DNA from: a virus
Direction: 5' to 3' (one strand)
Length of the DNA: 64,000 bases
Virus record (IMG/VR): IMGVR_UViG_3300046810_000101
Location: 1 to 64,000 of that record
In this document: positions 1-64,000 of the stretch, piece by piece
Numbering within the stretch: position 1 is the stretch's first letter
Layout: each line of letters opens with the position of its first letter
Notes under the pieces: generated by a model
The model's input: only the letters and a program-made list of their open reading frames with translations
What the model was told of the DNA's origin: nothing
Databases searched by the model: none
Program-made: the position numbers and the translations under genes

Positions 1-618
1 AAGGCTTCTAAAAGCTTTAGAAGTATTGACGTTTGTTGGAGGCGTAATTCTCCTAAACAGGAGAAAAACGTAAAACGAATTTGACTATTCGCCATCGTAC
101 ATAATCATGCCAGATTCCCATTTTTGTGGGCCGGGGTAACGCTATCGGCTCTTATATCTGTTCTCAACGCTACGGAACTGCATCAAATCGGGCATGACCA
201 ATCTTGAGGCAGGGACAGTTGTATCTGTTTCACAGAGCTGTCATCCTAAAGGAGAATGAAATTGTTTAGGCTTCCAGCTAGAGGCTGATGATCACCCAAC
301 TCCAATTTTATCGGAATGACCTTTTACACAGCAGTAGCTTGCATCATCCACACCCAGCGCTTAATAATCGCCTTTTGGATTTGATGCAGGAATTGTCAGC
401 GGTATCACACATCCCGCTGTTGCCGTGTTCTTCTACAGTTTACATTCACTACAGGTCGAAAGTGGATGGACTGCCCATTGAAGGGTAAATTTTAATCGTT
501 TGTGGTCGGTAGTACGTGAACCGGGTTACCGCCCCGGACACGTCCCTCGAAAGGGAATCAATTCATATGGGTCAGTTATACCACACAACTGACCCCATAA
601 TAAACAGAATTGATAAAT
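1..618. other. Stretch without a recognisable gene, with inverted repeats
   Basis: I see no convincing coding region here on either strand. The short open frames at 288-488 and 516-704 (plus) lack a ribosome site and any protein-like composition. Three perfect inverted repeats stand out: 5-23 (8-bp arms CTTCTAAA/TTTAGAAG, 3-base loop), 48-65 (6-bp arms TTCTCC/GGAGAA) and 569-595 (9-bp arms GGGTCAGTT/AACTGACCC). None is followed by a T run. No tRNA cloverleaf could be assembled. It lies downstream of the minus-strand tail unit and could be a transcribed 3' region, a non-coding RNA or a degraded gene. Confidence 0.5.
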
Positions 619-1140
619 TTAGATTGCAGAACCTACAGCGACTTCAAGATCATAGGTATCGTAGGCGAATTCAACCACACACGTCAACGGTGTGGGGTCT
701 GTGACAGTTACATCATATGATGGGCCTTTCAGACGTACTGGGTACAGCCTGTTGAACGTGAACACCTTCCCGGTAGGGCTATGGTTGTTCGTCATGATGT
801 GGATCGCTGCGGTGCTTTCGGCTTGACCGTAGAGGTTCGTGGGCTGATTTTCGTAGGGAGCAACGATTTCTTTGATCCACTCCTTAATCTCAATCCACGC
901 CTCAAGGTCTTCATCCAAAAGGAATTCTACCACGAGTCTATCGTAATTGATAGCAGTACCGGCAATGTTCCATGAACCCACTTTCGGACTCGATGTCGCC
1001 TTGGCTGTACTGATATTTATATCGGGCACATCGAATTTTTGGACCTGCCAGTTAAATATTTTTGTGTTGGCCTTGTGAAGCACAAATTTGTGGTTTGTGC
1101 TTGACATAGTGTTCTGAATCATGCTAGGGCGAGTTGTCAT
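619..1140 (-). CDS. Tail-tube-fold structural protein (gp19-like paralog)
   Basis: This 173-residue protein is probably a virion structural protein of the T4 tail-tube fold, which also includes tube initiators and tail completion proteins. The signature is an acidic-hydrophobic strand and helix, VEFLLDEDLEAWIEI at residues 71-85, followed by a WIKEI helix; this arrangement is typical of gp19-like paralogs in T4-superfamily phages. The start ATG has a GAGG 6 bases upstream. It is the last gene of the minus-strand tail unit, 8 bases after the tape measure gene, which fits a role in tail assembly. Whether it is an extra tube-like ring, a terminator (gp3-like) or a baseplate component cannot be told from sequence alone. 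Confidence 0.6.
   Translation of the reverse strand: MTTRPSMIQNTMSSTNHKFVLHKANTKIFNWQVQKFDVPDINISTAKATSSPKVGSWNIAGTAINYDRLVVEFLLDEDLEAWIEIKEWIKEIVAPYENQPTNLYGQAESTAAIHIMTNNHSPTGKVFTFNRLYPVRLKGPSYDVTVTDPTPLTCVVEFAYDTYDLEVAVGSAI
1013..1020 (-). promoter_or_regulatory. Possible late promoter inside a tail gene
   Basis: On the minus strand this reads TATAAATA, preceded by GA, as in the strong late promoters elsewhere in the window. It lies inside the tail-tube-fold gene and would direct transcription across the gene's 3' half and into the non-coding stretch at 1-618. It may be chance. Confidence 0.3.
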
Positions 1141-1148
1141 TATTTACC

Positions 1149-2897
1149 TCAAGCGATTTCCCGTTGACGTTGCTGCGTTTCGTAAGGAGACGCCGACATA
1201 ACACCGGGTTGAACCGTAGTTTGATTTTGAATGCTAGTTGTAGGAGCATTGATGTTTGGACCACCACTACCACTACCACCCGATCCAGATTTGGCAGCTT
1301 CAACCTCTGCGGACTTCTGAGTTAGTTGCTGCTCTGCTTCATTTTCCGGGCTTGGTGCAAGTACGGGTGAACGGATTAGTGGTTGATATTGCCCATTAAT
1401 CTGTGGTGCCCCTGTTGGTGGACTAAGCAACTGTGTATTTTGCGTGGCATACCGCCCATACTTCTTCGCGTAGGCTTGTTGTTCCGGGGTTTGATGATCT
1501 GGGTCATTGGCATTTCCCTCTTGCTCTGCAATTTTATTTGCACTTTCAAGATTTTGTGCTTCAACCGGATCTGCACCACTAAACCAGCTACTTGGAATTG
1601 CCTTGTATACGGCATATGCCACACCACCAATCGCGGCAACGACGGCACCGGCTGCAAGGATTTCAGGTAGAGCTGCAATTACTGCACCACCTAACGCTGT
1701 AGCCCCGCCTGCAAGAACTGCACCACCCGCCATAGCCATTGTACCTAAACCACCAATTGCAGATGTTGCAGCCCCGGCGATAGTACCAACAGCACTAACA
1801 GCGGCGAACCCTGCGGATTCTTCTGCGGCATCCAATTGTTTCTTCTGCATCTTGATTTGGGTTTCTTGGTTTTTCAATTCCTTGATACGATCATTGGCCG
1901 CTTCAACAAGTAACTTCTCAGTTCTAGATGAACTTCCGCTCAATCGAGCAACATGCCATTTGATTGTCCCTACATCTTTCTGCATCAGTTCGAGAACTTT
2001 GTTATCACCACCCTTGTTACGATCCTGCATCAACTTTTCAATACGGTTAACCGTATTACTCTGTCTTGCAGTATGCCACTTGATGTTTGAAATATTCTTT
2101 CCAATAGCTTTGGTTTCACCCAATGCATGTTCGGCAATTGCCGCATTCTCTTGGGTTAGATAATCAATGCCGTGAAGGTATTCAAGTAGTTTCGCGTCAT
2201 GAACTTTGCTCGCATCATTGGCTTTATTGTCGTGCATCGCTTCAACAACTTCCGACATCTTTTCGACAGTCTCATGGAAAGTCTGAATAGCCGGTGTCAT
2301 TGATATGACGGTTGCCTGCATATGCATTGCTGCATCGGCCATTTTTTCAACCGCCGCCGACATCCCACCTTTACCACCAGATTTCGGCTCTGGAGCGTCC
2401 CCAGCGTCTCTCTGGGCGTCTTCCAGCTTACGGGCTGATGCTGCCTTGGCTTCGGCTTCTTCGCGTCGTGCGTCGAGCTTGGCTTTGATCTTTTCCATCC
2501 TAGCCATTTCCTTGATTTCGAGTTTTCTTCGAATGATCAAGGTCTTTTTGTATTGCTTGCGTTCGAGACTTGCGTTAGCAAATTTCTTCCCGAGGATTCT
2601 AAAGATCGCACCGGCAATAGGAATACCGCCGATTTCTCGACCGATAAATCCACCCGCTGCTTTGCCAACTGCACCAACGCCAGCCTTTGCGCCTCTACCT
2701 AATGCACCAACACCGCGTTTTGCAACATGAACAGCTCTGTTTGAACCAGCCGCCCGAGCATGACGGTTTTGTTTCCTTAGTTCTGCCAGAAGGGCTTTAT
2801 CAGCCCTTTTAGCTTGATGACTATCTAGTCGTTGATTGTCTAGGGCAGTTCGTAAACTGCTCAGGACATCAACTAGGTCTTCGTTATTGTCGGCCAT
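1149..2897 (-). CDS. Tail tape measure protein (gp29-like)
   Basis: This 582-residue protein is the likely tape measure, which sets tail length and sits inside the tube. T4 gp29 has 590 residues, so tail length should be similar. The N-terminal two thirds is rich in charged helix and coiled coil, with Ala/Glu/Lys runs at about 100-180. A long hydrophobic Gly/Ala stretch follows at about 360-435, then a Gly/Ser/Pro-rich tail; this helix plus membrane-segment layout is common in tape measures. It comes directly after the gp26 chaperone and its -1 frame extension (whose stop overlaps this start), the classical chaperone then tape measure order of long-tailed phages. The start ATG lacks a strong ribosome site and may depend on translation of the frameshift frame. 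Assignment rests on size, composition and position. Confidence 0.7.
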   Translation of the reverse strand: MADNNEDLVDVLSSLRTALDNQRLDSHQAKRADKALLAELRKQNRHARAAGSNRAVHVAKRGVGALGRGAKAGVGAVGKAAGGFIGREIGGIPIAGAIFRILGKKFANASLERKQYKKTLIIRRKLEIKEMARMEKIKAKLDARREEAEAKAASARKLEDAQRDAGDAPEPKSGGKGGMSAAVEKMADAAMHMQATVISMTPAIQTFHETVEKMSEVVEAMHDNKANDASKVHDAKLLEYLHGIDYLTQENAAIAEHALGETKAIGKNISNIKWHTARQSNTVNRIEKLMQDRNKGGDNKVLELMQKDVGTIKWHVARLSGSSSRTEKLLVEAANDRIKELKNQETQIKMQKKQLDAAEESAGFAAVSAVGTIAGAATSAIGGLGTMAMAGGAVLAGGATALGGAVIAALPEILAAGAVVAAIGGVAYAVYKAIPSSWFSGADPVEAQNLESANKIAEQEGNANDPDHQTPEQQAYAKKYGRYATQNTQLLSPPTGAPQINGQYQPLIRSPVLAPSPENEAEQQLTQKSAEVEAAKSGSGGSGSGGPNINAPTTSIQNQTTVQPGVMSASPYETQQRQREIA

Positions 2898-3878
2898 TTT
2901 TCTTTCTATCCATTTTTCTCTTTTCTTCGTCCAGCCACATCATAACTTGGGTAATCAAAGTTTTTCTTTCCCAAGGCATCATGGCCTCTAATTCAGACAG
3001 AGTATAATTGTGGTATTTTTGCAGACCGAAGTTGGTTTTCATGTAACTACCAAGGCTGTCTTCGGCCTGAGTTATCAGAAAAAATCTTGTAGGCCACGCA
3101 ACTCAATTTTTGCATGATGTCCGCATTTACGGCACGTAAAATCTGCATGTCCAGACACTGATGGGATATTGGTAAAGAACGCAATAACTTCATCAAACAC
3201 GGTCTGAGGCATCAGTTCGAGGAATTCAAGTGCATCATCGGCTTCGTAGTCTTCACCATATTTCAGAACAGAACCATCCGCTTTATACAGATAGGTCATG
3301 CACTCGGCGTAGACTGCCATAGTTGCATCAATGTCGTCTTCCGCGATACCGACATCATGGCGTGTAATCTGTTCGAAGTTAGGGTACTTCAAAATCAACT
3401 TTTCGATGGTTGCGGATTTAACTTCGATGATGCCTTTACTGATTTCGCTGGTAGCAACTTTGGCTTCTTTCAAACTAACAACCACACCATTTGCTTGATC
3501 GCAAGTGATTGGTTCTTGGTTTTCATTCAGTGTTTGGTTGCCTTCGTCGTCAAGTACCGGTGCTTTGCATAGGTAGAATGACTTGGATTGGGTTGTACCG
3601 GTTGAATGCATATGCAATTGGATGTAAATGTATTCAAGGTCGAAACTTGGTAGTTCGCCAATGTTGATATCACCGGACGTGACACAGTTTTGAATCAATT
3701 GAGTAACCGCGTTCACAATGTTGTCGAGTTGGTCATCACCCTCGGACTGTTTCGCGATCATCAATAGTTTTTGTTCTTTGGTCACGAAAGAACGTAGCGT
3801 AATCATCTTTCCGAGACTAGGAACTAGACATTTGAAAGTTGGTAGCGAATCTAATGCTAGGTTGGCAAGTTTGCCCAT
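2884..3878 (-). CDS. Frameshifted tail assembly chaperone (gp26 plus -1 extension)
   Basis: This is the predicted product if ribosomes slip -1 at 3084-3078. The 267-residue gp26 frame would then continue for 64 more residues to a stop at 2886-2884, giving about 331 residues. The extension is open from the slip point and protein-like: it holds the segment LSELEAMMPWERKTLI followed by a Glu/Lys-rich helix, similar in character to short proteins between chaperone and tape measure genes in other myoviruses. Its stop overlaps the tape measure start. This is the same logic as lambda G/GT. The alternative is independent translation of the last 52 residues from an internal ATG, but that ATG has only a poor ribosome site. 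Confidence 0.6.
3045..3084 (-). promoter_or_regulatory. Candidate -1 ribosomal frameshift site with stem-loop
   Basis: The coding strand holds the heptamer T TTT TTC (3084-3078) in the correct zero-frame phase, X XXY YYZ, immediately before the TGA stop of gp26. Four bases downstream an imperfect stem can form: AACT (3073-3070) with AGTT (3048-3045), and AGGC (3068-3065) with GCCT (3056-3053). The -1 frame is open to 2884. The heptamer, stop and open overlap are seen; slippage is inferred. Confidence 0.6.
3075..3878 (-). CDS. 26: Baseplate hub assembly / tail chaperone gp26
   Basis: This 267-residue protein belongs to the T4 gp26 baseplate-assembly family (T4 gp26 is 208 residues). It acts in assembly of the baseplate hub or tail rather than catalysis. 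A central beta-rich section (about 80-135) recognises tail proteins in related chaperones. The C-terminus carries a CRKCGHHAKIEL segment (residues 249-260), a half zinc knuckle seen in this family, and ends LQDFF. The last two codons, TTT TTC, form part of a slippery heptamer just before the stop. It lies 12 bases downstream of gp54 and directly upstream of the tape measure gene. Confidence 0.8.
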   Translation of the reverse strand: MGKLANLALDSLPTFKCLVPSLGKMITLRSFVTKEQKLLMIAKQSEGDDQLDNIVNAVTQLIQNCVTSGDINIGELPSFDLEYIYIQLHMHSTGTTQSKSFYLCKAPVLDDEGNQTLNENQEPITCDQANGVVVSLKEAKVATSEISKGIIEVKSATIEKLILKYPNFEQITRHDVGIAEDDIDATMAVYAECMTYLYKADGSVLKYGEDYEADDALEFLELMPQTVFDEVIAFFTNIPSVSGHADFTCRKCGHHAKIELRGLQDFF

Positions 3879-3890
3879 AATAAAATACTC

Positions 3891-4661
3891 TTATAAAATC
3901 TTGGTGATACGTTTGATGGAATCGTACCAATGTTTGGCTTCTGTAAAGATGTTGCCATCGCCTTCATCTTTGGCTTCTTTGGTTACAACGTTCTTGAATT
4001 TGAATTGAACATCAAATGTTGCAAGTTGGTTGTTGCTGTCATACGACATTTGCATATCGGAGACGTGAACCGGGTAAGCTTCCGCAATTTCCGTCTTCGA
4101 GGACATGTTGCCCTGTCTATCACAGAATTTGATGTTAATGTTGGCAACGTAGTCTTCATAGAATCCGAATTTGAAGTTATCCATGTTACACGCCCGGTTC
4201 ATCCAGTCTAAGAAGAACTGACGTTCTTTCTGCGACGGGGTTACAAGGAATGTCATGTTCAATAGATCAAATTCAGATCCGGTGACCATGCTATACGGCA
4301 CTTGGTTGGAATTGACTTCCGTGGTATTCAAGGTTCGCCCCGGAATACCCACATCCTTTACATACATTCCCAAGTCGTATGGATATTGCAAGTATTTATC
4401 AAGCATATCCCCAAGCCCTACCGCCCTGATAATCTCAGGGCTAAAGAATCCGGTCAGGTGTCGAAGGGGTTCAACCCGCGATAACACTTCCTTGGTCACG
4501 CTATCGGTGATGGATCTAAACAGGCTTCCGCCGTTATCTCCATCGATAGACTTGATCTTAATACCAATCTTGCTTGGGAATTCGACCTTGAACAAGTTTG
4601 CTCGTCCAAGGTCGTCTTTCAGTAATGCAGCCCTGAATTTGTCGATATCGATTGTTGCCAT
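3891..4661 (-). CDS. 54: Baseplate tail-tube initiator gp54
   Basis: This 256-residue protein matches T4 gp54 (320 residues), which caps the baseplate hub and starts tube polymerisation. The N-terminus, DIDKFRAALLKDDLGRANLF, resembles the gp54 start. The C-terminal half keeps family features: a polar FFLDWMNRACN helix, an INIKFCDRQG strand, and an EAYPVHVSDMQMSYDSNNQ segment leading into the final tube-fold strands. I chose the ATG at 4661 because it overlaps the upstream stop as TAATG; a longer in-frame extension would run deep into the neighbouring gene. It is shorter than T4 gp54, mainly in the N-terminal half. Confidence 0.8.
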   Translation of the reverse strand: MATIDIDKFRAALLKDDLGRANLFKVEFPSKIGIKIKSIDGDNGGSLFRSITDSVTKEVLSRVEPLRHLTGFFSPEIIRAVGLGDMLDKYLQYPYDLGMYVKDVGIPGRTLNTTEVNSNQVPYSMVTGSEFDLLNMTFLVTPSQKERQFFLDWMNRACNMDNFKFGFYEDYVANINIKFCDRQGNMSSKTEIAEAYPVHVSDMQMSYDSNNQLATFDVQFKFKNVVTKEAKDEGDGNIFTEAKHWYDSIKRITKIL

Positions 4662-5254
4662 TAGTGTGTCTTCCCATCCGCCCAAACTTTTCGTGCAGAG
4701 AAACGTTTGCCGTCTTTGTCCAAGAATTGTTGTGTCGGTAGATAAATTGCGTTGGCCCAATACATCGGATTGATTTCAACCATATGACCCTTGATCCGAG
4801 AACGGATATAGCACTTGATCATTTTCTCAGCACCCGGATAACGTTTAACCGCATCCCAGTTGATTTTGAAATATGCTCTAGGCCCAAGGTTCTTTTGGCT
4901 TAACATCTTTAGAATTTTCTCCATGAAAACCTGTCTGGCCTTCGGCGGGAGATAGTGTAGGTTCAACCCCAATTGGTGGGTTGGTGTTACATCCAACATG
5001 ATGATAAGCGGGAATCGATCCCAGTACGGGAGTGTCTTTTTGTACTTTGCATCATACACATAGGTGTACATCTTCCCAGCCTGTAGCTTAGGGGCGATCT
5101 TGGACTTGGGGATACCTTCTACAGTGTCCTTGAACCATTTGATGCTTTTGTTGTTCTTCTTAGCGTTGGGTAGGGCATCCATTGCAGCCAATGAGGCTCT
5201 AAACTGGGCTACCCTATCCGGTTCTTTACGAACCCGTGTTCTTGTCTCTGCCAT
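4661..5254 (-). CDS. Conserved T4-superfamily structural/assembly protein, unknown role
   Basis: This 197-residue basic protein has a central segment LPYWDRFPLIIMLDVTP followed by LGLNLHYLPPKAR. I recognise it as typical of a conserved virion-region protein found near baseplate or head completion genes in many T4-like phages. It could be a hub protein (gp28-like) or a DNA-end/neck factor; the sequence gives no catalytic motif. Its start (ATG at 5254) overlaps the gp4 stop as TAATG, and its own stop overlaps the gp54 start the same way, so all three are translationally coupled. Confidence 0.6.
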   Translation of the reverse strand: MAETRTRVRKEPDRVAQFRASLAAMDALPNAKKNNKSIKWFKDTVEGIPKSKIAPKLQAGKMYTYVYDAKYKKTLPYWDRFPLIIMLDVTPTHQLGLNLHYLPPKARQVFMEKILKMLSQKNLGPRAYFKINWDAVKRYPGAEKMIKCYIRSRIKGHMVEINPMYWANAIYLPTQQFLDKDGKRFSARKVWADGKTH

Positions 5255-5724
5255 TATGTTGTCAGAATCCCATATTTGCGGAGTGCTTTTTCGGTCAGCA
5301 CTTTGAATATCCAACTGCGTTCATCTGCGAACTTTTTCGCTGCGATCCACTTAGCCTTGTTTTTCTGGTAAGTGAATACCTCTTCTAGATGTCGCGCCTT
5401 GGAGGCTGGGGTAACTCGTTTTGGGGGGATCGGAATTTGTGTTTGTGCATAAGGTTTAACCTCCCACAAATATACAATTCCATTTTCAAATTCAACCCAG
5501 AAGTCGATGAAGTATCTGTGATTTTTCTGATCAAATGTATCTTTATATTGGATTACAACATCCTCAGAATTCCAACGTTTGACCAATGGCGAGAAGTCCA
5601 GCCACTTCATTACGGCAAGTTCCCATGAACTGCGGTAGTGAACTTTCTCTATGTTGCCCTTGTATTTGTTTCTATTAGTCGGTGCATATCTCCCCCGATA
5701 AGTACCGGATTGCGAACCCGCCAT
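5254..5724 (-). CDS. 4: Head completion protein gp4 (nuclease fold)
   Basis: This 156-residue protein matches T4 gp4 (gp50/65), a head completion protein needed after packaging, related in fold to TnsA-type endonucleases. The typical order is visible: an N-terminal GRYAPTNRNKYKG, the YRSSWELAVMKWLD helix, then HRYFIDFWVEFENG and YLWEVKPYAQ. The D of FIDF, the E of WEVK and the K beside it match the usual (D/E)xK nuclease core. I chose the ATG at 5724 because GAGG precedes it; an in-frame ATG 12 bases upstream is possible. It is the first gene of the minus-strand tail unit, divergent from gp48. Confidence 0.88.
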   Translation of the reverse strand: MAGSQSGTYRGRYAPTNRNKYKGNIEKVHYRSSWELAVMKWLDFSPLVKRWNSEDVVIQYKDTFDQKNHRYFIDFWVEFENGIVYLWEVKPYAQTQIPIPPKRVTPASKARHLEEVFTYQKNKAKWIAAKKFADERSWIFKVLTEKALRKYGILTT

Positions 5725-5733
5725 ATACAACCT

Positions 5734-5741
5734 CATAAATA
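5734..5741 (+). promoter_or_regulatory. Late promoter for gp48 operon (CATAAATA)
   Basis: CATAAATA followed by CT lies 33 bases before the gp48 start, in the gap between divergent units. It differs at one base from the T4 late -10 TATAAATA found upstream of other structural genes here. Confidence 0.6.
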
Positions 5742-5773
5742 CTATATTATTACTTATTTACTATGGTGAATTT

Positions 5774-6667
5774 ATGGCTACAATTTTACCAACCCCAAAT
5801 CAGGCTGCGGGCTGGGCAGCGGGGAAAGTCCAATCCGGTTGGGATTCGATTACAGGTATGCTTGGTGGTTCGGGAAACGGCACCAGCAAAACTAAAGGTA
5901 TTTGGAAATTTCCAAATACCTTACAAGGAACCCACCACACTTCCCGCCTAGTCTTTAATGCAACAGATGCTATTCAGGGTAACGAAGAAGGTTCCCGTCG
6001 ATCTGAAATTTTCGGTGGCCTAACAAGATTAAGAGAAAAGAATATCGGCGCTGTGTTCCTGTATATGCCGGAACTAGAAACGTCCTATACCCAGAATTAC
6101 AACGAGGACGGTCGGGGGTTACTATGGGTACTGAATAACGCCATTCAAAACGGTGGTGGATACGACAACCTGTTCGGTCAAGCCGGTGTTGAAGGTGCCA
6201 AAGCTGTACTTGGGTACGAATTAGATAAACATGCTCCAAGTTTGATGAAAGACTTCGGCAGATCGGTTCGGAACAAACACAACTCTGCGAACTTCACCGG
6301 TACAGCACTGCGTAAACAGGCATTCACCTTTGATTTACGCCCGCGTAACAAGGAAGAATTGATCCAAATTGCTGGTATCATCAAATTCTTCAAGTCGAAT
6401 TCCGCGACCAGTTTGGTGTCAAACGATTATATTCGTGTACCAAGTCGTTGGTATATCGAGGAAGTACAGGCGTCAGGTATTTCAAACCGTATTATTCCAC
6501 CATTCAAGTTTGGCCCTTGCTTCCTGACTAACATTGAAATCGACTATACCCCAGATGGTATGTGGAAAAGTTTTGAAAATGGTGACCCAATCGCATTGAA
6601 ACTGAAATTGGAATTCATGGAAAACACCATTGTAACCCGCGAAGACATTCAGGATTTCAATCTATGA
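5774..6667 (+). CDS. 48: Baseplate tail tube cap gp48
   Basis: This 297-residue protein occupies the gp48 role, the ring between baseplate hub and tail tube (T4 gp48 is 364 residues). The N-terminal half contains Gly-rich linkers, then a segment with IGAVFLYMPELETSYTQNYN typical of tube-cap proteins. The C-terminal half has tube-fold strands: FTFDLRPRNKEELIQIAGII at about 188-207 and later YIRVPSRWYIEEV. It opens the plus-strand late region and overlaps gp53 by four bases (ATGA). The gp48 versus gp54 choice depends on the better gp54 match on the minus strand. Confidence 0.75.
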   Translation: MATILPTPNQAAGWAAGKVQSGWDSITGMLGGSGNGTSKTKGIWKFPNTLQGTHHTSRLVFNATDAIQGNEEGSRRSEIFGGLTRLREKNIGAVFLYMPELETSYTQNYNEDGRGLLWVLNNAIQNGGGYDNLFGQAGVEGAKAVLGYELDKHAPSLMKDFGRSVRNKHNSANFTGTALRKQAFTFDLRPRNKEELIQIAGIIKFFKSNSATSLVSNDYIRVPSRWYIEEVQASGISNRIIPPFKFGPCFLTNIEIDYTPDGMWKSFENGDPIALKLKLEFMENTIVTREDIQDFNL

Positions 6668-7287
6668 TTTTAAATAAATTCGGGACCGCGCAATACGGTG
6701 ACTATCTACTTCCAAATCTATTCGTGGATTTGGGATTGACCTATAGTCAGATTAAACACATGTTTGTTCATCGTCAGTACACGATCACCGGTGCCCCTCG
6801 CCCAGAACAGCTCGCACACCGCCTGTACGGGGATTCAAATCTGGAATGGGTTCTGCTACTGGTTAATGGGATCATCGATCCTTGGCATGGCTGGATTCGT
6901 CAGGACGATACTGTTCGGGCATACGCGGAAAAGAAATACAAAGATTTCGGCGGTGCCGATGGTGTTCATCATCATCTTGACCCGAAAACTGGTGATAAGT
7001 ATTTCAATGTGATTCCAGAAACGGGTGTCACTTTCTATTATGATGGTTCCGAAACATATGATGGTAGAATCAGAAACAATAGTGTTGACCCAGCCAACAT
7101 CAAGTGGTTCAACAAATACGATACCGCTTTGGAACACATCCAGTTTATCGGAGATTTGATCCCGATAACTAACGTTGAACATGAAATTGATAAGAATGAA
7201 GCACTGCGAAAAATTCTTATTATCCGACCGGAGGATGTCCGGGTGTTTGTTGACGCATTTGTGAGTAAGCAGAATGGGCGTACCTAA
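6664..7287 (+). CDS. 53: Baseplate wedge protein gp53
   Basis: This 207-residue protein (T4 gp53 is 196) joins neighbouring baseplate wedges around the hub; the family carries a LysM-like segment. The N-terminus has the usual pattern: an aromatic start, YTITGAPRPEQLAHRLYGD and LEWVLLLVNGIIDPWHGW, that is, a 'Ygd..leWvlll.N.i.DPw' core at residues 38-75. It overlaps gp48 by ATGA and gp27 by 14 bases, consistent with co-translation of a hub/wedge module. Confidence 0.9.
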   Translation: MILNKFGTAQYGDYLLPNLFVDLGLTYSQIKHMFVHRQYTITGAPRPEQLAHRLYGDSNLEWVLLLVNGIIDPWHGWIRQDDTVRAYAEKKYKDFGGADGVHHHLDPKTGDKYFNVIPETGVTFYYDGSETYDGRIRNNSVDPANIKWFNKYDTALEHIQFIGDLIPITNVEHEIDKNEALRKILIIRPEDVRVFVDAFVSKQNGRT

Positions 7288-8506
7288 TGGTTTAAACCAA
7301 CCACAAAATTCCCACATCATCAAATACATCAATCTGATTAACTTTCAAGATAGCAAGTATGACATTTCAAGAGTCATGCAAAAGCTAACAATCTTTGAAA
7401 ACATGGTAGGGAAACAACCCTACCAACATGGAACGATTTCAGTAATTGATGATAACGGGTTGCATATCAACTTACCGATTGTGGGTCAGGAATGGTTGGA
7501 AGTATCATTTCAGACCCGCGTAGATGGTGGTGCGGTTGGTGAAGCGGAATATGTGAAGCGTTATAAGATCACTCAAATCTATAACCTACAGAAACAAAAA
7601 GACAACAACAACCAAGCATTGGTTATGGATTTTGTATCGGAAGGCTTCTGGAAATCTGAATCGAATCTATTTTCCAAGTCTTATAAACAAGCTGTTACCT
7701 CCGATATCGTTACCGATATCATGGAAAACGGACTTGGGTTGAAAGTCGAAGTCGAACCTACGCTGTATCCGCGTGATTGGATCATTCCAAACACAACTGG
7801 AATTGATTTTATCTACCGTCTCACAAACGAATCGACTAGCAAAGACAATCTGTCAAGCGACTATAGGTTGTTTGAGAACATTTCCGGTTGGCACTTCAAA
7901 TCCATGTACACATTGGGTAAAGCTGAATTCAAGAAGCGATTGAACGCCAACATCGACAACATTTCTCAATTTGATCGAATGAAGGCCGATGCAGTTTCGA
8001 AAGACGTACACTTTGATCTGCATGACCGGATCGAAGGTGGATATCAGATCACGATTGACGAAATTGATACAATTGAGAAGCGGGCTGTAAATTCTCAGAT
8101 TGGGTATGATGATTATGTCACTGCATTCCCAACCATGAACCCGGAAAAGATTTACGTTGGTAAGGTTGCCCCTGAGTATCCAAAAGATATGCACTACCGA
8201 GTGCTACCGGGCAATTCTGTATATGATTCAAACCGCGACTCTCAGGTTAACCAGAGATTGAAGCGGATTATGAGTAGATCACTGTTGAATTCCACGGAAA
8301 TGACTCTAAAGATTCCGGGAAACATTGATTTGCAACTTGGTGATACTGTTTATTTCGATTTCAAATATGAAGACATGATTGATCACACTAGTTCGGGTAA
8401 GTATCTGCTTTGTCAAATTAAGCATGAGATTACCATGAAAGATTATCACATGATCGTAAATATTCGAAAAGAATCGAATATCAAAGGTGATAAAATTGAA
8501 GAGTAA
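7274..8506 (+). CDS. 27: Baseplate hub protein gp27
   Basis: This 410-residue protein (T4 gp27 is 391) forms the trimeric hub ring to which the gp5 spike binds. Family features include an N-terminal beta-barrel segment and central strands around a Trp/Tyr-rich region. A C-terminal barrel follows, with the typical GNIDLQLGDTVYFDF segment and GKYLLCQIKHEI near residues 350-385, the usual end of hub tube-like domains. It overlaps gp53 and the gp5 start. Confidence 0.88.
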   Translation: MGVPNGLNQPQNSHIIKYINLINFQDSKYDISRVMQKLTIFENMVGKQPYQHGTISVIDDNGLHINLPIVGQEWLEVSFQTRVDGGAVGEAEYVKRYKITQIYNLQKQKDNNNQALVMDFVSEGFWKSESNLFSKSYKQAVTSDIVTDIMENGLGLKVEVEPTLYPRDWIIPNTTGIDFIYRLTNESTSKDNLSSDYRLFENISGWHFKSMYTLGKAEFKKRLNANIDNISQFDRMKADAVSKDVHFDLHDRIEGGYQITIDEIDTIEKRAVNSQIGYDDYVTAFPTMNPEKIYVGKVAPEYPKDMHYRVLPGNSVYDSNRDSQVNQRLKRIMSRSLLNSTEMTLKIPGNIDLQLGDTVYFDFKYEDMIDHTSSGKYLLCQIKHEITMKDYHMIVNIRKESNIKGDKIEE

Positions 8507-9758
8507 GACACAATTCGAGCTGAATTGGTTTTTCGGGAAAGTTGAAGCCAGAAATGACCCCCTTGAAATGGGTAGACTGCGCGTCCGGGTCTACGGCTGC
8601 CACACCGCCGACAAAGTAAAAGACCAATTCAAGGGAATCCCGACCAACGAACTGTTATGGGCACAAACCATCAACAGCGTGCAGTCGGCTTCCGTAAGTG
8701 GTGTAGGTCTATCTCCAAATGGCCCTGTAGAGGGTTCTATGGTGTTTGGGTTCTTCTTGGACGGCCATCTGTGCCAGCTCCCGTATATCATGGGAACAAT
8801 TGATGGTATCCCAGTAGCGGCTGCCGACAAGACCCAAGGGTTTAACGATCCGAAAGGTTTGTATCCAAAGTATTTGAACGAACCGGATCTAAACCGTCTG
8901 GCACGTTCTGCTTTCAGAACCCACGCTGGGCTTGTAGCCAAGATGGCCGGTCGGATTACGGGTATCCCAACCGCTATGGATAACGTGGCTGGTACGGGGG
9001 TTCTGGGGTCTACAAACACCCTTGGGCCGAAGTGGGACGAACCAGCCCCGGCGAACAACACCCAGTACCCATATAACCATGTTCGAGAAACCGAATCGGG
9101 TCATGTTGAAGAATATGATGATACTCCCGGTGCGGAAAGAATGCATTGGATGCATGGTACTACCGGAACCTATGAAGAATGGCAACCGGATGGAACGGTT
9201 TCCCAAAAGGTTACCGGTGATTCAATCGCTATTGTAGTCGGTGACCGCAAGATTCTAGTTGGTTCAAACCAGCAAATCACTATTATCGGTAATGCAAAGC
9301 TTCTGGTTCAAGGAAACGTGCAGGAACAGGTTAATGGAAACGTAACCAGATTGATCAAGGGTAACCTATCTGAAAAGATTGAAGGTAACTACGCCCGCGA
9401 TGTTTTGGGTGAATCGTTCACAAACAGCCAAGGTAACGTAATACAACGCGATGGCTCCAACAGAACAGAAGTTGTCGCCCTAAACAAAACCGAATCGATT
9501 GGTGCAAACAACTCTCTACAAATCGGTGCTACAAATTCGGTTCAATGTTTGGGTGATTGGACACAGACCGCCGCTACCAACTTCACCCATATTACCGGTG
9601 GTAAAAGAACCGATATGGTTGGTGGTAACTACGGGATCAACGTTTCGTCTGCATATGGCCTAGCCTGTGCGACATTCAGTGTTGGTGTTTCTGGGGCCGC
9701 AACAATTGATGCAACTGGTCCAACCGCGATTCTCGGTTCCCGGATCGATTTAAACTAA
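8487..9758 (+). CDS. 5: Baseplate spike gp5 without lysozyme domain
   Basis: This 423-residue spike protein has an N-terminal OB-fold (FFGKVEARNDPLEMGRLRVRV, residues 12-32) and a VgrG-like linker, YNHVRETESGHVEEYDDTPG, near 195-214. A triple-stranded beta-helix is built from octads of the form VxGNxxxx (VQGNVQEQ, VNGNVTRL, IKGNLSEK) from about residue 255 to 370. T4 gp5 is 575 residues and carries a lysozyme between OB-fold and helix; here that space holds only a short linker with no lysozyme motifs. The GTG at 8487 is used. A TTG at 8496 with AAGG 8 bases upstream is an equally good start. Confidence 0.88.
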   Translation: MIKLKSKTQFELNWFFGKVEARNDPLEMGRLRVRVYGCHTADKVKDQFKGIPTNELLWAQTINSVQSASVSGVGLSPNGPVEGSMVFGFFLDGHLCQLPYIMGTIDGIPVAAADKTQGFNDPKGLYPKYLNEPDLNRLARSAFRTHAGLVAKMAGRITGIPTAMDNVAGTGVLGSTNTLGPKWDEPAPANNTQYPYNHVRETESGHVEEYDDTPGAERMHWMHGTTGTYEEWQPDGTVSQKVTGDSIAIVVGDRKILVGSNQQITIIGNAKLLVQGNVQEQVNGNVTRLIKGNLSEKIEGNYARDVLGESFTNSQGNVIQRDGSNRTEVVALNKTESIGANNSLQIGATNSVQCLGDWTQTAATNFTHITGGKRTDMVGGNYGINVSSAYGLACATFSVGVSGAATIDATGPTAILGSRIDLN

Positions 9759-9766
9759 GGTGATTT

Positions 9767-10360
9767 ATGTCAGCTTGTAAAAATTTAGACAACTTACTTG
9801 AATCGGTAGAATCGGCGGCTAGTAAAGCAGTAGATGGGATTGTTGGTACGATTACCAACAATCCTACAGCGGGAACCGCCGCCGCCATCGGTGCCAAGAT
9901 TAGTTCTGCTATAAATACCGTTAAAGCCGAGGCCGAAGAAGCCATTGCCGCCGCTAAGGGTGCAGTGGCTAATTTTGAGAAAACTTTGATGGAATTTGCC
10001 GAAGAAGCTCAGGCTCAAATCGCAGATATCCAACAACAAATGATTGGGGCAACCCAAGAAGTGATTGCTCAATTGCAAGCACAAATTGATGAAATAAAAG
10101 CTGAAATTGATTCCAAAATTCCAGCATGGATGCACAAAACCCCAGAAGAATTGCTACAAGATGTAATAAGTGGGATATGTGATCCAAATGTTGATGGGAT
10201 GGTGGTTCCAGAAGAAGGGACTGCAAAAACGATACAACCAGCCACCGCCCCGTCGATAAATCCGGGTCCGAGTCCTATTGAAACTTTTGCTGCCCCTGCC
10301 AAACCGCCTATTAACACAAACCCAATCATACCAGATCCAGAAACAGGTGTAACTCTTTAA
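9767..10360 (+). CDS. Baseplate-cluster protein of unknown function
   Basis: I do not recognise this 197-residue protein. Residues 20-130 are Ala/Glu/Gln-rich and predicted largely helical or coiled coil (AEEAQAQIADIQQQ, AQIDEIKAEIDSKI); the last 50 residues are Pro-rich and low complexity. It sits between the gp5 spike and the PAAR tip protein, overlaps the latter by one base (TAATG), and so may adapt or chaperone the spike tip. It could also be a loaded cargo protein; nothing in the sequence decides. Confidence 0.6.
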   Translation: MSACKNLDNLLESVESAASKAVDGIVGTITNNPTAGTAAAIGAKISSAINTVKAEAEEAIAAAKGAVANFEKTLMEFAEEAQAQIADIQQQMIGATQEVIAQLQAQIDEIKAEIDSKIPAWMHKTPEELLQDVISGICDPNVDGMVVPEEGTAKTIQPATAPSINPGPSPIETFAAPAKPPINTNPIIPDPETGVTL

Positions 10361-11367
10361 TGACTAATATAGCCAGAATTGGCGACACATGTGTTCCGGG
10401 GCCGAACGGTGGTATACCTACCGTCGCTCTAACCGGTTCACCAACTGTCAATGCCAACCTATTACCGGTTCACCGGGTAGATGATTCGTGGGTTTTGCCT
10501 AATCCAAACCATAAAACTTCTACAGGTTCACCGACAGTGTTCGTTAATCAGAAGCCAGTTGCTAGGGTATTTGATGAAACCAATATCGGGTCTATTATCA
10601 ACGTGGGGTCACCTACGGTGTATGCAAACGAAGCGTTTGTAACGGTGTTTGGCGTCACCATGCCTTCAAACCAGAATTCGTTCAAGAACGCCGAACCCCT
10701 GATTAACAACGTTGGGCATTCAGGTATCGATGATGAATTTGAAGTAAATTCTGGATCGCCTGTCTACCCACCGCTGCCACAAGTTACACCACCGACACCT
10801 ATCCCGGTAGAAGTACCGATTGCTGTAGAAGACGATGTGAAACCACCAGAGCCACCAAGTACCCCAGTTTCAGACTGTTCCATGATTACATCACCAATTG
10901 ATTATGATTTTCAATTGAGTGCGAATTTTAAACTGCGTCATCTAAGTATCAACGCATTGTTCCCACATACAATCAAAGCACAAAATGGGTTAACTCAAGC
11001 TCAGATGGTATGTAACTTGAAAGCCCTTGCTGAAAATATTCTGGAACCATTCAAAGCTGCACATGGAAGTTTCCGTATCAACAGTGGATTCAGAACGCAC
11101 CAAAATGGTAAATCGCAACATGAGAAAGGTCAGGCTGTGGATATTCAATTTCCCGGTAAGACATACGATCAAATGTTTGCGATCGCCCAATGGTGTAAAG
11201 ACCATCTGAATTATGATCAATTGCTTTGGGAACATGGGAACGCCCCGTGGATTCATATTTCGTTCAATCAGGCCGGTAACCGACCAAAGAATGCATCAAA
11301 TTCTGTGATGACGATGTATCAAAACCACTATTCATCAGGTTTGAAAAAAATTGCCAGTTATACATAA
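10360..11367 (+). CDS. PAAR spike tip with M15 peptidase domain
   Basis: This 335-residue protein joins a PAAR-type spike tip (T4 gp5.4 role) to a zinc peptidase. Residues 1-100 hold three repeats of GSPTVxxNxxPV form (at 26, 56 and 83). A Pro-rich linker covers 134-170. Residues 185-305 form an M15-family D-Ala-D-Ala carboxypeptidase-like domain: NSGFRTHQNG, then SQHEKGQAVDIQF giving ligands H254 and D261, and WIHISF giving H299; E291 or E255 could serve as catalytic base. It probably cuts peptidoglycan cross-links during tail penetration. It follows gp5, which lacks lysozyme, so the hydrolase has moved to the tip. Confidence 0.88.
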   Translation: MTNIARIGDTCVPGPNGGIPTVALTGSPTVNANLLPVHRVDDSWVLPNPNHKTSTGSPTVFVNQKPVARVFDETNIGSIINVGSPTVYANEAFVTVFGVTMPSNQNSFKNAEPLINNVGHSGIDDEFEVNSGSPVYPPLPQVTPPTPIPVEVPIAVEDDVKPPEPPSTPVSDCSMITSPIDYDFQLSANFKLRHLSINALFPHTIKAQNGLTQAQMVCNLKALAENILEPFKAAHGSFRINSGFRTHQNGKSQHEKGQAVDIQFPGKTYDQMFAIAQWCKDHLNYDQLLWEHGNAPWIHISFNQAGNRPKNASNSVMTMYQNHYSSGLKKIASYT

Positions 11368-11376
11368 GGAATTAAC

Positions 11377-14300
11377 ATGAGTGAAATACTCGAAAGTAGC
11401 ACATGGGAAAATACGATCTACCGAATCGCGAAAGAAGACCTTGTATTAGGTGGTACACCGATTATCGAGGACAACGTAGTTATTTCAGGTGTTGCTAACG
11501 TTGCCTCACAGCAACTAACCAACCGTACCAATTACCTGAAAGATCGTGCTGATGTATCAGATGGTAATATCAATACTCTGAATACTCAGATGGCAACCGC
11601 AATTACCAATATTGCTACAGCGGCACACCGTCTGGATATCCTTGAACCGGTTGTTTCAACAATTACAGCTAACGTTGTACTTGCAACCGATGATGCCCGT
11701 CAATCGGCAAGTGCTGCTGCTACAAGTGCAACTAATGCCGGTGTAAGTGCAAACCAAGCCGCTGCTTCGGCAACTACAGCCTTAACCGCTGGTCCGAATG
11801 CTGCTGCTGCCGCTGCAAGTGCTACAAGTGCAAGTACAAGTGCAACTAACGCTAATACATCTGCCATCGCGGCTGATATTAGTGCTCAAAGTGCAACTGC
11901 TAGTAAAAATGATGCTGCTACAAGTGCAACATCGGCTTCGGCTTCGGCTTCGAGTGCTGCTACAAGCGCATCCAATGCCAATGCCAATAAAAACGCCGCC
12001 GCTACAAGTGCAACTAACGCTGGGGTGAGTCAAACCGCTGCTGCAATATCAGCATCAGACGCGGCAACATCGGCAACATCGGCAACGGCTAGTAAAAACG
12101 CCGCCGCTACAAGTGCAACTAACGCTGGTAACTCGGCAAGTGCTGCATCTACAAGTCAAACTGCTGCTGCTACAAGTGCAACTAACGCTGGTAACTCGGC
12201 AAGTGCTGCATCTACAAGTGCAACTAATGCCGCCAGCTCAGCTACCGCTTCTGCTGGATCGGCTACTGCTGCATTAGGCAGTGCAAACAATTCGGCAAAC
12301 TCAGCTACTGCTGCATCTACAAGTCAAACTGCTGCTGCCACAAGTGCAACTAATGCCGCCAGCTCAGCTACCGCTGCATCTACAAGTGCTTCTGCGGCTT
12401 CGACGTATGCAACTAACGCTGGTAACTCAGCGACCGCCGCTGCTGGATCGGCAAGTGCTGCTGCTACAAGTGCAACTAACGCTGCTGCATCCGCGACAAC
12501 GGCATCAAATGCCCAGACTACCGTTGCAGCATCTGCGACAACCGCTACGAATGCGGCTACCGCTGCATCTACAAGTCAAACTGCCGCTGCCGGATCGGCT
12601 ACTGCTGCCGCTAGTTCCGCATCTGATGCCGCTGCTAGTGCTGCTGCTGCATTGGCATATTCGGTCCCACATTACAAGGGTTATTTTACTACATATGCCG
12701 CTCTGGTAGCGGGTACAAGTGGGATGGTCGCAGGGGATTACGCGGACGTAGACGCCGGAACTGGTACAGATGCGAAAATGTACATATGGGATACCAACGA
12801 TACTAAGTGGGTAGTTGGTAACGCTCCAGATCCTATGACATCCGCCCAAGTAAAAACGTTATATGAAGCCAACCTGAATACCAACGCCTATACAGATGCT
12901 GAAAAGACTAAGTTAGGTGGTATCGCAGCATCAGCTACATCCAACTCTAGTGACGCTGTACTGTTAGCCCGTGCCAACCATACAGGTACACAGGCGATAA
13001 GCACTGTAGTGGGACTACAGACAGCCATTGACGGTAAAGAACCGGTTATTACTTCCGGTACAACAAGCGGATTTTGGCGTGGTGATAAAGTTTGGACTGA
13101 CTTCGCAACTACAGTTCGTGCAACCATCCTAACCGGACTATCGGTTGCAACTTCAACCGCCACATCAGCGGCTGATACAATTTTGGTAGCGATTGGTAAA
13201 TTACAAGCTCAGATCACAGGACTAAGCACCAGCAAATTAGATGCAACTGCGAACTCCGTATCGGCCACTAAGTTACAAACTGCTCGCACGATCAACAGCG
13301 TATCATTTGATGGTACTGCGAACATTACCATTGCAGACGGAACAAAAGAACCTGTAATTACTGCCGGTACAACCGCACAGTATTGGAAAGGTGACAAATC
13401 TTGGGCAACTCTGGATAAAACTGCGGTTGGTCTTGGAAGCGTCGATAACACAAGCGATGTGAGTAAACCGGTATCAACCGCAGCACAAACCGCCTTGGAT
13501 TCGAAGCAAGATGCGTTGGGGTTCACACCAGTTCAACAAGGTGGTGGTACTGGTCAAGGGACTAATAAAGTATACATTGGTGGTGCCGGGGGTGGGTTAA
13601 AAGCAACCGTCGATTCTACTGATCTTGGTGCATTTGTTTTTGCAGGGGCCAACTCTAGTATTACAAGTCTCACAGGATTGACAACCGCACTATCGGTTGC
13701 GCAGGGCGGTACAGGGACTAACACAGCAACCGGTACTGGTAACGTTGTACTTGCTGCTAGTCCGACTCTGACAGGTACACCGCTGGCCCCTACAGCCACT
13801 GCTGGTACTAACACCACACAACTTGCGACAACTGCTTTTGTAACAAGTGCTGTGGCTGCCGGTGGATCAACACCACCGGGTACTGTTAACTGGTTTGCTA
13901 CAATGGCCGCACCAACTGGGTTCTTGTCTGCAACGGGTGCTGCAATATCCCGTTCTACATACTCGACATTGTTTTCTGCAATAACAGCCCCGGCGACGGG
14001 TACTGTTACATCAGGCAGTGCTGTTATTACATCGGTCCCTAGCACACAGACAATGTGGGTTGGTATGCCAATTAGTGGTCCCGGTATTCCGTTGTCTGCA
14101 ACCATTTTATCTATTGTTGCGAACACCAGCATTACAATGTCGATAAATGCAACTGCTACAACTTCCGGTGCGACACTGGCGATTTGTCCGTTCGGCGTTG
14201 GTGATGGTTCTACAACATTTAATGTTCCAGACCTTCGTGGTCGTACTGCTCGCGGTTGGGATAACGGTGCAGGTGTTGATGTTAACCGTGTATATGGTAG

Positions 14301-14529
14301 TTATCAAGCCGATGCTTATGCGTCACACAACCACGGGGTAACCGATCCGGGTCACTTCCACTCAATGGGTGTAACAACAGGTACGGCGTATACAGCGGGT
14401 GGTGTGTTCAGTGCTATTGCAGGATCTACAAACACCGGGTCTAAGACAACAGGTATTAGTATCAACAACTCCGGTGGTACAGAAACTGTAATGAAAAACC
14501 TTGCACTTCTACCTTGCATTAAATACTAA
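11377..14529 (+). CDS. Long tail fibre protein with collar domain
   Basis: This 1050-residue fibre has an N-terminal attachment section (1-105), then about 330 residues of Ala/Ser/Thr/Asn repeats (units such as ATSATNAGNSASAAST), then repeated trimeric-fibre motifs. These include TILVAIGKLQAQITG, two copies of EPVITxGTTxxxWxGDK and AQGGTGTNTATGTGNVVLA. The last 180 residues form a phage tail collar domain: PPGTVNWFATMAAPTGFL and GDGSTTFNVPDLRGRTARGW, ending in His-containing SHNHGV and GHFHSMG motifs that bind metal in related fibre tips. It is likely the host-receptor fibre, followed by its assembly chaperone. The repeats are also strong at DNA level. Confidence 0.9.
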   Translation: MSEILESSTWENTIYRIAKEDLVLGGTPIIEDNVVISGVANVASQQLTNRTNYLKDRADVSDGNINTLNTQMATAITNIATAAHRLDILEPVVSTITANVVLATDDARQSASAAATSATNAGVSANQAAASATTALTAGPNAAAAAASATSASTSATNANTSAIAADISAQSATASKNDAATSATSASASASSAATSASNANANKNAAATSATNAGVSQTAAAISASDAATSATSATASKNAAATSATNAGNSASAASTSQTAAATSATNAGNSASAASTSATNAASSATASAGSATAALGSANNSANSATAASTSQTAAATSATNAASSATAASTSASAASTYATNAGNSATAAAGSASAAATSATNAAASATTASNAQTTVAASATTATNAATAASTSQTAAAGSATAAASSASDAAASAAAALAYSVPHYKGYFTTYAALVAGTSGMVAGDYADVDAGTGTDAKMYIWDTNDTKWVVGNAPDPMTSAQVKTLYEANLNTNAYTDAEKTKLGGIAASATSNSSDAVLLARANHTGTQAISTVVGLQTAIDGKEPVITSGTTSGFWRGDKVWTDFATTVRATILTGLSVATSTATSAADTILVAIGKLQAQITGLSTSKLDATANSVSATKLQTARTINSVSFDGTANITIADGTKEPVITAGTTAQYWKGDKSWATLDKTAVGLGSVDNTSDVSKPVSTAAQTALDSKQDALGFTPVQQGGGTGQGTNKVYIGGAGGGLKATVDSTDLGAFVFAGANSSITSLTGLTTALSVAQGGTGTNTATGTGNVVLAASPTLTGTPLAPTATAGTNTTQLATTAFVTSAVAAGGSTPPGTVNWFATMAAPTGFLSATGAAISRSTYSTLFSAITAPATGTVTSGSAVITSVPSTQTMWVGMPISGPGIPLSATILSIVANTSITMSINATATTSGATLAICPFGVGDGSTTFNVPDLRGRTARGWDNGAGVDVNRVYGSYQADAYASHNHGVTDPGHFHSMGVTTGTAYTAGGVFSAIAGSTNTGSKTTGISINNSGGTETVMKNLALLPCIKY
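12106..12219 (+). repeat. 63-bp tandem DNA repeat inside fibre gene
   Basis: A 51-base block at 12106-12156 is repeated exactly at 12169-12219, a period of 63 bases or 21 residues. Related shorter units recur from about 11710 to 12640. This can allow length change of the fibre by recombination or slippage. Confidence 0.85.
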
Positions 14530-14543
14530 CATTTGGATGTATT

Positions 14544-14972
14544 ATGATTGTTTATAGCTATAGTCCGTTTACACTACAATTTAACGGACTCACAAAAGCA
14601 GATGAGTCACCATTGGAGCCGGGTGTGTATCACTACCCGGCCCATACCACGACTATTGCACCGCCAAAGTTTAACCCAACTACACAAGTTTGTCTGTTTA
14701 TTTCAGGTGATTGGGTGGTTGAAGAAATTCCGGCAGAACCACTCCCGGCAGAACCAACACAGGCTGAGATTGAAGAATCTGCGGCGGTAAATGGTCGTGC
14801 ATGGAGAGATAGTGAACTATCGCGTGCCGATATTCAAATTAACATACTCGAAGACAGTTCTATGATGGTTGGGGCTGCGACGGTTTGGCGGGCATATCGA
14901 GTGATATTGCGCAACTGGCCTGCTACTTCGGATTTCCCGGAAACCAAACCAGTTGCACCGGATTGTATGTAA
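14544..14972 (+). CDS. Tail fibre assembly protein
   Basis: This 142-residue protein resembles the tail fibre assembly chaperone family encoded next to fibre genes. A beta-rich N-terminal part ends in a W at the base of FISGDWVVEE. A Pro/Glu linker and a helix (RAWRDSELSRADIQINILED) follow, then a C-terminus of the form YRVILRNWPATSDFPETKPV, the usual 'R..Lr.Wp...dFP' ending of this family. It is 14 bases after the fibre gene and most likely needed for fibre folding or attachment. Confidence 0.8.
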   Translation: MIVYSYSPFTLQFNGLTKADESPLEPGVYHYPAHTTTIAPPKFNPTTQVCLFISGDWVVEEIPAEPLPAEPTQAEIEESAAVNGRAWRDSELSRADIQINILEDSSMMVGAATVWRAYRVILRNWPATSDFPETKPVAPDCM

Positions 14973-14973
14973 T

Positions 14974-15555
14974 ATGGATTACATCAAAGCCGCACTCCAA
15001 TTTGCATTTCTGCTGGTGTCCAATGTTGTTTTTGATTTGATCGGATTGGTTATGGTTGCAATCGCCTTACCATTTAGAGTTTCCGGTATTAGCGTGTCCG
15101 ATGGGAGAAAGATTATCAATCTCCCTAAATGGGCTTGGTTATGGGGAAATGACTTTGACGGGGTTCAAGGTGATAAACGCGGGTGGTGGGCTGCTAATAC
15201 ACCATTCGGGTGGGATGTAAACGGCTACATGGCAATGTACTGGTGGACTGCGATTCGCAACCCAGCCAATAACATGCGTATGTTGAAATTATATCAAGCA
15301 CCAATTATCGGTAGCACAATCACTTATAAAGGTGATTACAATGTTGCTGATAGGCCGGGTCAAGGTGGTTGGCAATTTGTTAAATTGGTTAGCTCGGAAG
15401 GTCGTGCTTATTATGGGTTCTATCTGGTCAAACAATGGTCACAGACCCGTGCATTTGTTATCAGATTAGGATTCAAAATTTCACCAGCTCAACAGGGGAC
15501 TAATGATCTACCAAAAGGTGGAACTACCAAAATCAACCCTTGGAAATCAATTTAA
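14974..15555 (+). CDS. Membrane-anchored phage protein of unknown function
   Basis: This 193-residue protein begins with a long hydrophobic stretch (about residues 6-34, ALQFAFLLVSNVVFDLIGLV and beyond), probably one or two membrane segments. A soluble Trp-rich part follows (WAWLWGNDFDGVQGDKRGWW). It resembles a recurring but uncharacterised phage family with a conserved WLWGN-D-G-D start to its soluble part. I chose the ATG at 14974, which follows the previous stop by one base (TAATATG). It is the last gene before a strong terminator. It may act at the envelope after synthesis, for instance in superinfection exclusion, but no function can be assigned. Confidence 0.65.
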   Translation: MDYIKAALQFAFLLVSNVVFDLIGLVMVAIALPFRVSGISVSDGRKIINLPKWAWLWGNDFDGVQGDKRGWWAANTPFGWDVNGYMAMYWWTAIRNPANNMRMLKLYQAPIIGSTITYKGDYNVADRPGQGGWQFVKLVSSEGRAYYGFYLVKQWSQTRAFVIRLGFKISPAQQGTNDLPKGGTTKINPWKSI

Positions 15556-15562
15556 ATAACCT

Positions 15563-15588
15563 AAAAGGGGCCAATCGGCCCCTTTTTA
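15563..15588 (+). terminator. Intrinsic terminator after fibre operon
   Basis: AAAAGGGGCC and GGCCCCTTTT form a 10-bp stem with an AATC loop, followed by a T run. It separates the gp48-to-fibre unit from the gp25 unit. Confidence 0.9.
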
Positions 15589-15594
15589 TTTGAT

Positions 15595-15602
15595 TATAAA
15601 TA
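15595..15602 (+). promoter_or_regulatory. Late promoter for gp25 operon (TATAAATA)
   Basis: TATAAATAC, a perfect T4 late -10, lies 23 bases before the gp25 start and immediately after a terminator. Confidence 0.85.
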
Positions 15603-15625
15603 CACAATACACAACAGGAATACAT

Positions 15626-16021
15626 ATGGATACTATAATCTATTCCGATATTCGTAAGAATATGTTATTAGACCCGATTACACACGATTTATCCGCCGCT
15701 ACCAATGACCGGGCTATTATCGATTCTGTTATGAATCTAGTATTGACCGAAAAGGGTGAACGTCTGTACCAACCAGAGGTTGGTGGAAACATTTCCGGGC
15801 TATTATTCGAACTAATGTCCGATGAAACAACTTATATGATCAAACGGGAAATTCAGGAAGTCCTCACCAACTGGGAACCTAGAGCGGTTCTACAACAGGT
15901 TGATGTAATCGCTGATTATGACAATAACTCTTATTTCATCACCGTTCGATTCTTTACAATCTACAACTTAGAGCTGCTGCAAGTAGCGTCTCTAAACCTA
16001 AATTCTAAGGCCACTTCATGA
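15626..16021 (+). CDS. 25: Baseplate wedge gp25 (sheath initiator)
   Basis: This 131-residue protein (T4 gp25 is 132) starts sheath assembly and joins gp6/gp53 in the wedge. The family shows a conserved EPR-type motif; here NWEPRAVLQQVDVIADYDNN at about 86-105, preceded by TEKGERLYQPEVGGNISGLL. I chose the ATG at 15626 because it lies downstream of the late promoter; an upstream in-frame start would overlap the promoter. It overlaps gp6 by ATGA. Confidence 0.95.
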   Translation: MDTIIYSDIRKNMLLDPITHDLSAATNDRAIIDSVMNLVLTEKGERLYQPEVGGNISGLLFELMSDETTYMIKREIQEVLTNWEPRAVLQQVDVIADYDNNSYFITVRFFTIYNLELLQVASLNLNSKATS

Positions 16022-17865
16022 TTAATACTGACTTCTCCGCTTTAGCGTTTGCAGATGTTAAGAACCGTTTAATCGACCATTACAAAAACAGTGCAAGTTT
16101 TGCGGACTATGATTTTGAAGGTTCGCGAATGAACACCCTGATCGATGGTTTAGCGTATGCAGCATTGTATCAAGGTACATTTGCCAACGCCGCATTATTT
16201 GAATCGTTTCTACAATCTGCTCGAAACCGTGGATCGGTTGTTATGGGCGCTCAAAATATCGGTTATACCCCGGCTTCTATCCGTGGTTCTTCGATTGATA
16301 TGGGTGTGACCCTGACATACAACCAACCCGGAACATTACCCAATTCAGCTAAAGTTCCATTTGGGTTCAAATTCTTTGGTACAATGGGTAATTCGAAATA
16401 TGAATTTGTAACTTTCAAAGATACTATTCTAACGAAAAACCTCGCCGGTACTTACACTGGGAACTTGAATGTTGTCCAAGGTAAGATCATCCGTCAGCAA
16501 TACGTGTGGTCGAACACTGCTCGTATTTTTATTCGAGATACCACAATCGATAGACGTTACATCCGTATTACGGTAAATGGTGTTGAATACACTCTAGCAG
16601 GCAACGCCGCTCGAATGGGTTCGACAGATGCTGTTTACTACTTCCGTGAAACTCAAGACGGTTGGACGGAAATCTATTTCGGTACTGGTGAACTTGAATT
16701 AATTCCGGGGCAACCTGACCTAAGAAAATACGTGGGTGGTTTAAGACCTGCCGTTGGTCAAACTGTAGTTATCGAATACCTTTCGGTTAGAGGCCGAGAC
16801 GGTAACGGTATCACCACATTCAAAGCTGTAGACTCAGTTGCCGGGTTTGATTTTGCAATCACTCTTGATGCAGACGCGATCAGCGATGGTGGTGGTGATA
16901 AGGAAGACATAGAACGTATCAGAGCCGTGGCCCCGAAAGTATTTGAGGCTCAAGGCCGATGTGTAACAGCTCAGGACTATGAAGCATTTGTGCTTAAAGA
17001 GTTTGGATCAATTGTTGAAGCGATTCGTTGCTTTGGTGACAACACCAAGCCGGGTTATGCGTTCATCGCAATCAAACCGGTTAATGAGTTGGTTATGAAC
17101 AATGCCCAGAAGCAAGCGATTGAAGAGTACCTAAAAGACTACAATATCGTGACCATCGCCCCTCGAATTGTTACCCCAGACTATGTGTTTGTGGAAAAAA
17201 CGGTTTCGGTTGACTATAAGGTTGTTGAATTGAGTGTTTCAGAAGATCAGTTGATTAGTAGTTTGATGCAATCAATTGAAAACTATTACAATCAGAACAT
17301 TACAACGTTCTCGGCTAGTTTCCACGTTTCCAAACTTCTAAGCTATATCGACAACACCGATACCGCTGTATTGGGTTCACGTTGCAGCATTCGATTGGTT
17401 AAAGAGCTTGAGGACAACTACCTGACCCCAACTACAGGGGTTAGTTTCCTGAATCCGTTGGTAACCAGAACATTTATCAGCTCGGCTATCTCTTTCATCA
17501 AAGATCCGGTCCATCCGTATAACGTAAACATCGTTAGTACAGATTCCGGTCAATTGGTAATCGGCCCATTCAAGGCTACTGCTGATATTTCCGTACCGGC
17601 TTATACTGAAACAGATTTCGACGGGCTTGGAACAAGTCCTGATAATAAATATTACCCGATTGGTACGATTGATCATACTTCCGGTAATGCATACTTCAAT
17701 CTGGGGGCACTTGGATTGCCACGTAGCAACTTTTCTGTTGCCAACCTGCAAATGTATGCAACCCCGAAAGAAACAGATATCTATACCAAAGACGGTTCCC
17801 TGATTGTATACGAACCATTACTGCGTCCGAAATACATTTCAGTTGCTATCCAACCAATTTTGTGA
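16018..17865 (+). CDS. 6: Baseplate wedge gp6
   Basis: This 615-residue wedge protein (T4 gp6 is 660) forms the dimer that links wedges into the inner baseplate ring. The N-terminus has the family pattern: a short helix, then FEGSRMNTLIDGLAYAALYQ and ESFLQSARNRGSVVMGAQNIGYTP. The middle includes the IRAVAPKVFEAQGRCVTAQD block at about 300-320, typical of the J-like/gp6 core fold, followed by YEAFVLKEFG. It overlaps gp25 by four bases. Confidence 0.95.
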   Translation: MINTDFSALAFADVKNRLIDHYKNSASFADYDFEGSRMNTLIDGLAYAALYQGTFANAALFESFLQSARNRGSVVMGAQNIGYTPASIRGSSIDMGVTLTYNQPGTLPNSAKVPFGFKFFGTMGNSKYEFVTFKDTILTKNLAGTYTGNLNVVQGKIIRQQYVWSNTARIFIRDTTIDRRYIRITVNGVEYTLAGNAARMGSTDAVYYFRETQDGWTEIYFGTGELELIPGQPDLRKYVGGLRPAVGQTVVIEYLSVRGRDGNGITTFKAVDSVAGFDFAITLDADAISDGGGDKEDIERIRAVAPKVFEAQGRCVTAQDYEAFVLKEFGSIVEAIRCFGDNTKPGYAFIAIKPVNELVMNNAQKQAIEEYLKDYNIVTIAPRIVTPDYVFVEKTVSVDYKVVELSVSEDQLISSLMQSIENYYNQNITTFSASFHVSKLLSYIDNTDTAVLGSRCSIRLVKELEDNYLTPTTGVSFLNPLVTRTFISSAISFIKDPVHPYNVNIVSTDSGQLVIGPFKATADISVPAYTETDFDGLGTSPDNKYYPIGTIDHTSGNAYFNLGALGLPRSNFSVANLQMYATPKETDIYTKDGSLIVYEPLLRPKYISVAIQPIL

Positions 17866-17874
17866 TAATAGAAA

Positions 17875-20800
17875 ATGGCACAATCACCAGCATTAGAAAT
17901 AGTTCGTATTAAGAATGTCGCCGGGACGTTCGCCATGATTACATGGGATGACCTAGGCGGAATATTCACCTATGAAATTCAAAAATCAGCAAACGGTGGT
18001 GATTACATCGCCGTTGATTTTACAAACAACTCTGAATATTTTGACCAGCATGTCACACCCAATACGAAATACATCTATCGGGTGCGTGCTGTATCGACTG
18101 AATATAGTCCAAGTGAATGGACTCTATCCGAAGAATTTACCACATTCGCAAGCAATTCGTATGTGGTAACTTCACAGGCGTCAGTTTCGATTTATCAAAA
18201 TTTCATCAACGAAAAACTTACCAAAGCCAACAGCACATTCGATTTCAATCGTGATGAAATCAATGGGGTGTTGATCAAAGAAGGTTTTGTATTCGATAAC
18301 AAGAAAACAACAATCGCAGAACTTGAGGGGTATATTCTCTATCAAGATGAATCTTTGAAACTATATGGTGATGTATCAGAAGCATGTGGTGATAGATACA
18401 AGCTGTTACCTGCATATTTTAATGATATATTCTTTTCGTTTGAACGACTACAATCGATTGTTCGCTATTCAAAAAATAATGCCGCATCGTGGATTCTCCA
18501 TCGTGGTATTCTTGGTCGAGTTGGCAACCCAGTTGGTACTCAGGTTGCGGTAACATCAGATTCCGCTATGTATATTATGGGTTATGATGGGATCTATACC
18601 TTAACATTTGCAACCGATATCAAATGGTCCAACGATGAAATTACGCTAAGTTCTGTAACCCAGACATTCAGTCCGGGGAACACAGGTACATTCCGTATTT
18701 CTAAGTTGATTGATTTACCGACAGGTTTAGGTCTTGGTTCAATCGAAGCTATGGCTATCAATGATGATGGGTCTAAGCTATATGTAGCTTCCGCCAATAC
18801 CGTATATTCTTTGGAATTAAAAACTCTAAATTTAGATGGTAGTGGTAGACGGGTATGGAACTCTGTTGCGGTAACCGTAACCGATGACACAACAAACAAC
18901 GTACTGATTAAAAATCTGGTGTGTTTCGGTGACTCTGTGTATGCGTTTGTACCGGGCACTAGATCATCGACAGGGGTAGCCATTGATAGCGGTTACAAAG
19001 TTGCTCCATCGGACTATGAGGGGGTTTATAAACTAAATTCGACCCTGACATCATCGGTTCGTGTATTAGGTAACACCACATATGACCGTATAACCCTTGA
19101 CCCAGTTATTTCCAACCTGTCTCGATCACCAACCCACATCCTAATTGATGGAATCAACCGTCCATATGATGTAATTGCAGATGATTCTAGTATCGAGCCG
19201 GGAACCCCCGGATATGATGATGGGGAAGTTGACCCGGAACGTGTGGATTACGCGGTTAAGTATGAAATTGATCCAAATAACATCGTAACCAATAACCGTG
19301 GGTACAGAACACCATTGCGTTCGGATGATGGTACAACTTGGGTAACTCGCGAAGAAAATTATCACTTCGAATCTCAGTATCTGTGGTTTGCTGGGAACAG
19401 AATGTGGGTCAACTATAAAGCTAAACTGGCTTTGATTAGCAAACGTACCGATTTTGTTCACACCCTAACTAACACATCCGAAACTCTGGATAATGGTAAG
19501 TTCACGTTTTACGCGGATTCGTTCAATATCAGTGGCTTCCCCGGATATGTTATCGGGATGGTATTCTATAAAAAATCGACTGGCGATATAATCGGCTATT
19601 ATAGCCTTGGATTCCGTACAAGAGATAATGCAATTTTCACTTGGACACCAAATCGTCAGGTTGCAACCGCAATTCTGGCATCCAATGTAATTGATGCAGT
19701 TGTGGTAGATGAAACCCCAACTAACGAATCGGATATTGTTCCACCATTGGATGCAATGGTTGCACAGTTCCTACCAGAGCATTTCATTCAGAATGAACCG
19801 CTGTACGTTTCGTTTGTCGAAGAATACTTGAAATTCCTGTCAAGTGATAGAAAGTCTGATTATGGTCAGTTGTACAATTTGATTCAAAACCATGATGTGA
19901 ACGAAACCGAATATCTGGAAATGTTCTATAACGATCTGTCAAAACGCAATGTTTATCTTGATACTGCGAAGTGGACAGAACTGTTGAAGTTTGTGAACAA
20001 TCGGGCATCGGATCTATATTCAATCAAAGGTGTTAAGGATTCGTACAAGTTCCTATTCAAGCTGCTGTATAACGAGGAAGTGACTGTAACAACAGAAACC
20101 GACTCTCAGTATGAATACGACATCATCATTGCATCTGACAATCTGACATCGGATTTGGTAGGTAACCGCCTAACAACCAGCACCGGATACGGTGATGTTG
20201 TGTATTACGACAGATATTTTGATTCGGATGGTACGGCTTACTGGTTAGTGACGCTAAATAACATCATAGGGGAGTTTGATGAAGGTGGTACGCTTTCTGC
20301 AACTGTAAATCCGGCATTCACCGGCACCGTTATTCGCGGTGTGGTTGGTAAGGAAGCACCACTTGATAGTCAGGACTATTTGAAACGCGGTCCAACGTAT
20401 TACGCGATTTCCATTTATTCCCAAATGCAAGTTTCGAAATATCGCGATGATGTGCTTCGGTTTGTACACCCGGTCGGATTCGGATTTGTTGGTATCATGA
20501 TGATTACCATGTTCGTAAATTCTGGGGTGTCCACGACACACAAAGAAACCTTAGTTGATATCCTACAGACCCTGAAATGGGATATGGGATTGCCGCGTAA
20601 ATACCCAATGACGATTCCTGATTTGGATACTAACGGTAAATACCAGTTTAGCAACTATGGTGAAATTCTGACCATCGACCACCCATTGGCTGGGCAGGAC
20701 TTCCCATTACGACCAACGTACATGGCAGACAACCCACAAGTTATTGACGGGCAGGATTCAGATCAACGCCGTAAGGATTCGTTCTTATTCGATAGTTCAA

Positions 20801-20877
20801 ACCTGCGGTTTATCAACACCCGCAAACTGGTTAACCTACGTCTCAAAGATGGGTTGACCCAAAGGAAAGATTCTTAA
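17875..20877 (+). CDS. 7: Baseplate wedge gp7
   Basis: This 1000-residue wedge protein (T4 gp7 is 1032) begins the wedge assembly path together with gp10. The N-terminus has a fibronectin type III-like domain (ITWDDLGGIFTYEIQKS, then YIYRVRAVSTEYSPSEW) over about 1-95. The remainder is a multi-domain beta structure. The region around 660-740, DYGQLYNLIQNHDVNETEYL and VKDSYKFLFKLLYNEE, matches the conserved C-terminal part of gp7. It lies between gp6 and gp8 as in T4, with one base shared with gp8. Confidence 0.92.
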   Translation: MAQSPALEIVRIKNVAGTFAMITWDDLGGIFTYEIQKSANGGDYIAVDFTNNSEYFDQHVTPNTKYIYRVRAVSTEYSPSEWTLSEEFTTFASNSYVVTSQASVSIYQNFINEKLTKANSTFDFNRDEINGVLIKEGFVFDNKKTTIAELEGYILYQDESLKLYGDVSEACGDRYKLLPAYFNDIFFSFERLQSIVRYSKNNAASWILHRGILGRVGNPVGTQVAVTSDSAMYIMGYDGIYTLTFATDIKWSNDEITLSSVTQTFSPGNTGTFRISKLIDLPTGLGLGSIEAMAINDDGSKLYVASANTVYSLELKTLNLDGSGRRVWNSVAVTVTDDTTNNVLIKNLVCFGDSVYAFVPGTRSSTGVAIDSGYKVAPSDYEGVYKLNSTLTSSVRVLGNTTYDRITLDPVISNLSRSPTHILIDGINRPYDVIADDSSIEPGTPGYDDGEVDPERVDYAVKYEIDPNNIVTNNRGYRTPLRSDDGTTWVTREENYHFESQYLWFAGNRMWVNYKAKLALISKRTDFVHTLTNTSETLDNGKFTFYADSFNISGFPGYVIGMVFYKKSTGDIIGYYSLGFRTRDNAIFTWTPNRQVATAILASNVIDAVVVDETPTNESDIVPPLDAMVAQFLPEHFIQNEPLYVSFVEEYLKFLSSDRKSDYGQLYNLIQNHDVNETEYLEMFYNDLSKRNVYLDTAKWTELLKFVNNRASDLYSIKGVKDSYKFLFKLLYNEEVTVTTETDSQYEYDIIIASDNLTSDLVGNRLTTSTGYGDVVYYDRYFDSDGTAYWLVTLNNIIGEFDEGGTLSATVNPAFTGTVIRGVVGKEAPLDSQDYLKRGPTYYAISIYSQMQVSKYRDDVLRFVHPVGFGFVGIMMITMFVNSGVSTTHKETLVDILQTLKWDMGLPRKYPMTIPDLDTNGKYQFSNYGEILTIDHPLAGQDFPLRPTYMADNPQVIDGQDSDQRRKDSFLFDSSNLRFINTRKLVNLRLKDGLTQRKDS

Positions 20878-21878
20878 TGACAATTATATATCGTGGGGTT
20901 GTAACCCCTAAATTTAGAACCACTGCGATGATGAACTTTATTGGAAGAATTGCGGATACTGACGACTCGAACACATATTACATGTCGTTCGGGCGGGCAG
21001 TCCCGTGGTCTACCTACGAATCTAGTTCATACTTCAAGCCACCATTCCCGGTCACTAATGACACTGGTATCGCGGCGCTCTGGGATGATATGCTTGGGCT
21101 GATCAAAGTTTCCAAACTGTCTTGGATTCCTGTGATCCCTCGCAGAGACTGGGGTAATCCGAATTATCAAGATAGTTTAACATTCCATGTTGATGATGTT
21201 GTGGTTGTAAACTCCCTAACCGGTGTGAATAAATACGACACATCTGATGCGGGTTACATGGTTTATCGCTGCGTGCAAGAGCCTCAAGAAGATGGTGTTT
21301 GTAGCGTCAACCAACTACGTGATAGAACCGCGTGTTTAATGGCCGGTGGATCATGGACACCAACTGCATCTTTGGGTGAACCGGGTAATATTCCGAAAGG
21401 GAAAAACTCCGCGATTGATACGGGTGATGGTTACTTATGGGCCTACCTGTATACGATTCCGCCTGATGAAGTTATTAACTCGACCAACGATGACTACATT
21501 GTGGTTCCGACCCCAGATGAAATTCAATCAAATCCTAGCAAGTGGGGGATTGTGGATCTAGGGAATATCAACCAAATTAGCCGGACGATCTTTGACATCA
21601 ACTGTAGTTCCCTGATGGGTTCTGCGCAGTTGACAGATAGAGACTTCACAAACACAAACCGGGTGGGTAACACCGGATATCGTCAGTTAGCAATTATTGT
21701 GAACCCGTTGCTTGCGAAAGCACATCAGGGTGACCCCGATGTAAAGGCTACTGCATATTCCTACAACCCCGACCAACTTCTGGTTGAATCTGGCGAAGTT
21801 CTTTATATTGAGAACCGACCGCCGATATATCGCTCTAGCGATCAAACAGAATCTATCCGAATTATCCTGAGTTTCTAA
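20877..21878 (+). CDS. 8: Baseplate wedge gp8
   Basis: This 333-residue protein (T4 gp8 is 334) is the wedge dimer bridging gp7 and gp10. Family features include the N-terminal FIGRIADTDDSNTYYMSFGR and AALWDDMLGLIKVSK, then repeated YMVYRCVQEP and GYLWAYLYTIPPDEV segments. Its ATG overlaps the gp7 stop (TAATG). Conserved length and order leave little doubt. Confidence 0.95.
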   Translation: MTIIYRGVVTPKFRTTAMMNFIGRIADTDDSNTYYMSFGRAVPWSTYESSSYFKPPFPVTNDTGIAALWDDMLGLIKVSKLSWIPVIPRRDWGNPNYQDSLTFHVDDVVVVNSLTGVNKYDTSDAGYMVYRCVQEPQEDGVCSVNQLRDRTACLMAGGSWTPTASLGEPGNIPKGKNSAIDTGDGYLWAYLYTIPPDEVINSTNDDYIVVPTPDEIQSNPSKWGIVDLGNINQISRTIFDINCSSLMGSAQLTDRDFTNTNRVGNTGYRQLAIIVNPLLAKAHQGDPDVKATAYSYNPDQLLVESGEVLYIENRPPIYRSSDQTESIRIILSF

Positions 21879-21880
21879 TA

Positions 21881-22690
21881 ATGAGTAAAAACCTGCTTAT
21901 CACGGGTGTTGCTGGTGATAACACCACTGGCGACACGCTATATAATGGTGCAACCAAGCTCAATGCGATGTTAAGCGAGATATACGACGCCTTTGGTCTA
22001 CAAGGTTCTAATCCGCAAGACATTCATGCGACCGGTTATTACCAAACCCCGGCCCGTGCCTATTACACATACCCGGTAGAGGCCGGTAGTATGTTGAACG
22101 TAGACACCCGTAACGGCGTACTAACCGTCAAACTTCCAAATGGTAAGATTGGGGAAATGGTTAAACTTCGCGATCCATTTGGTTCGTGGGCAACTAACCC
22201 AATCTCCGTAAAAGCGGATGGCATCGAAGAAATCGATAGTCTGTTGACGCCTGTTGTATTGAACATCAACTTTATCGAAGTAACATTTGTATGTATCAAT
22301 GACACACCCGGACAAGTAAACTGGACGTACACCCTCAAGAGTTTGATGGATCGTGATGTTCGTTTAGTTGATTCTGTTTTTGTACTAACTCCATCAAATC
22401 CAGTTACTTACACAATCGGTAGTACGGCTTCATTTACATCTGCGCAATTGTTCATCACAGGGCTACAACGCACAGGTGGTACGGCTGTTACTTCCTCGGA
22501 AATCCATCTTGCTCATGACGGAACAACGCATGTTTATAATGAATCCTCGGTTCTTAGTACCGGCACTACTCGTGTATATGACATCGATTTTTCTATTCAG
22601 TCTGGTTCCGTCATTATGACAATAACCACAACTTTACCACAAGTAAAAGTTGCTGTTAGATCAACTGATTTCACCCGTATCGTATTGTGA
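21881..22690 (+). CDS. 9: Baseplate wedge gp9 (long tail fibre socket)
   Basis: This 269-residue protein (T4 gp9 is 288) forms the trimeric socket for long tail fibres and signals for sheath contraction. The N-terminus shows the gp9/gp10 pattern DNTTGDTLYNGATKLNAML and IYDAFG, then IHATGYYQTP as in T4 gp9, and a C-terminal beta-jellyroll-like part. It is two bases after gp8. Together with the fibre at 11377-14529, it indicates that the long fibre attaches here. Confidence 0.92.
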   Translation: MSKNLLITGVAGDNTTGDTLYNGATKLNAMLSEIYDAFGLQGSNPQDIHATGYYQTPARAYYTYPVEAGSMLNVDTRNGVLTVKLPNGKIGEMVKLRDPFGSWATNPISVKADGIEEIDSLLTPVVLNINFIEVTFVCINDTPGQVNWTYTLKSLMDRDVRLVDSVFVLTPSNPVTYTIGSTASFTSAQLFITGLQRTGGTAVTSSEIHLAHDGTTHVYNESSVLSTGTTRVYDIDFSIQSGSVIMTITTTLPQVKVAVRSTDFTRIVL

Positions 22691-22701
22691 TGGTAGGCTA
22701 A

Positions 22702-24465
22702 ATGAAACAAGATATTATTTTAGGTGCGGCTGTAGATGATTCCACTGGCGATTACATTCGTCAGGGTGGGCTCAAGATCAAGTCGAACTTTGATGAAGCA
22801 TATACCATGCTGGGGGATGGAACAGAATTCCATCCTGCCGGTGCTTTCAAAACATGGTCGTGGAGCGATGGTTCAACACTAGGCCCAGATTTCGGTGAAG
22901 CCTATAACATCAATACCCTACAGGGTGTGATATCGGTAACACTACCAAAGGGTTCCCCTGCGGAATATGGTCGTGTGATTAAATTACGCGACGTACATGC
23001 CTCTTGGGGTACGAATGATTGTATTGTTCGTCCAATGTCTGGTGATTCCATCGGTGGTTCGACTAACCCAGTTAACTTTGCAACTGACTTTAGCGACATG
23101 ACCTTTGTATATTCTTCACCGGCGACATGGCGTTACATCAACAACATGAGATTGGATTCTGTTCCGCAAGCTCCGGGTACAGGTGTTGTGGTTCAATCTT
23201 TCCGTGTTACTGGTAGTCAATATACTGATGGATTCTTCACCAATATTAGCACCGCTGGTTATAACTCCAATGCGGTTCAGGTGTATCGTAACGGTACGCT
23301 GTTGACATACGATTCGACATTGGTTAACACCGACTATGGTTCTAAATCTGGATCAACTGTTGGTAGATTGAATGGTGTGGATATCTATGTGCCATATGTG
23401 GTTAACGGTGATGTAATTACAATCATTAGTTACAGTAAGGGTATTGCAAGTTCTCCAGTATCATATGTTCGTTATGATGTACAGATGCTTGACCCGCTAA
23501 ACCCAACAACTGTTGTGTCTGGTCAAACAGCACGAATCAAAGTTGGTGGGGCATATAACCTGACAGACTTCGGGTGTCCAGAGGATGAAGAAATTAACCC
23601 GGCTGCATGTCAGATTCTGGTAAACGGTACAGTATTGGTTGAAGCTGGTAAAGCTGGATTAAACCCTGCTGCGAATGAAGACTATAAATTTGATGTTGAT
23701 AGTCTTGGTCGCTGGAACAAGGTTTACATCAGCCCTGACTTAACAGACGGTGATATTGTAAGCATCATTTACTACAACACCGAAATTGGGTCAATCCTAG
23801 AATGGGATAGCCCTGATGGGATCAAATCCCGCGCAGCAACTGTATTCTTGGATACTTCGTTTATATTCAGCCGCTCGGACAAGATTCGTTATACCGACAC
23901 AAGCGATGCAACCGCACAGAACATGGCCCCGGTAGCCGGTACTGAAACTAACATCCGTTTTGCAAACGTAGTTCAATTACTTGAATCGATCTACCCGATT
24001 GGTTCTCTATACATGAACGCGAATAACCCAGCCAACCCAAGCTTGTATATGGGCTTTGGCACATGGGCTAGATATGCAAAAGGTCGGACTATTTTTGGGT
24101 TTGACGACACGTTAGATAATACCAGTCAACCAGATCCATTGTTTGGTATTAACTCGGCTGTATTGGATGAATACAACAACCCAGCGAAAATTGCCGGTAA
24201 CTTGATTGGATCACGTCAAGTACAACTGACGACAGAGCATATCCCACAATTGGATTCGGATCGCGAATTCCTGCGTGAAGCTCTATCTGGTACAGGTGAA
24301 ATTAACCTGACCGGTTGTTTACCAGACCCAGACCAGACATTAACGCCATTGGCAACTTATGAATTGGCCACGGTTAATTTCAATGCCACATCGGGTCAAA
24401 CCGCATCTGACTTTGCGATTATCCCACCGGCAATTACAACATATATTTGGGTGCGAACTGCATAA
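22702..24465 (+). CDS. 10: Baseplate wedge gp10
   Basis: This 587-residue trimeric wedge protein (T4 gp10 is 602) binds gp7, gp8 and gp11. The N-terminal domain is paralogous to gp9 (DDSTGDYIRQGGLKIKSNFD, EAYTMLGDG). The C-terminal part from about 425 has a collar-like IYPIGSLYMNANNPANPSLY and FGTWARYAKGRTIFGF. It overlaps gp11 by one base (TAATG), as expected for obligate partners. Confidence 0.94.
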   Translation: MKQDIILGAAVDDSTGDYIRQGGLKIKSNFDEAYTMLGDGTEFHPAGAFKTWSWSDGSTLGPDFGEAYNINTLQGVISVTLPKGSPAEYGRVIKLRDVHASWGTNDCIVRPMSGDSIGGSTNPVNFATDFSDMTFVYSSPATWRYINNMRLDSVPQAPGTGVVVQSFRVTGSQYTDGFFTNISTAGYNSNAVQVYRNGTLLTYDSTLVNTDYGSKSGSTVGRLNGVDIYVPYVVNGDVITIISYSKGIASSPVSYVRYDVQMLDPLNPTTVVSGQTARIKVGGAYNLTDFGCPEDEEINPAACQILVNGTVLVEAGKAGLNPAANEDYKFDVDSLGRWNKVYISPDLTDGDIVSIIYYNTEIGSILEWDSPDGIKSRAATVFLDTSFIFSRSDKIRYTDTSDATAQNMAPVAGTETNIRFANVVQLLESIYPIGSLYMNANNPANPSLYMGFGTWARYAKGRTIFGFDDTLDNTSQPDPLFGINSAVLDEYNNPAKIAGNLIGSRQVQLTTEHIPQLDSDREFLREALSGTGEINLTGCLPDPDQTLTPLATYELATVNFNATSGQTASDFAIIPPAITTYIWVRTA

Positions 24466-25070
24466 TGAGTATTAATAGATCAGCCGCTAGTGTGACAACT
24501 AAAAATGCGGTAAACATTGAATATGATCAAACCCTATTCCCGCAAGTTGGGTCTGCTACGGCAGCCCAACTTGCGTTGGGTATTGATACACCAAACGTAC
24601 AAGCTGCGTTGGATCAAATCTGGGACGGTGCTACGGTTCAACCCGGTCAGGTAATTGTAACCCTAAGTTCACGTAACCCAAACCTCGCGCCAACCACAAG
24701 TTCGTCGCAGGTAAGCGTGATTACGGTAACTGGTACACCAACTACTGGTGACTTGTCGATCATGGGTTATCCGGTTGCGATTTTATCAACCGATACCACA
24801 ACAGAAATTGCGACAAAAATCCAAACTGTTCTGGTTGTGTATACAGGGGTGTTCACATCGGTTGTTGCATCAACCAACACCGTGACGGTGACCTTTGTTG
24901 ATACCAATGACCATATGGTTGATAACAACACCCAACTTGGTCTAACTATCGCGACAACCACAACTACATTCGGTGGTAAACCGGGTTATCTGGGCTATGG
25001 CTGGTGGGAGCTTCTGGGTTCAGAGACTAAATACACCAGAACATTCTATAGCTGGCTACGCATTGCGTAA
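24465..25070 (+). CDS. 11: Baseplate wedge gp11 (short fibre connector)
   Basis: This 201-residue protein matches T4 gp11 (219 residues), the trimer linking gp10 to the short tail fibre. Conserved parts are QVGSATAAQLALGIDTPNVQ at 27-46, aligning with T4 'SVGSVTISQLAKG..EPN', and the C-terminal KPGYLGYGWWELLGSE. I chose the ATG at 24465 because it overlaps the gp10 stop. It shares the T4 order gp10-gp11-gp12. Confidence 0.9.
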   Translation: MSINRSAASVTTKNAVNIEYDQTLFPQVGSATAAQLALGIDTPNVQAALDQIWDGATVQPGQVIVTLSSRNPNLAPTTSSSQVSVITVTGTPTTGDLSIMGYPVAILSTDTTTEIATKIQTVLVVYTGVFTSVVASTNTVTVTFVDTNDHMVDNNTQLGLTIATTTTTFGGKPGYLGYGWWELLGSETKYTRTFYSWLRIA

Positions 25071-25078
25071 GGTGAATT

Positions 25079-25609
25079 ATGACATATACAAACGCTAAGC
25101 TGGTTTCTGAATCCTATGCAGGGGTAAAGGTCAGCTTTGATACAACAGCAAGCGGTGCGATTGCTAAGGGATTTGTGTCTACAAACGTACAGGATGCGAT
25201 TGTAGAGGCTAAATATATCCCGGTGATCGCTACTACCACTGTAGCGGGGATCGTGCGTAGAGCTACTGATGCGGAGTCTCTAGCAGCATCTGCGGTTAAC
25301 GCATACGTTACTCCCAATCAGGTTGGGACTAAAATTAACAACTTCTGGATTACAACGATTCAACCCGCAATTCCACCAAGGGTAACTCTACCGCGTTGGA
25401 TTTACGGCGGTGCTGGGACAATAGGTCAAATGACTAGTACATTCTCAAGTGTTCCGGTCGGAACTATTATTGTGTTTGAGGATTTATATACCTACGTTCA
25501 TGGATGGGGTAATGGATCATCAACAATGACGGCATATGTCCGCCGTTCTATCATATTGACAGAAAATGTTGGGTGGCTATATACCGACTTCCTGACCCTA
25601 CCGGCTTAA
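25079..25609 (+). CDS. Minimal short tail fibre (gp12-like)
   Basis: This 176-residue protein sits in the gp12 position but is one third the length of T4 gp12 (527). The first 95 residues match the gp12 N-terminal attachment region: STNVQDAIVEAKY, then the repeat unit TTTVAGIVRRATDAE and AYVTPNQVGTKI, which occurs several times in T4 gp12 but once here. The last 75 residues are a different beta-rich tip with WIYGGAGTIGQM and FEDLYTYVHGWG, without the collar and metal-binding His motif of gp12. It may be a shortened fibre or a plug with a novel tip. Confidence 0.65.
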   Translation: MTYTNAKLVSESYAGVKVSFDTTASGAIAKGFVSTNVQDAIVEAKYIPVIATTTVAGIVRRATDAESLAASAVNAYVTPNQVGTKINNFWITTIQPAIPPRVTLPRWIYGGAGTIGQMTSTFSSVPVGTIIVFEDLYTYVHGWGNGSSTMTAYVRRSIILTENVGWLYTDFLTLPA

Positions 25610-25618
25610 TGGTGAATT

Positions 25619-26185
25619 ATGACTGATACAGCTATTGCAATCGATAGTGTTACTCCAAAAGGGACAACTAAGATGTTGGCCCAGTTCAACTCCACATCTG
25701 GGGCTTACATCAATGTAATTGGTGTGGTTCCGTTGGATTGGTTGGACACAGAACACTATGATTATGTTGAAATTGAAATTGATATTAAAACTCAAAAGGT
25801 TGAAGGTGTCAAAGATAATTTCAGAGTGGTTGATATCGCGGTTTCAAAGACAAAAATCTATGAAACTATGGTAAACAACCAATGTAAAGAAAAAATCTAT
25901 GCTAGATTCCATTTAGAAGTTCAACTAGATTTGATTCGGGATGTAGTCACGAAGCTAGCTGATAAAGCTGGTCTTCTGCATGACGAATTGGCGGATATGA
26001 ACGATTACATCGACGGTGTAAAACGTGCTAACAAGGTTCTGAAACAGGCATATATTTCGAACCCAGATTTCGAGTTTGTTACCATCGAACAGGAAATGGC
26101 AGAGCATGATGCTAAACTGGATGGTGGTCTGCATGAAGTTATGGGACCGAAGAACCTACTTGGTCTAGGGTTGTATAACCAGTGA
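25619..26185 (+). CDS. Tail-module protein of unknown function
   Basis: I do not recognise this 188-residue acidic protein. The first 70 residues look beta-rich (LAQFNSTSGAYINVIGVVPL, YVEIEIDIKTQ) and the rest helical, with a possible coiled coil around LIRDVVTKLADKAGLLHDEL. It occupies the place of T4 wac (fibritin) between gp12 and the neck genes but shows no foldon or heptad series. It is preceded by GGTGAATT and followed by the oxygenase gene, which overlaps its stop (GTGA). Confidence 0.55.
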   Translation: MTDTAIAIDSVTPKGTTKMLAQFNSTSGAYINVIGVVPLDWLDTEHYDYVEIEIDIKTQKVEGVKDNFRVVDIAVSKTKIYETMVNNQCKEKIYARFHLEVQLDLIRDVVTKLADKAGLLHDELADMNDYIDGVKRANKVLKQAYISNPDFEFVTIEQEMAEHDAKLDGGLHEVMGPKNLLGLGLYNQ

Positions 26186-26676
26186 CATTAAATGTTATCG
26201 ACATTCCAGAGTTTACCCCCGAATTCTGCAAAGATATTGTGGGTAAACTTGATGAATTTGATACAAAGAGATTTACAGACCGATCTAAAGGCACGACACT
26301 ATTCCGCACATTGGATAAAGTTCCTGCCAAATACCGATCTATGGTCAACTTGGATATTCCAAAATCAATTCGTGAAAAATTGATCAAGATGGCACCCAAA
26401 TGTGGGAGCTTCCTTGAGGAAGTGATTGTAAATAAGTATGAGCCGGGTGATTTTATCCCGATGCATATTGATTCACATCACTACCTGAGTTTCTGTGTTG
26501 TTCCATTGGTGGAAGAAGGTGATGGATTCTCGGCGTATTTTGATGGCCCTACGGGCGACGAAACCTTTTATCCAGACACTATCGGTACTGGACTTCATGT
26601 CACCGGCAACAAGCTGGTACACGCGGTTCGACCGGTATCCCATAAACGTTATATAGCATTGTATCTTTACCTATGA
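26182..26676 (+). CDS. 2-oxoglutarate/Fe(II)-dependent oxygenase
   Basis: This 164-residue protein has the core of a 2OG-Fe(II) dioxygenase of prolyl-hydroxylase type. KYEPGDFIPMHIDSHHY provides H95 and D97, LVHAVRPV provides H147, and R156 in HKRYIALYLYL is well placed to bind 2-oxoglutarate. These enzymes hydroxylate proteins or nucleic acids. It is embedded in the tail module, with a GTG start overlapping the previous stop (GTGA), and shares ATGA with the next gene, so a structural substrate such as a fibre is plausible but unproven. Its full length is small but complete for the phage type. Confidence 0.85.
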   Translation: MTLNVIDIPEFTPEFCKDIVGKLDEFDTKRFTDRSKGTTLFRTLDKVPAKYRSMVNLDIPKSIREKLIKMAPKCGSFLEEVIVNKYEPGDFIPMHIDSHHYLSFCVVPLVEEGDGFSAYFDGPTGDETFYPDTIGTGLHVTGNKLVHAVRPVSHKRYIALYLYL

Positions 26677-27149
26677 GCATCCAAATTAGAAGAAAACATC
26701 TGACCAAGAAGGCTGTGAAGTTGCTAACTGCAATTCAAGATAGTGCCGCTTGGGTAGAATCGACATCCATTCGTCGTAGAATGGGTGCAAATGGGATGAA
26801 GAACCCTTCTATGTATAAAACGTGGAAGTGGTACAAAATCCCACGCCCTGATAAAGCAGACATCATTGATCAGACTCCGAATGGAATCTGGGATAAAACA
26901 TTCCTGTTTTTCTTTCGAAAGTATGATGCGGGTGTCGGTCTACTTGATCGCATGAATAACTGGGTTGGAACCAAGAACACAGCAAGTTTCTTATGTGTTG
27001 CATTGGGTAAACACCAACAGATCATCATTGACGGTGAACTGTTCATGTTGGAACCCGGTGATTCAATCACATTCAATATTACCCATGAACATGAAGTTCC
27101 GAAAGTTAAGGAAGACAATCTCTGGGCAATCTGGATGATTGTAGAATAA
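26673..27149 (+). CDS. Oxygenase/cupin-like beta-helix protein lacking HxD
   Basis: The C-terminal 80 residues of this 158-residue protein look like a double-stranded beta-helix: FFRKYDAGVGLLDRMNN, then ASFLCVALGK, IIIDGELFMLEPGDSITFNI and HEHEVPKV, ending in LWAIWMIV. It can be laid over the neighbouring oxygenase (KYDAG with KYEPG, the HEHEVP His with LVHAV), but the HxD pair is absent. It could be a cupin that binds a ligand without catalysis, or a partner subunit of the oxygenase. The N-terminal 70 residues are basic and not recognised. It overlaps the previous gene by ATGA and precedes a terminator. Confidence 0.55.
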   Translation: MSIQIRRKHLTKKAVKLLTAIQDSAAWVESTSIRRRMGANGMKNPSMYKTWKWYKIPRPDKADIIDQTPNGIWDKTFLFFFRKYDAGVGLLDRMNNWVGTKNTASFLCVALGKHQQIIIDGELFMLEPGDSITFNITHEHEVPKVKEDNLWAIWMIVE

Positions 27150-27152
27150 AAT

Positions 27153-27178
27153 AAAAAGGGGCCATTCGGCCCTTTTTT
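27153..27178 (+). terminator. Intrinsic terminator after tail wedge operon
   Basis: AAAAAGGGGCC and GGCCCTTTTTT pair around an ATTC loop with a T run. It ends the gp25-to-27149 unit and is followed at once by a late promoter. Confidence 0.9.
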
Positions 27179-27183
27179 GCGTT

Positions 27184-27191
27184 TATAAATA
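27184..27191 (+). promoter_or_regulatory. Late promoter for neck/terminase operon
   Basis: A perfect TATAAATAC lies 23 bases upstream of gp13, the same distance as in front of gp25. Confidence 0.85.
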
Positions 27192-27214
27192 CGTGTATCA
27201 ATTGGGGAAAAATC

Positions 27215-28144
27215 ATGGCAACAGCTAACACTCCTATTCAACTTAAAAATATCATTCTTTCACGTCTAGGTGCCCCGGTTAATACAATTAACGTAACCGA
27301 GCCACAACTATTTGAAGCAATCGATAGAGCCGTAGACATCTACGTTGATTACCATTATGACGGTATCAACAAAATGTTCTTGGTCAAAACAATTTCCGAC
27401 GAAGACGTTGCAGCGGGTTTAATTAATCTCGACGTTAAATTACAAGCTGTATCCCGTGTGTATCGAAATTCAATGTCGATATCCGGGGCATGGAACGATG
27501 GTTCTGTATTTGATGCTGGATGGCAATCCGGTGCCGACCTACTGAAAATGATGTCAGGTTCTCTTGGTGCCGCAAGCGCTGGTGGTGGCATGTTTTCCGG
27601 TGGTGGGTATGGACTGGCTCTATATGATGCATTCCAACAGAACCTTGAACTGATTCAGCGATTCTTCACACCAGACTTGAACTTTTGGTTCAATACCGAT
27701 TCCGGGAAACTAAAAATTCTCAGTGAGGGCAACCTAAGAGTTGGTCAGGTCGTAATTATCGAATGTTACGTCGCGTCCGGCGTGTATGTAGATCAATCTT
27801 ATATTTCGCAACCGGATGCCGATTCTGGGTTGTTCGTCACCAGAGCGGATCAGAATTACCATAACCCGTATGCATATACCATCACCGGTACATCCGCTAA
27901 CCAAGCTAATTCGGCTGTGTATATGAATCAATCGATTTATAACAACCGTTGGCTAAAAGAAATGGCAACCGCGTATACCAAGCTGCAATGGGGTACGAAT
28001 TTGAAGAAATTCAATGGTCAGCCTCTACCGGGTGGTATCACAGTAAACGGTCAGGGCATTTACGACGAGGCTAAGGCCGAGATTGATGAACTGCGCAAAG
28101 AACTGCTGTTACTGCAAGAGCCACTTCCGTTCTATATGGAGTAA
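27215..28144 (+). CDS. 13: Neck protein gp13
   Basis: This 309-residue protein (T4 gp13 is 309) is the head-tail neck protein that closes the portal after packaging with gp14. The N-terminus, IQLKNIILSRLGAPVNTINV, followed by EAIDRAVDIYVDYHYDGINK, is the family signature. The C-terminus includes KEMATAYTKLQWGTNLKKFN. ATG has a GGGG stretch 9 bases upstream. It begins the 13-14-15-16-17 order identical to T4. Confidence 0.95.
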   Translation: MATANTPIQLKNIILSRLGAPVNTINVTEPQLFEAIDRAVDIYVDYHYDGINKMFLVKTISDEDVAAGLINLDVKLQAVSRVYRNSMSISGAWNDGSVFDAGWQSGADLLKMMSGSLGAASAGGGMFSGGGYGLALYDAFQQNLELIQRFFTPDLNFWFNTDSGKLKILSEGNLRVGQVVIIECYVASGVYVDQSYISQPDADSGLFVTRADQNYHNPYAYTITGTSANQANSAVYMNQSIYNNRWLKEMATAYTKLQWGTNLKKFNGQPLPGGITVNGQGIYDEAKAEIDELRKELLLLQEPLPFYME

Positions 28145-28147
28145 TTC

Positions 28148-28891
28148 ATGCCGCTTTGGAATGAAAACGTTTGGGCATCGATTGAAACCGATGACCCAAG
28201 ATCGTTGGGAAACATTCGCAACCCATATTTCAATCACAACAAGATCACATCTGAATCGAACTTGTTGAATGATCTGGTTTCCGAATCAATCCAGATGGCC
28301 GGACTTGAATTCTGGTACATCAAAAGAGAGCTACCAAATCTGGATCGCATTTTTGGTGAAGACTCTACAAACAAATTCACAGATTACTATAAAGTCAACA
28401 TGTACCTACAGTCTTACAACGGCTGGCAGGGGCAACAGGACTTTTATTCGAAGTTTGGTATTTCGGTAAACGACGAAATTGATCTAATTGTTCAACCTGA
28501 CATGTTCAAACACCAGACCAACGGGTTCTTCCCACGTCCGGGTGACCTTGTTATGTGGGATCGTCGTGCAGCATCGGGCCAACCTTCGTTGTTTGAAATT
28601 ATTTGGGTAGAAGCGGATGACCCGTTCCACCCAAACGGAACACTGCCAATGCGCAGAATTACCGCACAGAAATTTGCTTATAGCCGAGAAGACATGCCGC
28701 TTATCAATGCATCAACTATCCAAGATCCAGAAGGTACTGACATTCCTGATGATATTCTGGATGAATTGCTTCAATTGCATTCGCATGGCGATATCGACCG
28801 CCCAGACTATGCCGAATCCGACCAGATCGAGTCTGAGGGTGCCGCACTTACTGTGTTCGATGAAAATGATCCATTTGGGGCAAACTACTAA
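28148..28891 (+). CDS. 14: Neck protein gp14
   Basis: This 247-residue protein (T4 gp14 is 256) joins gp13 to complete the neck. It contains NPYFNHNKITSESNLLNDLV, GLEFWYIKREL and NGWQGQQDFYSKFGI, all typical, and an acidic C-terminus. It overlaps gp15 by one base. Confidence 0.94.
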   Translation: MPLWNENVWASIETDDPRSLGNIRNPYFNHNKITSESNLLNDLVSESIQMAGLEFWYIKRELPNLDRIFGEDSTNKFTDYYKVNMYLQSYNGWQGQQDFYSKFGISVNDEIDLIVQPDMFKHQTNGFFPRPGDLVMWDRRAASGQPSLFEIIWVEADDPFHPNGTLPMRRITAQKFAYSREDMPLINASTIQDPEGTDIPDDILDELLQLHSHGDIDRPDYAESDQIESEGAALTVFDENDPFGANY

Positions 28892-29668
28892 TGTTTACCG
28901 ATAATCACCAATACAACAAATCAATACGAAACTACGTCGTATTGATGGGAACCCTGTTCAACAAGGTGAATATCCTTCGCCCGAACAAGACAGTTCCGAT
29001 GGTTGTACCGATCACGTATCAATCGAAAGAGAAGTTCGTCGCATATTTGCAAAACATGAACAAAAACGGTGGGGAACCGAATTTCCCAGAACTGCAAACC
29101 ATCTTACCGCGCATGAGTTTCTTCATGCGCAAGATGAATTACGATCAGAAACGGAAGGTCAACACCCTACAGTATTCGATGAACGTTATCGAAGTTGATG
29201 GGGTTAAGGTCTACCAGAAACAATTGGCCCCAGTTCCGTATAACTTTGAGTTTGAAGTCTGTATCTATACCAGATATGAAGACGACATGCTGCAAATTAT
29301 CGAACAGATCCTCCCTTATTTCCAGCCGCACTTTAACGCCAAGATAAAAGAGCATTCGTTAGCCGGGGTTATCGACCGCGATGTTTATATCAATATGGTT
29401 GAATGTGAGCCGCAAGAAGAAATGGTTGGATTGATGGCAGATGATCGTAGGCATGTTGTATGGAACTTGGTATTCGATCTATCTGGATATCTGTACCCAC
29501 AAATTCAAAACGCCAATGTTATCAAAACAACAATTGTTAACTTTGTCGGTGAAGAAGAAAACCTACTGGACGATGATGCATCGATCTACCGGGTGACCAA
29601 CGAGGTTATCCCAGAGTCTGCGAATATCAACGATCCACATGAAATCAGAACAACACATGAGTATCCAA

Positions 29669-29676
<8 letters not shown>
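28891..29676 (+). CDS. 15: Tail terminator / sheath stabiliser gp15
   Basis: This 261-residue protein (T4 gp15 is 272) forms the hexameric ring that caps the sheath and tube. Recognisable parts are QYNKSIRNYVVLMGTLFNKV near the start, LPRMSFFMRKMNYDQKRKVN, and LEQ-type segments such as PYNFEFEVCIYTRYEDDM. Position between gp14 and gp16 agrees. Confidence 0.92.
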
Positions 29677-31910
<2,234 letters not shown>

Positions 31911-31943
31911 CTCACACCAAACCAAATCGCAGAGACTAAGAAA

Positions 31944-32273
31944 ATGAGCAATCAAAACTTTCTTTGGGACAAATTGATTTTACCTGTGATTATTTTGGTA
32001 TTGGCCTTTATGGGTACGTGGGTTTTTTCAATTAACACTGATGTCGCGGTAATGAAAAAATCCATGACTACGGTAGATGCTCTGGTGACAGATCAGCGGT
32101 CGGCTGATCGCATGATGATTCTACTAGAAGCCCAAACAAAAGCAAACACCGAACTCGTTAATGAAATGAAAACCAGCCAGCGACAATTAACTGATGCTGT
32201 GAATGAAATGAAATTAGCGCTTGCAAAGTGTTGTTCCAAATCCGAGGAATATCAATTCGGTCGTACCAAATGA
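31944..32273 (+). CDS. Small membrane protein with coiled coil
   Basis: This 109-residue protein has one N-terminal membrane helix (LILPVIILVLAFMGTWVFS, about 11-29) and a long helical tail with several Met/Glu/Lys heptads, ending in a Cys pair (CCSK). This resembles the shape of inner-membrane spanins or antiholins but no family is certain. It overlaps the next, holin-like gene by ATGA, so the two may act together. Confidence 0.6.
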   Translation: MSNQNFLWDKLILPVIILVLAFMGTWVFSINTDVAVMKKSMTTVDALVTDQRSADRMMILLEAQTKANTELVNEMKTSQRQLTDAVNEMKLALAKCCSKSEEYQFGRTK

Positions 32274-32620
32274 ATTGGATCATAACGCTATTGCGTATTT
32301 TGCAGGCACGGAACATGACTATAGACACAGAAAAACCGGATGAAGGTGCAGCCCCAAGTTGCACCCCTCCACCAGCCGCCCCCGAACCTTCCAACCCACC
32401 CGGATTACTGGATGATGCAGTGTTTCTACTGTTCCTAATCCCGATGATTGGCGTTTTCATCCCAGAAGTGCGCGATAACGTGAAAGCAGGTTTCGATATT
32501 CTCGGAACAATGCCGTCGTGGTTTTCGTTCGTAATCATGTTGGGTGTGATCAGTATTTTCGGTCTGAGAAAACAACTTGCCGATATTTTATCAAATTTGA
32601 CGAATTTCGGTAAAAAGTAA
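32270..32620 (+). CDS. Holin-like membrane protein
   Basis: This 116-residue protein has a Pro-rich spacer (30-45), then two membrane segments, DDAVFLLFLIPMIGVFI (48-64) and MPSWFSFVIMLGVISIFGLR (81-100). The second has the P-W...G-R pattern seen in the 3TM holin family of gene transfer agents and phages. A short hydrophobic N-terminus (MNWIITLLRIL) may give a third segment. The start overlaps the previous stop (ATGA). Placement directly after the terminase and before the sheath is unusual for T4 relatives, whose holin t lies elsewhere. Holin function is inferred from topology. Confidence 0.55.
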   Translation: MNWIITLLRILQARNMTIDTEKPDEGAAPSCTPPPAAPEPSNPPGLLDDAVFLLFLIPMIGVFIPEVRDNVKAGFDILGTMPSWFSFVIMLGVISIFGLRKQLADILSNLTNFGKK

Positions 32621-32640
32621 GAGAACTGAGTTTTCTCTTG

Positions 32641-32648
32641 CATAAATA
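32641..32648 (+). promoter_or_regulatory. Late promoter for gp18 (CATAAATA)
   Basis: CATAAATAG lies 58 bases before the sheath gene in a non-coding gap; one base differs from consensus. Confidence 0.6.
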
Positions 32649-32705
32649 GAATTAGATAATTGGATTATATCCAAGAACTTTTTACAATTTGAGGAAACAA
32701 TTGAG

Positions 32706-34685
32706 ATGACATTGCTATCTCCGGGTTTTGAGATTAAGGAAATTGATCTTAGTACCACAATCGCTAACGCGGCTACTGGCCGTGGTGCGACAGTAGGTAA
32801 GGCGCAGTGGGGTCCGGCATACCAGATCAGTCAGTATGTAGATGAACCAGATTTGGTTCGTCGTGCTGGTGTTCCGAATGACTACACAGCGGCAACCTTT
32901 TTCAGCATGGCTAACTTCCTACGTTACGCAAACGACCTTCGTTTTGTGCGTGTAGTAGATGCCGCGACTGCAAAAAACTCTACCCCTCTTTACAATGCTG
33001 TTATCGCTACCGTTAGTTCGGGTGGTACTGGGTATGTTAAGGGTGCTACATATGATGTAACCGTAAATTCGGGTGTAACTATTATTTCGACTGCAACTGT
33101 AATGGCAGTGTCTAATATCGGTGAACTACAACTTCTACGCATCAACTCCGCTGGTGTATTAGCCGCGATTGATAGTGGTCTGACAACAGCCCAATTGGGT
33201 GGTGTTGAAGTTCGTATGACCAATGGCGCAGGTACAGGGGCTGTGGTATCGGTACAACTGATCCGCGATTCTGGCGTGTATATGCCAAATGATGCTGCTC
33301 TACACACCGCGTTTACATCGGATACAGTTACACGACTGATTGCAAACCAAATCCCTAGCGTAATTGCTAAGTATCCGGGTGCGTATGGTGACCGTATCAA
33401 GGTTGATATCATCAATTACACAGACTACACCGCCGCGTCCGGTAACATGTCGGTATTCCCATCGGGTATTACTAAGACTGTTAAATCGGTTGCCGCCTTG
33501 TTCGAATATGGCCCACAAACATCAGATCAATACGGTGTCGTTGTTTACTTCGACGGCGTTCCGGTTGAGACTTTTGTAGTATCTACAAAAGTTGGTGATA
33601 AGGACATTTACGGAACAAACATCTACCTAGATGAATTCTTCGAGAAAGGCCCAAGCCAATACATCCATGCAACTTCCGACTCTTGGGTTGAAGACGCTGC
33701 GGGTAAATCGATTGGTCTGACCTTTGCGGGTGGTAAAGATTCTGGTGTGGGTGCTGATGACTACATGTTAGGTTGGGATCTACTAGGCGATAAAGAGAAC
33801 ATCTTTGTTAATCTGATGATTGGTGGTGCGGCTTCCGACGAACCAATTACTGTTGCAAGTACAGTTCTGAAATATGTTGTAGACCTCGCGTCTACCCGTG
33901 CTGATTGCCTTGCTCTAATCTCGCCCCCGCGTGAATTGGTAGTAAACCAATCGACCGTTAACGCTGTGGACAACATTATCGCTTGGCGTAATGGTGTAAA
34001 CGCATCTGGAGCCGAAGTTCCAGACAACCTGAACGTGAACACAAGCTTTGCATCAATCGACGGGAACTACAAGTTCCAGTATGACAAGTACAACGATAAA
34101 AACCGCTGGGTTCCGCTCTCAGGTGACATCGCTGGCCTATGCGCTCATACCGATCAAGTTGCTCAAGCATGGTACTCGCCCGGTGGTCTGACCCGTGGTC
34201 AAATCAAGTCTGTTGTTAAACTGGCAATTGCTCCTAAGCAAGCACATCGCGACCGTCTGTACGAGGCTCAGATTAACCCAGTCATCAGCATGGAAGGTGA
34301 AGGTACGTTCTTGTACGGTGATAAGACCGCAACGAACAAGCCAAGTGCATTCAGCCGCATTAACGTGCGCCGTCTGTTCAACCTGCTTGAAAAAGCTATT
34401 TCGGATGCTTCGAAATACCGTCTGTTCGAAATCAATGACGAATTCACCCGTAATTCGTTCCGTACCGAAGTTAATGCGTACCTAGAAGGTATCCGTGCCC
34501 AGCGTGGAGTTTATGACTACTACGTTGAATGTTCGGAACGCAACAACACCGGTCAAGTGATTGACAACAACGAATTCCGCGCAGCGATCATGATCAAGCC
34601 AGCTCGTTCGATCAACTACGTTACCCTAAGTTTCGTAGCGACAAGAACTGATGCAAACTTCCAAGAACTTCTTGGTTCAATCTAA
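32706..34685 (+). CDS. 18: Tail sheath protein gp18
   Basis: This 659-residue protein equals T4 gp18 in length (659) and forms the contractile sheath. The N-terminus LLSPGFEIKEIDLSTTI and the ATGRGATVGKAQWGPAYQIS strand are typical. The conserved C-terminal domain includes INVRRLFNLLEKAISDASKY and ending segments FRAAIMIKPARSINYVTLSF. It is preceded by TTGAGG before ATG and followed by a hairpin. Confidence 0.97.
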   Translation: MTLLSPGFEIKEIDLSTTIANAATGRGATVGKAQWGPAYQISQYVDEPDLVRRAGVPNDYTAATFFSMANFLRYANDLRFVRVVDAATAKNSTPLYNAVIATVSSGGTGYVKGATYDVTVNSGVTIISTATVMAVSNIGELQLLRINSAGVLAAIDSGLTTAQLGGVEVRMTNGAGTGAVVSVQLIRDSGVYMPNDAALHTAFTSDTVTRLIANQIPSVIAKYPGAYGDRIKVDIINYTDYTAASGNMSVFPSGITKTVKSVAALFEYGPQTSDQYGVVVYFDGVPVETFVVSTKVGDKDIYGTNIYLDEFFEKGPSQYIHATSDSWVEDAAGKSIGLTFAGGKDSGVGADDYMLGWDLLGDKENIFVNLMIGGAASDEPITVASTVLKYVVDLASTRADCLALISPPRELVVNQSTVNAVDNIIAWRNGVNASGAEVPDNLNVNTSFASIDGNYKFQYDKYNDKNRWVPLSGDIAGLCAHTDQVAQAWYSPGGLTRGQIKSVVKLAIAPKQAHRDRLYEAQINPVISMEGEGTFLYGDKTATNKPSAFSRINVRRLFNLLEKAISDASKYRLFEINDEFTRNSFRTEVNAYLEGIRAQRGVYDYYVECSERNNTGQVIDNNEFRAAIMIKPARSINYVTLSFVATRTDANFQELLGSI

Positions 34686-34695
34686 TCGTTAATTG

Positions 34696-34715
34696 AGGGG
34701 GTCAAAAGACCCCTT
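34696..34715 (+). terminator. Hairpin after sheath gene
   Basis: AGGGGGTC and GACCCCTT pair around an AAAA loop. No T run follows, so it may attenuate or stabilise the sheath mRNA rather than stop transcription fully. Confidence 0.55.
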
Positions 34716-34722
34716 CTAAATA
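34715..34722 (+). promoter_or_regulatory. Variant late promoter for gp19 (TCTAAATA)
   Basis: TCTAAATA lies 20 bases before the tube gene right after the hairpin. Two bases differ from TATAAATA. Confidence 0.4.
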
Positions 34723-34741
34723 TACATAGGAAACAAACACA

Positions 34742-35242
34742 ATGGCATTGGAAATGCAGATTGGCGCGATCCTTGGTGATGCTGCCCGTCCTAACTTATT
34801 CGAAGTAGAAATTCCATTCCTAGGTCGTGATTTCAAGTTCAAATGTAAAGCCGCTTCTCTGCCAGCTTCAACGGTAGAAAAGATTCCGGTTGGATATCAG
34901 AACCGTAAGATCAATCTAGGTGGTGACCGCGAATTCGAAGATTGGACAATTACTGTATACAACGATACCGGTCACTCGGTTCGTGAACAGTTTCTTGACT
35001 GGAGCCGTATGGTTCATCAGCAAGATCGCAACATCTACGGTGATGCACCGGAAGATTACAAGAAAAATGGTTATGTTCGTCAGTACGACCGCAAGGGCGC
35101 TCAGACAGTTCAATACCTCATTGTCGGGATGTTCCCAACTACAGTAGCGGAAATCGCTCTGGACTGGGATACCAACAACGAAATTGAAACGTTTGAAGTT
35201 ACTCTAGCTATCGACTGGTGGGAACCTTCTTCTTCGATTTAA
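34742..35242 (+). CDS. 19: Tail tube protein gp19
   Basis: This 166-residue protein (T4 gp19 is 163) polymerises as hexamers into the tail tube. It has the family pattern NLFEVEIPFLGRDFKFKCKA, LPASTVEKIPVGYQNRKINL, FEDWTITVYND and SVREQFLDWSR, and ends FEVTLAIDWWEP. It follows the sheath as in T4. Confidence 0.96.
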   Translation: MALEMQIGAILGDAARPNLFEVEIPFLGRDFKFKCKAASLPASTVEKIPVGYQNRKINLGGDREFEDWTITVYNDTGHSVREQFLDWSRMVHQQDRNIYGDAPEDYKKNGYVRQYDRKGAQTVQYLIVGMFPTTVAEIALDWDTNNEIETFEVTLAIDWWEPSSSI

Positions 35243-35250
35243 TGTGAAAC

Positions 35251-35268
35251 AGGGGGCACTCGCCCCCT
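35251..35268 (+). terminator. Hairpin after tube gene
   Basis: AGGGGGC and GCCCCCT pair around ACTC; the following ATTCT is not a strong T run. It probably acts as partial terminator or mRNA 3' end. Confidence 0.55.
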
Positions 35269-35288
35269 ATTCTAAATTGGGATAACAA

Positions 35289-36911
35289 ATGGCACTACCT
35301 ACATTCATCCAGAAAATGTTCGCACCGTTCGAAGACGAAACTAAACAGCTTCCGTCTATTGTTGGCCCTGCTAACGATGACGCGGCGATTGAACATGATG
35401 TTATGGATACTGGTGCATTTCAAAACTGGCGTGGTCACGGCATCGACCTTGAACCGTCATATAAGAATCTGCCAGACCTTATTGATATGTATCGCGACAT
35501 TGCTTCAAATCATGAAGTGCTTTCCGGTATATCAGATATATGCGACCAAGCAATTGTAATGGATGAAGACCCGGCCTGCTTAAATCTGGACGGAACAGAT
35601 TTCAGTGTTGCTATCCAGCTAAAAATGTCCGAAGAATTCAAGTTGATCCTGAAAATGCTTGATTACCGTCACAAGGGGTACGATTACTTCCGAGACTGGT
35701 ATATCGATGGTCGGAAAGTTATGCTCAAGGTAATTGATCCTAACAACCCGAAGAAAGGCATTCAGGAACTGCGTATGCTTGAACCAAAACAAGTTGTTAA
35801 GGTTCGAGAAAATAGAAAATCAAATATTGATGGTAATGAAATTGTCACTGGTGTTCACGACTTCTTTGTGTACCGCCCAGTAGACAAGACCGACCCTATC
35901 CATGTTGGATTCGGTATGCGTAAGGATTATGTCCTACCGGTCGATATGGTCACCTATGCACACTCCGGCCTATTGGCACCGGATGGCAAAATGATCATTT
36001 CATATATTCACCAAGCAATCAAACCAGCCAACATGCTAAAAATGTTGGAAGACGCTGCATTGATTTACATGATCGTCCGTGCGCCGGAACGTCGTGTGTT
36101 CTATATCGATACTGGTAACCTCCCGAAAGCGAAAGCCGAACAATACGTTCGTGGGTTAATGACCGGTTTCAAGAACAAAATGTCATATGATGCAACGACA
36201 GGTAAAGTTAAAAACGGTTACAACACCCAATCCATGTTGGAAGACATGTGGTTGCCCCGCCGTGACGGTGGCAAAGGTACTGAAATTGATACCCTACCGG
36301 GTGGCAATAGCATGGACGCAACGGATCTGTTGAATTACTACAAACAGAATCTGTATGACGCCCTACAAGTTCCGGGTTCGCGTGCTGAATCGGGTGCAAT
36401 GATCGACTTCGGAGCCGGTGGTACTGAAATCACCCGTGAAGAATTGAAGTTCGACAAATTTATCAAACGATTGCTACTGAAATTCTCTACCCTGTTGCTC
36501 GACCCACTTCGCACTAACTTGATTTTGAAGAAAATCATCACAGAAGAAGAATGGGAAGCGAACAAAAACGAAATTCTTGTCAAGTTTGCTGCTGACTCTT
36601 ACTTTGCTGAGCGCAAACAAGCCGAAATGATGCAAATGCGTCTAACCAACTATGCACAAGTACGTGACATTATTGGTGTGTATGTTTCGCATGAATGGGC
36701 TGCACAAGAAATTCTGAAAATGTCCCTCGAAGAAATCGAAGAACAGCGTAAGAAAATTATTGAAGAACAAAGCGATCCAATTTACAAACTTGCGGATCAA
36801 CGTAACTTGGCAATGAACGGTGGTATCTCTGATACAGACCCATTTGCCCCAGCCCCGGACGGTATGCCCGGTGGTCAACAACCAAATCAACAAACTACCC
36901 CCGAGGTTTAA
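35289..36911 (+). CDS. 20: Portal protein gp20
   Basis: This 540-residue protein (T4 gp20 is 524) forms the dodecameric portal. Conserved regions include LIDMYRDIASNHEVLSGISD, VAIQLKMSEEF, LRMLEPKQVVKVRE, YIHQAIKPANMLKMLEDAAL, and the APERRVFYIDTGNLPKAKAE stem block. LPRRDGGKGTEIDTLPGG is typical of gp20. The C-terminus is Pro/Gly/Gln-rich. It is three bases before the gp67-like gene. Confidence 0.97.
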   Translation: MALPTFIQKMFAPFEDETKQLPSIVGPANDDAAIEHDVMDTGAFQNWRGHGIDLEPSYKNLPDLIDMYRDIASNHEVLSGISDICDQAIVMDEDPACLNLDGTDFSVAIQLKMSEEFKLILKMLDYRHKGYDYFRDWYIDGRKVMLKVIDPNNPKKGIQELRMLEPKQVVKVRENRKSNIDGNEIVTGVHDFFVYRPVDKTDPIHVGFGMRKDYVLPVDMVTYAHSGLLAPDGKMIISYIHQAIKPANMLKMLEDAALIYMIVRAPERRVFYIDTGNLPKAKAEQYVRGLMTGFKNKMSYDATTGKVKNGYNTQSMLEDMWLPRRDGGKGTEIDTLPGGNSMDATDLLNYYKQNLYDALQVPGSRAESGAMIDFGAGGTEITREELKFDKFIKRLLLKFSTLLLDPLRTNLILKKIITEEEWEANKNEILVKFAADSYFAERKQAEMMQMRLTNYAQVRDIIGVYVSHEWAAQEILKMSLEEIEEQRKKIIEEQSDPIYKLADQRNLAMNGGISDTDPFAPAPDGMPGGQQPNQQTTPEV

Positions 36912-36914
36912 AGC

Positions 36915-37442
36915 ATGAGCGAGATTTTGACCGCTGCCCTTGAACAGAATCCAATCGAGTTTCAAGCGAAGTTCGATGAAGCGATTAATGCCGCGATTCT
37001 AGCCACTGGCGCAACTGTTAAAGCCGAAATCCTGAAACCTTTCCAAGAAGCAAAGGGTGAAAACCCTTTTGCTGACAAGAAAGATGACAAGAAAGACGAC
37101 AAAGACGAAAAAGATGATTCCGACAAGTCTGATAAAAAAGACAAGAAAGATGATGAAGACGAAGACGACAAAGACAAGGAAGACAAAGACTCAAAAAAGT
37201 CTAATCTGACCGAGCGTACACTATCTTTCGAAGTTGGGAACCCAGCAAGTGCATCTAAGCAACTTAGAAGCAAAGGAATTGCAGCGGCTTCCGAACCGGG
37301 TGATGGCAAGGTCGTCAAAGTTAAAGTTGCGACCCCAGAAGATGGCCGTAAAATTTCGGCTTGGCTTTTAGACCAAGGCTGGTCGGAAAAAGAAGTACAT
37401 CAAAAGTATCCAGAACTGTCACGTCTGACTAAGGGCAAGTAA
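36915..37442 (+). CDS. 67: Prohead core protein gp67-like with acidic tract
   Basis: This 175-residue protein follows the portal where T4 has the prohead core protein gp67 (80 residues). The first 50 residues resemble gp67-type core helices (FQAKFDEAINAAILATGATV). They are followed by an extreme Asp/Lys tract (53-95, repeats of KKDDKDEKDD type) and then a 75-residue ordered C-terminal part, FEVGNPASASKQLRSKG and ISAWLLDQGWSEKEV, not present in T4 gp67. Such acidic core proteins are degraded by the gp21 protease to peptides that remain in the head. Stop and next start overlap (TAATG). Confidence 0.7.
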   Translation: MSEILTAALEQNPIEFQAKFDEAINAAILATGATVKAEILKPFQEAKGENPFADKKDDKKDDKDEKDDSDKSDKKDKKDDEDEDDKDKEDKDSKKSNLTERTLSFEVGNPASASKQLRSKGIAAASEPGDGKVVKVKVATPEDGRKISAWLLDQGWSEKEVHQKYPELSRLTKGK

Positions 37443-37876
37443 TGTTCGAACTAGGTCTTCAAGATATTCTTGGGACTTTGTACGAGGCATCCGGTACTGG
37501 TTACAGATACAAATACGAGTTGGGGCCAAAAGAGCTAGCAATGGTTCTTACCCAACTCGATTTGACTTCTAAGCAGGTTGGGGATTCGTTGAACATTAGC
37601 GATAATGACGACGATGAAGACAATCAAGTATTGGGCAACTATTCCAACGGGGTTCTAAACACCGACATCAAGGTTCAAGATTACTTGGATCTGAAAGTCG
37701 TGAAGAAACTGGTTAAGGAATCGCACATCAAAAAAGATGGTTCGCTTGATATGCGCAGACTGCTTGGCAAAGCCACTAAGAAGTATCAATCACTTGTCGC
37801 GCAAGGGACTTATGCAACTCCGGTCGCCGGGGATGTAGCGGGATCACCGACAAACCCTGATAGCTCCGAAATTTAA
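37442..37876 (+). CDS. 68: Prohead core protein gp68-like
   Basis: This 144-residue protein (T4 gp68 is 141) sits between gp67 and gp21 as in T4 and is probably a minor prohead core component affecting head shape. It has an acidic middle (SDNDDDEDNQ) and a basic helix (DMRRLLGKATKKYQSLVAQG) near the C-terminus. Assignment rests on position and length; sequence alone gives weak evidence. Confidence 0.65.
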   Translation: MFELGLQDILGTLYEASGTGYRYKYELGPKELAMVLTQLDLTSKQVGDSLNISDNDDDEDNQVLGNYSNGVLNTDIKVQDYLDLKVVKKLVKESHIKKDGSLDMRRLLGKATKKYQSLVAQGTYATPVAGDVAGSPTNPDSSEI

Positions 37877-37879
37877 CGA

Positions 37880-37887
37880 TATAAATA
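37880..37887 (+). promoter_or_regulatory. Late promoter for gp21
   Basis: GATATAAATACTA contains a perfect TATAAATA and lies 20 bases before the protease start. Confidence 0.85.
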
Positions 37888-37906
37888 CTATCAGATAGAG
37901 GTTAAC

Positions 37907-38695
37907 ATGACTGATCAACTGATCGTCGAGTCGCAAGAGTACCTGTTCACGGAAGTTGAAGACTTCAAAGTGGAAATGGTTACCGAAGTTTCTAAAAACG
38001 GCGACAAAAATTTATACGTCGAAGGTATTGCTATGCAGGCCGAGACACTAAACGGAAATGGTCGGGTTTACCCAACTGCCGTTATGTCAGAAGCCGTACA
38101 ACAGTACATCGAACGATATGTAAGCAAGAACCAAGCCCTAGGCGAATGTGACCACCCCCCACGTCCTAACGTGCTGCTCTCAGAAGCCAGTCACTTGATT
38201 GAAAAGCTTTGGGTAGACGGGAACAACATTTGCGCCAGAGCGAAGCTGCTAGGCACCGAGAAGGGGCTTACAGTCCGTGCTTTGATTGAGGGTGGCTGGA
38301 CTCCTACGGTTTCAACCCGCGGATTGGGTAAAGCGGTTCAAATTAATGAATCCCGTTCCAAGTTCGGTCGTGCTTACACAGAAATTACGAAATTCCAACT
38401 AACTGCTGGTTTTGACTTCGTACACAACCAATCTGCACCCGGCGCTATTATGGCTGGAGTATATGAGTCCAACGGACAAATCTATATTCCCCTAAAACAG
38501 AAAGCCACAACTGATTGGGATCGGGTGTCTTACGGACTGCGCAATTTAGCAGGACTAAATACACCGATGATCATTGAATCAACCACCGGTCAAGATGGAA
38601 TGAAATTGTCCACAAAGGGCGGCGTTCTCATTATTGAATGCGATACCAGTAAATGGTCCGTTCCGGTAAAAGAACTTAAAAAATATCTAGGTTAA
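37907..38695 (+). CDS. 21: Prohead protease gp21
   Basis: This 262-residue serine protease (T4 gp21 is 212) matures the prohead by cutting scaffold, core and capsid proteins. The herpes-type fold residues are visible: H83 in ALGECDHPP and S136 in PTVSTRGLG, about 53 residues apart as in T4 (H85, S140). NGNGRVYPTAVM before the His is also typical. It is about 50 residues longer than T4 gp21 at the C-terminus. Confidence 0.95.
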   Translation: MTDQLIVESQEYLFTEVEDFKVEMVTEVSKNGDKNLYVEGIAMQAETLNGNGRVYPTAVMSEAVQQYIERYVSKNQALGECDHPPRPNVLLSEASHLIEKLWVDGNNICARAKLLGTEKGLTVRALIEGGWTPTVSTRGLGKAVQINESRSKFGRAYTEITKFQLTAGFDFVHNQSAPGAIMAGVYESNGQIYIPLKQKATTDWDRVSYGLRNLAGLNTPMIIESTTGQDGMKLSTKGGVLIIECDTSKWSVPVKELKKYLG

Positions 38696-38719
38696 GGCTG
38701 GAACGCCCAGTCCAATTGA

Positions 38720-38727
38720 TATAAATA
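38720..38727 (+). promoter_or_regulatory. Late promoter for gp22
   Basis: GATATAAATACTT lies 27 bases upstream of the scaffold start; perfect TATAAATA. Confidence 0.85.
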
Positions 38728-38754
38728 CTTCAAACAATTCTTGGAGAGTCTTTA

Positions 38755-39558
38755 ATGACTGACAAAACTATTGGCGCTGAGCTTCTAAATACTGATGAAG
38801 TGAAGGCGCTGTTCGAAAGTGTTGGTGCCCCGGCAGATAAGATTGACGACTTCGTAGAAGTTTTCAATGCTGCGGTAGCTGCACAAACCAAAGCCGGTGT
38901 TGACTCGCTGGTAGAGGCAAAAGTTACAGAGCTGGAAGCCAAAGCCCTTGAACACACCAACTTCCTAAACGAAAAGGCCGAAGAATATAAAGTTCTGGTC
39001 AAAGAAGAAATGGAAGCCAAAGTTGACGCCTATGTTAAACATTTTGCCGAAGAATTCGTCGCTGACAATAAGCCAGTGGTTGAATCCAACGTTAAGGCAG
39101 CCCTGTTTAGCTCTCTGATGGCAGAACTGATCGGTGTTTTCGAAAACCATAACATCAAACTGTCCGATGAACAAAAAGACGTTCTGAGTATCGCAGAAGC
39201 AGAACTTGTATCTGTTAAAGAAACTCTAGCCGAATCTCAAGCCAAAGTCATCGAACTGAGCAAGACTATCAGTGAAAGTAAGAAAGCAGAAATCCTTGAT
39301 GCTGCTGTTGCCGACATGACCGAATCGCAAGCCGAAAAAGTTCGCGAATTAGCATCGGATCTGATTTTCAGTGAAGCCTATGAAGCAAAAGTTAAACGCA
39401 TTGTAGAAGCCATTGCAAGCAAACCAGCCGCACCCGCTGCCGACAAGACCGACGTAGTTACCGAAAGTGCTCCGCTTGTTGATGAAAAGCCTGCTGTTAG
39501 TTCGCATATGCAGTCGTATCTAGATGCCGCTAAAGGCCAATCGCGCCGTCTAGCGTAA
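38755..39558 (+). CDS. 22: Prohead scaffold gp22
   Basis: This 267-residue protein (T4 gp22 is 269) forms the core around which gp23 assembles. It is almost wholly helical with Glu/Lys/Ala-rich heptads (VTELEAKALEHTNFLNEKAE, AESQAKVIELSKTISESKKA), as expected of a scaffold. It ends in a basic segment QSRRLA. It precedes the major capsid gene as in T4 and is followed by a strong terminator. Confidence 0.93.
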   Translation: MTDKTIGAELLNTDEVKALFESVGAPADKIDDFVEVFNAAVAAQTKAGVDSLVEAKVTELEAKALEHTNFLNEKAEEYKVLVKEEMEAKVDAYVKHFAEEFVADNKPVVESNVKAALFSSLMAELIGVFENHNIKLSDEQKDVLSIAEAELVSVKETLAESQAKVIELSKTISESKKAEILDAAVADMTESQAEKVRELASDLIFSEAYEAKVKRIVEAIASKPAAPAADKTDVVTESAPLVDEKPAVSSHMQSYLDAAKGQSRRLA

Positions 39559-39567
39559 ATAATAGCG

Positions 39568-39603
39568 AAAAAGTGATTTATTTTCAAAATAAATCACTTT
39601 TTT
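39568..39603 (+). terminator. Strong terminator before gp23
   Basis: A near-perfect 17-bp A/T-rich inverted repeat (arms AAAAAGTGATTTATTTT and its complement) with a two-base loop and flanking T run. It isolates gp23 transcription from upstream genes. Confidence 0.9.
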
Positions 39604-39625
39604 ACGAAAATTTGAATTTGATCGA

Positions 39626-39633
39626 TATAAATA
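39626..39633 (+). promoter_or_regulatory. Late promoter for gp23
   Basis: GATATAAATACAT with a perfect TATAAATA, 54 bases upstream of the major capsid gene and just after the terminator. This gives gp23 its own strong late promoter. Confidence 0.88.
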
Positions 39634-39687
39634 CATATATCAGAAACATTTTAAACCTTTTTAACAATTTCCATTCTGGAGAATAGA

Positions 39688-41199
39688 ATGACTGCTCTTA
39701 CTGACAAGTGGCAAGCCCTTCTGGAAGACAAAGAACTGCCTGCAATTGCTACCGCTAAAAAATCGGAAATCATTGCAACAATCCTTGAGAACCAAGAAAA
39801 AGACTTGCGCGAATCTGGTCAACTGACCGAAGCCCAAGTACAGGGTGATTATACTGGTGGTGCAAGTGGCGTAGCTGCTGGTACAACTAGTGGTGGTATC
39901 GTGGGTACAGCTCCTGTAGTTATGGGTCTGGTACGCCGTGTTATGCCACAACTGATGGCTTTCGAAACAGTTGGTGTACAACCGCTGAATCAACCATCGG
40001 GCCAAGTTTTCTACCTTCGTTCCGTTTACGGTTCGAACCCACGCGCTTCCGGCTTCACCGAAGCTTTCGCTCCGCAAAAAGCACCAATCGCTGGTTGGTC
40101 TGGTTCGCTGGGTGATGGTTCGGGTATTGGCGCACTGCAAATTCCTAACGCCGTAGCTTATGTTGCCGCTGCTGTTATTGTTCCGAACGACTTCGTGAAG
40201 TTCACCGGTGCAAACAACTCTACCGAATACATGCAGTTCGTTGGCGTTGCTAACCGTACTGTTGGTTCTGATGCTGCTGCTGATTTCCAAGCTGCTGTAG
40301 TTGCTAACCTGCTTGTTCCAGTTGGTTCGGGTCTTCTGACTTCGATTGCTGAAACAATGGAAAACTTCAACGGTACTTCGGGTAACCCATACGCTGAAAT
40401 GTCGTTCCGTATCGACAAACAAACTGTAACTGCAAAATCTCGTCAACTGAAAGCTCAATACTCTATTGAACTTGCACAAGACCTGCGCGCCGTTCACGGT
40501 CTGGATGCTGACGCTGAGCTGTACGGTATTCTGGCACAAGAAATTCTGGTCGAAATCAACCGCGAAACAGTTAACACCGTTCTGACCCAAGCCCAAACTG
40601 GTGCTGCTGGTATGACCGCTGGTACTACTGTTGCTGGTACTTTCAACTTGGCAGATGCTAACGACGTTAAAAACGCTCGTTGGGCTGGTGAAGCTTACAA
40701 GGCTCTGTTAATCCAGATCGAAAAAGAAGCAAACGAAATCGGTCGTCAGACTGGACGTGGCAACGGTAACTTCATTATCGCTTCCCGTAACGTTGTTTCC
40801 GCTCTGGCAATGACTGATTCCCTAGTTAGCTGGGGCCAACAAGGTCTGCAAAACGGTACTCTGCAAACTGACACAAACAACAGTGTTTTCGCTGGTGTTC
40901 TAGGTGGTCGTTTCAAAGTGTTCATCGATCAGTACGCTCAATTCGATTACTTCGTAGTTGGATACAAAGGCCAAACTGAAATGGACGCTGGTGTTTACTA
41001 CAGCCCATACGTTCCGCTGACTACTCTGCGTGGACAAAACCCTGCGAACATGCAGCCGGTTATGGCTCTGAAAACTCGTTACGCCATGTCGGTTAACCCG
41101 TTTGCTCTGCCGCAAGAAGCACAAATCATCGACGGTTCGCCTCTGCGCACCATCGGTAAGAACCCATACTACCGCCGTGTACTGGTAAAAGGTCTGTAA
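39688..41199 (+). CDS. 23: Major capsid protein gp23
   Basis: This 503-residue capsid subunit (T4 gp23 is 521) has a removable N-terminal region and an HK97-like core. Typical motifs are VMGLVRRVMPQLMAFETVGV and QPLNQPSGQVFYLRSVYG, SFRIDKQTVTAKSRQLKAQY and SIELAQDLRAVHGLDADAEL, and GNFIIASRNVVSALAM. A gp21 cleavage site would be expected near residues 40-60, where acidic segments such as QLTEAQVQGDY occur. GGAG lies 7 bases before the ATG. Confidence 0.98.
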   Translation: MTALTDKWQALLEDKELPAIATAKKSEIIATILENQEKDLRESGQLTEAQVQGDYTGGASGVAAGTTSGGIVGTAPVVMGLVRRVMPQLMAFETVGVQPLNQPSGQVFYLRSVYGSNPRASGFTEAFAPQKAPIAGWSGSLGDGSGIGALQIPNAVAYVAAAVIVPNDFVKFTGANNSTEYMQFVGVANRTVGSDAAADFQAAVVANLLVPVGSGLLTSIAETMENFNGTSGNPYAEMSFRIDKQTVTAKSRQLKAQYSIELAQDLRAVHGLDADAELYGILAQEILVEINRETVNTVLTQAQTGAAGMTAGTTVAGTFNLADANDVKNARWAGEAYKALLIQIEKEANEIGRQTGRGNGNFIIASRNVVSALAMTDSLVSWGQQGLQNGTLQTDTNNSVFAGVLGGRFKVFIDQYAQFDYFVVGYKGQTEMDAGVYYSPYVPLTTLRGQNPANMQPVMALKTRYAMSVNPFALPQEAQIIDGSPLRTIGKNPYYRRVLVKGL

Positions 41200-41228
41200 T
41201 AGATCGTTTACCGGGTTCAAAACAAATC

Positions 41229-41256
41229 AAGGGAGTCCGAAAGGGCTCCCTTTTTT
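41229..41256 (+). terminator. Intrinsic terminator after gp23
   Basis: AAGGGAG and CTCCCTT arms around TCCGAAAGGG with a run of six T. It closes the late structural region. Confidence 0.9.
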
Positions 41257-41273
41257 ATTGCCTAAAATTTCGG

Positions 41274-41301
41274 TTGACACCCATTCTGTTTCGGGTATGA
41301 T
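41274..41301 (+). promoter_or_regulatory. Sigma70-type early promoter
   Basis: TTGACA, a 16-base spacer and TATGAT form a near-consensus host promoter, 30 bases upstream of the gene at 41332. It lies immediately after the gp23 terminator, so the following three small genes are probably expressed early. Confidence 0.88.
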
Positions 41302-41331
41302 GGCGGCATTCAGAACAGAACGGTGATTCAG

Positions 41332-41604
41332 ATGAAATTGTCAGAAGCGTTGGAATTGTGTATCGAAAAAGGGTATTACGGCACTCAAGGTTCTCGGTTC
41401 ATGTGCCATGCATTAACGGAAGCTGGTCAGGACGAACATGAATCGGCTGTTATGGCGATGGTCAACTCCATCAATCCCGCTGGCTTTGCACTGGCGTCTG
41501 CATTAAAACTTGATGGTAAGGGGTTGTCTTCGATGGACATTTTCGACATCTGCAAAGCCCATTACATCAAATGGATTGCCGAACTGAAAGAACAGGGGCT
41601 GTAA
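41332..41604 (+). CDS. Early small protein of unknown function
   Basis: I do not recognise this 90-residue acidic protein. It begins MKLSEALELCIEKGYYGTQG and has three Cys residues and several helices. The ATG at 41332 is favoured over a GTG 9 bases upstream. It is the first gene behind a strong sigma70-type promoter, so it is made early after infection, as many host-takeover proteins are. Confidence 0.6.
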   Translation: MKLSEALELCIEKGYYGTQGSRFMCHALTEAGQDEHESAVMAMVNSINPAGFALASALKLDGKGLSSMDIFDICKAHYIKWIAELKEQGL

Positions 41605-41607
41605 TTC

Positions 41608-41949
41608 ATGAAAACTGTTTGGGGAACGCTGCAATCCATCAAAACCGATGGTCCTGCTGAAAAATATTACGGGATCTGTTCGAACTTCGAGAATTTGTGT
41701 GCAACGTGGTCGAATGTTTGGGATGATAACTACGCGGCGTGTTTCAAAGCGTGGGATGAATTTAGCGGTAGTATCTACTACCCGATCCCCGGATTTGAAG
41801 ACCGACCACCGAATGAAGCGTTCGATATTGCTTCCGGCGATATCATGTGGGACCGGGACCATGAATACGGAGCTGCCCGATGGAGATTGTTGGATCATTG
41901 CATCGAATGGTTCAAGAACTTCGAAACCAATCCACAACCAATGGTGTAA
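41608..41949 (+). CDS. Early small protein of unknown function
   Basis: This 113-residue acidic protein is rich in Trp, Tyr, Phe and Asp and has no recognised domain. Its segments include YYGICSNFENLCATWSNVWD and GAARWRLLDHCIEWFKNFE, similar in style to small phage proteins of unknown role. It is the second gene of the early unit, three bases after the first, and is followed one base later by the third. Confidence 0.6.
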   Translation: MKTVWGTLQSIKTDGPAEKYYGICSNFENLCATWSNVWDDNYAACFKAWDEFSGSIYYPIPGFEDRPPNEAFDIASGDIMWDRDHEYGAARWRLLDHCIEWFKNFETNPQPMV

Positions 41950-41950
41950 A

Positions 41951-42184
41951 ATGACAACGGAAATGGAAGAACTGTTCAAACGCTATCCACAATGTATGTC
42001 GGAGCTGCGATATAATATCATGGCTAACGATCTGGAATACGCCGACAGTTACAGGATGTGTTTCATTGATGATGCATACCAGAAAGTAGATTACGACAAC
42101 GCGATTAGCTGTTGTGGAACCTTCGAATTCCGTATGCAGGTAGATGGTCGCGAAGTGCTTGTAGGTTGCAACTACGGACATTGA
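41951..42184 (+). CDS. Early small protein of unknown function
   Basis: This 77-residue acidic protein has Cys pairs (AISCCGTF, VGCNYGH) and no recognised family. The ATG at 41951 follows the previous stop by one base. It is the last gene of the early unit before a bidirectional terminator. Confidence 0.55.
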   Translation: MTTEMEELFKRYPQCMSELRYNIMANDLEYADSYRMCFIDDAYQKVDYDNAISCCGTFEFRMQVDGREVLVGCNYGH

Positions 42185-42190
42185 GACAAT

Positions 42191-42219
42191 AAAAAAGGGA
42201 GCCATTTGGCTCCCTTTCT
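42191..42219. terminator. Bidirectional terminator
   Basis: AAAAAAGGGAGCC and GGCTCCCTTTCTTTTT pair around ATTT, with A and T runs on both sides. It lies between convergent genes and can stop transcripts from both. Confidence 0.85.
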
Positions 42220-42221
42220 TT

Positions 42222-42488
42222 TTAGAAATTCACTAATTGCCAATCATCGGCAAGAATATCTGTTTGTGCTGCGGTCCAAACTGCGCATTTGCCATCGGCT
42301 GTACGCATATCAATGTGTGGACAGTAATCAATCTCTGTGCCTTCCGGGAACAATCCCAATAGAGGCGCACGACTTACGGTAAATTTTGATCCTGAAACTA
42401 AATACAGGAACATTCCTTTACCATTCCAACCTGCTCGGCAGACTCTGGCACCGGCTTTCAATGCCGATAGTGCTTCACCAAAATTCAT
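42222..42488 (-). CDS. Tad2-like anti-Thoeris protein (DUF2829 family)
   Basis: This 88-residue protein matches the small Tad2/DUF2829 family, whose characterised members bind and sequester the cyclic ADP-ribose signal made by the Thoeris ThsB sensor, blocking ThsA. The family pattern is clear: MNFGEALSALKAGARVCRAG, WNGKGMFLYLV, then CPHIDMRTADGKCAVWTAAQ and TDILADDWQLV. Length and motif order are complete. It overlaps the upstream gene by one base (TAATG). The in vivo target is inferred from the family; not every DUF2829 protein has been shown to inhibit Thoeris. Confidence 0.85.
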   Translation of the reverse strand: MNFGEALSALKAGARVCRAGWNGKGMFLYLVSGSKFTVSRAPLLGLFPEGTEIDYCPHIDMRTADGKCAVWTAAQTDILADDWQLVNF

Positions 42489-43024
42489 TATTTGGCTTCC
42501 GCGAATCTAGAACTGGATTGGCAACGAACTTTTACAGTTCCGTTGATGTCTTGCCAGTAATGAATCGATTTCAGTCCGGCTTGCACATGGGCTGGGTGGT
42601 CTTTGATGCTGTGTTGCCAGCCTACAATTTGAACCAACTCGAACACAGCTTTCGGGCATGGAATATGACCAGTCTGTGCATCACCAACCATCGTCGGCAC
42701 TAGGATCGGTTTGTAGTCATCAACGATGGTCAACCCAAATTTGGCTTCGAAATCATCTTGTTCAACCACAACTACTGGCTCTGGGGCTTCGTCAGCTTCG
42801 ATTACAGGGGTTTTAGCCGGTGTATTGCTAACGTCGCCTAGGTCTTCGCCATCCGCGTCAACAGAGAGCGTTACAGGGGCTTTGGAAACAGGCTCTAGAT
42901 CGGTAACGACCTTTTCACCATCGATTACTTCGACTTTCGCCAGTTCTTGGGTTTGTGCTTGAGCGGCTAGGACTGCCTTTTCGGCATTCGACTTGCGGCC
43001 AGCTTTTTTGGTTTGGGTGGTCAT
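42488..43024 (-). CDS. Unknown protein upstream of Tad2
   Basis: I do not recognise this 178-residue protein. A basic start (TKKAGRKSNAEKAV, with an AT-hook-like GRK) leads to a long acidic, low-complexity middle (40-95). An ordered C-terminal part follows at about 100-178 with IPCPKAVFELVQIVGWQHSI and SIHYWQDINGTVKVRCQSSS. GGAG lies 6 bases before ATG. It forms a two-gene unit with the Tad2-like gene and could be related to counter-defence by association only. Confidence 0.55.
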   Translation of the reverse strand: MTTQTKKAGRKSNAEKAVLAAQAQTQELAKVEVIDGEKVVTDLEPVSKAPVTLSVDADGEDLGDVSNTPAKTPVIEADEAPEPVVVVEQDDFEAKFGLTIVDDYKPILVPTMVGDAQTGHIPCPKAVFELVQIVGWQHSIKDHPAHVQAGLKSIHYWQDINGTVKVRCQSSSRFAEAK

Positions 43025-43033
43025 TCAAGACTC

Positions 43034-43041
43034 CATAAATA
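43034..43041 (+). promoter_or_regulatory. Possible late promoter for homing endonuclease
   Basis: CATAAATA, one base off consensus, lies 33 bases before the GIY-YIG gene. T4 homing endonucleases are often restricted to late expression; this would fit, but the site may be chance. Confidence 0.4.
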
Positions 43042-43073
43042 AAGGATATTAACAACCATATTTAGTGCCCCAA

Positions 43074-43697
43074 ATGACTGCTGGAATTTATCGGATTCAA
43101 AACCTTATCGACGGGAAGATGTATATAGGAAGCTCGAAGGATATGGAATTTCGTCGTAAAGAGCATTTCCGGTACTTGGCTGGTGGATATCATGCCAATC
43201 AAAAGCTGCAATCGGCATTCAATAAATATGGGCGTTCATGTTTCTCATTTCATTTCCTAGAAGAATATGAGGGTGATACACCCGGCTTGTTGGAGCTTGA
43301 ACAGTCCTACCTAGACAAACTTGATTTCAGATCGAATTACAACATCGCATTGATAGCCGGTGCCCCAATGGCAGGACTACGCCATACAGACGATGCTAAA
43401 TATCGTATGTCGGTTAACACCAGCGGCGAAAAGAATCCAATGTTTGGTGTTCCGTCTCCGATGGCCGGTAAAAACCATACCGAAGAAGTCAAACAGAAAA
43501 TCTCAGACCACCATACCGGTTCTGGCAATCCAATGTTTGGAAAATCTGGGGCATTAAGTCCGACCAGCAAGAAAGTTATTGTGGACGGTATTCAATATGA
43601 TTCCTTAACCCTAGCCGGTCAATCGCTGGGTGTAACACGGAAAGTCGTTGAATACCGTATTAAATCTGAGAAATACCAAGGCTACCGTTATGCATGA
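43074..43697 (+). CDS. GIY-YIG homing endonuclease (Seg-like)
   Basis: This 207-residue free-standing homing endonuclease resembles T4 Seg proteins. GIY at residues 4-6 and YIG at 17-19 (GKMYIGSSKD) start the nuclease domain, followed by a basic RRKEHFRYL helix. Two NUMOD3-type DNA-binding repeats follow (GEKNPMFGVPSPMAGKNHTE; GSGNPMFGKSG), and a C-terminal helix-turn-helix module (TLAGQSLGVTRKVVEYRIKS). It overlaps uvsW by 8 bases, so uvsW begins inside it. Such genes spread by cutting nearby DNA in related phages. Confidence 0.93.
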   Translation: MTAGIYRIQNLIDGKMYIGSSKDMEFRRKEHFRYLAGGYHANQKLQSAFNKYGRSCFSFHFLEEYEGDTPGLLELEQSYLDKLDFRSNYNIALIAGAPMAGLRHTDDAKYRMSVNTSGEKNPMFGVPSPMAGKNHTEEVKQKISDHHTGSGNPMFGKSGALSPTSKKVIVDGIQYDSLTLAGQSLGVTRKVVEYRIKSEKYQGYRYA

Positions 43698-45162
43698 TAT
43701 CACAATCAAAGAATTTAATCAGTCGTTCATATCTGTAACGGGTGACCCATCGGTTCGCTATGATCTAGCAGACCGATTCAAGTTTCATGTTGAAGGCTCC
43801 CAGTTCTCACCCAAGGTGCGCTACGGCGTGTGGGATGGTTTCATTCGGCTTTATAACATTCAAACCCAGTTGCTGCCAAAGGGTCTGTTCATCGAACTGC
43901 TGAAATATTGCAAACAGGAACAGTATTCAGTTAAGTGCGATCCATCCTTGATCCCTCAGAAAATCCAGAAACAGGATTTCGATGAATGGTTGGCAACCAA
44001 AAAGATTTACGCGAAAGGCAATCTGATCAAACCACACTGGTATCAGTACGATACAGTATTGCACGCATTGAACAACCAACGCGGTCTGTTGAAACTTCCG
44101 ACATCTGCTGGTAAGTCCCTGATCATTGCTCTATTGACTCGCTGGGAATATGAGGGTGAAGGCCGAGTGCTGATTCTGGTTCCGACCGATGTTCTAAGAC
44201 AGCAAATGAACGAGGATTTGATTGAATACGGTCTGTTTACTCAAGACGAAATTCAAGTTCTAGATCCGAAGACCAAGAAAGGCCCATCGAGAAAGGTCGT
44301 TATCACCACATGGCAAACCGCTGCAAAGCAACCTGCTGAATGGATGCAACAGTTCACAATGCTGTTGAACGATGAAGTCCACCTTGCAACAGGCCAATCC
44401 CTGCAAACCATCAACGAAAAGTTGACCAATGCGGAATACAAACTTGGTTTGACTGGTACTCTGAAAGATACCAAATGCCATATCATGCAATTGACTGGTT
44501 TGTTCGGTGAAGTATTTGCCCCGATCACAACCCGCCAGATGATTGATGAAGGTTCGGCCTCGGCTATCTCGGTTAACGGATTCATCCTGAAATTCTCGGA
44601 TGCTGATCGTCAAGCGGTTAAGAAGGCAACGTATCAAGAAGAAATTGATTTCATCATCAAACATGAAGGCCGGAACAAGTTCATCACGAATTTGGCCTGC
44701 CACTTCAAAGATGAAAACACCATTGTTCTGTTCAATCGGGTAGAACACGGTAAAGAGTTGTACAAACAGATTGTCAAGAAATTAGAAGGGACTGGACGGA
44801 AGGTCTATCTGATCTTTGGTGGTACTGCAAAGGACCATCGTACCGAAGCCAAGAAGAATCTAGAGAACGAGGTGGGATCGGTCGTAATTGCATCATACGG
44901 CGTTTTCTCTACAGGCGTGAGTATTAACAACCTGCACAACGCGATCTTTGCCCACCCGACAAAGAGTAAGATCATTTCCCTACAGAGTCTGGGAAGACTG
45001 CTGCGGAAACACATTTCGAAAGCCAAAGCCAGAATGTTTGACTTGGTAGACGATTTGTGCTGGAAGTCCCACAAAAACTATGCCTACGGTCATGGTGAAG
45101 AACGATTGAAGTTCTACGATGCCGAGGAACACGAACTACACATCAAAGAGGTCAAAGTTTGA
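43690..45162 (+). CDS. uvsW: Recombination helicase UvsW
   Basis: This 490-residue SF2 helicase (T4 UvsW is 502) drives branch migration and rewinds R-loops and stalled forks. An N-terminal ssDNA-binding-like domain (1-110) contains VRYGVWDGFIRLYN. The helicase core has Walker A LPTSAGKS (136-143), a DEVH box (LLNDEVHLATG), GLTGTLKD (motif III) and QSLGRLLRK near the end of the C-terminal RecA domain (motif VI). The ATG at 43690 lies inside the endonuclease end. Stop and next start overlap (TGATG). Confidence 0.95.
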   Translation: MHDITIKEFNQSFISVTGDPSVRYDLADRFKFHVEGSQFSPKVRYGVWDGFIRLYNIQTQLLPKGLFIELLKYCKQEQYSVKCDPSLIPQKIQKQDFDEWLATKKIYAKGNLIKPHWYQYDTVLHALNNQRGLLKLPTSAGKSLIIALLTRWEYEGEGRVLILVPTDVLRQQMNEDLIEYGLFTQDEIQVLDPKTKKGPSRKVVITTWQTAAKQPAEWMQQFTMLLNDEVHLATGQSLQTINEKLTNAEYKLGLTGTLKDTKCHIMQLTGLFGEVFAPITTRQMIDEGSASAISVNGFILKFSDADRQAVKKATYQEEIDFIIKHEGRNKFITNLACHFKDENTIVLFNRVEHGKELYKQIVKKLEGTGRKVYLIFGGTAKDHRTEAKKNLENEVGSVVIASYGVFSTGVSINNLHNAIFAHPTKSKIISLQSLGRLLRKHISKAKARMFDLVDDLCWKSHKNYAYGHGEERLKFYDAEEHELHIKEVKV

Positions 45163-45341
45163 TGGAAACATTTCTGGAGTATATCGGTGGGCAGACGCCT
45201 CCCGGTATGGACCAATGGGTTGCTTCAAATAAACAAGCGTTCGTAGATCAGCATGGTGATGAACACCAAGCCTTTCTATTGAGTGCCGCGTGGTCTTTGT
45301 ACAAGAAGATTTATCGCGACCCAGAAGTCAATTCGCAATAA
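45162..45341 (+). CDS. Small protein downstream of UvsW (UvsW.1 position)
   Basis: This 59-residue acidic protein follows uvsW with a TGATG overlap, the place of T4 uvsW.1. It has GMDQWVASNKQAFVDQHGDE and a helical C-terminus. No family beyond position can be claimed. Confidence 0.6.
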   Translation: METFLEYIGGQTPPGMDQWVASNKQAFVDQHGDEHQAFLLSAAWSLYKKIYRDPEVNSQ

Positions 45342-45345
45342 AACA

Positions 45346-45373
45346 AAAAGGGAGCCACTGGCTCCCTTTTTAT
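45346..45373. terminator. Bidirectional terminator
   Basis: AAAAAGGGAGCC and GGCTCCCTTTTT pair around ACT with flanking A and T runs, between convergent genes. Confidence 0.87.
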
Positions 45374-45642
45374 TAACTGATTGTTTTAGCCGCAAAATAC
45401 TGCGACAGCTTCCGTTGTAATGGGGTCCGGTCGTCGTCCGGCATCCACATATTAGGTTCTGGTTCCGGCTCAGGGTTTGATGCAACCCAGTCTTCCCACT
45501 GTTCTTTGGTAACGCCCTTGCCTGTAACCATCCCAGACACGTTGGAGCATCCCATACAGCCGCATGGACCACCGCCACACCAGCGATACCGCCACGACTC
45601 AGGCACTTCCATCATAATTTGATGAACTTGATCCTTATCCAT
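45373..45642 (-). CDS. Cys-rich small protein of unknown function
   Basis: This 89-residue protein has a cluster WCGGGPCGCMGCSN near residue 21, probably a metal-binding loop, then a helix and a Glu-Pro repeat (PEPEPEPN). I chose the ATG at 45642 because it overlaps the previous stop (TGATG). Function unknown. It is the last gene of the large minus-strand early block. Confidence 0.55.
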   Translation of the reverse strand: MDKDQVHQIMMEVPESWRYRWCGGGPCGCMGCSNVSGMVTGKGVTKEQWEDWVASNPEPEPEPNMWMPDDDRTPLQRKLSQYFAAKTIS

Positions 45643-45854
45643 CACAGGCACACCTTGCAGATAGGCAATTGATATGGATCAGCCGTTGCCGGGGTTACAG
45701 TGCCACACTCGGCACAGTATTTGTGTTTTGGGTATCTCAGGAAATAGTATTTGGTTCTGAGAATACAAACCCAAACACCATGTCCATCACAAATACCACA
45801 ATCGGCATTGCGGTTTTTAGCAAACCGCCACCACTTCCAGTCAAACGAATTCAT
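45642..45854 (-). CDS. Small zinc-ribbon protein
   Basis: This 70-residue protein has three Cys pairs, CGIC, CAEC and CKVC, in a zinc-ribbon-like arrangement, with basic and aromatic residues (FDWKWWRFAKNRN) before them. It could bind nucleic acid or protein. It overlaps the nucleotidyltransferase-like gene by 14 bases. Confidence 0.6.
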   Translation of the reverse strand: MNSFDWKWWRFAKNRNADCGICDGHGVWVCILRTKYYFLRYPKHKYCAECGTVTPATADPYQLPICKVCL

Positions 45855-46899
45855 TACGAAACGCCTTTAAGATCATTTGATTGATTTCACCCTGATCGGC
45901 ATTGATTATGACCCAATCAAAGTGTTCCTGATTTTCTGGTAGATAGAAACTGTTCTTGAATTCTGTTATGAATCCACCCAATTCCTTACCTTCCAGCCCG
46001 GTTAGATCGCGAACGATTTCACCATTGAATTTGGACTTTACCAGTTTCTTACGTTGCAGTCTAGCCAACGCATCAATATATTCTAGTTTCGCGTCTGGGA
46101 AAGATCCCCAAATGATCGGATGCCACCACGATTTGTCTTTCGGGAACTCAAATTGTTTGTCAACTTCCGGGTGTACCTTCAACCAATCCAGAAATGCGGT
46201 ATAGGTCGGACGCTTTTTGTCACGAACCCTAGCGGTATGGTTCCGGTTGTCGAGGTCATAGATCGCGGAATTAAACAAAGGGGTATCAATCGTGAACCTG
46301 AATATGTCTTCCATTGTATCAAATCCACGCTGGTACTTGGTATCGCTGTACCCTAGGAACTCGATAGCGGTCTTGAAATCTCTGGTTAGGATGATTGTAT
46401 CAAATAGATTATCACCATCCCGTAACGGCATCGTCAGGCCGTCATGACCGAACCGTAGACCCAGTTTATGGGCGATTCGTCCAATCAGGTTGCCAAGGTC
46501 GTTCCAAGAGTAGTATTCTACCGCGAAATCAAAATGGTCTTCCGGTGTATAGATCAGATCCGCCTGAAACACACCACCAGATTCAAGCGGTAGACCGAAA
46601 CTGGTCACCGGGCCATTTGGTTTGAATGGAATCGATGGTAGTTTGGAATGAAAATTATATGCCAAAAGCATTGACAAATCTTTGTCGGATACCTTACGAT
46701 GAAGCTCTCTAGGAACAACCACGTCGATATCACCGAAACTTGGTTTGTTTCGATACGCACGGATGACCTTTGCTTCCCCTTCAACACCGAAATGTTCTAG
46801 GAATCGATTCAGAACAAGGGATAGGTGTGACGCAATTGCATCATATTCATCCCGGTCTAATCGCTTAGCCCCGTATTCCTTTAGTGCATTGCCGCCCAT
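45841..46899 (-). CDS. Nucleotidyltransferase-like protein
   Basis: This 352-residue protein has a beta-strand GDIDVVV at about residues 56-62, the G-D-x-D metal pair of nucleotidyltransferase-fold enzymes, followed by a second acidic strand GGVFQADLIY near 108-117. The rest, with many aromatic and charged helices, is not recognised. The family includes tRNA- and protein-modifying enzymes and toxins, so the substrate cannot be stated. It sits two bases downstream of uvsY. Confidence 0.65.
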   Translation of the reverse strand: MGGNALKEYGAKRLDRDEYDAIASHLSLVLNRFLEHFGVEGEAKVIRAYRNKPSFGDIDVVVPRELHRKVSDKDLSMLLAYNFHSKLPSIPFKPNGPVTSFGLPLESGGVFQADLIYTPEDHFDFAVEYYSWNDLGNLIGRIAHKLGLRFGHDGLTMPLRDGDNLFDTIILTRDFKTAIEFLGYSDTKYQRGFDTMEDIFRFTIDTPLFNSAIYDLDNRNHTARVRDKKRPTYTAFLDWLKVHPEVDKQFEFPKDKSWWHPIIWGSFPDAKLEYIDALARLQRKKLVKSKFNGEIVRDLTGLEGKELGGFITEFKNSFYLPENQEHFDWVIINADQGEINQMILKAFRNEFV

Positions 46900-46901
46900 T
46901 A

Positions 46902-47330
46902 TTAATCACCGTTCTGGAATTTCATGATATCGATCATGTTCTTGATCGCGAATCCACGATCCTTGAATAAATCACACGCCTTGGTATAGAATTCAACTTT
47001 GAGTTGAATCATCATATTACCCATCTGTTTCTCAATGACTAGTTTGTCACCTTCAACGTTCTTGGTAATACCGCCTGCACTCAGGTTGTAGCTATACACA
47101 GGTCCGTCGTGGGAGCCCGCGTAGTGGTTGTATCGTTCCTTGACCAACGCCAATAGTTCTAGGTCAGCCATTTTGGACTTTGCACGCCACCCAGCCAGCT
47201 TGTGGTAATAGGTCGCGTGCTTCGTGATATTACTGGCAGCCTCAGACATCAAATGGCTAGGATCAATAATCAGATCCTTATCCAATTGTGCCTGTAGGTC
47301 TGTTAACTTTTCCGGTTGTTCGTTACTCAC
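46902..47330 (-). CDS. uvsY: Recombination mediator UvsY
   Basis: This 142-residue protein (T4 UvsY is 137) loads the UvsX recombinase on gp32-coated DNA. The start resembles T4 (LTDLQAQLDKDLIIDPSHLM, T4 'LQEELKKDVFID'). SEAASNITKHATYYHKLAGW and the C-terminal RGFAIKNMIDIMKFQNGD match the T4 'RGFAIKHIQDMRAFEAGK' tail closely. I chose the GTG at 47330 because GGAGG lies 5 bases upstream and it overlaps the previous stop (GTGA). Confidence 0.93.
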   Translation of the reverse strand: MSNEQPEKLTDLQAQLDKDLIIDPSHLMSEAASNITKHATYYHKLAGWRAKSKMADLELLALVKERYNHYAGSHDGPVYSYNLSAGGITKNVEGDKLVIEKQMGNMMIQLKVEFYTKACDLFKDRGFAIKNMIDIMKFQNGD

Positions 47331-47455
47331 ACATCCCTCCACGCCTTCCGGTGTTTCCGTTTGCCGCTTCGCTCGGCCTTTTTGCGGTCAACCATTGTCA
47401 CGGGACGGTTGAAGTCCTCCATGAAATTGGCGACCGGATTTCTGATACGTTTCAT
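47327..47455 (-). CDS. 42-residue basic protein (UvsY.-2-like position)
   Basis: A small reading frame easily missed: 42 residues, MKRIRNPVANFMEDFNRPVT followed by a strongly basic half (KKAERSGKRKHRKAW). Its ATG overlaps the previous stop as TAATG and its stop overlaps the uvsY start as GTGA. Tight coupling on both sides and position next to uvsY, like the small T4 genes there, support it being real. Confidence 0.7.
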   Translation of the reverse strand: MKRIRNPVANFMEDFNRPVTMVDRKKAERSGKRKHRKAWRDV

Positions 47456-47637
47456 TAGTAAGCCTCTTGTGTTTTGAATGCGAATGATTCATCCCGCATC
47501 AACCGTACCTTACGCTTGTACACCTTGAGCTTTGCAGCTACCCGGCGATCATGCTTGGTTTTATTGGTTGGGAATCTCCCAATGTGATGCACTGGGATTA
47601 CTACCAGATTGCCACGGCGGATGCGGAACTTCATCAT
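47455..47637 (-). CDS. 60-residue basic protein (UvsY.-1-like position)
   Basis: This 60-residue, strongly basic protein (FRIRRGNLVVIPVHHIGRFP, then KLKVYKRKVRLMRDE) is upstream of the 42-residue gene. AAGG lies 9 bases before the first of two ATGs. It probably corresponds to one of the small T4 genes near uvsY and could bind nucleic acid. Function unknown. Confidence 0.65.
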   Translation of the reverse strand: MMKFRIRRGNLVVIPVHHIGRFPTNKTKHDRRVAAKLKVYKRKVRLMRDESFAFKTQEAY

Positions 47638-47643
47638 AATAAA

Positions 47644-48234
47644 TTACCTTGTCGGAACGAGTTGTTGGATCAAATTCGACACTTCTGCCCAGTCATGAGC
47701 GATAAATGATGGAATCTGATTCATTCTAGAATCACGGACCAGTCTAATGCATTGGTGCCCAGCCAGCAATCCCTCTTTCACATACCCCGGCGAATCATCG
47801 ATCCAGACAGTGGGCTTGTATTTAGCAAGGATTTCCAGCTTGTTTCCATCTAATCCAACACAGTGCAATTTGGAGAAAGCACCGGGGAACCAAAACTCAA
47901 GGTTCTCCATTCTGTATTGAATGGTTTCAGGCGAATTCGAGATAGCCGTAACCGCCACGAAATCGTAAACGTTTTTCAGGTGGTTGACCGCGATCAGAGC
48001 GTCCTTGTAAGGCGTCAGGTACTTCATAAACTTCGAACGGCTGTACTCGTCAACCAATTCGGCAGCTTCCGGCGTAGGGAGCCCTGTGAGGTCTTCAATC
48101 GTCTGCCAGTGGCTATGGGCGTACATCATGATCGCCTTTTCACGCGGCATACCTTTTCGTTCCAGAAAGTATGGGAACCGGCTAAACCAGTCCACCAATA
48201 CTCCATCAACGTCAACTAAAATTGTTGGTTTCAA
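47644..48234 (-). CDS. HAD-family phosphatase, probable 5'-deoxynucleotidase
   Basis: This 196-residue HAD hydrolase has motif I DVDGVLVDW (8-16), motif II TAISNS, and a final WIDDSPGYV acidic motif, a set typical of 5'(3')-deoxyribonucleotidases in phages. It may adjust dNTP pools by dephosphorylating nucleotides; a polynucleotide phosphatase role is the alternative. Its start overlaps the MazG-like gene (ATGA). Confidence 0.8.
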   Translation of the reverse strand: MKPTILVDVDGVLVDWFSRFPYFLERKGMPREKAIMMYAHSHWQTIEDLTGLPTPEAAELVDEYSRSKFMKYLTPYKDALIAVNHLKNVYDFVAVTAISNSPETIQYRMENLEFWFPGAFSKLHCVGLDGNKLEILAKYKPTVWIDDSPGYVKEGLLAGHQCIRLVRDSRMNQIPSFIAHDWAEVSNLIQQLVPTR

Positions 48235-48644
48235 TGCTGATTCCTGTCAATTGATTCAATCCACGATGTAGCTACAGCGGAAATTTGAACTAATTCCATC
48301 CGCAACTTAGCATGATCACCCTTCTCGGCTTCCTCGGCGGCTTCGAATACTTCTTCCATCAAAATATCCAGCCATGACACAGTGCCGCCATCTGCCTTTT
48401 GGTCGCAATATGCCTTAGCCTTGGCAGCCCACCAATCATACTTGGTCATAACGCCGTCTGGGGTATAGCTCACATGGTTTTGAATACCCCATTTAGCAAC
48501 CTGACGGCGCATTTCGGCTTGGACTTCATCAACTGAATAGCCAATCTCAATTGGTTTTGATTCTATAGAACCCGGTGCGTATTTCTCACGGAATTCTTCG
48601 ATTGGTAGAGCAACACGCTCTACCAGTTCTCTCAATACGCTCAT
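48231..48644 (-). CDS. MazG-like nucleotide pyrophosphohydrolase
   Basis: This 137-residue protein shows the all-alpha NTP pyrophosphatase pattern: MRRQVAKWGIQNHVSYTPDG at about 45-64, then WLDILMEEVFEAAEEAEKGD with the EExxE metal motif, and KLRMELVQISAVATSWIES. Phage MazG-like enzymes hydrolyse NTP/dNTPs or alarmone pools. Coupled by ATGA to its neighbours. Confidence 0.8.
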   Translation of the reverse strand: MSVLRELVERVALPIEEFREKYAPGSIESKPIEIGYSVDEVQAEMRRQVAKWGIQNHVSYTPDGVMTKYDWWAAKAKAYCDQKADGGTVSWLDILMEEVFEAAEEAEKGDHAKLRMELVQISAVATSWIESIDRNQH

Positions 48645-48904
48645 TCAGTTTTGAATTCCATCAATTTTTGGTATTCGTTATCGTCGCGATACATGATTTG
48701 ATTACCATCGGCAAATTCGAAAATGTGAATCGCGGTGACAGGTTCAAAGTCTGGGGTATCTGCCAAGACCCGGAACCATACTTTGGACGAAACCACGTTA
48801 TGATGGGTGACATTATGCACACCACCATTAGGGAGTCGGAACCGCAACTGTGCGGTATGGGTTTTTACGGGGTTCTTCCCGAATAATTTTGTCCAGATAC
48901 TCAT
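48641..48904 (-). CDS. Small protein of unknown function
   Basis: This 87-residue beta-rich protein has no recognised motif (LRFRLPNGGVHNVTHHNVVS; WFRVLADTPDFEPVTAIHIF). It overlaps both neighbours by ATGA, between the ligase and MazG-like genes, so it is expressed with DNA repair and nucleotide genes. Confidence 0.6.
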   Translation of the reverse strand: MSIWTKLFGKNPVKTHTAQLRFRLPNGGVHNVTHHNVVSSKVWFRVLADTPDFEPVTAIHIFEFADGNQIMYRDDNEYQKLMEFKTE

Positions 48905-50307
48905 AAACTAACTTCCGCCTTTTTCGCTTGGAGTTCTTCCAAGGTGTTTGCAACAGTTTTATCATCACGAATTTTTACGAATTGTGGTAGGAACAAACTG
49001 GAAACATCCGAACCACGACTCTTTACAATCCCGTTATATTCAATTTCAACAATCATCCCATCCGCGACGATCTTGTCTTGATTCAGCCAGAACCATTCAC
49101 GCTCTGCATCGGACATACCAGATGCATCAACTTCAACCAAACGGCATTGAGTCGTACAGGTCAGAGTACCGGCGATTTCCGCGTATTTCTTACCGTCTTT
49201 ACCAGCTTTCACACCAATAACCAGAAGGTCAGCGGTCATAACTTGTTTGAACTTAACCTGATCTTTCGAACGGGTATTAGTCCACAAGCCTTTCAAGTTT
49301 TTGAGGATGATACCCTCAAGATCCAATGCGATATATTTCGAATAGATCGCTGTAGCTTCGGCCAAGTTATTGACGATATGGGTTTCAATAACCGACGTGA
49401 ACACGGTATGTTTCAGTTCATTCAACTGAGCCAGTCGGGTTTGATAGTCGTTTGCAGATTTACCCGCTTGCCACTGATCGTATGGAATCAAATCCCATAG
49501 TACAAAGTGCAGTCCGGCTTCTTCGGCGGTGGAAATCGTACCCTTAACAGCTTTGTTATAGATCCCGTTACCGGTCGAACGATCCGCAATAGCTGGTTCG
49601 TCCTTGGTTTCCAGAACATCGTCAAACGGTGAAGCTTCTTTTGCCGGTAGCTTGTAGATGATTTCACCATCAAGCACAACCTTACCAGTCCAATCAGTTC
49701 CATCAAATGTGGCAATGATTGCATCAATCGAAACTTGGGAAAGCTCAAGAGGCTTACCGTTTCGAGTCCAGAAGCTGGCAGTACGGGTATCAAGGTCCAC
49801 AATCGCTTGTGTACGGCTACCATCGGCTTTGAGTTGGGCTATGGCTGGGTATTTGATCTTAGCCAGAGCTTTGTCGCTATAGGCAGTCGCCAACATCACG
49901 TTGAACGATGGGACCAAACCGGGCCAGACTTTTTCCGCCGAACCTTCGGACGCACCCATTCGCAGGTCACGACCCAGAACCCGGCGTATTACTTCGGCAT
50001 CGCGTTCGGAAACGCTTTCCAGAATGGTTTTAACAAATGCGATTGCCGCATGTCCGGTGCGGACACGGTTCGACAAATCTTTCAATAGAAACATGCCATC
50101 ACTCAGGGTCATATTCCCGGTGTGTTCTGTAACTACTGGCAGCTTTTTGATGTAAAACGAAATCAAACCATTGAGTGCCAAATGGATGGCCCGTTTCAGG
50201 TCTTCGTTGTCTTTGTTTGCTTCGAGAATTGCGACTTTATCATTCTTGCCGGGAACATTCGCAACGGCTTCAATGATACTCAGGACATCAGGATATTTGT
50301 TTGTCAT
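48901..50307 (-). CDS. 30: ATP-dependent DNA ligase gp30
   Basis: This 468-residue ligase (T4 gp30 is 487) seals nicks during replication and repair. Active-site Lys160 lies in QLKADGSR (KxDG, motif I). VVLDGEIIYK is motif III, LEGIILKNLKG motif IV and DQVKFKQ motif V. An N-terminal helical domain (1-145) covers FKDL-type DNA-binding helices. GAGG lies before ATG, and a promoter lies 26 bases upstream. Confidence 0.96.
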   Translation of the reverse strand: MTNKYPDVLSIIEAVANVPGKNDKVAILEANKDNEDLKRAIHLALNGLISFYIKKLPVVTEHTGNMTLSDGMFLLKDLSNRVRTGHAAIAFVKTILESVSERDAEVIRRVLGRDLRMGASEGSAEKVWPGLVPSFNVMLATAYSDKALAKIKYPAIAQLKADGSRTQAIVDLDTRTASFWTRNGKPLELSQVSIDAIIATFDGTDWTGKVVLDGEIIYKLPAKEASPFDDVLETKDEPAIADRSTGNGIYNKAVKGTISTAEEAGLHFVLWDLIPYDQWQAGKSANDYQTRLAQLNELKHTVFTSVIETHIVNNLAEATAIYSKYIALDLEGIILKNLKGLWTNTRSKDQVKFKQVMTADLLVIGVKAGKDGKKYAEIAGTLTCTTQCRLVEVDASGMSDAEREWFWLNQDKIVADGMIVEIEYNGIVKSRGSDVSSLFLPQFVKIRDDKTVANTLEELQAKKAEVSL

Positions 50308-50332
50308 TCAGACCTCTGTGTGATATGGGGCT

Positions 50333-50361
50333 ATCTTACCACTGTTTTGGGTCATTCTAAA
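50333..50361 (-). promoter_or_regulatory. Early promoter for DNA ligase operon
   Basis: On the minus strand: TTTAGA, a 17-base spacer, TAAGAT, then a short leader with GAGG before the ligase ATG. The same -35 and spacing occur at 54015 and 55420. Confidence 0.7.
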
Positions 50362-50373
50362 CAGATTAAAAAC

Positions 50374-50397
50374 AAAAAACCCCGCCGAAGCAGGGTT
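50374..50397 (-). terminator. Terminator after PhoH gene
   Basis: On the minus strand AAACCCTGC pairs with GCGGGGTTT around TTCGG, followed by six T. It ends the PhoH unit just upstream of the ligase promoter. Confidence 0.88.
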
Positions 50398-50404
50398 TGA
50401 TGGA

Positions 50405-51232
50405 TTAACGTTGTGTGTTATAGGCGTGTACAACAGTGTACGCCAGTTCGGAACGGGTCTTGGAGTCTTCCAGCGGGAAGTCAAACCAATCTACGGTTGG
50501 GTAGAATGGAACACCGTCTGTGGCAATGAACTTGGAACGTGCATTGGACAGGCCGTTACGGGTTGTATCGGTTACATACAGTTGGGTTGGGTCACCAGCT
50601 ACAACGATTTTGGTATTTTTACCAGCACGTTCCAGCAACAGTTTCATGATCATTGGTTGAATTTGCTGTGCTTCATCAATCAGAACCAGAGCGTTATCCC
50701 ATGTACTGCCAAGGCAATAGTTCGGGATTTTGAAATGGATTCGATCATCCATGTCAGATTCAACTTTACCTTTCCCAAGCAACAGATTCAGAGCGTCTTT
50801 AGCTGATGCAAAGTGAGGTTCGATCTTGTCACTCAATGCGTTCGGTAGGAATCCGATTTTATCGGAACCAGCCTCGACAGGGGTTCGAATGACAATGATT
50901 TGTTTTGTGCTGTCAGCAAGATATTGGGTAACGAATTCCGCTAGAATCCCCATAGTCTTACCGGCACCCGCAGCACCTTGGACAAATATCAAATCTCGGG
51001 ACTTGATTAGATTGCCTACGGTCTTTTGGGATTTGGTCAAATCGAGTTTTACACCGACCATTACAGCAGGGGTTGGCTTAGAGCCTTTACCTTTACCGCG
51101 TGGTTTTGGATTCAGGCTTTGGTTTGGATCAATTCCATCACCTAGTCCCTTATTGAACGCATCGATTGTCGATTTCGCGTCTCGACGTTCGGCTCTGGTT
51201 GGTCGCTTGTTACGATTTTGTTGATTGCCCAT
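50405..51232 (-). CDS. phoH: PhoH-like ATPase
   Basis: This 275-residue P-loop ATPase of the PhoH family is common in phages, with possible RNA-related roles. Walker A GAAGAGKT (86-93), VIRTPVEAG, and Walker B ALVLIDEAQ with IVVAGDPTQ are typical. The N-terminal 55 residues are basic, with a KPRGKGKG segment. I prefer the ATG at 51232; a GTG 9 bases upstream is possible. Function in infection is not established. Confidence 0.9.
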   Translation of the reverse strand: MGNQQNRNKRPTRAERRDAKSTIDAFNKGLGDGIDPNQSLNPKPRGKGKGSKPTPAVMVGVKLDLTKSQKTVGNLIKSRDLIFVQGAAGAGKTMGILAEFVTQYLADSTKQIIVIRTPVEAGSDKIGFLPNALSDKIEPHFASAKDALNLLLGKGKVESDMDDRIHFKIPNYCLGSTWDNALVLIDEAQQIQPMIMKLLLERAGKNTKIVVAGDPTQLYVTDTTRNGLSNARSKFIATDGVPFYPTVDWFDFPLEDSKTRSELAYTVVHAYNTQR

Positions 51233-51245
51233 TCTACACACTGCC

Positions 51246-51710
51246 TTATTTTGTGAAGGTTTTCAGATACTTCTGATAGAGCTTCGTCAGGTCATTTTTT
51301 GTTGCCTTTTCATCAAAAGCAACGCCCAAAGACTTCAACCGTAATTCCTGTTCGGGTTTGGTCAAAGCCTTGAATTTTTTAGTTTGATCTAATACGTGTT
51401 GAGGGTGTATCGGGTTATGACTTGAATCTTTTTGCAGGTAGACAGATAGCGAAGCAAGCCATTCAAAGTAAATTGATGGATCGCCGCCCATGCGTCTATA
51501 AACAGATTTCAATTTCCCTTCGGTGCGATTGCAACTCGAATGCAACGCCCCTCGGACGTGGCCTGTCTCATGATCATGATCAAGGTGTATCTTGGATGTA
51601 TCAGACGGCAACGGGTGCCCACACAGCCTACAGAGCCCTTTCTGATCGATAATCAATTGGGCTTTGTACTTCTTTGCGGTAGTCGGGGTCAGTTGTTTTG
51701 GGAAGCTCAT
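51246..51710 (-). CDS. 49: Recombination endonuclease VII gp49
   Basis: This 154-residue endonuclease (T4 gp49 is 157) resolves Holliday junctions and branched DNA before packaging. The His-Me finger has CRLC (27-30), IHLDHDHETG with catalytic D44/H45, and LHSSCNRTEGK. T4 has a second CxxC zinc pair; here the first of those Cys is His57 (HSSC), probably still a zinc ligand. The C-terminal dimer arm is helical. Start ATG has GAAGG upstream, and a late-type promoter precedes it. Confidence 0.93.
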   Translation of the reverse strand: MSFPKQLTPTTAKKYKAQLIIDQKGLCRLCGHPLPSDTSKIHLDHDHETGHVRGALHSSCNRTEGKLKSVYRRMGGDPSIYFEWLASLSVYLQKDSSHNPIHPQHVLDQTKKFKALTKPEQELRLKSLGVAFDEKATKNDLTKLYQKYLKTFTK

Positions 51711-51733
51711 AAAGTACCTTCATTGTATAAAGG

Positions 51734-51741
51734 TATTTATG
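51734..51741 (-). promoter_or_regulatory. Late promoter for endonuclease VII (CATAAATA)
   Basis: On the minus strand CATAAATAC lies 23 bases before the endonuclease VII start, the same spacing as other late promoters here. T4 gene 49 is also expressed late. Confidence 0.65.
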
Positions 51742-52198
51742 GTCTGTAGTTCTTGGCAATGCAGGCTTGCCGGATTTGATGATAATACTCGGTTATCCAT
51801 TCATAACCAGCGTGCGTAGCTTTGTCACCATAGACATAGTAATGTGTCAGTGGCAACGGATTATCAATGATCTGAGTCAATCGTTCCGGGTTGGCTATCA
51901 GCTTTGCACGGATAGCAGTTTTGATGCATTGTTCGAAGTTCGGGTGTTCGATGATCGCGTATTTCTTACCCCACGCCTTGGCTCGAAATCCATGCAGATT
52001 CCGTAGCTTGTCGTATTGCATCCCGGTAGACAGCCAGTACCAATACCCTTCGATTGAATCAAATGATCCGTGCGTAGGATGGGTAAACGGGCTGTACGCG
52101 AAATTGGACAACCATCGGCCTAGATCGGTAGCACCTTTGCTATAAACGTTGATATGCGTCTGGCCGTCTTCCCACGGCTTCCAAATGGATTTCTTCAT
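51737..52198 (-). CDS. NADAR-like ADP-ribose hydrolase
   Basis: This 153-residue protein resembles the NADAR (YbiA/DUF1768) family, N-glycosidases acting on ADP-ribosylated or phosphoribosyl compounds. Visible pattern: GRWLSNFAYSPF (27-38), SIEGYWYWLSTG (48-59), then LRNLHGFRAKAWGKKY, which match the SNF...E...GK core. Some NADARs reverse guanine ADP-ribosylation by DarT-like toxins, so a counter-defence role is possible. The assignment is from motif memory and moderate. It overlaps the upstream gene by ATGA. Confidence 0.7.
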   Translation of the reverse strand: MKKSIWKPWEDGQTHINVYSKGATDLGRWLSNFAYSPFTHPTHGSFDSIEGYWYWLSTGMQYDKLRNLHGFRAKAWGKKYAIIEHPNFEQCIKTAIRAKLIANPERLTQIIDNPLPLTHYYVYGDKATHAGYEWITEYYHQIRQACIAKNYRP

Positions 52199-52410
52199 AT
52201 GTAGTACGGGGAGACGGTGTATTCGTAGACCATTCGATTAAAATTGATGGCTTCCAACACGATACCTTTGGATTTCATCCAATCGATTTCATGTCTACCA
52301 TAATCCACCCCGTCCGAATCCACGTAGGTCAGGGATCGATTGGAGAAATACAAAGTCTTGCCTTGTATTTCTCCCAATTTTGATCTGATCGGCTTAGGCA
52401 GCGCTATCAC
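52195..52410 (-). CDS. Small protein of unknown function
   Basis: This 71-residue protein has no recognised motif (LYFSNRSLTYVDSDGVDYGR; FNRMVYEYTVSPYYI). It overlaps the P-loop gene upstream by 17 bases and the NADAR-like gene by ATGA. Confidence 0.55.
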   Translation of the reverse strand: MIALPKPIRSKLGEIQGKTLYFSNRSLTYVDSDGVDYGRHEIDWMKSKGIVLEAINFNRMVYEYTVSPYYI

Positions 52411-52672
52411 GGGGCGGCTCTTGTGTCTCTTTCAACACAACCAGCAGATTTCCTTTTGATACAATCGCCGCCAACCGGTCTTGAGCGTCCAGTGGGTCAA
52501 GCATTTGGTTGTTCTGGTCAATCATGTTGACAGACAATGGATCAAATACTACAACCAAACCGAGGCTTGACAGGATATGCGCAATGGATTCAATCACGGC
52601 AGTTTTACCCACATTGGTTTTCCCGGCGACTGTGATACGAATTTCGTTTACTTTTGGGGCTTCTAAGGACAT
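52394..52672 (-). CDS. Small P-loop NTP-binding protein
   Basis: This 92-residue protein has a clear Walker A, AGKTNVGKTA (16-25), on a beta-strand-loop-helix start, then VVVFDPLSVNMIDQ and LLVVLKETQEPP. It is too short for a full ATPase, lacks a clear Walker B, and could be a minimal regulator. It overlaps its upstream neighbour by one base. Confidence 0.65.
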   Translation of the reverse strand: MSLEAPKVNEIRITVAGKTNVGKTAVIESIAHILSSLGLVVVFDPLSVNMIDQNNQMLDPLDAQDRLAAIVSKGNLLVVLKETQEPPRDSAA

Positions 52673-52872
52673 TACAACACCTTGATGATAAGAGGGATTT
52701 GGGCAGCATCTTTTAAACAGATATTCCCCTGTTTTGCCAGACGTACAGGATTACCACCAGCCTCAATACATTGATTATTGAAGCGCTTGATGTCATCGCT
52801 TTCCGACTTTACCGCTAAACCGGCAGCAACAACTATCAGTGTGATAAAAAGCACAAATGAAAATTCACCCAT
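52672..52872 (-). CDS. Small membrane protein
   Basis: This 66-residue protein has one N-terminal membrane helix (FSFVLFITLIVVAAGLAVKS) and a short soluble tail with two Cys. The ATG at 52872 overlaps the Pth2 stop (TGATG). Function unknown. Confidence 0.6.
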   Translation of the reverse strand: MGEFSFVLFITLIVVAAGLAVKSESDDIKRFNNQCIEAGGNPVRLAKQGNICLKDAAQIPLIIKVL

Positions 52873-53297
52873 CAAAAGATACCTTTGTACAGTGGCAAAT
52901 GCCCGGTGATTTTATCAATATCACCACGTTCGGCAGGACCGATGGCAATACAGGTCAGATTGTGTTCGCCGTTATACACGGTACGACCAGAATCAATGAT
53001 TTTGGAACACGGTAAACCAGCTCTTTGAGCTTCGGCGTATAGGATTTCGATTTCCATTTCGTCTTTACATTCCAGAACAGCTTTCGGAAACGAAACTTTC
53101 ATCCAATGTTCCATCGCCGGGGTTGGGCTGATCTTAAAATCTTGGGTCTGTTCACCCACTTCAACCCATCGTCCCTGATTCAACAGAACAGCGATAGAGG
53201 CGTGGGCAACTTGTGCAGCCAGCTTACCCGGTGGCATTTTTAGATCCAGTCGAGCAACAATTACTTGCTTCGGATCAGTGAAACCATTTCTACTCAT
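52872..53297 (-). CDS. Peptidyl-tRNA hydrolase 2 family protein
   Basis: This 141-residue protein matches the Pth2 family, which releases peptide from peptidyl-tRNA: QVIVARLDLKMPPGKLAAQV and AHASIAVLL with the GK-A-Q-HA core, then GLPCSKIIDSGRT and LTCIAIGPA. ATG at 53297 has AAAGGA 6 bases upstream. Why a phage would carry Pth2 is not known; it may recover tRNA during host translation stress. Confidence 0.85.
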   Translation of the reverse strand: MSRNGFTDPKQVIVARLDLKMPPGKLAAQVAHASIAVLLNQGRWVEVGEQTQDFKISPTPAMEHWMKVSFPKAVLECKDEMEIEILYAEAQRAGLPCSKIIDSGRTVYNGEHNLTCIAIGPAERGDIDKITGHLPLYKGIF

Positions 53298-53315
53298 GAC
53301 AATTCCTTTAGTTAC

Positions 53316-53341
53316 AAAAAAGGAGCCTTTCGGCTCCCTTT
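53316..53341 (-). terminator. Terminator after basic-protein gene
   Basis: On the minus strand AAAGGGAGCC pairs with GGCTCCTTTT around GAAA with a run of T. It closes the single-gene unit upstream (53351-53875). Confidence 0.88.
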
Positions 53342-53350
53342 GCAAATCAA

Positions 53351-53875
53351 TTACGCTGCTTTACGCGGCGCTTTCGATTTCTTGGCCGGTTCTGCTTGCT
53401 TAGCCATCGCACGGGCTTTCGCCGCGTCACGATCAGCCTTGGTCATCGATGGTTTCGGGAAGGTTTTACCCTTCTTGTCGTACATCGCTTCGTTGCGAAC
53501 AGCACGGCTATGACGCAGAGCCTGTGCAACGCGGTGACCGAATGCCGAAATACGGCCATTCAGCAGGTTCAACGAACGAGACTGGAAATTCAGTTCGTCG
53601 CGACCGGCTTGCTTCTCGCGGATCATGATTTCCGCCAGAGCAATTTTGTCGATTTCACTGATGAACGGGTTCAACCGTGCGCCAGTACGTTTTGGAGCAG
53701 TACGACCTTTGTGTTCACGGGCACCTTTTACCGCAGCTTTCCCCTGTGCATCGTTCGGATGCTTTTTCAGGTGGCGAGCAAGCTTTTTAGCTTTGTTCAG
53801 ACCAGCCTTGATCAGTGCCTTGTAACTAGTGGCTTGGGATTTCTTGCTTGCGTGGTTACCCTTGAGCTTTGCCAT
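53351..53875 (-). CDS. Highly basic protein in its own transcription unit
   Basis: This 174-residue protein is very rich in Lys, Arg and Ala, with segments LNKAKKLARHLKKHP (26-40), KGREH-like and KRTGARLNP, and a Lys/Ala C-terminus like histone tails (AKQAEPAKKSKAPRKAA). A less basic core at 70-105 includes SEIDKIALAEIMIREKQ. It probably binds nucleic acid or host proteins. Two promoters and a terminator frame it alone, suggesting strong early expression. I do not recognise a family. Confidence 0.7.
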   Translation of the reverse strand: MAKLKGNHASKKSQATSYKALIKAGLNKAKKLARHLKKHPNDAQGKAAVKGAREHKGRTAPKRTGARLNPFISEIDKIALAEIMIREKQAGRDELNFQSRSLNLLNGRISAFGHRVAQALRHSRAVRNEAMYDKKGKTFPKPSMTKADRDAAKARAMAKQAEPAKKSKAPRKAA

Positions 53876-53922
53876 TCTTTGTATTCCTATTCGTTTAAGG
53901 TCAGCTTTGTGCTGATGGGATC

Positions 53923-53950
53923 ATTCTATCACGATTTGATTCAGTTTCAA
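53923..53950 (-). promoter_or_regulatory. Promoter for basic-protein gene
   Basis: On the minus strand TTGAAA, a 16-base spacer and TAGAAT, 48 bases before the gene. Confidence 0.65.
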
Positions 53951-54014
53951 ACACTTTCTCAAATCTTTTTGTTTCAATTCGTTTTTGCTTTGTCTTCACT
54001 GGGGAAGTGAGATC

Positions 54015-54043
54015 ACTATACCCCAGCTTTCATCGTTTCTAAA
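54015..54043 (-). promoter_or_regulatory. Second, upstream promoter for basic-protein gene
   Basis: On the minus strand TTTAGA, a 17-base spacer and TATAGT, sharing form with those at 50333 and 55420. Confidence 0.7.
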
Positions 54044-54057
54044 CAGAATTCGAAAAT

Positions 54058-54375
54058 TTATTTCGATTCAGCTTTGATCACACCGTCGATGAATTCAAAA
54101 CGGATGGATACGATCTTTTGATCCTTCGCCTTTTCAGGCCAATCGAAGGTGCGGAGGCTACCGGGCTGGGCAATCGGGATGATATCACCGACTTTCAGAT
54201 CGACTGTTGGGTCACAGGCTACCACAAAGCCGTAGGTAGGCACTTCGGATTGGAACACCTTACCAATAACGATCCCACCTTGTACCAGCTCGTCGCCTTG
54301 CTGCTTTACATGGGATACGTCCAGAAGGACGGTTTTGTTGGTCAGGGTCACATTCAGTTCGGAAAGCTTGCTCAT
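54058..54375 (-). CDS. 31: GroES-like co-chaperonin gp31
   Basis: This 105-residue protein resembles T4 gp31 (111 residues), which replaces host GroES so GroEL can fold gp23. VLLDVSHVKQ, GGIVIGKVFQSEVPTYG (33-49) and VVACDPTVDLKVGDIIPIAQ match the co-chaperonin strands and mobile loop region ('GLIIGK..QGEVP' in T4). It is the last gene of a unit of short coupled genes. Confidence 0.85.
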   Translation of the reverse strand: MSKLSELNVTLTNKTVLLDVSHVKQQGDELVQGGIVIGKVFQSEVPTYGFVVACDPTVDLKVGDIIPIAQPGSLRTFDWPEKAKDQKIVSIRFEFIDGVIKAESK

Positions 54376-54560
54376 TCGGTTCTCAGTTTGTATTTTTCAA
54401 TTGTGGCTTGTCGTGCAGCGGTACGTTCGGCAATACCATCCAATACAGTCTGGTATTCGCCCATACGCGCACGCAATTCATGGTCGTAAACGTCAAATGG
54501 CTTGTTAGCCAATTGATCGATTTGTTCTTGGGTGAAGACTACCGGGAGTCTTTCACTCAT
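54372..54560 (-). CDS. Small protein of unknown function
   Basis: This 62-residue helical protein, with TAARQATIEKYKLRTE at the C-terminus, overlaps the SH3-type gene and gp31 by ATGA on both sides. No family recognised. Confidence 0.55.
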   Translation of the reverse strand: MSERLPVVFTQEQIDQLANKPFDVYDHELRARMGEYQTVLDGIAERTAARQATIEKYKLRTE

Positions 54561-54859
54561 GCCTTGTCACCGATGTGGTAGACCGTAGCGACGTTGAAGG
54601 TACGCCATTCACGTTTTTCCAGATCGAATACACGCATAGATGCATCGGTCATTTTGCGGGTGGATTCAGTTTTCAGGGTTTCGTCAGCTTTACCCAGAAT
54701 CAGTTCAACCACGGCAGGGTCACGGGTACAGTGCATAACACGGTCTTCGCCGTTGGACACTTTGGTGAATCGAACGTAGGCAGCACCGGCAGACAGGCGT
54801 TCAAGGAGAAATTCACGGCTGAATTTTTGGTCCGGGTTGGTGTTGTAAGTCTTGGTCAT
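54557..54859 (-). CDS. SH3 beta-barrel fold phage protein
   Basis: This 100-residue protein matches a small phage family with an SH3-like barrel: YVRFTKVSNGEDRVMHCTRD (28-47), then a loop, and VFDLEKREWRTFNVATVYHI. The RxMxCT and W-R-F positions are typical. Role unknown; it may bind nucleic acid or protein. It lies between dCMP deaminase and the gp31 group. Confidence 0.75.
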   Translation of the reverse strand: MTKTYNTNPDQKFSREFLLERLSAGAAYVRFTKVSNGEDRVMHCTRDPAVVELILGKADETLKTESTRKMTDASMRVFDLEKREWRTFNVATVYHIGDKA

Positions 54860-54869
54860 TCTATTTTTC

Positions 54870-55325
54870 TCACGATTTGATGATAATAAGTTCGATACCC
54901 AATTCCTTGGCTAAATCCACGGAATCTTGAGTAGGCCAGCGTGTTGCAAATTCTTCCCCGCCATCGTAGCAAACCACCCGGAACAGACGCCTTTGGCGCA
55001 TTCTGGATAGGCAATTGACGCAAGGTGGATGTGTGATATAAATCGTGCATCCATCAAAATATTTCACATTCGCGAACGCCATAGCGTTGTCTTCTGAATG
55101 CAGTATGTGACGATACTTGAATTCTCGATTATTCAAGCGCTCTGGGGTATCTGCCATACCCCTTGGAAACCCATTAAATCCATGACTTACGGGGTTTCCG
55201 TTTGGGTCCATAATAACGCTACCGATTTTAGTGGACGGGTCTTTCGACCATGATGCCACCAGTTTTGCCATTTCGAGGTATCGGTAGTCCCATTTTTCAA
55301 CGAACAAACGACACCAGTAGCACAC
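54870..55325 (-). CDS. dCMP deaminase
   Basis: This 151-residue zinc deaminase converts dCMP to dUMP, the substrate of thymidylate synthase, which is also encoded here. The catalytic pair H76/E78 is in HSEDNA, and C102/C105 in PPCVNC. KLVASWSKDPSTKIGSVIMD is typical of the family start. The GTG at 55325 is used; TTG at 55307, just before the conserved KWDYRY, is the alternative. The absence of the ATG makes the true start uncertain. Confidence 0.88.
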   Translation of the reverse strand: MCYWCRLFVEKWDYRYLEMAKLVASWSKDPSTKIGSVIMDPNGNPVSHGFNGFPRGMADTPERLNNREFKYRHILHSEDNAMAFANVKYFDGCTIYITHPPCVNCLSRMRQRRLFRVVCYDGGEEFATRWPTQDSVDLAKELGIELIIIKS

Positions 55326-55413
55326 CGGCTACAAAAATCGGCATTGCAAGTTCGTTTAACATGTTGATCGTATTAGGGTACAGCGCGGCGTATTTCAGGA
55401 TTTTCGTTTTCAT
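55297..55413 (-). CDS. Possible 38-residue membrane peptide
   Basis: An open frame of 38 residues, MKTKILKYAALYPNTINMLN and a hydrophobic end (PIFVAGVLLVSFVR), overlaps the start of the deaminase frame. Its ATG lies 7 bases after the -10 of a clear promoter, so it would be leaderless. Real status is uncertain. Confidence 0.3.
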   Translation of the reverse strand: MKTKILKYAALYPNTINMLNELAMPIFVAGVLLVSFVR

Positions 55414-55419
55414 GAAGCA

Positions 55420-55448
55420 ATCATACCACAAATTATTTGGATTCTAAA
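55420..55448 (-). promoter_or_regulatory. Early promoter for deaminase/gp31 unit
   Basis: On the minus strand TTTAGA, a 17-base spacer and TATGAT, within the 3' end of the Rz1 gene. It matches the promoter form at 50333 and 54015. Confidence 0.78.
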
Positions 55449-55795
55449 CTGAATGCGGAAATTCTATCCCGATTCGCCTTATCAATTACATCAATTAAAA
55501 CCCCTTGACGACCGATGCACTCTGAGAGTAAGGCCAGATTGTGACCGTCAACGGCAGCCACTACAGAAGGTGGTAGAGGGGTATTATCGGTTGGCACCGG
55601 CATTTTCATCAACCATTTGGTCGGACACTTTTCCATCAAATTCGCGTCCACTTGGATTGGGGTTGCCTTGTATTGTATCGATGTACTGGTTATACACCCC
55701 AGCAAAGCCAGCGCCAACATCGGAACACTTAGGTGCCACAATGGCCGGAGCCTTTTGAGTGATGTAAACAATTTTCTGTTTTGTGTCTTGAACAT
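55433..55795 (-). CDS. Outer-membrane spanin lipoprotein (Rz1-like)
   Basis: This 120-residue protein has a signal sequence and lipobox LALALLGC with the lipidated Cys at 34, then a Pro-containing mature part (PVPTDNTPLPPSVV). It overlaps the Rz-like gene out of frame by 212 bases, the layout typical of Rz/Rz1 pairs. It would join the i-spanin across the periplasm to fuse membranes at lysis. Confidence 0.85.
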   Translation of the reverse strand: MFKTQNRKLFTSLKRLRPLWHLSVPMLALALLGCITSTSIQYKATPIQVDANLMEKCPTKWLMKMPVPTDNTPLPPSVVAAVDGHNLALLSECIGRQGVLIDVIDKANRDRISAFSLESK

Positions 55796-55997
55796 TCTGC
55801 ATACCGCTCTGGGTTATGGTCTGGGATGATTGCCATTCTGTTCGAGCAGCATTCACCGCAGCATCTGTTGCGATTTTGTTGTCATGGTCTACATCCGCCA
55901 TCGCAGCGTCATAGCCGAGATTGTACAGCTTGTAGCCGCCAAAGATCAGAATCAGGGCAAAAACTGCCCCGATGATCCATTTTATTTCACTGGGCAA
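55584..55997 (-). CDS. Inner-membrane spanin (Rz-like)
   Basis: This 137-residue protein has one N-terminal membrane helix (IKWIIGAVFALILIFGGYKL) and a helical periplasmic domain (AMADVDHDNKIATDAAVNAA). TTG start at 55997 has AAAAGGA 8 bases upstream. Overlap with the lipoprotein frame confirms a spanin pair. Placement among nucleotide genes, away from the holin-like gene, is unlike T4. Confidence 0.83.
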   Translation of the reverse strand: MPSEIKWIIGAVFALILIFGGYKLYNLGYDAAMADVDHDNKIATDAAVNAARTEWQSSQTITQSGMQNVQDTKQKIVYITQKAPAIVAPKCSDVGAGFAGVYNQYIDTIQGNPNPSGREFDGKVSDQMVDENAGANR

Positions 55998-56397
55998 TGT
56001 GATAGTCCTTTTTGTAATTCAGGAACCGGGCTACCGCACCAAGGGTATTGAAAACCTCTACCCCATTCACAGACGCCATCCGGCAAACCTGACTCATTGA
56101 TTTGAACTGGTGTGGATTCCATACAATCCCATCATCGTCTTCCAGAACACATAGGATGGTTTTGTAAGGTCTTTTGTTCGAATCATCAATCGCTTCGGCA
56201 ATCGAAAACACCCCAGTCATTTTTGGAGTAATCACATACAGGTTGTAATCGGCCATCGCCCGTTGTTTCAATTCTTCTTCCATATGCTCTGGCTTCCAAT
56301 CTGGAACAACCGGATTGTAGTAATCACATTTGAGCAGTGGGATCAGAGTTTCACGCCAATCGGAACCATTACAAGTTCCACCAAGAAATACTTTCAT
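55987..56397 (-). CDS. Nucleoside 2-deoxyribosyltransferase-like protein
   Basis: This 136-residue protein matches the nucleoside 2-deoxyribosyltransferase-like family: FLGGTCNGSDWRETLIPLL (4-22), YYNPVVPDW, then LYVITPKMTGVFSIAEAIDD with the catalytic Glu in SIAEA. The family exchanges or cuts bases from deoxynucleosides. It may salvage nucleosides or change nucleotide signals. GGTGAGA lies before ATG, next to the nrdA terminator. Confidence 0.83.
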   Translation of the reverse strand: MKVFLGGTCNGSDWRETLIPLLKCDYYNPVVPDWKPEHMEEELKQRAMADYNLYVITPKMTGVFSIAEAIDDSNKRPYKTILCVLEDDDGIVWNPHQFKSMSQVCRMASVNGVEVFNTLGAVARFLNYKKDYHIAQ

Positions 56398-56412
56398 TCA
56401 ATTCTCACCAAT

Positions 56413-56437
56413 AAAAAAGGGGCCGAAATGGCCCCTT
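56413..56437 (-). terminator. Terminator after nrdA
   Basis: On the minus strand AAGGGGCC pairs with GGCCCCTT around ATTTC, with a run of six T. It ends the nrdB-nrdA unit. Confidence 0.9.
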
Positions 56438-56443
56438 ATGAAA

Positions 56444-58138
56444 TTATGCTTCGCAGGCCGAACATACACTGTTCACAACCACACCCGAACGGGAGTAGAT
56501 GTAATACAGGGATAGAATGTTTTCATCCAAGAAAGCTTTTGTGTGTAGCTCTGCAATCCGGTCTTCGTCGCCGTCTTCCGAAACAAAGAAGTTCAACGAT
56601 TGACCCTGACACAGATAAGGCTGACGAACCGACGCATAACGCAGGATTACGTCTTGATCAATTTCGAATGCAGTCTTGAAGACTTCCTTTTCATGATCAT
56701 CCAACCATGTTACGTGTTGTACCGAACCTACATGAGCAACGATGTCATCGCATGTCTCTTTCGAGTACACACCACGTTCAACCATTACATGGTAGATTTC
56801 AGGAACAATTTTGTGCATACCACCGGCAGCCGAACCCTGTTCGTAAACCATGCCCGGTTCTGGTGAAGTAGATTCACCAACGTTACCCATCAAACCAGCG
56901 GTAGACTTAGTTGGTGCAAGGGCTGTACGGTGCGTATTACGCTCGCCACGGCCTTTAAGCCATTCAGGCTCACCAAGTTCCTTAGCCATCCACTGCGAAG
57001 CCGCCAGCGAGTCGTCATGCAGCTTCTTGAACATCGCAATATTCAGGAAGTGAGCATCCATCGATTCGAATGGAATACGGTTGCGTTGAAGGTAAGTTGC
57101 CCAACCCATCATACCCAGACCAATTGCACGGCCTTTCTCGGTAAACTTACGAACTTTTTCCAGACCCGGAATGCCTACAGACTTCTCTAGGAAATCCGAA
57201 ACAACACAGTCAAGGAATACGGTCGCATCAAATACCGCTGATGTATCTTTCCACTCGTCCCACTTGTTAGCGTTCATCGAAGACAGTACGCAACTATAGG
57301 TAAGAGACTCGGAACTATGCAGCATAATTTCGGTACAGAGATTGGAAGCCTTGATATCAAGACCTAAATCCTTGTACACCATTGGACGGTGACGGTTTGC
57401 TTTGTCGATGAAGAAGAAATAACCCTTACCAACTACCAGCTTTGTATACAACGCAGCGGTAAAACGACGGTGGGCTTCTGCATCACCAGTTTTCAGTTTT
57501 GCAATAAAACCATCTGTAACGGTCCAACCAATGTTCATGTTGTCTGGTTTAGCCAACAGGAAATCATTCATTTCATCGAAGTCTTGATGTTCGATATCAA
57601 GATACTTACCGATGGAACCACGACGGTTACCACCTTGAGAAATCAACGATGTGTCATCAGCCGCACGAATCATCCAAGGCACTGGACCTTCGGCAGTACC
57701 GCCTTTGCTGATTACCGATCCACGCGGACGGATATCGCTGAAATCAGCCGAACAACCAAAGCCATACTTAGACAGCATTGCCCATTCGTGACGTGCTTTA
57801 TAAAAACTATCAACAGAGTCGCCTACATACTGACCAGAACAAGATACGGTCAAGCCTCTATCGGTGCCACAATTCGCTAGAACTGGGGTAGCCGGGGACA
57901 ACCAACCTTTCCACATCAGATTGAAGAACTTTTCTTCCCAGTAGACTTCATTACCAACCATGTGCTTAGACAGGGTTTTAGCAATTGTTTTGTGTCTACC
58001 GTATACAGCCTGTTCACCGGACACCGCATACTTGGCTTTAAACATCTGCCATGATTGTGTGGTGTACCATTCAGGGAGCCAACCCTTTGCTTGTAAGTCT
58101 TTACGTTCCTGACTTAGTTCTTCGAAACTCTGTGCCAT
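56444..58138 (-). CDS. nrdA: Ribonucleotide reductase large subunit NrdA (short form)
   Basis: This 564-residue class I reductase alpha subunit makes dNDPs. Redox Cys100 is in LTVSCSGQ, the NLCTE motif gives N266, C268 and E270, and C283 lies in YSCVLSSMN. A C-terminal CSAC (C559, C562) swing-arm pair receives electrons. It lacks the N-terminal ATP-cone, so it is about 190 residues shorter than T4 NrdA (754), and dATP inhibition through that cone is not expected. It follows nrdB by one base. Confidence 0.95.
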   Translation of the reverse strand: MAQSFEELSQERKDLQAKGWLPEWYTTQSWQMFKAKYAVSGEQAVYGRHKTIAKTLSKHMVGNEVYWEEKFFNLMWKGWLSPATPVLANCGTDRGLTVSCSGQYVGDSVDSFYKARHEWAMLSKYGFGCSADFSDIRPRGSVISKGGTAEGPVPWMIRAADDTSLISQGGNRRGSIGKYLDIEHQDFDEMNDFLLAKPDNMNIGWTVTDGFIAKLKTGDAEAHRRFTAALYTKLVVGKGYFFFIDKANRHRPMVYKDLGLDIKASNLCTEIMLHSSESLTYSCVLSSMNANKWDEWKDTSAVFDATVFLDCVVSDFLEKSVGIPGLEKVRKFTEKGRAIGLGMMGWATYLQRNRIPFESMDAHFLNIAMFKKLHDDSLAASQWMAKELGEPEWLKGRGERNTHRTALAPTKSTAGLMGNVGESTSPEPGMVYEQGSAAGGMHKIVPEIYHVMVERGVYSKETCDDIVAHVGSVQHVTWLDDHEKEVFKTAFEIDQDVILRYASVRQPYLCQGQSLNFFVSEDGDEDRIAELHTKAFLDENILSLYYIYSRSGVVVNSVCSACEA

Positions 58139-58139
58139 C

Positions 58140-59159
58140 TTATTCTACCAACTCTGTTCTGAATGATAATTTACCTTTATTCCAATTCCGTACATATTGT
58201 ACTTGGGAGTTTGCGAAGAAATCCGCATACTTGAAAGTGCTTAGAGCCGAATAGAACCAGCCAGCAATCTTGCCCGGTGCATCACCAAAAATTGGTTTGG
58301 CTTTCAGATACGCACAAACATCGTCAACACGATTGCGCACGAAATGCATCTGGTCTTCGAAGTTGGCAGTACGATTTCCACCCTTGGAGAAAATTTCAGT
58401 GTTGATCGCTTCTTCATGTTCGTAAACAACAAGACCGAGTTTCTCGATTTCAGCGTACAACTTTTCAATTTCTTCTGGGGTAATATGACCAGCTTCAATC
58501 AATTCCGACAGGTACTGGTTAAACAACCATGCCGCCGACATCGAGTGGAAGTTTTCATCTTTTGCACTTGCGTCAATACCAGATGCTACGTGAGCCATCA
58601 TGTTGTAACCGCCAGTGTTGAAACTTTTCAGGTACGAGAACGCGGAGAACAGTACCGCACCTTCCAAGAAGGCGAATGCTGCCAGAGAAAGCAGGTCGTT
58701 ATAACCATAACCTTCAAGTTCTGCATACTTAGAAATAAACGCAATACGCTCAGACAGAATTGGATCAGACTTCCACTCATTGTAGAATTCTTCGGTCGCG
58801 ATATTGAGAGTTTTGTTAATCAGGTCATAGAACGGTGCATGAACTGCACGTTCAACCATCGAATACACAGCACACATTTGGCCGATGTCTTCGCGTGGGA
58901 ACATTCTTTGAATCTTGCCACCCCAGAATTCATTACCACCAAGCATTAGTTCATACTTGTTGAAAATTTTCAGAAGGTAGGTAATACCGTAGCGCTCGCC
59001 ACTGGTACATTTGGTACGGATGTCGCTTTCATCTTTGTCTACGCCCAGTTCATCAGCGAACCAGAGAATAGAGAGTTGTTTCTGTGCTGCATCAACGGCT
59101 TGTTTATAGTCGATGATGTAGTTCTCTTGAGAAGTTTTAATTCGAACTAGATCGGGCAT
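58140..59159 (-). CDS. nrdB: Ribonucleotide reductase small subunit NrdB
   Basis: This 339-residue ferritin-like beta subunit carries the radical cofactor. Likely metal ligands are in LEGAVLFSAF and KDENFHS (E and H). VERAVHAPFY holds a His and the likely radical Tyr four residues later, but the Glu lies four before the His (ExxxH) rather than the usual ExxH. Some phage NrdBs may share this. The C-terminus resembles the usual NrdA-binding tail. Located directly upstream of nrdA. Confidence 0.92.
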   Translation of the reverse strand: MPDLVRIKTSQENYIIDYKQAVDAAQKQLSILWFADELGVDKDESDIRTKCTSGERYGITYLLKIFNKYELMLGGNEFWGGKIQRMFPREDIGQMCAVYSMVERAVHAPFYDLINKTLNIATEEFYNEWKSDPILSERIAFISKYAELEGYGYNDLLSLAAFAFLEGAVLFSAFSYLKSFNTGGYNMMAHVASGIDASAKDENFHSMSAAWLFNQYLSELIEAGHITPEEIEKLYAEIEKLGLVVYEHEEAINTEIFSKGGNRTANFEDQMHFVRNRVDDVCAYLKAKPIFGDAPGKIAGWFYSALSTFKYADFFANSQVQYVRNWNKGKLSFRTELVE

Positions 59160-59176
59160 TTAAAATATCGCTTAAA

Positions 59177-59205
59177 AAACAAGGAACTTCGCCAATCGAA
59201 GTTCC
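59177..59205 (-). terminator. Terminator after thymidylate synthase
   Basis: On the minus strand GGAACTTCG pairs with CGAAGTTCC around ATTGG, followed by TTGTTTTTT. It separates td from nrdB. Confidence 0.85.
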
Positions 59206-59251
59206 CAAAATTGGTTTACTATTTAGTTAGGTGATAGCAGAGCAATGCCCT

Positions 59252-60205
59252 TTACACTGCCATCGGTGCGGTTAATGCTGGGTGATGTTCATACCCAATC
59301 AACAGGAAGTCATCAACTTTCGCATTCTCGAAGTCTTCGAGAGTTTGAAGGTTCGGATTAATCCAAAGCTTCGGTAGTTCAAGTGGTTTACGACCAATCT
59401 GTTCCAGTACCATTGTGGTATGGTTCTTATAGATATGGGTATCACCAAGTTGACCGGTCAAGTATCGCGGTGTCTTACCAAGAATCCGTGCAAAGATCGC
59501 CTGCAATAGAGCATAAGACGCGATGTTGAACGGTAGGCCCAAGAAAGTATCAACACTTCGTTGTGTCCACAACATATCGATATAGTCACCGGTAATACGG
59601 ATTTGGAAACCGTAGTGACATGGTGGCAAGGTCATCAGATGTTGTTCTTCTGGGTTCCATGCATTGACAATCAGACGACGACATTCCGGGTTGGTCTTGG
59701 CTCGCTCAAGCAAGTTTCGAACTTGGTCGATACGGCGCTCATAGAAGTTCTCACCGATTCGAGTGTCATAGGCTATTTGTGTGTAGCCCATAGCTTCTAA
59801 AGCGTCTCCAGACTCGTCGTAGGAGTCTGTGTGAACGATATCCTTACGGTTCCTCCACTGACCACCATAAACCGGACCCAGTTCGCCGTCTGTATAACCC
59901 AGAGCTTTACCCTGTGCTTCGTAATTGGCATCCCAGATGGTTTTCTTAGCCAGATTGAACCGATGTTCTTCACCGTAAAGCAAAGCCCGCAGTTCATTGA
60001 CGTTGGTTGAACCTTTCAGGAACCACAACAGTTCGGATACAACCGACTTCCATGCGAGTTTCTTGGTGGTTACACCCGGAAAGCCTTCGGTCTGGTCAAA
60101 TTTTAGTTGTTCACCGAAAATGGCAAGAGTGCCCACGCCGGTACGATCCACAACCGATTCACCGGTATTGAGGATTTTGATTAGAAGCTGGATATAAGGG
60201 GTCAT
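59252..60205 (-). CDS. td: Thymidylate synthase
   Basis: This 317-residue ThyA-type enzyme makes dTMP from dUMP. Catalytic Cys196 is in LPPCHYGF, RRLIVNAWNP precedes it, and QRSVDTFLGLPFNIASYALL follows. A DRTGVGT start and FEN-type C-terminus (APMAV) are typical. It is longer than T4 Td (286) due to a 30-residue insertion (about 120-155). No td intron is seen. It overlaps dihydrofolate reductase by ATGA. Confidence 0.96.
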   Translation of the reverse strand: MTPYIQLLIKILNTGESVVDRTGVGTLAIFGEQLKFDQTEGFPGVTTKKLAWKSVVSELLWFLKGSTNVNELRALLYGEEHRFNLAKKTIWDANYEAQGKALGYTDGELGPVYGGQWRNRKDIVHTDSYDESGDALEAMGYTQIAYDTRIGENFYERRIDQVRNLLERAKTNPECRRLIVNAWNPEEQHLMTLPPCHYGFQIRITGDYIDMLWTQRSVDTFLGLPFNIASYALLQAIFARILGKTPRYLTGQLGDTHIYKNHTTMVLEQIGRKPLELPKLWINPNLQTLEDFENAKVDDFLLIGYEHHPALTAPMAV

Positions 60206-60702
60206 TGAATAATCTTGTCGTAAACTTCGTAAAGAACGCCGGGGGTATCCTCGGATTCGGGAAGGTGGCTTGAACTAACCAATTTGTAAGCTTGTTGGCA
60301 AAGGGCTCTGCAACTGAATTTCACATCACCGTTGTATTCGGCTTGCACCAACGAGGAATAGATTCGGTCACACAACATCACATATTGCACATAAACCTGC
60401 ATACCACCGATAACGATAATGTCTTTGCCGGGGTATTTTGATTGAATTGTCGCGATTACATCATAGGGTTCACCAGCTACGGTCAGGTCTGCGCCTTCAA
60501 TTTCCTTTGAGCTGATAACCACATTAATTCGGTTGGGAAGGTGTCGGCCAATAGACTCCCAAGTCTTACGGCCCATCAAGATAACTTTCTCATTAGTGTT
60601 GCGTTGGAACCACGCCATATCCGATTGGATATAGGGCCAAGGCAGACCACCATTCAAGCCAATGAAGTGATTCAGGCTTGTTGCATAGATCATTTGGATC
60701 AA
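60202..60702 (-). CDS. frd: Dihydrofolate reductase
   Basis: This 166-residue enzyme (T4 Frd is 193) regenerates tetrahydrofolate for thymidylate synthase. IGLNGGLPWPYIQSDMAWF, the NADPH-binding VILMGRKTWESIG, and IIVIGGMQVYVQ are present. The TTG at 60702 has GGGAG 8 bases upstream; the ATG at 60693 has weaker spacing. Both are plausible. It overlaps td by ATGA, the T4 frd-td order. Confidence 0.94.
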   Translation of the reverse strand: MIQMIYATSLNHFIGLNGGLPWPYIQSDMAWFQRNTNEKVILMGRKTWESIGRHLPNRINVVISSKEIEGADLTVAGEPYDVIATIQSKYPGKDIIVIGGMQVYVQYVMLCDRIYSSLVQAEYNGDVKFSCRALCQQAYKLVSSSHLPESEDTPGVLYEVYDKIIQ

Positions 60703-60721
60703 AATATATCTCCCGTAAAGG

Positions 60722-60741
60722 ATAGGGGCTTTCGCCCCTAT
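60722..60741 (-). terminator. Hairpin after gp32
   Basis: ATAGGGG and CCCCTAT pair around a short loop without T run, between gp32 and frd. It may be a 3' end or processing point of gp32 mRNA. Confidence 0.55.
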
Positions 60742-60747
60742 TCACAA

Positions 60748-61701
60748 TTAGCTGTCTAGGCCATCCAAGAAGCTCTGGATGTCGTCAATGTCATCGCGTG
60801 CAGATCCGTTACCGGCTTTAGCATCGGTATCGAATGGCAGGCTATCGTCTTCAACTACAGCGTTCTTTGGGTTTTCGTAAACTTTGGTTGGTGTTTCTTC
60901 ACGGGCTTCGCGCACTTCACGTTCACCGGTAGTCTCTTTACGAGCAGCGGTTCCGCCAGTTGCACGGGCATACGACTTGTCAAGCTCTGCTTTCGACTTG
61001 AATTGCTTTTCAGCAACAATCGGTTTCAGCGGATGCATGGCAGCCCAAGCTTTGTTCAGTTTTTCTTCGTCGCCGCCGAACAGCTCAGAAGTTTGACTAA
61101 CAAATTTGGAATCATCGTAGTTCTGGAAGCCGGATACTTTCTTGGCTTTCAGGTGGAAGTTTGCACCTTCGTAAACGTCGGTTACCAGAATCGGGCTTTC
61201 TTCTTCCAGATCCGGGTTCAGAGCGGCTTCGATTTTCTCGAAGATTTTCTTACCGAAACGGTATTTGAAAGTACCACCAACGGCCTCGGGATTTGCTTCA
61301 TCTTTGATTACAACGATGTTCGCCCAGTAAGACAGCTTACGGCTACGAGACGACGCATAATCTTTGATTGCTTTGTCAGTTTTGCCAGCTTCAAACAATG
61401 CGCTGTTACCGGAACAAACAGGGCAGTCATCGTAAGGCTTGCCAATGGTAGTTGGGCAGTTCTCGATGTACCACTTGTTGGTTTTTGGTTCTTTGAAGCT
61501 GTGGGAAAACATTTTGACGAATGGAATTACTTCCTCGCCTTCGCCAGTTGCTGGCAAGAATCGAATGACCGCCGAGCCATTGCCTGCTTTATCAACAGTC
61601 ATGGTCCATTCTGTAGGGTCTTTTTCAAACTTCTGTGAACCGGACAGTTCTTTCAGTTGTTCTTGAAGTTGGGCGGCAGATTTTTGATTACGCTTGAACA
61701 T
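60748..61701 (-). CDS. 32: Single-stranded DNA-binding protein gp32
   Basis: This 317-residue protein (T4 gp32 is 301) coats single-stranded DNA in replication and repair. The N-terminal basic segment (MFKRNQKSAAQLQEQLKEL) supports cooperative binding. Zinc ligands are H67, C82, C93 and C96 (SHSF; NCP; DCPVC), matching T4 H64, C77, C87 and C90. The acidic C-terminus (DDIDDIQSFLDGLDS) binds partners. It follows an A/T-rich leader with repeated TAAACAA units. Confidence 0.96.
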   Translation of the reverse strand: MFKRNQKSAAQLQEQLKELSGSQKFEKDPTEWTMTVDKAGNGSAVIRFLPATGEGEEVIPFVKMFSHSFKEPKTNKWYIENCPTTIGKPYDDCPVCSGNSALFEAGKTDKAIKDYASSRSRKLSYWANIVVIKDEANPEAVGGTFKYRFGKKIFEKIEAALNPDLEEESPILVTDVYEGANFHLKAKKVSGFQNYDDSKFVSQTSELFGGDEEKLNKAWAAMHPLKPIVAEKQFKSKAELDKSYARATGGTAARKETTGEREVREAREETPTKVYENPKNAVVEDDSLPFDTDAKAGNGSARDDIDDIQSFLDGLDS

Positions 61702-61753
61702 TCTTTTAAATTCTCGATTGTTTAATTTGTTTAGATTTGATTATTTGTTTAGT
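61702..61753 (-). promoter_or_regulatory. A/T-rich leader, possible gp32 autogenous operator
   Basis: On the minus strand the leader contains TAAACAAAT twice and TAAACAAT once in unstructured A-rich sequence before ATG. T4 gp32 represses its own mRNA by cooperative binding to an unstructured A/U-rich leader with repeats. Function here is inferred. Confidence 0.5.
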
Positions 61754-62010
61754 TTTACTAACTCGCCACACTCTGGTGACGTAGTATTTATATCAGTCAA
61801 AAAATCAGATAACGCCCGAAAGTCTTTCCATAGTTCATCTAGCTCTAGATACGCAAACTCATATGGCACAAGAAATGAGTCATCGACCAGAAGTTCGATA
61901 TACAAGAAGCTCTCTTTGGCGTACAGGTCGTGAACTTTGGTTGGGTTAAATCTGAATGGGGTTTGACAAGTCCCTAAGCAAATATCAACTACATGCGGAT
62001 TTAACGACAT
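61741..62010 (-). CDS. Small acidic protein between gp59 and gp32
   Basis: I do not recognise this 89-residue protein. It has LDELWKDFRALSDFLTDINT near the C-terminus and acidic, aromatic composition. The ATG at 62010 overlaps gp59 by 26 bases. A late promoter lies within it on the same strand. Confidence 0.55.
   Translation of the reverse strand: MSLNPHVVDICLGTCQTPFRFNPTKVHDLYAKESFLYIELLVDDSFLVPYEFAYLELDELWKDFRALSDFLTDINTTSPECGELVKLNK
61785..61792 (-). promoter_or_regulatory. Late promoter for gp32
   Basis: On the minus strand GATATAAATACTA, a perfect late -10 with the same flanks as those for gp21 and gp22, lies about 84 bases before gp32. T4 gene 32 also has late promoters. Confidence 0.75.
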
Positions 62011-62608
62011 GGGACAGTATCTTTTTGTCAATACAGAATAACTTACTGTATTTGTGAATTTTCTGAGAAATCCCGCCGTAAACAATGGAATTGTTATTGG
62101 CTAAGAATGGTGAAACAGCGTCTAACAGAACAACAAACTCAATCGGATACACTTTCTGTTGCAATTGAGTGAATACCCAAGGGGTTTGGCCTGTTAGCGA
62201 ATCGGTGAACTTCATACCCTTATTATGCAACGAAAGTAGGTATGATCTAAACAGATTCACGAATTTATTTTCCGCGTTTTCCAGAAATCCCCGTGATTCT
62301 AGGTATCTCTGTTCCGCGTCATCTGACAATATGTCACGAACCCACCCGGAATTGATGCAAACCCGAGCGAATAACAAGGACCAGTCTTCACGCGGGTATC
62401 GTTTCGCGATTTTATCAAATGTGTATTTGTCTGGAAATGCATCCGGGGAGTGGGCAGCGTTGATTTTACGCTTCCACCGGTATTTCGAGGCATCGTATTT
62501 TGCTTGGGTGATATGCGAGGAAACCGCGACATACAGTTTGTATGCCTCAAAACCGTTGCGATATCCAGTTGGAATCGAATCTGGATCTATTTGAATCAAA
62601 CTGGACAT
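61985..62608 (-). CDS. 59: Helicase loader gp59
   Basis: This 207-residue protein (T4 gp59 is 217) loads the gp41 helicase on gp32-coated forks. GFEAYKLYVAVSSHITQAKY, NSGWVRDILSDDAEQRYL, and the C-terminal SQKIHKYSKLFCIDKKILSH match T4 gp59 patterns. It is part of the dsbA-33-59-32 order of T4. Confidence 0.88.
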   Translation of the reverse strand: MSSLIQIDPDSIPTGYRNGFEAYKLYVAVSSHITQAKYDASKYRWKRKINAAHSPDAFPDKYTFDKIAKRYPREDWSLLFARVCINSGWVRDILSDDAEQRYLESRGFLENAENKFVNLFRSYLLSLHNKGMKFTDSLTGQTPWVFTQLQQKVYPIEFVVLLDAVSPFLANNNSIVYGGISQKIHKYSKLFCIDKKILSHVVKSACS

Positions 62609-62617
62609 ACAACACCA

Positions 62618-62848
62618 TCAAATAAAGTCGGTTAGAGAGCTTGAGCCAGCCGAGCTGCTGCGAAGGGTATTTTCTCGAACAGCTTCAATTTCGATCTTTT
62701 GTTTCAGAGATTCAGAAATGTATTTCGAGATTTTATCCTCGTCAATTTCCTGTTGGTCTGCGATATCCAGACACGCTTGGATATAGCTACATGCTGTATC
62801 ACGGGCGTGGATTTCAACAGCGGTACTGAATTGAATGATTTTACTCAT
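62618..62848 (-). CDS. 33: Late transcription coactivator gp33
   Basis: This 76-residue protein lies between dsbA and gp59 like T4 gp33 (112 residues), which links RNA polymerase to the sliding clamp. Helices cover residues 10-60, and the C-terminal SSLTDFI resembles the clamp-binding hydrophobic/acidic tail of gp33 (T4 TLDFLL). Position and tail support the call; the rest is diverged and shorter. Confidence 0.7.
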   Translation of the reverse strand: MSKIIQFSTAVEIHARDTACSYIQACLDIADQQEIDEDKISKYISESLKQKIEIEAVRENTLRSSSAGSSSLTDFI

Positions 62849-63152
62849 TGGCGTCAGCTTCTGGATCGGCTTTTTTGCCTTCCGGGAATACCTTGTCGAA
62901 CAATGCGTTCTGGTTTTCGCGCTTGGCGGTTACGGCTTCTTTGTCCTGACGATGGTAACGGTTTACCAGATCGTTGAAGTCAGATTTGCCGATTTTGAAT
63001 TCTTCTTTGACCATCGCACTGATACCGTTTCGAACATCTTTTTCGGCATCACTACGCATCAGGGATTTAGCCGCTTCTTTGGCAGCATCTTGAACTGCTT
63101 TGAGTTCGGTAGGGGACAGGTGGTCGTAATTACCAGTTTCAATAACGCTCAT
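62841..63152 (-). CDS. dsbA: Double-stranded DNA-binding protein DsbA
   Basis: This 103-residue protein (T4 DsbA is 89) binds DNA near late promoters. Its KDVRNGISAMVKEEFKIGKS and DFNDLVNRYHRQDKEAVTAK match the T4 family pattern (ending in lYHk..r). ATG has GAGA upstream; it overlaps gp33 by 8 bases. Confidence 0.85.
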   Translation of the reverse strand: MSVIETGNYDHLSPTELKAVQDAAKEAAKSLMRSDAEKDVRNGISAMVKEEFKIGKSDFNDLVNRYHRQDKEAVTAKRENQNALFDKVFPEGKKADPEADANE

Positions 63153-63181
63153 TCTTTTCTCTCACAATTAAACTTCAATGA

Positions 63182-63203
63182 AGTTGGGCTGTTACACCCA
63201 ACT
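63182..63203 (-). terminator. Hairpin after rIIB
   Basis: AGTTGGG and CCCAACT pair around CTGTTACA (8-base loop) without T run, between rIIB and dsbA. Confidence 0.45.
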
Positions 63204-63215
63204 CATTATTAATTC

Positions 63216-64000
63216 TTAGGCCATTACTTCCGCAATCATTTTCTTGACTGCTTCAATATTGACTGTTACGCCAGCTTCGATTTTGGCAATCTGTTCTTTC
63301 AGCGTTTCGGTTACCACAAACTCACCAACTACAGCGTATTCACATACACGGGCTTTGGCGTTGTTGTAGTCCAATGGGAACGCAACAACGTTCTTCGGGT
63401 TAACCTTGACCACAACAATTTTGTTCTTGTTGTTGCCAGACCCGTAACCACCGCCGTATTGAGGTAGGTAGTCTTTAGAACAGATATGCAGGCCATGCGA
63501 GCAAGTCTGTTTCGGGTTGTCGTTAACCTTGCTACGGTCCATCTTAACGACAGTACCGGGGCTGTTATCCATCTTGCCTGTATACAGGTCGAGGAAGTTA
63601 GGGCCAACGATCTTGTACGCTAGGAAATGGCCGTCTTCGGTCATAGCCAAGTTGTTCACGATCAAGAAGTCATAGAAATCTTTGATCGAACGTGGGTTCG
63701 GGTTATCCAACAGATTATCGAGGAACTTAACCAATACGCCAGCATCAGCACCGGTACGAATCAATTCCTTGATTTTCGCGGTCAGCTTGGTATCAATCGG
63801 GTTCTTATCGCCGTCTTCGGTAACATAGAACAAATCACCATCGGTGAAGCCCACTTTGCCATCACCAAAGCTGTTGATAGCTTGGATCAGATCGAATTTC
63901 ATCGAAACAAGTTCTTTGATTTTCTTTTTGTTGTCTTCTTTCAGTGCCTTTGCAAGTGTTTCAAAGGCTACTGGGTCTTCTGCGCGGAGGAAGGTGCCAG
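63216..64000 (-). CDS. rIIB: Lysis inhibition protein RIIB (5' end beyond window)
   Basis: The C-terminal part of an RIIB homolog is clear: MDNSPGTVVKMDRSKVNDNP, then CSHGLHICSKDYL and VVVKVNPKNVVAFPLDYNNA align with T4 RIIB (T4 DNSPGKVVKMPRTRVNDDDT, CSRGLHVCSKSYI). An ATG at 63902 could start a 228-residue form, but the same frame stays open to the window edge (FLRAEDPVAFETLAKALKED), so the gene is longer and begins outside the window, like T4 RIIB (312). RIIB acts at the membrane in lysis inhibition and exclusion. Confidence 0.9.
   Translation of the reverse strand, partial: GTFLRAEDPVAFETLAKALKEDNKKKIKELVSMKFDLIQAINSFGDGKVGFTDGDLFYVTEDGDKNPIDTKLTAKIKELIRTGADAGVLVKFLDNLLDNPNPRSIKDFYDFLIVNNLAMTEDGHFLAYKIVGPNFLDLYTGKMDNSPGTVVKMDRSKVNDNPKQTCSHGLHICSKDYLPQYGGGYGSGNNKNKIVVVKVNPKNVVAFPLDYNNAKARVCEYAVVGEFVVTETLKEQIAKIEAGVTVNIEAVKKMIAEVMA

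Follow-up and report, generated by a model that had tools for sequence, protein, structure and literature searches.

Does the gp26-like gene of this T4-like phage give rise to one tail-assembly chaperone or to two? In phage lambda the chaperones G and GT are made by −1 frameshifting (Levin 1993; Xu 2004; review PMC5009743), and the 2016 review describes this device as conserved in long-tailed phages "except T4" (PMC5009743). The window, by which we mean the whole stretch of 64,000 nucleotides that was analysed (positions 1 to 64,000 of IMG/VR virus record IMGVR_UViG_3300046810_000101), contains a gp26-like gene for which a first-pass annotation had proposed a programmed −1 frameshift. The locus has the following features.

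3075..3878, minus strand: gp26-like gene of 267 aa, predicted short form of the tail-assembly chaperone (PF12322, E 6e-40; phrog_150)
3078..3084, minus strand: slippery heptamer T TTT TTC in X XXY YYZ phase (from the sequence; TTTTTT in 85/85 non-redundant relatives)
3075..3077, minus strand: TGA stop codon of the short form, abutting the heptamer (from the sequence)
3022..3069, minus strand: predicted stimulatory hairpin, outer arms 3060-3069/3022-3031, inner arms 3049-3053/3032-3036 (folding, z −2.9)
2884..3078, minus strand: −1-frame extension of 64 codons plus stop, gp51-like C-terminal domain (phrog_634, E 2e-17; match to gp51 C-termini by profile)
1149..2897, minus strand: downstream ORF of 582 aa, putative tape measure from its position only (no Pfam or PHROG match)

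Our reading, to which we assign a probability of roughly 0.93 on the basis of sequence analysis, is that programmed −1 frameshifting makes both gp26 as a short form and a gp26-gp51-like protein as a long form of the tail-assembly chaperone.

The gp26-like ORF, of which residues 14-267 are covered by the PF12322 match, ends on the minus strand in GGC CTA CAA GAT TTT TTC TGA. The in-phase T TTT TTC that had been claimed to precede the stop codon is indeed present at 3084-3078, in X XXY YYZ phase. From position 3078 the −1 frame continues to a stop codon at 2884-2886, running past the start codon of the next ORF (ATG at 2897), and gives a predicted long form of 331 aa in total. The earlier description of this frame as open for 64 codons up to the tape measure gene was correct in length and in reaching the next ORF; the identity of that ORF as a tape measure comes from its position only. 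In-phase TTTTTT is rare in the window, with 2 occurrences in the 19,351 codons of 69 non-overlapping ORFs, one of which is the gp26 end. A second heptamer at a gene end, T TTA AAC (9752-9758, at the end of ORF 8487-9758), is also in phase and was rejected as a chance occurrence because its −1 frame stops after two codons.

Conservation was examined in 80 IMG/VR viral contigs that were picked by the extension protein alone, to avoid selection on the heptamer. The contigs were scanned with a profile of 8 marine loci (alignment A2), since a profile built from 14 diverse extensions was too divergent for this purpose. In all 80 loci the extension is in frame −1 relative to the gp26 ORF that precedes it, and 79 have TTTTTT, followed by C (33), A (23), T (20) or G (3) as the seventh base. 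The sole exception, L059, has TGTTTTC at 1495-1501 whereas the close contig L053 has TTTTTTC; this could be an error or a G-containing slip site. A second set, fetched with the window's own extension, agreed in 17/17 cases, 3 of which repeat earlier loci. After reduction to a non-redundant set of 85 loci below 80% identity, the T6 run was found in every locus, although the encoded residues vary (SFF, SFL, DFF, NFF, TFL and others). Synonymous choice alone would give this invariance with P about 10^-38.6 if the 85 loci are taken as independent; the true value is less extreme because the loci are related. The conservation of site, phase and extension is not due to chance. An alignment of relatives had been suggested as the check that could overturn the proposed frameshift, and in these relatives heptamer, phase and −1 extension were all kept.

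The arrangement is also found in named phages. Pseudomonas phage Astolliot, with 46% identity, has the heptamer and the −1 extension, and T TTT TT(C/T/G) with a −1 extension occurs at the same place in Syn19, Aeh1, Cronobacter S13 and Caulobacter Cr30. The same position of the heptamer and a −1 extension were found in Sinorhizobium phiN3, a KVP40-type vibriophage, Pelagibacter phage Mosig and Delftia PhiW-14, as well as in Stenotrophomonas BUCT608, Acidovorax ACP17, Rhizobium N34, pf16 and Nitratidesulfovibrio SRB7757. Carriers of heptamer, phase and extension span Otagovirus, cyanophages, a pelagiphage, rhizobial phages and about 100 uncultivated loci. The stop codon of the short form lies 0-8 codons past the heptamer in the relatives; the distance of eight codons was seen in Mosig (L025, 3672-3705) and in L053 and L059 (near 1501).

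The extension itself points to its counterpart in T4. Its match is to phrog_634, the family of T4 gp51 (annotated 'baseplate hub assembly catalyst'). In T4 gp51, PF12322 covers residues 1-201 (E 4e-52) and is followed by the phrog_634 part, which makes gp51 a paralogue of gp26 that carries the extension in the same reading frame. When the extensions were turned into a profile, it matched the gp51 C-termini in 11/11 phages with two such genes (E 2e-12 to 0.004) and gave no match to gp26 of the same 11 phages. In the 167.8-kb genome to which the window belongs (a record that is possibly a fragment), there is one PF12322 locus and one phrog_634 locus, and the two are adjacent. The T4-type arrangement with two PF12322 genes (26 and 51) is therefore not that of this 167.8-kb sequence, and a gp51-like protein can be obtained from it only by joining both frames. 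The PF12322 and phrog_634 parts stand in the order of gp51, and they would form one protein only if the frameshift occurs.

The two-gene phages served as a control. Behind gene 26 of T4 and nine other two-gene phages, T TTT TTN is absent and so is a −1 extension; gene 25 follows instead. The C-terminal motif of their gp26, KGLKEFFK-like in most, is coded by GAG TTC TTT, GAA TTC TTC, AGT TTC CTT and similar triplets. The doubt expressed earlier that T4 itself frameshifts was justified, since T4 lacks the slip site and has gene 51 instead.

A different way to express the extension would be as a separate small gene that starts at an internal ATG, with no need for a frameshift. Such an ATG exists at 3042 (extension codon 13) and would give an ORF of 52 aa, and database records mostly annotate such downstream ORFs separately. 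The codons that precede it argue otherwise. Over the first 13 extension codons, the window and Astolliot (L001) differ at 2, 3 and 10 sites in codon positions 1, 2 and 3, respectively, which is the third-position bias of a translated −1 frame. The residues before the ATG are conserved as −1-frame protein, also in phages that have no ATG there, and among the relatives the position of an ATG in the extension varies or the ATG is absent. A Shine-Dalgarno (SD) sequence is missing at the first ATGs of the extensions, where the mean is 0.2 kcal/mol as compared to −5.8 kcal/mol for the starts of gp26; SD strength is not discriminating when the window is taken by itself. Furthermore, an internal start leaves the invariant TTTTTT and the fixed −1 phase unexplained. 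We consider it very improbable that the extension is made in this way. The long chaperone form that the first-pass annotation had inferred is supported at the sequence level by the conservation of heptamer, phase and extension together with the constraint on the −1 frame.

If the frames are joined, the slip could be made by the ribosome or by RNA polymerase. The T6 run is a homopolymer on which polymerase could slip to give mRNAs in the other frame, and some bacterial genes do use homopolymer runs for transcriptional slippage. Runs of six bases are short for efficient slippage of this kind, and on general grounds the length of the run counts against it. Moreover, T6 is kept in codon phase in the relatives with any of the four bases (C, A, T or G) after it, and the relatives have a structured RNA downstream of it and an SD-like element upstream, both of which are signals that act on ribosomes. 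Slippage by the polymerase is, in our estimate, slightly less probable still than the internal start.

The flanking signals that favour ribosomal frameshifting were analysed in the window and its relatives. The best hairpin in the window consists of 10 bp plus an inner helix of 5 bp (−17.2 kcal/mol), and its z value of −2.9 against dinucleotide shuffles was equalled by one of 200 shuffled sequences. The downstream stem reported earlier is thus present, but at a spacing of 8 nt from the heptamer rather than the 4 bases claimed. Against shuffles in which the protein sequence is unchanged and codons are taken from the gene itself, the 85 loci showed an excess of RNA structure just downstream of the heptamer (mean z −1.35, p 2e-13), as compared to about −0.1 to −0.4 elsewhere. 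For the window hairpin in close kin (six relatives), 92% of cells were paired. Two pairs have two-sided changes, G-C to A-U in Astolliot and C-G to U-A in L007/L008; this covariation is supportive only, because the sequences are few (five distinct, with two two-sided pairs). An Rfam search of the region gave no match. Upstream, pairing to the anti-SD sequence peaks for 8-mers that start 14-17 nt before the heptamer (mean z −1.23, p 3e-12). Most relatives have an SD-like GAGGG about 10-15 nt upstream of the heptamer, and the window's own element is weak. The −1 signal of dnaX has the same three-part layout of SD-like element, heptamer and hairpin, with a spacing similar to that in the window's relatives; it differs in being in another gene and in using A AAA AAG, whereas the group of the window phage uses T TTT TTN, with a weak SD-like part in the window phage itself.

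A sequencing or assembly error, or decay of a formerly fused gp26-gp51 gene, can be dismissed: homopolymer runs are error-prone and fused gp51 does occur in two-gene phages, but the same phase is found in about 100 loci, including the finished genomes of Aeh1, Syn19 and Cr30, and the extension is under purifying selection.

For ribosomal −1 frameshifting at this site, we infer the slippage, its rate and the binding partners of both proteins as follows. Most ribosomes would stop at the TGA codon at 3075-3077 and release the 267-aa gp26 form. A minority, with tRNAs on TTT TTC, would slip back on T TTT TTC by one base and continue for 64 further codons, giving the 331-aa form that ends in the gp51-like domain. 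The hairpin 8 nt downstream would probably raise the rate of slippage, as would the upstream SD-like GAGGG in most relatives. If the two proteins work as gpG and gpGT do in lambda, the tape measure would be coated by the short form, and the long form would use its extra domain to recruit tail-tube or hub subunits. T4-type phages would obtain the same two products from the paralogous genes 26 (short) and 51 (long).

Lambda, which uses the slippery heptamer G GGA AAG, resembles the window phage in that the extension is a separate C-terminal domain. It differs in its slip sequence, the window phage having T TTT TTC, and no sequence similarity was found between lambda G/GT and the window chaperone. 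T4 gp26 and gp51 are reportedly tail-assembly chaperones, according to work by Vladimirov, Gautam and Davidson that appeared in Virology in 2022 (566:9-15). They belong to the same PF12322 family, gp26 as the short protein and gp51 as the long one with the phrog_634 C-terminal domain; T4 and its close kin have two genes and lack the slip site, whereas in the window phage there is a single gene that contains such a site. For some T4-like phages, a short gene plus a fused long gene has been described (PMC10885494, in its passage reporting Vladimirov et al. 2022), and poly-T slippery sequences were noted in such genes (PMC12846349, in its passage citing the same work). In Vandenendeviridae and Andersonviridae the tail-assembly chaperone frameshift takes place at a conserved GTTTTT (PMC12846349). 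These phages likewise shift by −1 on a run of T's where the short-form gene ends, with the downstream ORF annotated separately, but they are a different phage group and have a different motif. In view of the published short and long genes of T4-like phages, the poly-T sites and the G/GT review, this kind of system is already known. The present analysis adds the member in the window, a blind count of the phase, the two-gene control and statistics on the flanking signals, parts of which may overlap with Vladimirov et al. 2022.

In a phylogenetic tree of these proteins, which is unrooted and has unsettled bootstrap values, all gp51 sequences form one group (100/99), gp26 of the two-gene phages stands apart except for the long-branched RB43, and the one-gene proteins form a third group that includes the Straboviridae Aeh1, S13 and the KVP40-type phage. 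This grouping fits a single split into two genes, with either state, one gene or two, possible as the ancestral one. With odds that we put only a little above even, T4-like phages other than the T4-type Straboviridae frameshift as a rule through an SD-like element, T6 and a hairpin, the 'T4 exception' being one derived split into genes 26 and 51 with loss of the slip site, and the Ackermannviridae making the long form through a (G/A) ATT TTC ATY TAA site or by stop-start coupling.

The gp26 genes of Ackermannviridae (L107, 2001-2971; L124, 2151-2956; L126-L144, around 1501) have a −1-frame gp51-like extension without T6. The junction reads (G/A) ATT TTC ATY TAA in 21/21 loci; those of Aglimvirinae have an ATG that overlaps with the stop codon (TAATG). 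This junction may be a non-canonical slip site or one for stop-start coupling.

Frameshifting would explain the small orphan ORF behind gp26, which is either overlooked in databases or entered separately, as 'baseplate hub assembly catalyst' or as a hypothetical protein; the gp26 part and the extension were not joined in any of the annotated one-gene records that we fetched. The function of T4 gp51 was called unknown in a 2010 review (PMC3004832). This essential T4 protein can now be read more concretely, as the long form of the chaperone, and the textbook exception, T4 without a G/GT frameshift, would not hold for T4-like phages in general.

None of the solved structures matches gp26 by sequence. 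The short form has a predicted fold with pLDDT 90, and the HK97 tail-assembly chaperone (2ob9) was the highest-probability PDB match shown by Foldseek for this model (probability 0.75; E 0.66, not significant), a suggestive similarity between predicted and known fold. A tape measure of the T4 gp29 type was not found in the genome of the window. In Caulobacter phage Cr30, an ORF near the same downstream place is annotated as a tape measure, and together with its position this suggests the same putative role for the 582-aa ORF. Two genes of the tail-tube family phrog_45, both on the minus strand (619-1140 and 3891-4697), flank the region of the chaperone and the putative tape measure.
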